In this document: positions 1-13,928 of the stretch, in pieces | Numbering within the stretch: position 1 is the first letter of the stretch | Layout: every line of letters begins with the position of its first letter | NCBI GenBank assembly: GCA_937950065.1 | Contig: CALFEN010000093.1 | Coordinates: 1-13,928 of the forward strand | DNA: 13,928 bases | Direction of reading: 5' to 3' | Origin: an uncultured bacterium | GTDB taxonomy: Bacteria; Patescibacteria; JAEDAM01; Absconditabacterales; Absconditicoccaceae | Notes under the pieces: generated by a model | The model's input: the letters and a program-made list of their open reading frames with translations, nothing else | What the model was told of the DNA's origin: nothing | Databases searched by the model: none | Made by a program: the position numbers and the translations under genes

Positions 1-2
1 AT

Positions 3-164
3 ACAAGTACAGAAGATACATGAGATAACAGTACAGCCGATGATACATCTGACGATACAAGTGCAGAAGGAACATGAGATAATAGCACAGCTGATGATGC
101 ATCTGACGACACAAGTACAGAAGATACATGAGATAACAGTACAGCCGATGATACATCTGATGAT
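3..164 (+). repeat. Three tandem 54-bp coding repeats
   Basis: Units span 3-56, 57-110 and 111-164, with a fragment of a fourth from 165. Units 1 and 3 differ by only one base; unit 2 carries several changes, two of which give E-D to E-G and T to A substitutions. The repeats are in frame and stay in register, which fits expansion by slippage or unequal recombination. The array may begin upstream of the window. Confidence 0.9.
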
Positions 165-410
165 ACAAGTACAGACTCAAATCCTGATATAACTAAATTG
201 AAAACTTTGATGGATAAGGCTAATGAGATATACTCATCTGCTTTATCACAAAAAAATACTTTGGCACAGGCTTTTGCAAAGATTGCGAAGGAGAGAGCTG
301 ATGAGGCTATAAAAAATATTCAGAAATGAACTAATGTAGATATGACAGTAAAAACTGCTTATATACAGGCGTTTATAGATAAAGCACAGAGTAATTTAAC
401 AAATAGATAA
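3..410 (+). CDS. 3' end of a gene for a Thr/Ser/Asp-rich repeat protein, probably surface or secreted (partial)
   Basis: The window opens inside this gene; 135 residues remain before TAA (followed at once by a second TAA). I do not recognise the family. The first 54 residues are three copies of an 18-residue unit, TSTEDTGDNSTADDTSDD, very acidic and rich in Thr, Ser and Asp, which suggests a disordered stalk or linker. About 80 residues follow that look like a helical C-terminal domain rich in Lys, Ala and Gln, with no membrane segment and no sortase motif. TGA is read as Gly at 21-23, 75-77, 129-131 and 327-329; in the repeats it falls at the same unit position each time, so it behaves as an ordinary codon. 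Acidic Thr/Ser repeats are common in cell-envelope proteins, but the location is inference because the N-terminus is outside the window. Confidence 0.75.
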
Positions 411-427
411 TAAAATATATTTAATAT

Positions 428-458
428 AACCCGCTTTACATGAGCGGGTTTTTTATTT
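428..458 (+). terminator. Rho-independent terminator of the repeat-protein gene
   Basis: A perfect 8-bp stem, AACCCGCT (428-435) with AGCGGGTT (443-450), encloses a 7-base loop and runs into a T tract. It starts 17 bases after the TAA, is the most GC-rich stretch nearby, and cleanly ends the upstream gene. Confidence 0.93.
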
Positions 459-898
459 ATTGGAAGAATAATATTTAGTTTATATAATACTAGTGAGCTA
501 AATTATAAAAAGTTTGGACATAGTAGACTGGATATTTAAAATGCTGCTTCAAAGATAATTTTTTGTTTTTATATAACATTGTCTGCGTTATAGTGCTTCC
601 GTTACAGGTATATATGTTTTGTCTGAAATAAAATTTTGAATTGTCTTTTTAAAAATTCATGTTTTATTTGATTGTATTTATAAGATTAAGAATATTTTTG
701 AGAAATAATTTTTCTTAATTTTGATATCATGGAAAAACATGAAATATATAAAAGAGATTTTTTTAATATAAAATTGCATAAAAAATTACTATAATATATT
801 TTATATTGAAGAATATATAAAAATCATTAAATTTTCTCTTGCATTTTTATTTCTAATCATTATATATGATATTACTTCTTTTTTTTGATGTATTAAAA
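459..898. other. AT-rich spacer without a supported gene
   Basis: About 440 bases between the terminator and the tRNA cluster. No convincing ORF appears with code 11 or code 25; the longest thing noticed is a 21-codon ATG frame at 729-794 with no recognisable product. The last 60 bases probably hold the promoter for the tRNAs. I saw no tRNA fold, known RNA or repeat in 480-800. Confidence 0.6.
839..866 (+). promoter_or_regulatory. Possible promoter of the tRNA cluster
   Basis: TTGCAT (839-844), 16 bases, then TATATA (861-866) would start transcription about 25 bases before tRNA-Phe. The -35 box matches the consensus in only three positions and the surroundings are AT-rich, so chance matches are likely. 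It is the best candidate in the right place. Confidence 0.35.
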
Positions 899-970
899 GC
901 CAAGGTAGCTCAGGGGTAGAGCAGAGGCCTGAAAAGCCTTGTGTCGGCAGTTCGATTCTGCCCCTTGGCA
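899..970 (+). tRNA. tRNA-Phe (anticodon GAA)
   Basis: All four arms fold: acceptor GCCAAGG with CCTTGGC (963-969), D stem GCTC/GAGC, anticodon stem GAGGC/GCCTT, T stem GGCAG/CTGCC with loop TTCGATT. The anticodon loop CTGAAAA gives GAA, so it reads UUC and UUU. Discriminator A at 970; the CCA end is not encoded and must be added after transcription. Confidence 0.95.
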
Positions 971-1002
971 ATTTAATTGTAAAATTAGAGGTATTGTATA
1001 TC

Positions 1003-1076
1003 CGGGGACTAGCTCAGATGGCTAGAGCGCTTGTCTTGGGAACAAGAGGTCGTGAGTTCGAGTCTCGCGTCCCCGA
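1003..1076 (+). tRNA. tRNA-Pro (anticodon TGG)
   Basis: Acceptor CGGGGAC pairs with GTCCCCG (1069-1075); anticodon stem CTTGT/ACAAG and T stem GTGAG/CTCGC also fold. Loop CTTGGGA gives anticodon UGG with G at position 37, as in other proline tRNAs; a C at position 1 is also typical. U34 can read all or most CCN codons. No encoded CCA. It follows tRNA-Phe by 32 bases and is probably in the same transcript. Confidence 0.95.
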
Positions 1077-1085
1077 AAATTCTAT

Positions 1086-1162
1086 GGGCGAGTAGCTCAG
1101 TTGGTTAGAGCGCATCTCTGATAAGGATGAGGTCGACAGTTCAAATCTGTCTTCGCCCACCA
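1086..1162 (+). tRNA. tRNA-Ile (anticodon GAT), CCA encoded
   Basis: Acceptor GGGCGAG pairs with TTCGCCC (1152-1158, one G-U pair); anticodon stem CATCT/GGATG; T stem begins at GACAG. Loop CTGATAA gives anticodon GAU, reading AUC and AUU. Discriminator A (1159) is followed by an encoded CCA (1160-1162), unlike its two neighbours. Only 9 bases separate it from tRNA-Pro, so processing from a shared precursor is likely. Confidence 0.95.
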
Positions 1163-1269
1163 TAAATAAATAAGTAATTTGAAGAAATTTATTTCTTATT
1201 ATTTGATTTTTGAGGGTTATGTCTTTTAATCTAATGTTATGTGCTGTAAAAATTATCTACAAAAATCTC

Positions 1270-1297
1270 TTGAAATTGAAAAAGATATATATATAAT
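1270..1297 (+). promoter_or_regulatory. Promoter of tuf and the S10 operon
   Basis: TTGAAA (1270-1275), 16 bases, then a perfect TATAAT (1292-1297): a near-consensus housekeeping promoter. Transcription would start around 1304, giving a leader of roughly 38 bases before the tuf ATG. It is the best promoter match I found upstream of the operon. The spacer also contains an all-AT inverted repeat (1182-1197) just after tRNA-Ile. Confidence 0.65.
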
Positions 1298-1341
1298 GAT
1301 TAGACTTCCTGTTTTTTATTTATAATTAAAAATATAAAAAA

Positions 1342-2520
1342 ATGGCTTGAACTAAACCACATGTAAATGTTTGAACTATTGGTCACGTTGATCATGGTAA
1401 AACAACAACAACTGCTGCTATGTCAAAAGTTTTGGCAACAAAGGGTTTTGCAAAAGATATTCCTTTTGACCAAATTGATAAAGCTCCAGAAGAAAGAGAA
1501 AGAGGTATTACAATTAATACAGCTCATATTGAATATGAATCAGAAACAAGACATTATGCTCATATTGATTGTCCTTGACATGCTGATTATGTTAAAAATA
1601 TGATTGTTTGAGCTGCTCAAATGGACGGTGCAATTCTTGTTGTATCTGCTCCAGACGGACCAATGCCTCAAACAAGAGAACATATCCTTCTTGCAAATCA
1701 GGTTAACGTTCCATATATTATAGTTTTCTTAAATAAGGTTGATATGGTGGACGATCCAGATATGCTTGAATTAGTAGAAGAAGAAATTAGAGATCTATTG
1801 AAAAAGAATAACTACCCAGGTGATGAAATACCAATAATCAGAGGTTCTGCTCTTAAAGCAGGTCAAAATCCTACTGATGAAAACGGTGATGCTAAATGTA
1901 TGTGGGATCTTTTGAAAGCTTTGGATGAATATATTCCACTTCCAGAAAGAGACGTATCAAAACCATTTCTTATGCCTATAGAAGACGTATTTTCAATTAA
2001 AGGTAGAGGAACTGTTGTTACAGGTAGAATAGAAAGAGGTGTATTGAAACTAAATGAAGAAATTGAAATAGTATGACTTGGTGCTGAAAAAGGTAAAAAG
2101 ACAGTTGTTACTTGAATAGAAATGTTCCATAAACAATTTGATAAAGCAGAAGCATGAATGAATGTATGATTGCTTTTGAGATGAGTACAGAAAGATGAAG
2201 TAGAAAGATGACAAGTTTTGGCTGCTCCAGGTTCAATTACTCCTCATAAAAAATTCGAATGAAATGTGTACGTTCTTAAAAAAGAAGAAGGATGAAGACA
2301 TACTCCATTTATGACTGGTTATAAACCACAGTTCTTCTTTAGAACTACAGATGTTACAGGTAGTATCACAATAGATGGTGAAATGATTATGCCAGGTGAT
2401 AATGCTAAAATAACAGTAGAACTTATATATCCTGTTGCTATGGAAGAAGGTTTGAGATTTGCTATCAGAGAATGAGGCAGAACAGTTTGAGCATGAGTTG
2501 TTACAAAAATATTAGAATAA
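1342..2520 (+). CDS. tuf: Translation elongation factor Tu
   Basis: EF-Tu (392 residues; family about 394-400) is the GTPase that carries aminoacyl-tRNA to the ribosomal A site. The G domain shows the P-loop G-H-V-D-H-G-K-T near residues 14-21, the RGIT switch I motif, D-C-P-G-H at 76-80, N-K-V-D at 131-134 and S-A-L at 169-171. Domains 2 and 3 follow, with the expected end motif REGGRTVGAGVV. The invariant switch II glycine (residue 79) is encoded by TGA at 1576-1578, as are residues 3 and 11. By hand count 15 glycines use TGA and 24 use GGN; 1612-2073 contains no TGA although it has 10 glycines. Stop TAA is followed directly by TAG. The ATG gives M-A-G-T-K-P-H-V-N-V-G-T-I-G-H, matching the family start. 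There is no Shine-Dalgarno sequence. Confidence 0.98.
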
Positions 2521-2550
2521 TAGATTTGGAAATAGATTACATATTTCAAT

Positions 2551-2578
2551 AGGAATAGGACTAAACAGTCCTTTTCCT
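2551..2578 (+). promoter_or_regulatory. Hairpin between tuf and rpsJ (attenuator or partial terminator)
   Basis: A 12-position stem, AGGAATAGGACT (2551-2562) with AGTCCTTTTCCT (2567-2578), has one T-T mismatch and an AAAC loop. It is followed by GTTTTAT, a short interrupted T tract. It could partly end tuf transcripts so that EF-Tu mRNA exceeds ribosomal-protein mRNA, stabilise the tuf 3' end, or act as an operon leader structure. The fold is clear; the role is inference. Confidence 0.6.
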
Positions 2579-2601
2579 GTTTTATAAACTGATAAATAAT
2601 T

Positions 2602-2928
2602 ATGGCTACAAAGAAAGATTGACCAAAATTAAGAATTAAATTGCAAAGTTATGATCTTAAAGCTTTGGATAATGCTGCTTTCAAGATAATGTCTTTGATA
2701 GTAAAATCTGGTGCTGTGGTAAAATGACCAATACCATTGCCAAAGAAAAGAAAATTATATACTGTCTTAAGAGCACATTTTGTATATAAAGATTCCAGAG
2801 AACAATTTGAGAGAATAACATATACAAGACTTATAGATGTAGTAGAAAATTGAGCAAAAACTGTAGAGTATTTACAAAATGCAACAATTCCAGTTTGAGT
2901 GTCAGTTGAAGCTAAATTGTTTGAATAA
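2602..2928 (+). CDS. rpsJ: 30S ribosomal protein S10 (uS10)
   Basis: uS10 binds the 3' domain of 16S rRNA in the head of the small subunit and, with NusB, takes part in antitermination. The 108 residues match the family length (about 102). Recognisable pieces are [10 protein letters not shown] near the start, [15 protein letters not shown] in the middle and the closing V-S-V-E-A-K-L. TGA encodes glycine four times, including in K-G-P-I-P-L-P. It is the first gene of the classical S10 operon and lies 81 bases after tuf, the hairpin falling between them. No Shine-Dalgarno sequence precedes the ATG. Confidence 0.97.
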
Positions 2929-2941
2929 TTAAAAAAAATTA

Positions 2942-2954
2942 TTGGCAGTGCCAA
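2942..2954 (+). promoter_or_regulatory. Small hairpin between rpsJ and rplC
   Basis: TTGGC (2942-2946) pairs with GCCAA (2950-2954) around a three-base AGT loop, in the middle of an otherwise AT-only 49-base gap. It ends 23 bases before the rplC ATG and has no T tract. It may be an RNA processing or protein-binding site; this is a guess from position only. Confidence 0.35.
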
Positions 2955-2977
2955 ATTTAATAAGTTAAAAATAACCA

Positions 2978-3577
2978 ATGAATAATTGATGATTGATATT
3001 AAAAAAACAAGAGATGACAAGATTGTGGATTGATAATGACTATGTTCCAGTCACTCTTTTGAAATTTGTTGAACAAGAAATAATTGGTTATAGAACAATG
3101 GAAAAAGATGGTTATGAAGCTGTGATAATATGAATGGGTAAGAAAGAACTTAATAAAGAAAAGTGAATTAAACTAAAATATGATATGGTTTGTGAATTCA
3201 AGATCAATGACTGATTTGCTCAAGCAAATGAGGCAGGTAAAATACTTGAATTTGATATGTTGAACGATGTAGAGACTATAGCTGTCACATGAACTTCAAA
3301 GTGAAAAGGTTATCAATGAGTAATCAGAAGATATGGTTTCCACTGATGACCAGAAACTCATGGTTCTAAATTCCATAGACGGCCAGGTTCTATCTGAAAC
3401 AGAAAACCAAGAAGAGTAGCAAAATGAAAAAAATTACCATGACATATGTGATTGGAAACAGTTACTCTAAAAAATGTTAAAATTATTGACAGAATAACAT
3501 TGGATAATGAAAAATTACTAGCTGTAAAATGAAGTATTCCAGGTGCTTACAATAGCTTTTTAAAAATTGTTTTATAA
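2978..3577 (+). CDS. rplC: 50S ribosomal protein L3 (uL3)
   Basis: uL3 is an early-assembly 23S rRNA-binding protein near the peptidyl transferase centre. The start was chosen at ATG 2978 rather than the obvious ATG 3014: with TGA as Gly the upstream stretch reads M-N-N-G-G-L-I-L-K-K-Q-E-M-T-R-L-W, which lines up with the family start (G-L-I-G-K-K-V-G-M-T-R-I-F), whereas 3014 would remove the first strand. The result is 199 residues, close to the usual 200-215. The conserved core follows: V-T-G-T-S-K-G-K-G-Y-Q-G, F-H-G-G-P-E-T-H-G-S and P-G-H-M-G near residues 100-160. About 15 glycines are TGA, including tandem TGA-TGA at codons 4-5 and in F-H-G-G. No Shine-Dalgarno is visible. Confidence 0.95.
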
Positions 3578-3590
3578 TTAAGGCTCAAAA

Positions 3591-4226
3591 ATGTATAAGA
3601 TCCCAGTGTATGATATAAATGGCAAAAAAATTAAAGACTTAAATCTAAATGAGGTTGTTTTTAATGATGAAAATATAAATAATGATTTGATTCATGAGTT
3701 TATAGTTATGCAGCAAGCAAATGCTCGCCAAGCAAATGCTCATACAAAAAATAGATGAGAAGTTACTTGTTCAGGTAAAAAACTTTTTAGACAAAAAGGA
3801 ACCTGAAGAGCTAGAGTAGGTGATGCATGATCTCCTATTAGGAGAAAAGGTTGAGTTGCTTTTGGTCCAAGAAACAACAGAAATTACGAAAAAGATATGC
3901 CAAAGAAAATGAGAAGGAAAGCACTTTTTGGTGCACTTACTATGAAGGCTAGAGACAATGAGATCTTGGGATTGGATAAGTACCCTTATGAAGCTATTAA
4001 AACAAAAGATGCTTTTGAAGCACTAAAAAATCTATGATTAGCAGATACAAAAACATTGTTCGTGATTCCAGAAAATAATGAAGTTTTGGTTAAGTCATTT
4101 AGAAACGTTCCTAACGTAAAATATGTATTTGCAAGCTATGTAAATCCTTATGACTTATTAACATACAAGAAAGTATTGTTTTTAGAAGAATCTTTAAATA
4201 AGATACAAGAGGTATTCGTAAAATAA
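3591..4226 (+). CDS. rplD: 50S ribosomal protein L4 (uL4)
   Basis: uL4 binds 23S rRNA domain I and sends a loop into the polypeptide exit tunnel; in E. coli it also represses the S10 operon. The 211 residues match the family (about 200-210). The tunnel loop is recognisable as Q-K-G-T-G-R-A-R-V-G at residues 68-77, then R-R-K-G-G-V-A-F-G-P and K-K-M-R-R-K-A-L. TGA encodes five glycines, one in the Q-K-G-T-G motif. It follows rplC by 13 bases; AAGG at 3579-3582 is one of the few Shine-Dalgarno-like sequences in the window. Whether this uL4 autoregulates the operon cannot be told from sequence. Confidence 0.96.
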
Positions 4227-4248
4227 TTTAAATAATAAGTAAATTAAA

Positions 4249-4590
4249 ATGGTATTTAAAGACAAGTTAAGAAGAAGAGCTATAAAATCAACAGAAGTTA
4301 AAGTGTTGAATAAAATCAATTACAACGACGTATTGTTGAGTCCTATAGTTACTGAAAAAACTATGAAATTGCAGGAAACATTAAATAAATATGCTTTTGT
4401 AGTGCATAAAGATTCTAATAAAAACGATGTAAAAGTTGCAGTTAAATTAATATATAATGTAGATCCAGAAGCTATTGATATAATTCATTCTCCATACAAA
4501 GGTAGAAATAGAAGGCCTTTGGTGAGGAAAGACTACAAAAAAGCAATAATAACTCTGAAAAAAGGAGATAAAATAGAAATAGTAAAATAG
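4249..4590 (+). CDS. rplW: 50S ribosomal protein L23 (uL23)
   Basis: uL23 sits at the exit of the ribosomal tunnel and docks trigger factor, SRP and the Sec channel. It has 113 residues against a usual 95-100; the extra length is a basic N-terminal segment, M-V-F-K-D-K-L-R-R-R-A, before the conserved S-P-I-V-T-E-K-T at about residues 32-39. No later Met could serve as a start without removing that motif, so the extension is probably real. The C-terminal part has the usual Y-K-G-R-N-R-R-P and closing I-T-L-K-K-G-D-K-I-E. It is the only complete gene here without a TGA codon; its few glycines are GGT or GGA. Ends with TAG. Confidence 0.95.
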   Translation: MVFKDKLRRRAIKSTEVKVLNKINYNDVLLSPIVTEKTMKLQETLNKYAFVVHKDSNKNDVKVAVKLIYNVDPEAIDIIHSPYKGRNRRPLVRKDYKKAIITLKKGDKIEIVK

Positions 4591-4612
4591 TTTAATATGT
4601 TAAAAATCAAAA

Positions 4613-5458
4613 ATGTGATTAAAAACTTACAAACCTTACACACCATCTAGACGTTATATGATATGATACGGTTTTGAAGAGATAACAAAAACAACTCCTG
4701 AAAAAAGTTTGACTGTTTTTATCGGATCAACAGCCGGTAGAAATAATCAATGAAGAATAACAACTAGGTTTAGATGAGGAGGACACAAAAGAAAATACAG
4801 ATTGATAGATTTCAGATGATATGATAAATCTGATATCCCTGCAAAAGTAGCATCTATTGAGTATGATCCTTACAGGACTGCAAGAATAGCTTTGCTTCAA
4901 TATGCAGACGGAGAAAAAAGATACGTCATAGCATGGAAATGAGTAAAGGTTTGAGATCAAGTAATGACATGAGAAAAATCATTATTGCTTCCATGAAACA
5001 GAAAGAAATTAAAAGATATTCCAGAATGATTTAATATATTCAATCTTGAGATTGTGCCAAATACAAAGGCAAAGATGCTTAGATCTGCTTGAAGTTTTGC
5101 TACAATATCAGGTAAAGATGAACAACAAAAATTGGTTTTCATAAAACTTGCTTCATGAGAAGTTAGAAAATTTAATGAAAATTGTTGGGCTACTATTTGA
5201 GAAATCGGGAATGAAGATCATAAAAATGTAGTTTTGTGAAAAGCTGGAAGAAGTAGATGGCTCGGTAGAAAACCACAAGTTCTTGGTAAATCTATGAACC
5301 CTGTAGACCATCCACATTGAGGTTGAGAATGACATTCTCCTATCGCATTGAAATTCCAGAAATCATTTACTTGAGTACCAGTACCTCCATGAAAGAAGAC
5401 TAGAAGCTCAAAGAAATGGTCAAATAAATTCATCGTATCAAGAAGAACTAAAAATTAA
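4613..5458 (+). CDS. rplB: 50S ribosomal protein L2 (uL2)
   Basis: uL2 is needed for subunit association and supports peptidyl transfer. It has 281 residues (family about 273-280). The start at 4613 uses TGA as its second codon: [14 protein letters not shown], matching the family start. Conserved blocks are [32 protein letters not shown] and, near residues 230-243, [14 protein letters not shown]. In that last block the glycines are TGA, GGT, TGA and TGA (5318-5332), beside the conserved histidine (residue 235). I count about 19 TGA glycines, so with code 11 this gene breaks into many pieces. It lies 22 bases after rplW. Confidence 0.97.
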
Positions 5459-5479
5459 TTTAAATTATAAAATTAAGAT

Positions 5480-5737
5480 ATGGCTAGATCACTAAAAAAA
5501 TGATTTTATGTAAATCCAAAGATATTAAAAAAAATAGAAGACATGATAAAGTCTTGAGATAAAAAAATTCTCAAAATTTACGACAGAGCATGTCAGATTC
5601 TTCCTGAAATGGTAGGATTTACATTCGCAGTTCATAATTGAAAACAATTTGTTAGTATTTATGTTACAGAGGAACTTATTTGACATAGGTTTTGAGAATT
5701 CGCTCCTACAAGGACATTTAGATGACACCCTTTTTAA
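5480..5737 (+). CDS. rpsS: 30S ribosomal protein S19 (uS19)
   Basis: uS19 sits in the 30S head, next to S13, and contacts the A-site tRNA region. The 85 residues fit the family (about 88-93). The start M-A-R-S-L-K-K-G-F-Y-V and the end E-F-A-P-T-R-T-F-R-G-H are signature sequences. Six of seven glycines are TGA, including both in the I-G-H and F-R-G-H motifs. It follows rplB by 21 AT-rich bases. Confidence 0.97.
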
Positions 5738-5766
5738 GAATATTTTAATAATTAAAGGTTAGTATA

Positions 5767-6108
5767 ATGGATAAAAGTATGACAGCTACACTTAAATATG
5801 CTCTATCTTCAGATAAAAAAATGGAGTTGGTAGCAAGATTAGTAAGAGGAAAGGATGTAAATACTGCAATCAGTATTTTGACTTTCACTCCAAAAAAAGC
5901 TGCTAAAATATTAGTGAAGGTTATCAAATCTGCCTATTATAATGCTAAATATAAAAATCCTAATTTAGACGGAAGTGCGTTGATAGTATCAAAAATAGAT
6001 TTGTGAAAATGACCAACTATAAAAAGAATGAAATTTGTATGAAGATCTAGGATTCATGGACTTATAAAATACAGAACATTTATAAAAGTTGTTTTAGATA
6101 ATAAATAA
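5767..6108 (+). CDS. rplV: 50S ribosomal protein L22 (uL22)
   Basis: uL22 binds all 23S rRNA domains and lines the exit tunnel with a beta hairpin. The 113 residues match the family (about 110-115). Seen in order: A-T-L-K-Y-A-L-S-S-D-K-K-M-E-L-V-A, the helix around K-S-A-Y-Y-N-A-K (S-A-x-x-N-A in the family), and the hairpin tip with K-G-P-T-I-K-R and G-R-S-R-I. Three TGA glycines cluster in the hairpin region (6002-6042); with code 11 the protein would stop at residue 79, just before it. AAAGG at 5754-5758 is a weak Shine-Dalgarno match. The next gene starts 6 bases after the stop. Confidence 0.96.
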
Positions 6109-6114
6109 AAAGTA

Positions 6115-6801
6115 ATGGGACAAAAAGTAGATCCAAGAGGTTTTAGAATATGATTTACAAAATCTTGGCCATCAGAATGGTTTGCAAAAACTAAAGGTCA
6201 GAGTGCTCAATTTTTTGTAGAAGATATTAAAATCAGAAATTTTATAGAAGAGACATTTCCAAGAGCCTGAATAGGTAAAGTTGTTATTAGAAAAACAGAC
6301 AAAGATTTGGAAATCATAATCTTCACTGCAAAACCTGCTTGAATTATCGGTAAAGAATGAAAAAAACTTGCTGAATTCCAAGAAAAACTTGAGAAAAAAT
6401 TCCAAAAACAATTTAAAGTTGTAGTAAAGGAAATAAGAGTTCCTGAACTTTCAGCTAAAGTTATGTGAGAATTTGCCTGTGAACAACTAGAAAAAAGAGT
6501 TCCTTACAGAAGAGTAGCAAAATGAGTATTGCAAAGAGTAATGGACAAATGATGAATTTGAGTAAAAATACAGGTATGATGAAGGCTTGGTTGAGTAGAT
6601 CTTTCTAGAAGTGAAAAATTTATAGACTGAAGAGTTCCATTACAGACTATTAGATCTGATATAGACTATCATTATACTACAGCTCTTACAAAATACTGAA
6701 TACTATGAGTAAAAGTATGGATCTATAAATGAGATGTATTTACAAAATCAAAATCTAGCTCTAAATCATTGAATTTAAAAGCTAAACCAAAAAAGAAATA
6801 A
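6115..6801 (+). CDS. rpsC: 30S ribosomal protein S3 (uS3)
   Basis: uS3 forms part of the mRNA entry channel and helps unwind mRNA. The 228 residues match the family (about 210-235). It starts M-G-Q-K-V-D-P-R-G-F-R-I-G, then the KH-type domain with A-G-I-I-G-K-E-G-K-K near residues 75-84, and the C-terminal domain with V-P-Y-R-R, G-R-L-G-G-V-D-L-S-R-S and a lysine-rich end. I count 16 TGA glycines against six GGN, including tandem TGA-TGA twice and the GxxG-like KH loop (GGT and TGA mixed). With only 6 bases after rplV, its translation is probably coupled to that gene. Confidence 0.97.
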
Positions 6802-6823
6802 TTTACATGATTAATATATAAAA

Positions 6824-7246
6824 ATGTCTTTATTGTCACCAAATAGATGGAAACACAGAAAACAGATGAGACTTAGAGTAGAATGAATGGCTACAAGAGG
6901 AACTTATGTGTCTTTCGGTGATTTCGGTATGAAAGCTTTGAACAATTGTTATTTAACAAACAGACAGTTAGAAGCTGCCAGAAAAGTTATAGTTAGATTT
7001 ACAAGAAAGCTTGGTAAAATACGGTTGAGAGTGTTCCCTGATGTGCCTTATACCAAAAAGTGATTGGAAATGCCTATGGGTTCATGAAAATGAGACGTAG
7101 ATACATTCAGAGCAAGAATTAGAAGATGAGCTATACTTTTTGAAATAAACTGAGTTAGTAGAGAAGTCGCACAAGAAGCTTTTAAACAAGCTTCATACAA
7201 ACTACCTTTGCAGACAGTTACTGTAGAGAAATGAGAAATCAAATAA
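6824..7246 (+). CDS. rplP: 50S ribosomal protein L16 (uL16)
   Basis: uL16 organises the tRNA-binding architecture of the 50S A and P sites and is a late assembly protein. The 140 residues fit the family (about 136-144). Matches include P-N-R-W-K-H-R-K-Q near the start, F-G-D-F-G-M-K-A-L, the basic R-V-F-P-D-V-P-Y-T-K-K-G-L-E-M-P-M-G-S-G-K-G block and L-P-L-Q-T-V-T-V near the end. Seven glycines are TGA, two in G-S-G-K-G. The leader and start region is pure A/T apart from one C and a few G. Confidence 0.96.
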
Positions 7247-7269
7247 TTTAAAAATAATTCAATTTAAAG

Positions 7270-7491
7270 ATGAAAAAACTTGAATTTAAAGAACTACTTG
7301 CAAAAACTATAAAGGAATTAGTAAAACTTAGAAATGATTTAAAATCAGAGCTTTTCCAATTGAGAATGAAAAATGCTGTGAGATGACTTAAAGAATTACA
7401 TTTCATAAGAATTACAAGAAGAAATATTGCAAGGATCAATACTGCTTTAAATCATAAATTAAACAATACAGATGGTAATAATATGAGATAA
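7270..7491 (+). CDS. rpmC: 50S ribosomal protein L29 (uL29)
   Basis: uL29 is a small two-helix protein at the tunnel exit, next to uL23, where trigger factor and SRP bind. The 73 residues are slightly longer than usual (60-70). The pattern fits: K-E-L-V-K-L-R-N-D-L-K-S-E-L-F-Q-L-R-M-K in helix 1 and R-I-T-R-R-N-I-A-R-I-N-T in helix 2. There is a single TGA glycine (7384-7386). The 3' end overlaps the proposed start of rpsQ by 20 bases, so translation of the two is probably coupled. Confidence 0.94.
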
Positions 7492-7726
7492 GAATATCAA
7501 GGAATTGGTTGGAAAAGTAGTTAGCGACAAGATGCAAAAATCTTTGGTCGTAGTAGTGGAGAGAGTAAAATCACATCCTCTTTACAAAAAAAGATTTGTT
7601 GTAAGAAAAAAATACTATGTTCATGACGAAAATGAAACAGCTAAAATTGGTGATACAGTAAGGATAAGAGAATCAAAACCTATATCCAAATTGAAAAGAT
7701 GGACTCTTATAGAGATTGTCAAATAA
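7472..7726 (+). CDS. rpsQ: 30S ribosomal protein S17 (uS17)
   Basis: uS17 is a primary 16S rRNA-binding protein in the body of the small subunit. The conserved fold is clear: L-V-G-K-V-V-S-D-K-M-Q-K-S, then H-P-L-Y-K-K-R, Y-Y-V-H-D-E-N and S-K-L-K-R-W-T-L. I place the start at ATG 7472, inside the end of rpmC, giving 84 residues (family about 80-88). This reads through TGA (7484-7486) as Gly: M-V-I-I-G-D-K-N-I-K-E-L-V-G. The alternative, TTG at 7505, loses the residues before the first strand that other uS17 proteins have. The 5' end is inference from family length and frame. Confidence 0.9.
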
Positions 7727-7780
7727 TGAAAATATTTCATAGAGATATATTCTCATTTTAATAGATAAAATTATTTAATA

Positions 7781-8146
7781 ATGTTGCAAACAGAATCAAG
7801 AGTTAAGATAGTAGACAACACATGAGCAAAAACATGACTTATCATAAGCATACTAAAATGAAATGCAAAAACAGTTACAGTATGAGATAAGGTTGTAATC
7901 GCTGTGAAATCAGCACTGCCATCCTCTAACTACAATAAATGAGATGTCGTTCGGGCTGTAGTAGTCAGAGTGGCAAAAGAAATTAGAAGAAAAGATGGAT
8001 CATACATCAGATTTGAAGATAATGCAGTTGCAATTATAGATAAAGATGGTGCAGCAAAATGAAAAAGAATTTTTGGTCCGGTAGCGAAAGAACTTAGAGA
8101 AAAAGGTTTCAAAAATATTGCAAATATTGCAGAAGAAATTATTTAG
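7781..8146 (+). CDS. rplN: 50S ribosomal protein L14 (uL14)
   Basis: uL14 lies at the subunit interface and forms a bridge to 16S rRNA. The 121 residues match the family (about 122). Landmarks are [14 protein letters not shown] at the start, the R-A-V-V-V-R segment, F-E-D-N-A-V-A-I-I and [10 protein letters not shown]. Six TGA glycines, including those in D-N-T-G-A-K and K-K-G-D-x-V-type positions. It opens the spc half of the cluster and comes after a 54-base AT-rich gap containing only weak inverted repeats. Ends with TAG. Confidence 0.97.
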
Positions 8147-8163
8147 TTTGTTAATACAAAATA

Positions 8164-8454
8164 ATGAGAAAAATCAAAACAGGCGATAAAGTACAGGTAA
8201 TAAGTGGAAAATATAAATGAGCTGTTTCTGAAGTTCAAGCTGTTGTCGATGACCAAAAACTTGTAGTAAAGTGAGTAAATGTAGTAAAAAAAGCAGTTAA
8301 ATGACAATGAATTAAAGAAAAAACCTTGCCGCTAGATAAATCAAATGTTATGTATTATTGTTCAAAATGTAAAAAACCTGTTAGACTTTGAATAATGGTA
8401 GATAAAAATAATAAAAAAGTGAGAGTATGTAAAAAATGCTGAACAACTATTTAA
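8164..8454 (+). CDS. rplX: 50S ribosomal protein L24 (uL24), zinc-ribbon form
   Basis: uL24 starts assembly of the 50S subunit. The 96 residues are close to the usual 100-105. A KOW domain fills the N-terminal half (G-D-K-V-Q-V-I-S-G-K-Y-K-G). The C-terminal knuckle keeps two C-x2-C pairs: C66/C69 (C-S-K-C) and C89/C92 (C-K-K-C-G), which in Cys-containing homologues such as that of Thermus form a likely zinc site; many bacterial L24 proteins have lost them. Six glycines are TGA, including the one after C92. Only 17 bases follow rplN. Confidence 0.96.
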
Positions 8455-8474
8455 ATTAATAATAATTAAAAAGA

Positions 8475-9023
8475 ATGAGTCTATATCATGATTTTAATAA
8501 AAGAATCAAATTTGAATTAAAGGAAAAACTTTGAAAAAAGAATATCCATCAAGTACCAAAAATAGATAAAATCGTAGTTTCTATGGGTATTGGTTCTTTG
8601 GCTACCAGAAAATGAATAAAGGATTTTTCTGACCTTGAAAAAAATCTTATGACTATAACAGGTCAAAAACCTCAAATGATAAAATCAAGAAAAGCTATCT
8701 CAAACTTCAAACTTAGAGAAAATATGCCTATGATGCTAAAAGTTACTTTGAGAAGAGAAAGAGCTTATGATTTTATAGAAAGAATGGTAAATCTTGTATT
8801 GCCTAGGGTTAGAGATTTTCAATGATTGTCAGACAGAAAATTTGACTGACATGGAAATTACAATATTTGATTTCAAAATCAAACTGTTTTCCCTGAAGTA
8901 ATACCAGAAGATATTATAACTTCACATTGAATACAAGTAAGTATCGCAACTACTGCTGATACAGATGAAGATGCAAAGACTCTTTTGAAATCATTGAATA
9001 TAATATTTGCAGAAAAAAAATAA
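8475..9023 (+). CDS. rplE: 50S ribosomal protein L5 (uL5)
   Basis: uL5 binds 5S rRNA, contacts P-site tRNA and helps build the central protuberance. The 182 residues match the family (about 179-187). Landmarks: [14 protein letters not shown] near residues 27-40, the T-G-Q-K-P segment with [12 protein letters not shown], the L-P-R-V-R-D-F block and [11 protein letters not shown]. Six TGA glycines include the one in F-D-G-H-G-N-Y. No Shine-Dalgarno; the leader is A-rich. Confidence 0.97.
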
Positions 9024-9044
9024 TTTATAATATAAATATACGAA

Positions 9045-9269
9045 ATGGCAAAAAAATCAGTAATTGCTCAACAGGAAAGGTTAAACGATAAAAGACTAAA
9101 AGCTATATCCACATGAATTAAAGCAAAAAAACCTACTAAATACTACAATAGATGTAAGGTTTGTGGAAGAACTGGTTCTTATATCAGAGAATTTGGTATA
9201 TGCAGAGTATGCTTTAGAAAATACGCAAGAGAATGACTTATCATGTGAGTAAGAAAAGCTAGTTGGTAA
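9045..9269 (+). CDS. rpsN: 30S ribosomal protein S14, zinc-binding type (uS14)
   Basis: uS14 sits in the 30S head near the decoding side. This is the short Cys4 form (also called RpsZ): 74 residues with C37-K-V-C40 and C53-R-V-C56, then F-R-K-Y-A-R-E-G-L-I and the fixed end V-R-K-A-S-W. The usual zinc form has about 61 residues; the extra ones are a basic N-terminal stretch. Three glycines are TGA; the glycine after C40 is GGA. A single short Cys4 copy placed in the spc cluster, as in Gram-positive bacteria and Thermus, is consistent with a zinc-containing ribosome. Confidence 0.97.
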
Positions 9270-9297
9270 AATATTTAATAATTAAGATAATAAAAAA

Positions 9298-9702
9298 ATG
9301 AGTTTTGTTAATGCTCCAATAAATGATTTGCTTATCAGGATTAAAAATAGCTACATGGCTAGAAGAACTGAAGTAAATTGAGTCACCTATTCCAAATTTA
9401 AAGAGAATGTTTTGGCTTTGTTAAAAAGATATAATTTCGTGTTGGGTTATGAAATTATCACAGACTGAAACAAGAAATTTCTTAATATAAAACTTAAAGA
9501 AGTAAAAGATCCTGTAGCTGATATACCTGTGGTAAAACTTATATCCACACCAAGTAGAAAGACTTACGTATCATACACTCATCTAAAAACAGTAGCATGA
9601 GGTCGTGGTATCTGAATAATATCTACAAGTAAATGATTAATGGCTACTCATGAAGCTAAAAAAAATAAAGTTTGATGAGAACTTATAGCTGAAATATATT
9701 AG
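9298..9702 (+). CDS. rpsH: 30S ribosomal protein S8 (uS8)
   Basis: uS8 binds 16S rRNA helix 21 and, in E. coli, represses the spc operon. The 134 residues match the family (about 130). Landmarks: D-L-L-I-R-I-K-N-S near residues 10-18, S-T-P-S-R-K-T-Y, then G-R-G-I-G-I-I-S-T-S-K-G-L-M-A-T-H-E-A (the signature) and the end G-G-E-L-I-A-E-I-Y. Seven TGA glycines, four of them in and around the signature. Ends with TAG. I saw no clear S8-binding mimic in the mRNA. Confidence 0.97.
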
Positions 9703-9725
9703 TTTTAAAATATAAATTAATACTG

Positions 9726-10271
9726 ATGTCTAGAATATGAAAACTACCTATACAACTTCCATCTTGAGTAGAAGTTAATATAAATTGACAATATATAGTA
9801 GTCAAATGACCAAAATGACAACTTGATTATACATGCCCAAACGGCGTAGAAATCAAGATGGTTGAAAATGAAATACACACTTCTATAATTTCTGATGAAT
9901 ACAAAAATCTATGGGGACTAGTAAGAACTCTTATAGATAATATGGTAGTTGGAGTGAGTCAATGATATGAAAAAAAACTTCATGTATTGTGAGTTTGATA
10001 TAATGCCAAAGTACAGTGAAATAAACTTATACTAAATCTTGGTTATTCTCATCCTATAGAATACGCTTTGCCAGCAGGTATTTCTGCTACTACAGCAAAA
10101 GACTCAAAATGAAATGATATAATAAGTATTGCCTGAATAGATAAACAAAAAGTATGAGAAGTTAGTGCTAAAATAATAACATTTAGAGCTCCTGAAGTTT
10201 ATAAGTGAAAATGAGTTAGATATTTCGGACAGATCATAAAACTTAAAGCAGGTAAAACATCTAAAAAATAA
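9726..10271 (+). CDS. rplF: 50S ribosomal protein L6 (uL6)
   Basis: uL6 lies beside the sarcin-ricin loop and the factor-binding site. The 181 residues match the family (about 177-185). It starts [15 protein letters not shown] and has the family blocks V-K-G-P-K-G-Q-L, L-V-G-V-G-Y-type (here L-G-V-G-Y-N-A), L-N-L-G-Y-S-H-P and A-P-E-V-Y-K-G-K-G-V-R-Y near the end. By hand count 14 glycines are TGA and seven GGN; the G-K-G before V-R-Y uses TGA twice. It lies 23 bases after rpsH. Confidence 0.97.
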
Positions 10272-10296
10272 TATTTAAAACTCTATAAATACAAAG

Positions 10297-10656
10297 ATGA
10301 TAAAAGAAAGAAATAATGTTTTGGACAAAATCAGAAAATATTTTGCCAGAAAAAGAAGAGTGAACACTATTGCAAAACAACTTACAGATAGACCAAGACT
10401 TATAGTAAATAAGTCAAATAAATTTATCTATGCACAAATCATAGATAGAAACGGTAATGTAGTAGTTTCAAGTAATGATATGAAAATTAAATCTTGAACA
10501 AAATCTGAAAGGGCAAAACAAGTTTGACTTGATTTGGCAAAAAAATCTTTGGATAAAAAAGTTGAAGAAGTTGTTTTTGATAGAAACTGATTTCTTTATA
10601 TAGGGAGAGTCCAAATGCTTGCTGAAGGTGCAAGAGAAGGTTGACTTAAATTTTAA
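10297..10656 (+). CDS. rplR: 50S ribosomal protein L18 (uL18)
   Basis: uL18 binds 5S rRNA with uL5 and helps attach it to the central protuberance. The 119 residues match the family (about 112-120). Landmarks: the basic start K-I-R-K-Y-F-A-R-K-R-R, R-P-R-L-I-V-N-K-S-N-K-F-I-Y-A-Q-I-I-D, and near the end F-D-R-N-G-F-L-Y-I-G-R-V with A-E-G-A-R-E-G-G-L-K-F. Four TGA glycines; with code 11 the protein would stop at residue 66. ACAAAG just before the ATG is not a convincing Shine-Dalgarno. Confidence 0.96.
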
Positions 10657-10674
10657 TAATTTAAAAATATTTGT

Positions 10675-11469
10675 ATGAGAGATAGAAAACCTAAACAGGA
10701 AAAGAAATATGAAGAGCTATTGCTAGAAGTAAGGAGAGTAACCAGAGTTACTACTGGTGGTAGAAGGCTTTCTTTTAGAGCTACAATCATTGTCTGAAAT
10801 AAAAAAGGCAAAATTTGACTTTGAATAGCAAAATCATGAGATGTAGCATGAGCTGTAAGTAAAGCTACTCATGATGCTTACAAAAATATGTTTCTTGTGC
10901 CTATAGTCTGATCAAATACAGTTCCTTATACTGTAACAAATAAATATAAGTCAGCTATAGTAAAGCTTATACCAGCAGGTGCTTGAACTTGACTTAAAGC
11001 TTGATCTGCAGTTAGATCTGTTCTTAATCTAGCAGGATACAATAATATTTTGTCAAAAATTATTTGAACTAATAATAAACTTAATAATGCTTTGGCTACA
11101 ATCTATGCATTGTCAATGTTTAAAGCTGAAAGACCAGTCCAAGATGAAACTGATGATGAAGTTACAGAACCTGTAGTAGAAGAAAAGAAAACAAGAACTT
11201 CCAATCCAAAAATGGATAAATCTGCTAAACCAGCACCAAGAAAGGCAGCTCCAAAAGCAAAACCTCAAACTGCTGAAGAAGCTACAGATGCTAAATCTCC
11301 AAAAATAGATAAAGTAGAAAAAACTTCAAAAACAGCAAAGCCAGCAGTAAAAAAAGAAACAATCAAAAAAGTAGTGTTGACCGAAGTTAAGAAAACTAAA
11401 AAAGCTGAAACTACTGAAGAAGCTCCAGTAAAAAAATCTACTAAAAAACCTACTAAAAAAGCTGAATAA
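10675..11469 (+). CDS. rpsE: 30S ribosomal protein S5 (uS5) with a long charged C-terminal tail
   Basis: uS5 lies at the mRNA entry side of the 30S body and affects decoding accuracy. Residues 1-155 are the normal protein: E-L-L-L-E-V-R-R-V-T-R-V-T-T-G-G-R-R in the double-stranded RNA-binding fold, then A-K-S-G-D-V-A-G-A-V-S-K-A, T-V-P-Y-T-V-T and I-P-A-G-A-G-T-G-L-K-A-G. Ten glycines there are TGA. The protein then continues in frame for about 109 more residues (usual total about 160-175; here 264). The tail opens acidic (D-E-T-D-D-E-V-T-E), turns into a Lys/Ala/Pro/Thr-rich stretch, and contains no Gly, Cys, Trp, Tyr or Phe. The same reading frame runs without a stop from core to tail, so the tail is not a separate gene. 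Confidence 0.96.
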
Positions 11470-11492
11470 TTTAAATAATAATAAATTTTAGA

Positions 11493-11951
11493 ATGCTTAT
11501 CAATGAACTTACAAAAAGTAAATGACTAACAAGAAAATCTAAAAGAAGAGGTAGATGAAATTCTTCTGGAAGATGAAATTATAGTACTAGATGACTAAAA
11601 TGACAGTGAGCCAGAACTGGATCAGGAAATCGTGCTGCATGGTTTGAAGGTTGACAAACTCCTTTGAATTTAAGGTTGCCTAAATTAAAGGGATTTAAAA
11701 GACCAAAAAATCTTGTGAAAGATTATATTGCTCTAAATCTATGAAGACTTGAAAAAGATTCTAAAATCACTAATAATATGACTATAGATAAAAAACTTTT
11801 GAAAGAGTTTAATTATATCAAAAAAGAAGATGCCCTTGTGAAAGTTTTGTGAACTTGAGAATTTTCAAAGAATTTGACATTTACTTGAATGGATGCAGTA
11901 TCTGAATCAGCTAAACAAAAGATAGAACAGGCATGAGGAAAAATCAATTAA
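11493..11951 (+). CDS. rplO: 50S ribosomal protein L15 (uL15)
   Basis: uL15 is a 23S rRNA-binding protein with an extended glycine-rich N-terminus that threads into the rRNA core. The 152 residues match the family (about 144-150). The N-terminus shows K-R-R-G-R-G-N-S-S-G-R-G-N and R-G-L-K-G-Q-G-A-R-T-G-S-G, matching the usual G-R-G-H-K-G-Q-x-A-R-S-G; then F-E-G-G-Q-T-P-L-N-L-R-L-P-K near residues 53-66 and a fitting end. I count 12 TGA glycines, and the glycine-rich arm mixes TGA, GGT and GGA. In most bacteria rpmD lies just before it; here the gap to rpsE is only 23 bases, so rpmD is absent. Confidence 0.96.
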
Positions 11952-11976
11952 GACTTTATAAAATTAAGAAACTTTA

Positions 11977-13308
11977 ATGACTGAATTTTTTAGATATCTC
12001 GGTGATATGTGGGCAAATAAGTCTATAAGAAAGAAAATTTATATCACTTTGGGTATATTGGTTCTTTATAGACTGCTTGTGTTTATACCAGTTCCTTTTG
12101 TTGATTTAAAGGCTTTGATAAGTGCTACAAATATTCAAAATTCATGATGATTGGAATACTTTGCAATGCTTCTTTGATGAACTCTGGATCAATTCTCAAT
12201 AATAGCTGTTTGACTTATTCCATTTATCAATGCATCTATTATCATGCAGCTTTTGACTTCTGTCCTGCCTCAACTTGAGGATCTGCAGGAACAGTGAGAA
12301 GTATGAACTATTAAAATTCAGCAGTATACTAGACGGATAACTTTTCCATTAGCATTTTTGCAATCTATCTGAATGGTATATTTTATAAATCATATATTGT
12401 GAGGTAGTATAATAAATACAGAAAGTTTTATTACAGTGCTTCTATCAGCGTTTGTATTGACTGTATGAACTGTAATGCTTATGTGGTTCGGTGAACTTAT
12501 CACAGAAAAATGAATATCAAACTGAACTTCTCTTATAATTTTTGCGAACATAGTTGCCTGAATATCATCAAAAGTATTTACATATACATCTTCTAATTCA
12601 TGAGCAGATTTGATGGGTATTGTATTGTTCATGATAGTTGTAGTGCTTGTATTGGTAATACTTTCAGTATTGATAATAAAAACAAGAAAGGAAATTCCAA
12701 TAATACATGCAAGACATGGTAAAGTACAAGAAACTGCAATATTGCCTATACCGTTGAATCCTGTTTGAATGGTGCCAATTATCTTTTCTATAGCATTTGT
12801 TACATTCCCATATTTATTGGCACAGGTTGTAACCAAGTATGGAAATAATATCCCATGACGAGTATCTTCTACTAGCGATTGGATATCTCAAAACTTTAAT
12901 ATATACACTCAAACACCATCATTATTAGTTATATTTATATATTTTTGTTTCATAGTATTGTTTACGTTCTTTTATACTCTTATAATGTTTAATCCTGATA
13001 AGATGGCTGATAATATCCAGAAAAGATGAGGTTTTATCCCTGGTATCAGACCTTGAGAAGAAACAGCAAAATATATAAATTCTACACTATTGCATCTTTG
13101 TTTATGGTGATGAATAGGTCTTTGAATAATATGAATATATTCTTATATACTTTCATATATACCTTTTATAGAAAGTATTACTAGGTCTTTGGGTTCTATC
13201 CCTGTAATAGTATCAGGTTCTTGAGTTATTATTATAGTATGAGTGGTGCAGGAACTTGTAAGCAAGATAAACGCAGACCTTGTAATGGCAAAATACGATA
13301 GATTCTAA
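11977..13308 (+). CDS. secY: Preprotein translocase channel subunit SecY
   Basis: SecY is the membrane channel through which SecA or the ribosome moves unfolded proteins out of the cytoplasm. The 443 residues match the family (about 430-440) and show about ten hydrophobic segments. Landmarks: the amphipathic start M-T-E-F-F-R-Y-L, G-E-L-I-T-E-K-G-I-S-N-G-T-S-L from residue 172, N-P-D-K-M-A-D-N from residue 339 followed by G-G-F-I-P-G-I-R-P-G, and the end L-V-M-A-K-Y-D-R-F. By hand count 24 glycines are TGA and 12 GGN, the most TGA of any gene here. It is the last gene of the run: adk, map and infA, which often follow, are not here, and a terminator comes 14 bases later. Confidence 0.97.
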
Positions 13309-13322
13309 TTAAAAATATTTTT

Positions 13323-13353
13323 AAAAAGACATACCGAAGGTATGTCTTTTTTT
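13323..13353. terminator. Bidirectional terminator between secY and the convergent gene
   Basis: GACATACC (13328-13335) pairs perfectly with GGTATGTC (13339-13346) around GAA. Seven T follow on the plus strand, and five A precede, which read as five T on the minus strand. It therefore can end both secY and the minus-strand gene, whose stop codon is 19 bases away. Confidence 0.9.
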
Positions 13354-13371
13354 GTTTTGATGTAAATTAAA

Positions 13372-13827
13372 TTATTCATTTCGGCAGAGATAAGAGCACT
13401 TTATACTATTATAAGCAGTAGTTGAATATGTCCTTCCGTTAGCAAGATTGCAATAAAAAGATCAATTGTCTCAAACGCTGATTTGAGCAGCATAATAACA
13501 TTTGCTATAATTACTTGGTAAATCCCCTCCACAAAGGCTAGTAGTCCATGTGATATCTTTCCGACCGCCACCTCATCGGCTTGATGAGCTTGAATAACAA
13601 TTTATAATTGTCAGATCTTTTAGTCATTTTTTGTCTACCAGAGTATTCCATTTCGCAGCAGTTAAAGTTTCTCAATTATTTACATATAGAGCTGTCGGGC
13701 TTGAATCAGTCAATCATGGATTGGTTGTCTGCCGAGCTCTTAAAGCAAAATAAGTCATTCCAAGTATTATAACTATTCCGAGTCAGATACTTAAGCCTTG
13801 GGTTAAGTTTTTGAAAAATAGTTTCAT
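13372..13827 (-). CDS. Small membrane-anchored, six-cysteine protein of unknown function
   Basis: I do not recognise a named family. Read with TGA as Gly it is a complete 151-residue protein on the minus strand, ATG at 13827-13825, TAA at 13374-13372; with code 11 it breaks into pieces of a few dozen codons. Residues 2-8 are short and basic (K-L-F-F-K-N-L), 12-29 form one membrane segment (L-S-I-G-L-G-I-V-I-I-L-G-M-T-Y-F-A-L), and the rest should lie outside the membrane. That part has N-G-E-T-L-T-A-A-K-W-N-T-L-V-D-K at 51-66, a motif I recall from surface, pilin-like or phage tail-like proteins, then Ser5-Arg-Gly4-Arg at 79-89 and six cysteines (77, 99, 110, 126, 144, 148) that could form three disulfides. 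No type IV prepilin cleavage motif is visible. Seven glycines are TGA. On the minus strand TAGATAAT about 30 bases before the ATG may be a -10 box. Confidence 0.82.
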
Positions 13828-13928
13828 TTGTGATATTGTTAAATGTAAAAAACATTATCTAGACTATAAACAATAGGGTCTTCCCCAGTTACGGATTAAA
13901 ATGTTTCAAAATTTTTAATAATTCTTTG

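Follow-up and report, generated by a model that had tools for sequence, protein, structure and literature searches.

The 13,928 nucleotides analysed here (the window) hold the tuf/S10/spc operon of ribosomal-protein genes from an uncultivated bacterium of the Absconditabacterales (SR1), in which UGA is read as Gly and CGG is very probably a second Trp codon; taken as a whole, we regard this explanation as highly likely. The column evidence within the window is strong for UGA, and for CGG it rests on four codons. The doubly altered code (UGA as Gly, CGG as Trp) is itself already known. According to PMC8629427, UGA = Gly is established for the Absconditabacteria (SR1) and Gracilibacteria as NCBI table 25 (Campbell 2013 and Rinke 2013, cited there), and in the same paper Shulgina and Eddy (2021) predict that both CGA and CGG are Trp in the Absconditabacteria. 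The original prediction was right about the meaning of UGA, the lineage and the known status of this recoding; however, table 25 does not cover the code completely, as three of the four CGG codons lie at columns where the clade has Trp.

The operon consists of 22 forward-strand genes (EF-Tu, 20 ribosomal proteins and SecY) and is open only with TGA as a sense codon. The ribosomal proteins are given here under their universal names (uS10, uL3, etc.). Pfam recognizes EF-Tu (tuf, 1342..2520, 15 TGA), uS10 (2602..2928, 4 TGA), uL3 (2978..3577, 15 TGA and one CGG at 3380), uL4 (3591..4226, 5 TGA), uL23 (4249..4590, no TGA, stop TAG), uL2 (4613..5458, 19 TGA), uS19 (5480..5737, 6 TGA), uL22 (5767..6108, 3 TGA), uS3 (6115..6801, 16 TGA) and uL16 (6824..7246, 7 TGA and a CGG at 7022). 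NCBIfam recognizes uL29 (7270..7491, 1 TGA), uS17 (7472..7726, 1 TGA), uL14 (7781..8146, 6 TGA and a CGG at 7952), uL24 (8164..8454, 6 TGA), uL5 (8475..9023, 6 TGA), uL6 (9726..10271, 14 TGA), uL18 (10297..10656, 4 TGA), uL15 (11493..11951, 12 TGA) and SecY (11977..13308, 24 TGA, a CGG at 12334 and a CGA at 12859). Its models also match, below their curated cut-offs, uS14 of type Z (9045..9269, 3 TGA; 74.9 bits, cut-off 77), uS8 (9298..9702, 7 TGA; 109.9 bits, cut-off 119) and uS5 (10675..11469, 10 TGA; 152.2 bits, cut-off 164.05). The likely start of uL6 is the ATG at 9726, which leaves the TGA count the same as from 9717, and a frame beginning at 9672 would have 15. Upstream, ARAGORN and Rfam place tRNA-Phe(GAA) at 899-970, tRNA-Pro(TGG) at 1003-1076 and tRNA-Ile(GAT) at 1086-1162 on the forward strand. 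This trio is also adjacent in Candidatus Absconditicoccus praedator (genome G005) and in genome G020, in the same order, and in RAAC1_SR1_1 (G046), in the order Ile-Phe-Pro.

The 22 operon genes contain 184 in-frame TGA codons (uL6 counted from 9717), with uL23 the sole gene that has none. Across 24 frames (uL6 from 9672, plus 4 TGA in a partial ORF at 3-410, which is not within the coordinates of the original prediction, and 7 in a minus-strand ORF at 13372-13827) the count is 196, in agreement with the earlier estimate of about 190. Internal TAA and TAG codons number 0 in the 3796 operon codons, whereas 258 are predicted from base composition; the other two frames of the operon strand have 273 and 261. 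As had been predicted, no operon gene ends with TGA, the stops being 19 TAA and 3 TAG.

The reference for what UGA encodes was a set of homologs at 80 loci in other bacteria (L001-L080), which were assumed to use the standard code because they span many phyla. The first column analysis omitted uL29 (3 homologs, minimum 9) and had 9 homologs for uS5 and 20 for uS8; the later set had 65 for uS5, 62 for uS8 and 2 for uL29. For SecY, a homolog search listed the best 120 of 7999 scored candidates. Gly occupies 123 of the 134 TGA columns conserved at 70%. The other 11 have Ala (five), Arg (two), Thr, Trp, Pro and Asp (one each), and we assume that some of them are alignment shifts. Over the 176 usable columns (8 of the 184 were excluded because occupancy was low or homologs were too few), the log-likelihood is 263.5 for Gly and -327.4 for Ala. 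The individual sites named at the outset also stood up: TGA encodes the Gly of the EF-Tu DCPGH motif (1576-1578), lies at 5318, 5324 and 5330 in the uL2 H-G-G-G-E-G-H motif (5315-5335, the middle Gly being GGT), falls at the FRGH site of uS19 and the STSKG site of uS8 and occurs five times in the stretch of the uL15 N-terminal arm shown. As a control on the method, all 50 codons with at least five columns were assigned their table-25 amino acid; the codons that deviated, GCG (4 columns) and ACG (1 column), had too few columns.

These columns also bear on two other readings of UGA. The first is that UGA is a stop or a selenocysteine codon, or that sequencing errors have disrupted the frames, and indeed translation with table 11 splits the operon into fragments. 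However, TGA occurs 184 times, in 21 of the 22 genes and mostly at Gly columns, in frames that are free of TAA and TAG, and the tRNA-SeC label that ARAGORN gives to the UCA tRNA of the relatives follows from the anticodon, while the identity bases are those of Gly. We consider this reading refuted because of the columns, and the chance that it is correct is vanishingly small. The second is that UGA encodes Trp, as in the Mycoplasma-like table 4, and it is this reading that public database translations adopt, with W at all 24 TGA codons of SecY and all 7 of a minus-strand protein downstream. The columns contradict it and thus refute it, with Trp at 1 of the 134 conserved TGA columns, TGG in the relatives at none of the 184 (GGN is present at 174) and log-likelihoods of -530.9 for Trp and 266.7 for Gly; we give it practically no credence. 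Although UGA is a sense codon in both table 4 and the window, its amino acid in the window is Gly. UGG stays Trp, as its 18 columns score 36.6 for Trp and -26.4 for Phe, the next best.

The original prediction had also pointed to a tRNA-Gly with anticodon UCA and to the loss of prfB (RF2), and both were looked for in relatives of the window. A tRNA-Gly(UCA) pattern matched 42 of 49 related genomes and none of the 304 other genomes in the class; it was built from the UCA tRNAs of G020 and G046, and so these two match by construction. The seven related genomes with no match to the pattern are G011, G012, G023, G031, G033, G051 and G052, of which G023 and G031 have 12 and 15 TGA codons in SecY. 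The fetched UCA tRNAs have G1:C72, C2:G71 and U73 in 30 of 30 cases and G3:C70 in 29 of 30. An earlier version of the pattern, which hit 45 of 353 genomes in and out of the clade, was rejected because its spacing was doubtful and most of its matches were due to chance; of 12 loci checked with ARAGORN, one had a UCA tRNA, and that locus (L130) is outside the clade.

The prfB cut-off was reached by 0 of the 49 relatives, judged by the best E-value per genome (weakest distance 5.6e-81, in G031) and by bits for seven of them, versus 201 of 353 genomes of the class; genome completeness is not given for the relatives, and absence of a gene from a single genome is weak evidence. In all seven relatives checked, what scores best against prfB (222-271 bits versus a cut-off of 370) is their prfA gene, and prfA is above its own cut-off in four of these. 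Presumably the genome of the window carries the same tRNAs and release factors as its relatives, and the tRNA identity bases would mean in this group what they mean elsewhere. We predict that a tRNA-Gly with anticodon UCA decodes UGA, that release factor 2, the terminator at UGA, has been lost and that RF1 terminates the genes at UAA and UAG. UGG remains Trp, CGG would be a second Trp codon read by a tRNA-Trp whose anticodon is CCG or UCG, and Arg would be encoded by AGA, AGG, CGU and CGC.

The statement that tryptophan uses TGG holds as far as it goes but is incomplete, as CGG is very probably Trp as well. Three of the four CGG codons are at columns where at least two relatives have TGG and none has an unambiguous Arg codon. 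The same column test, which required at least 8 relatives per column (3714 of 3796 columns, with one AGA of the 212 Arg codons lost), finds 17 of 18 TGG codons and 0 of 211 unambiguous Arg codons (AGA, AGG, CGT, CGC) at such columns; for CGG versus these Arg codons, Fisher's p is 2.4e-6. Against other bacteria, the four CGG columns score 0.6 for Trp, -3.2 for Tyr and -5.4 for Arg.

The clearest site is residue 67 of uL16 (7022..7024), where W is nearly invariant (in other bacteria, 76 of 79 homologs) and the relatives have TGG (13 of 15) or CGA (2 of 15); here CGG is very probably read as Trp. Residue 120 of SecY (12334..12336) is at a column that is Tyr or Trp in the clade, the 16 relatives having TGG (4), CGA (3), Tyr (8) or Phe (1) and no unambiguous Arg codon, and 56 homologs from other bacteria having Tyr (49), Trp (3), Ile (2), Gln (1) or Phe (1). 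This CGG is probably read as Trp, as is the one at residue 58 of uL14 (7952..7954), the weakest of the three sites. The latter column is variable, with TGG in 4, CGA in 2, Gln in 4, another codon in 5 and an unambiguous Arg codon in 0 of the 15 relatives.

Plain table 25, in which UGA = Gly is the only change, CGG is Arg and the three CGG codons at Trp columns reflect substitutions or chance, draws on several of the same observations. There are only four CGG codons; in other bacteria the uL14 column is Lys (46) or Arg (17) in most of 71 homologs; and the fourth CGG (uL3, 3380) is at a neutral column with Arg in 5 of 69 homologs and no Trp. Also on its side are a SecY CGA column with Arg in 4 of 16 relatives and two UCG tRNAs that look Arg-type, L266 in G034 and the second UCG tRNA of G020 (L193). 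However, against this reading stand the contrast between CGG and the Arg codons, the uL16 column, the other UCG and CCG tRNAs checked in the relatives, which mostly look Trp-type, and the relatives' pooled CGA codons (70 columns), which score 56.1 for Trp and -150.2 for Arg. We consider it unlikely. A further point against CGG as Trp is that the relatives' pooled CGG codons (9 columns) score higher for Phe (11.5) than for Trp (5.4).

The Trp-type appearance of these tRNAs is judged from their identity bases, those of Arg being A20 and A73, as scored by T-loop anchoring. G73 and the lack of A20 are found in 29 of 30 fetched UCG tRNAs, and A1:U72 with G73 in 4 of 4 fetched CCG tRNAs; read by eye, the CCG and UCG tRNAs of G005, the nearest relative, also have A1:U72 and G73. 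The UCG pattern matched 35 of 49 genomes and missed the tRNA of G005. A strict CCG pattern matched 4 of 49, which is not a count of presence because it missed the CCG tRNAs that ARAGORN found in G020, G046 and G005.

CGA is more difficult to place. A UCG tRNA would read CGA as well as CGG, and because one tRNA reads both, the two codons are expected to shift together; in the window, the evidence on CGA goes in both directions. The single CGA of the operon, at residue 295 of SecY (12859..12861), is in a variable loop where other bacteria have mainly Trp (35) and Phe (12), with the alignment doubtful there, and the 16 relatives have Arg (4), Thr (4), Lys (3), Ser (2) and Gln, Met and Phe (1 each). 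The 22 genes have 4 CGG in 3796 codons (10.5 per 10,000) and 1 CGA (2.6 per 10,000), which is a small sample; an excess of CGG over CGA is also seen in G020 and is opposite to most relatives examined. That the pair is split in this lineage, with CGG as Trp and CGA still, or again, Arg, seems to us improbable.

A tree of the 22 proteins from 20 taxa puts the window inside the clade of its 15 relatives (UFBoot 100 at the base and 95 one node in), within the Absconditabacterales, and weakly beside Candidatus Absconditicoccus praedator (UFBoot 60). The window resembles the latter and RAAC1_SR1_1 in its operon, its UGA use (199 of 310 Gly codons in Candidatus Absconditicoccus praedator) and its kind of tRNA set. 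However, its mean amino-acid identity to the 15 relatives is 59-65% (15 to 22 operon genes), and we therefore take it to be a separate lineage, at the genus or family level, with the known, doubly altered code. It conforms to table 25 in having UGA at Gly columns, stops that are TAA and TAG only, TGG as Trp and relatives with tRNA-Gly(UCA) and without a prfB match above the cut-off, and departs from it at CGG. The likeness to the code predicted in PMC8629427 is in the CGG codons at Trp columns and the mostly Trp-type tRNAs of the relatives, whereas the evidence from the window covers CGG, which outnumbers CGA by 4 to 1.

The window adds a separate lineage to the bacteria with UGA = Gly. It also indicates that table 25 alone gives wrong residues at CGG on such contigs, even in ribosomal proteins, with Arg put for Trp, for example, at 7022 in uL16. 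The two database entries checked, for SecY (443 residues) and the minus-strand protein (151 residues), have Trp at every UGA.

Two ORFs flank the operon. The one at 3..410 on the forward strand is the 3' portion of an ORF that has a 54-bp tandem repeat, and contains 4 TGA codons; it has no NCBIfam match, and its Pfam matches are all below the cut-off. The minus-strand ORF at 13372..13827, for which NCBIfam and Pfam gave no matches, contains 7 TGA, 2 CGG and 2 CGA codons and encodes a small protein with an N-terminal hydrophobic segment, which we presume to be pilin-like. Four homologs of this protein were found, including that of the window itself, and one of them (P0124), set aside as evidence because the comparison is at the protein level, has R opposite W60 of the window.

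When TGA is taken as a sense codon, the plus strand carries genes for tRNA-Phe, tRNA-Pro and tRNA-Ile, followed by 22 genes in the order EF-Tu, uS10, uL3, uL4, uL23, uL2, uS19, uL22, uS3, uL16, uL29, uS17, uL14, uL24, uL5, uS14, uS8, uL6, uL18, uS5, uL15 and SecY, as is typical of S10 and spc operons. Translation with table 25 (UGA as glycine) had been proposed as a check on the original prediction, and all 22 proteins match their own families (10 in Pfam and 12 in NCBIfam), with the NCBIfam scores of uS14, uS8 and uS5 somewhat under the curated cut-off. Translated with table 11 (UGA as stop), the operon stretch breaks into fragments. The 3796 codons of the 22 genes (uL6 was taken from 9717, three codons ahead of its likely ATG) include 184 TGA, 18 TGG and no internal TAA or TAG, versus 258 TAA and TAG predicted from base composition. 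TGA is the most frequent of the 309 glycine codons (TGA 184, GGT 86, GGA 32, GGC 5 and GGG 2).

The amino acid at these codons was scored by placing X at each TGA, CGA and CGG, aligning each protein with its tblastn homologs from 80 loci of other bacteria (each protein had 3 to 80) and measuring how well each residue fits the column. For TGA, glycine scored 263.5 over 176 of the 184 columns and the next best residue, alanine, -327.4. The claim that UGA falls at glycine positions is borne out, as 123 of the 134 columns in which one residue reaches at least 70% are glycine; the others are five Ala, two Arg and one each of Thr, Trp, Pro and Asp. As a control, every codon was scored alike, and 56 of 60 gave the table 25 amino acid. 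The four others, CGG, GCG, CGA and ACG, have at most four columns each.

The operon contains four CGG codons and a single CGA. The CGG at 7022 in uL16 stands in a column where 76 of the 79 homologs of other bacteria have Trp, and 15 relatives have TGG (13) or CGA (2) there. At 12334 in SecY, 56 homologs include 49 Tyr, 3 Trp and no Arg, and the 16 relatives have Tyr (8), TGG (4), CGA (3) or Phe (1). The column at 7952 in uL14 is Lys in 46 and Arg in 17 of 71 homologs; among 15 relatives it has TGG in four, CGA in two, other residues in nine and unambiguous Arg codons in none. The column at 3380 in uL3 is neutral (Ala, Ser and Lys, with Arg in 5 of 69), and 13 relatives have Thr (5), Ala (4), His (3) or Ser (1). 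We also scored as tryptophan columns those with TGG in at least two relatives and with AGA, AGG, CGT or CGC in none, using the 3714 columns with at least eight relatives. Three of four CGG and 17 of 18 TGG codons fall in such columns, versus none of 211 unambiguous Arg codons and not the one CGA; the Fisher p for CGG against Arg codons (2.4e-6) is a guide only, because codons within a column share descent. When the relatives are pooled, CGA (70 columns) scores 56.1 for Trp versus -150.2 for Arg, and CGG (nine columns) scores 11.5 for Phe, 5.4 for Trp and -20.3 for Arg. The operon's single CGA lies in a loop. The residues aligned with it in other bacteria include 35 Trp and 12 Phe, but those of the 16 relatives include four Arg, four Thr and three Lys.

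ARAGORN finds tRNAs with anticodons UCG and CCG in each of three relatives, G020, G046 (matched to RAAC1_SR1_1) and G005 (matched to Candidatus Absconditicoccus praedator), and its Arg label comes from the anticodon. Read by eye, both tRNAs of G005 and G020 have A1:U72 and G73, the same as tRNA-Trp(CCA), as does the CCG tRNA of G046; the UCG tRNA of G046 has G1:C72 and G73. A UCG tRNA pattern matched 35 of 49 genomes, and 29 of the 30 tRNAs fetched have G73 and lack an A after the GG of the D-loop. All four CCG tRNAs checked have A1:U72 and G73. In the same loci, control Arg tRNAs have A73 (UCU 21 of 23, GCG 2 of 2, CCU 1 of 1), and three of three control Trp(CCA) tRNAs have A1:U72 and G73. 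The remaining fetched UCG tRNA (L266, in G034) is Arg-like, as is a second one in G020 (L193, on contig C4), present besides its Trp-like UCG tRNA; a mobile element or contamination is a possible source of both.

The machinery was surveyed in relatives, picked from 353 genomes of one class reached via a Peregrinibacteria locus (L002, G001). The window SecY matches 339 of them; the 47 strongest matches have at least 450 bits and the next 349.5. All 47 lie within G004-G052, a group of 49 that we set ourselves from SecY match strength and handle order, and 46 have in-frame TGA in SecY. The remaining two (G006 and G042) have no SecY match, yet they match a tRNA-Gly(UCA) pattern derived from the UCA tRNAs of G020 and G046. 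This pattern is found in 42 of the 49 versus none of the other 304 genomes. All 30 UCA tRNAs fetched have G1:C72, C2:G71 and U73, and 29 have G3:C70, which are glycine tRNA bases by the rule in a passage of PMC8629427. A prfB gene scores above cut-off in 201 of the 353 genomes. In the 49 relatives, the best prfB E-value per genome reaches only the RF1 level (5.6e-81 at best), and three have no match. In seven relatives checked, the best hit of the prfB search is prfA, a gene that contains 2 to 17 TGA and is over its own cut-off in four; G046 has one additional weak prfB match (28.8 bits).

UGA use swings widely within the clade. For example, TGA serves for just 8 of 334 and 8 of 316 glycines in the operons of G020 (L197) and G040 (L211), versus 263 of 345 in G025. 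A second block of the class, G053-G129, is also below the prfB cut-off by best E-value, except for G111; its SecY genes have 0 to 9 TGA among the rows listed, and the UCA tRNA pattern was not matched there. These are perhaps Gracilibacteria (BD1-5).

The original prediction had described the recoding as known, and rightly so: passages of PMC8629427 treat UGA as glycine as established for Absconditabacteria and Gracilibacteria, and in 2021 also predicted CGA and CGG as tryptophan for Absconditabacteria. The window therefore has no new kind of code. In passages of two 2026 papers, both reassignments are taken as given (PMC13092985) and code 25 is named for a member of the Absconditicoccaceae (PMC13059738). 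CGG use in the window is a little above the general figure in the passages of PMC8629427, in a small sample.

The lineage proposed for the window, Absconditabacteria, is upheld by a tree of the 22 joined proteins (20 taxa, LG+F+G4), which places it inside the clade of relatives, adjoining G005 with support 60. Mean operon identity to 15 relatives (13 with 22 genes, G031 with 18 and G021 with 15; a 16th, G041, has one gene) ranges from 59 to 65%, with the highest values for G005 (64.9), G020 (64.1) and G031 (64.1), and the window lineage is separate from the genomes compared. Leaving aside the window's own SecY, the best public matches listed come from metagenome contigs, with 84 and 83% identity. 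These values are inexact, because Trp was put at TGA in the public translation of the window's copy and, to judge by their appearance, of these two as well. In the database, the window's SecY (P0001) and minus-strand protein (P0122) have Trp at 24 of 24 and 7 of 7 UGA codons, and P0002 and P0003 look to be translated likewise. Another SecY record (P0008) bears the name Candidatus Peribacteria; it shares 67% identity with the SecY of the window, above the 61% of A. praedator, and its name may be wrong.

The minus-strand gene at 13372-13827 encodes a small protein whose N-terminus is hydrophobic and which has several cysteines; on our own reading we take it to be pilin-like. It has three unnamed homologs besides the window's own copy (57% identity over 93%, 47% over 100% and 88% over 44% of the query). 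All four sequences share the motif A-R-Q-(T/A)-T-N-P, and a CGG in this stretch of the window would be Trp.

The tRNA-Phe/Pro/Ile cluster lies at 899-1162, ahead of EF-Tu, and the same trio adjoins in G005, G020 and G046. A Shine-Dalgarno-like tetramer (GGAG, GAGG, AGGA or AAGG) is present in only two of the 22 genes within 20 bases before the start used. The 3' end of an ORF at 3-410 on the plus strand, with four TGA, matched nothing in NCBIfam and had only sub-cut-off matches in Pfam; it contains a 54-bp unit, present in 3.2 tandem copies at 1-175, that encodes a T/D/S-rich repeat.
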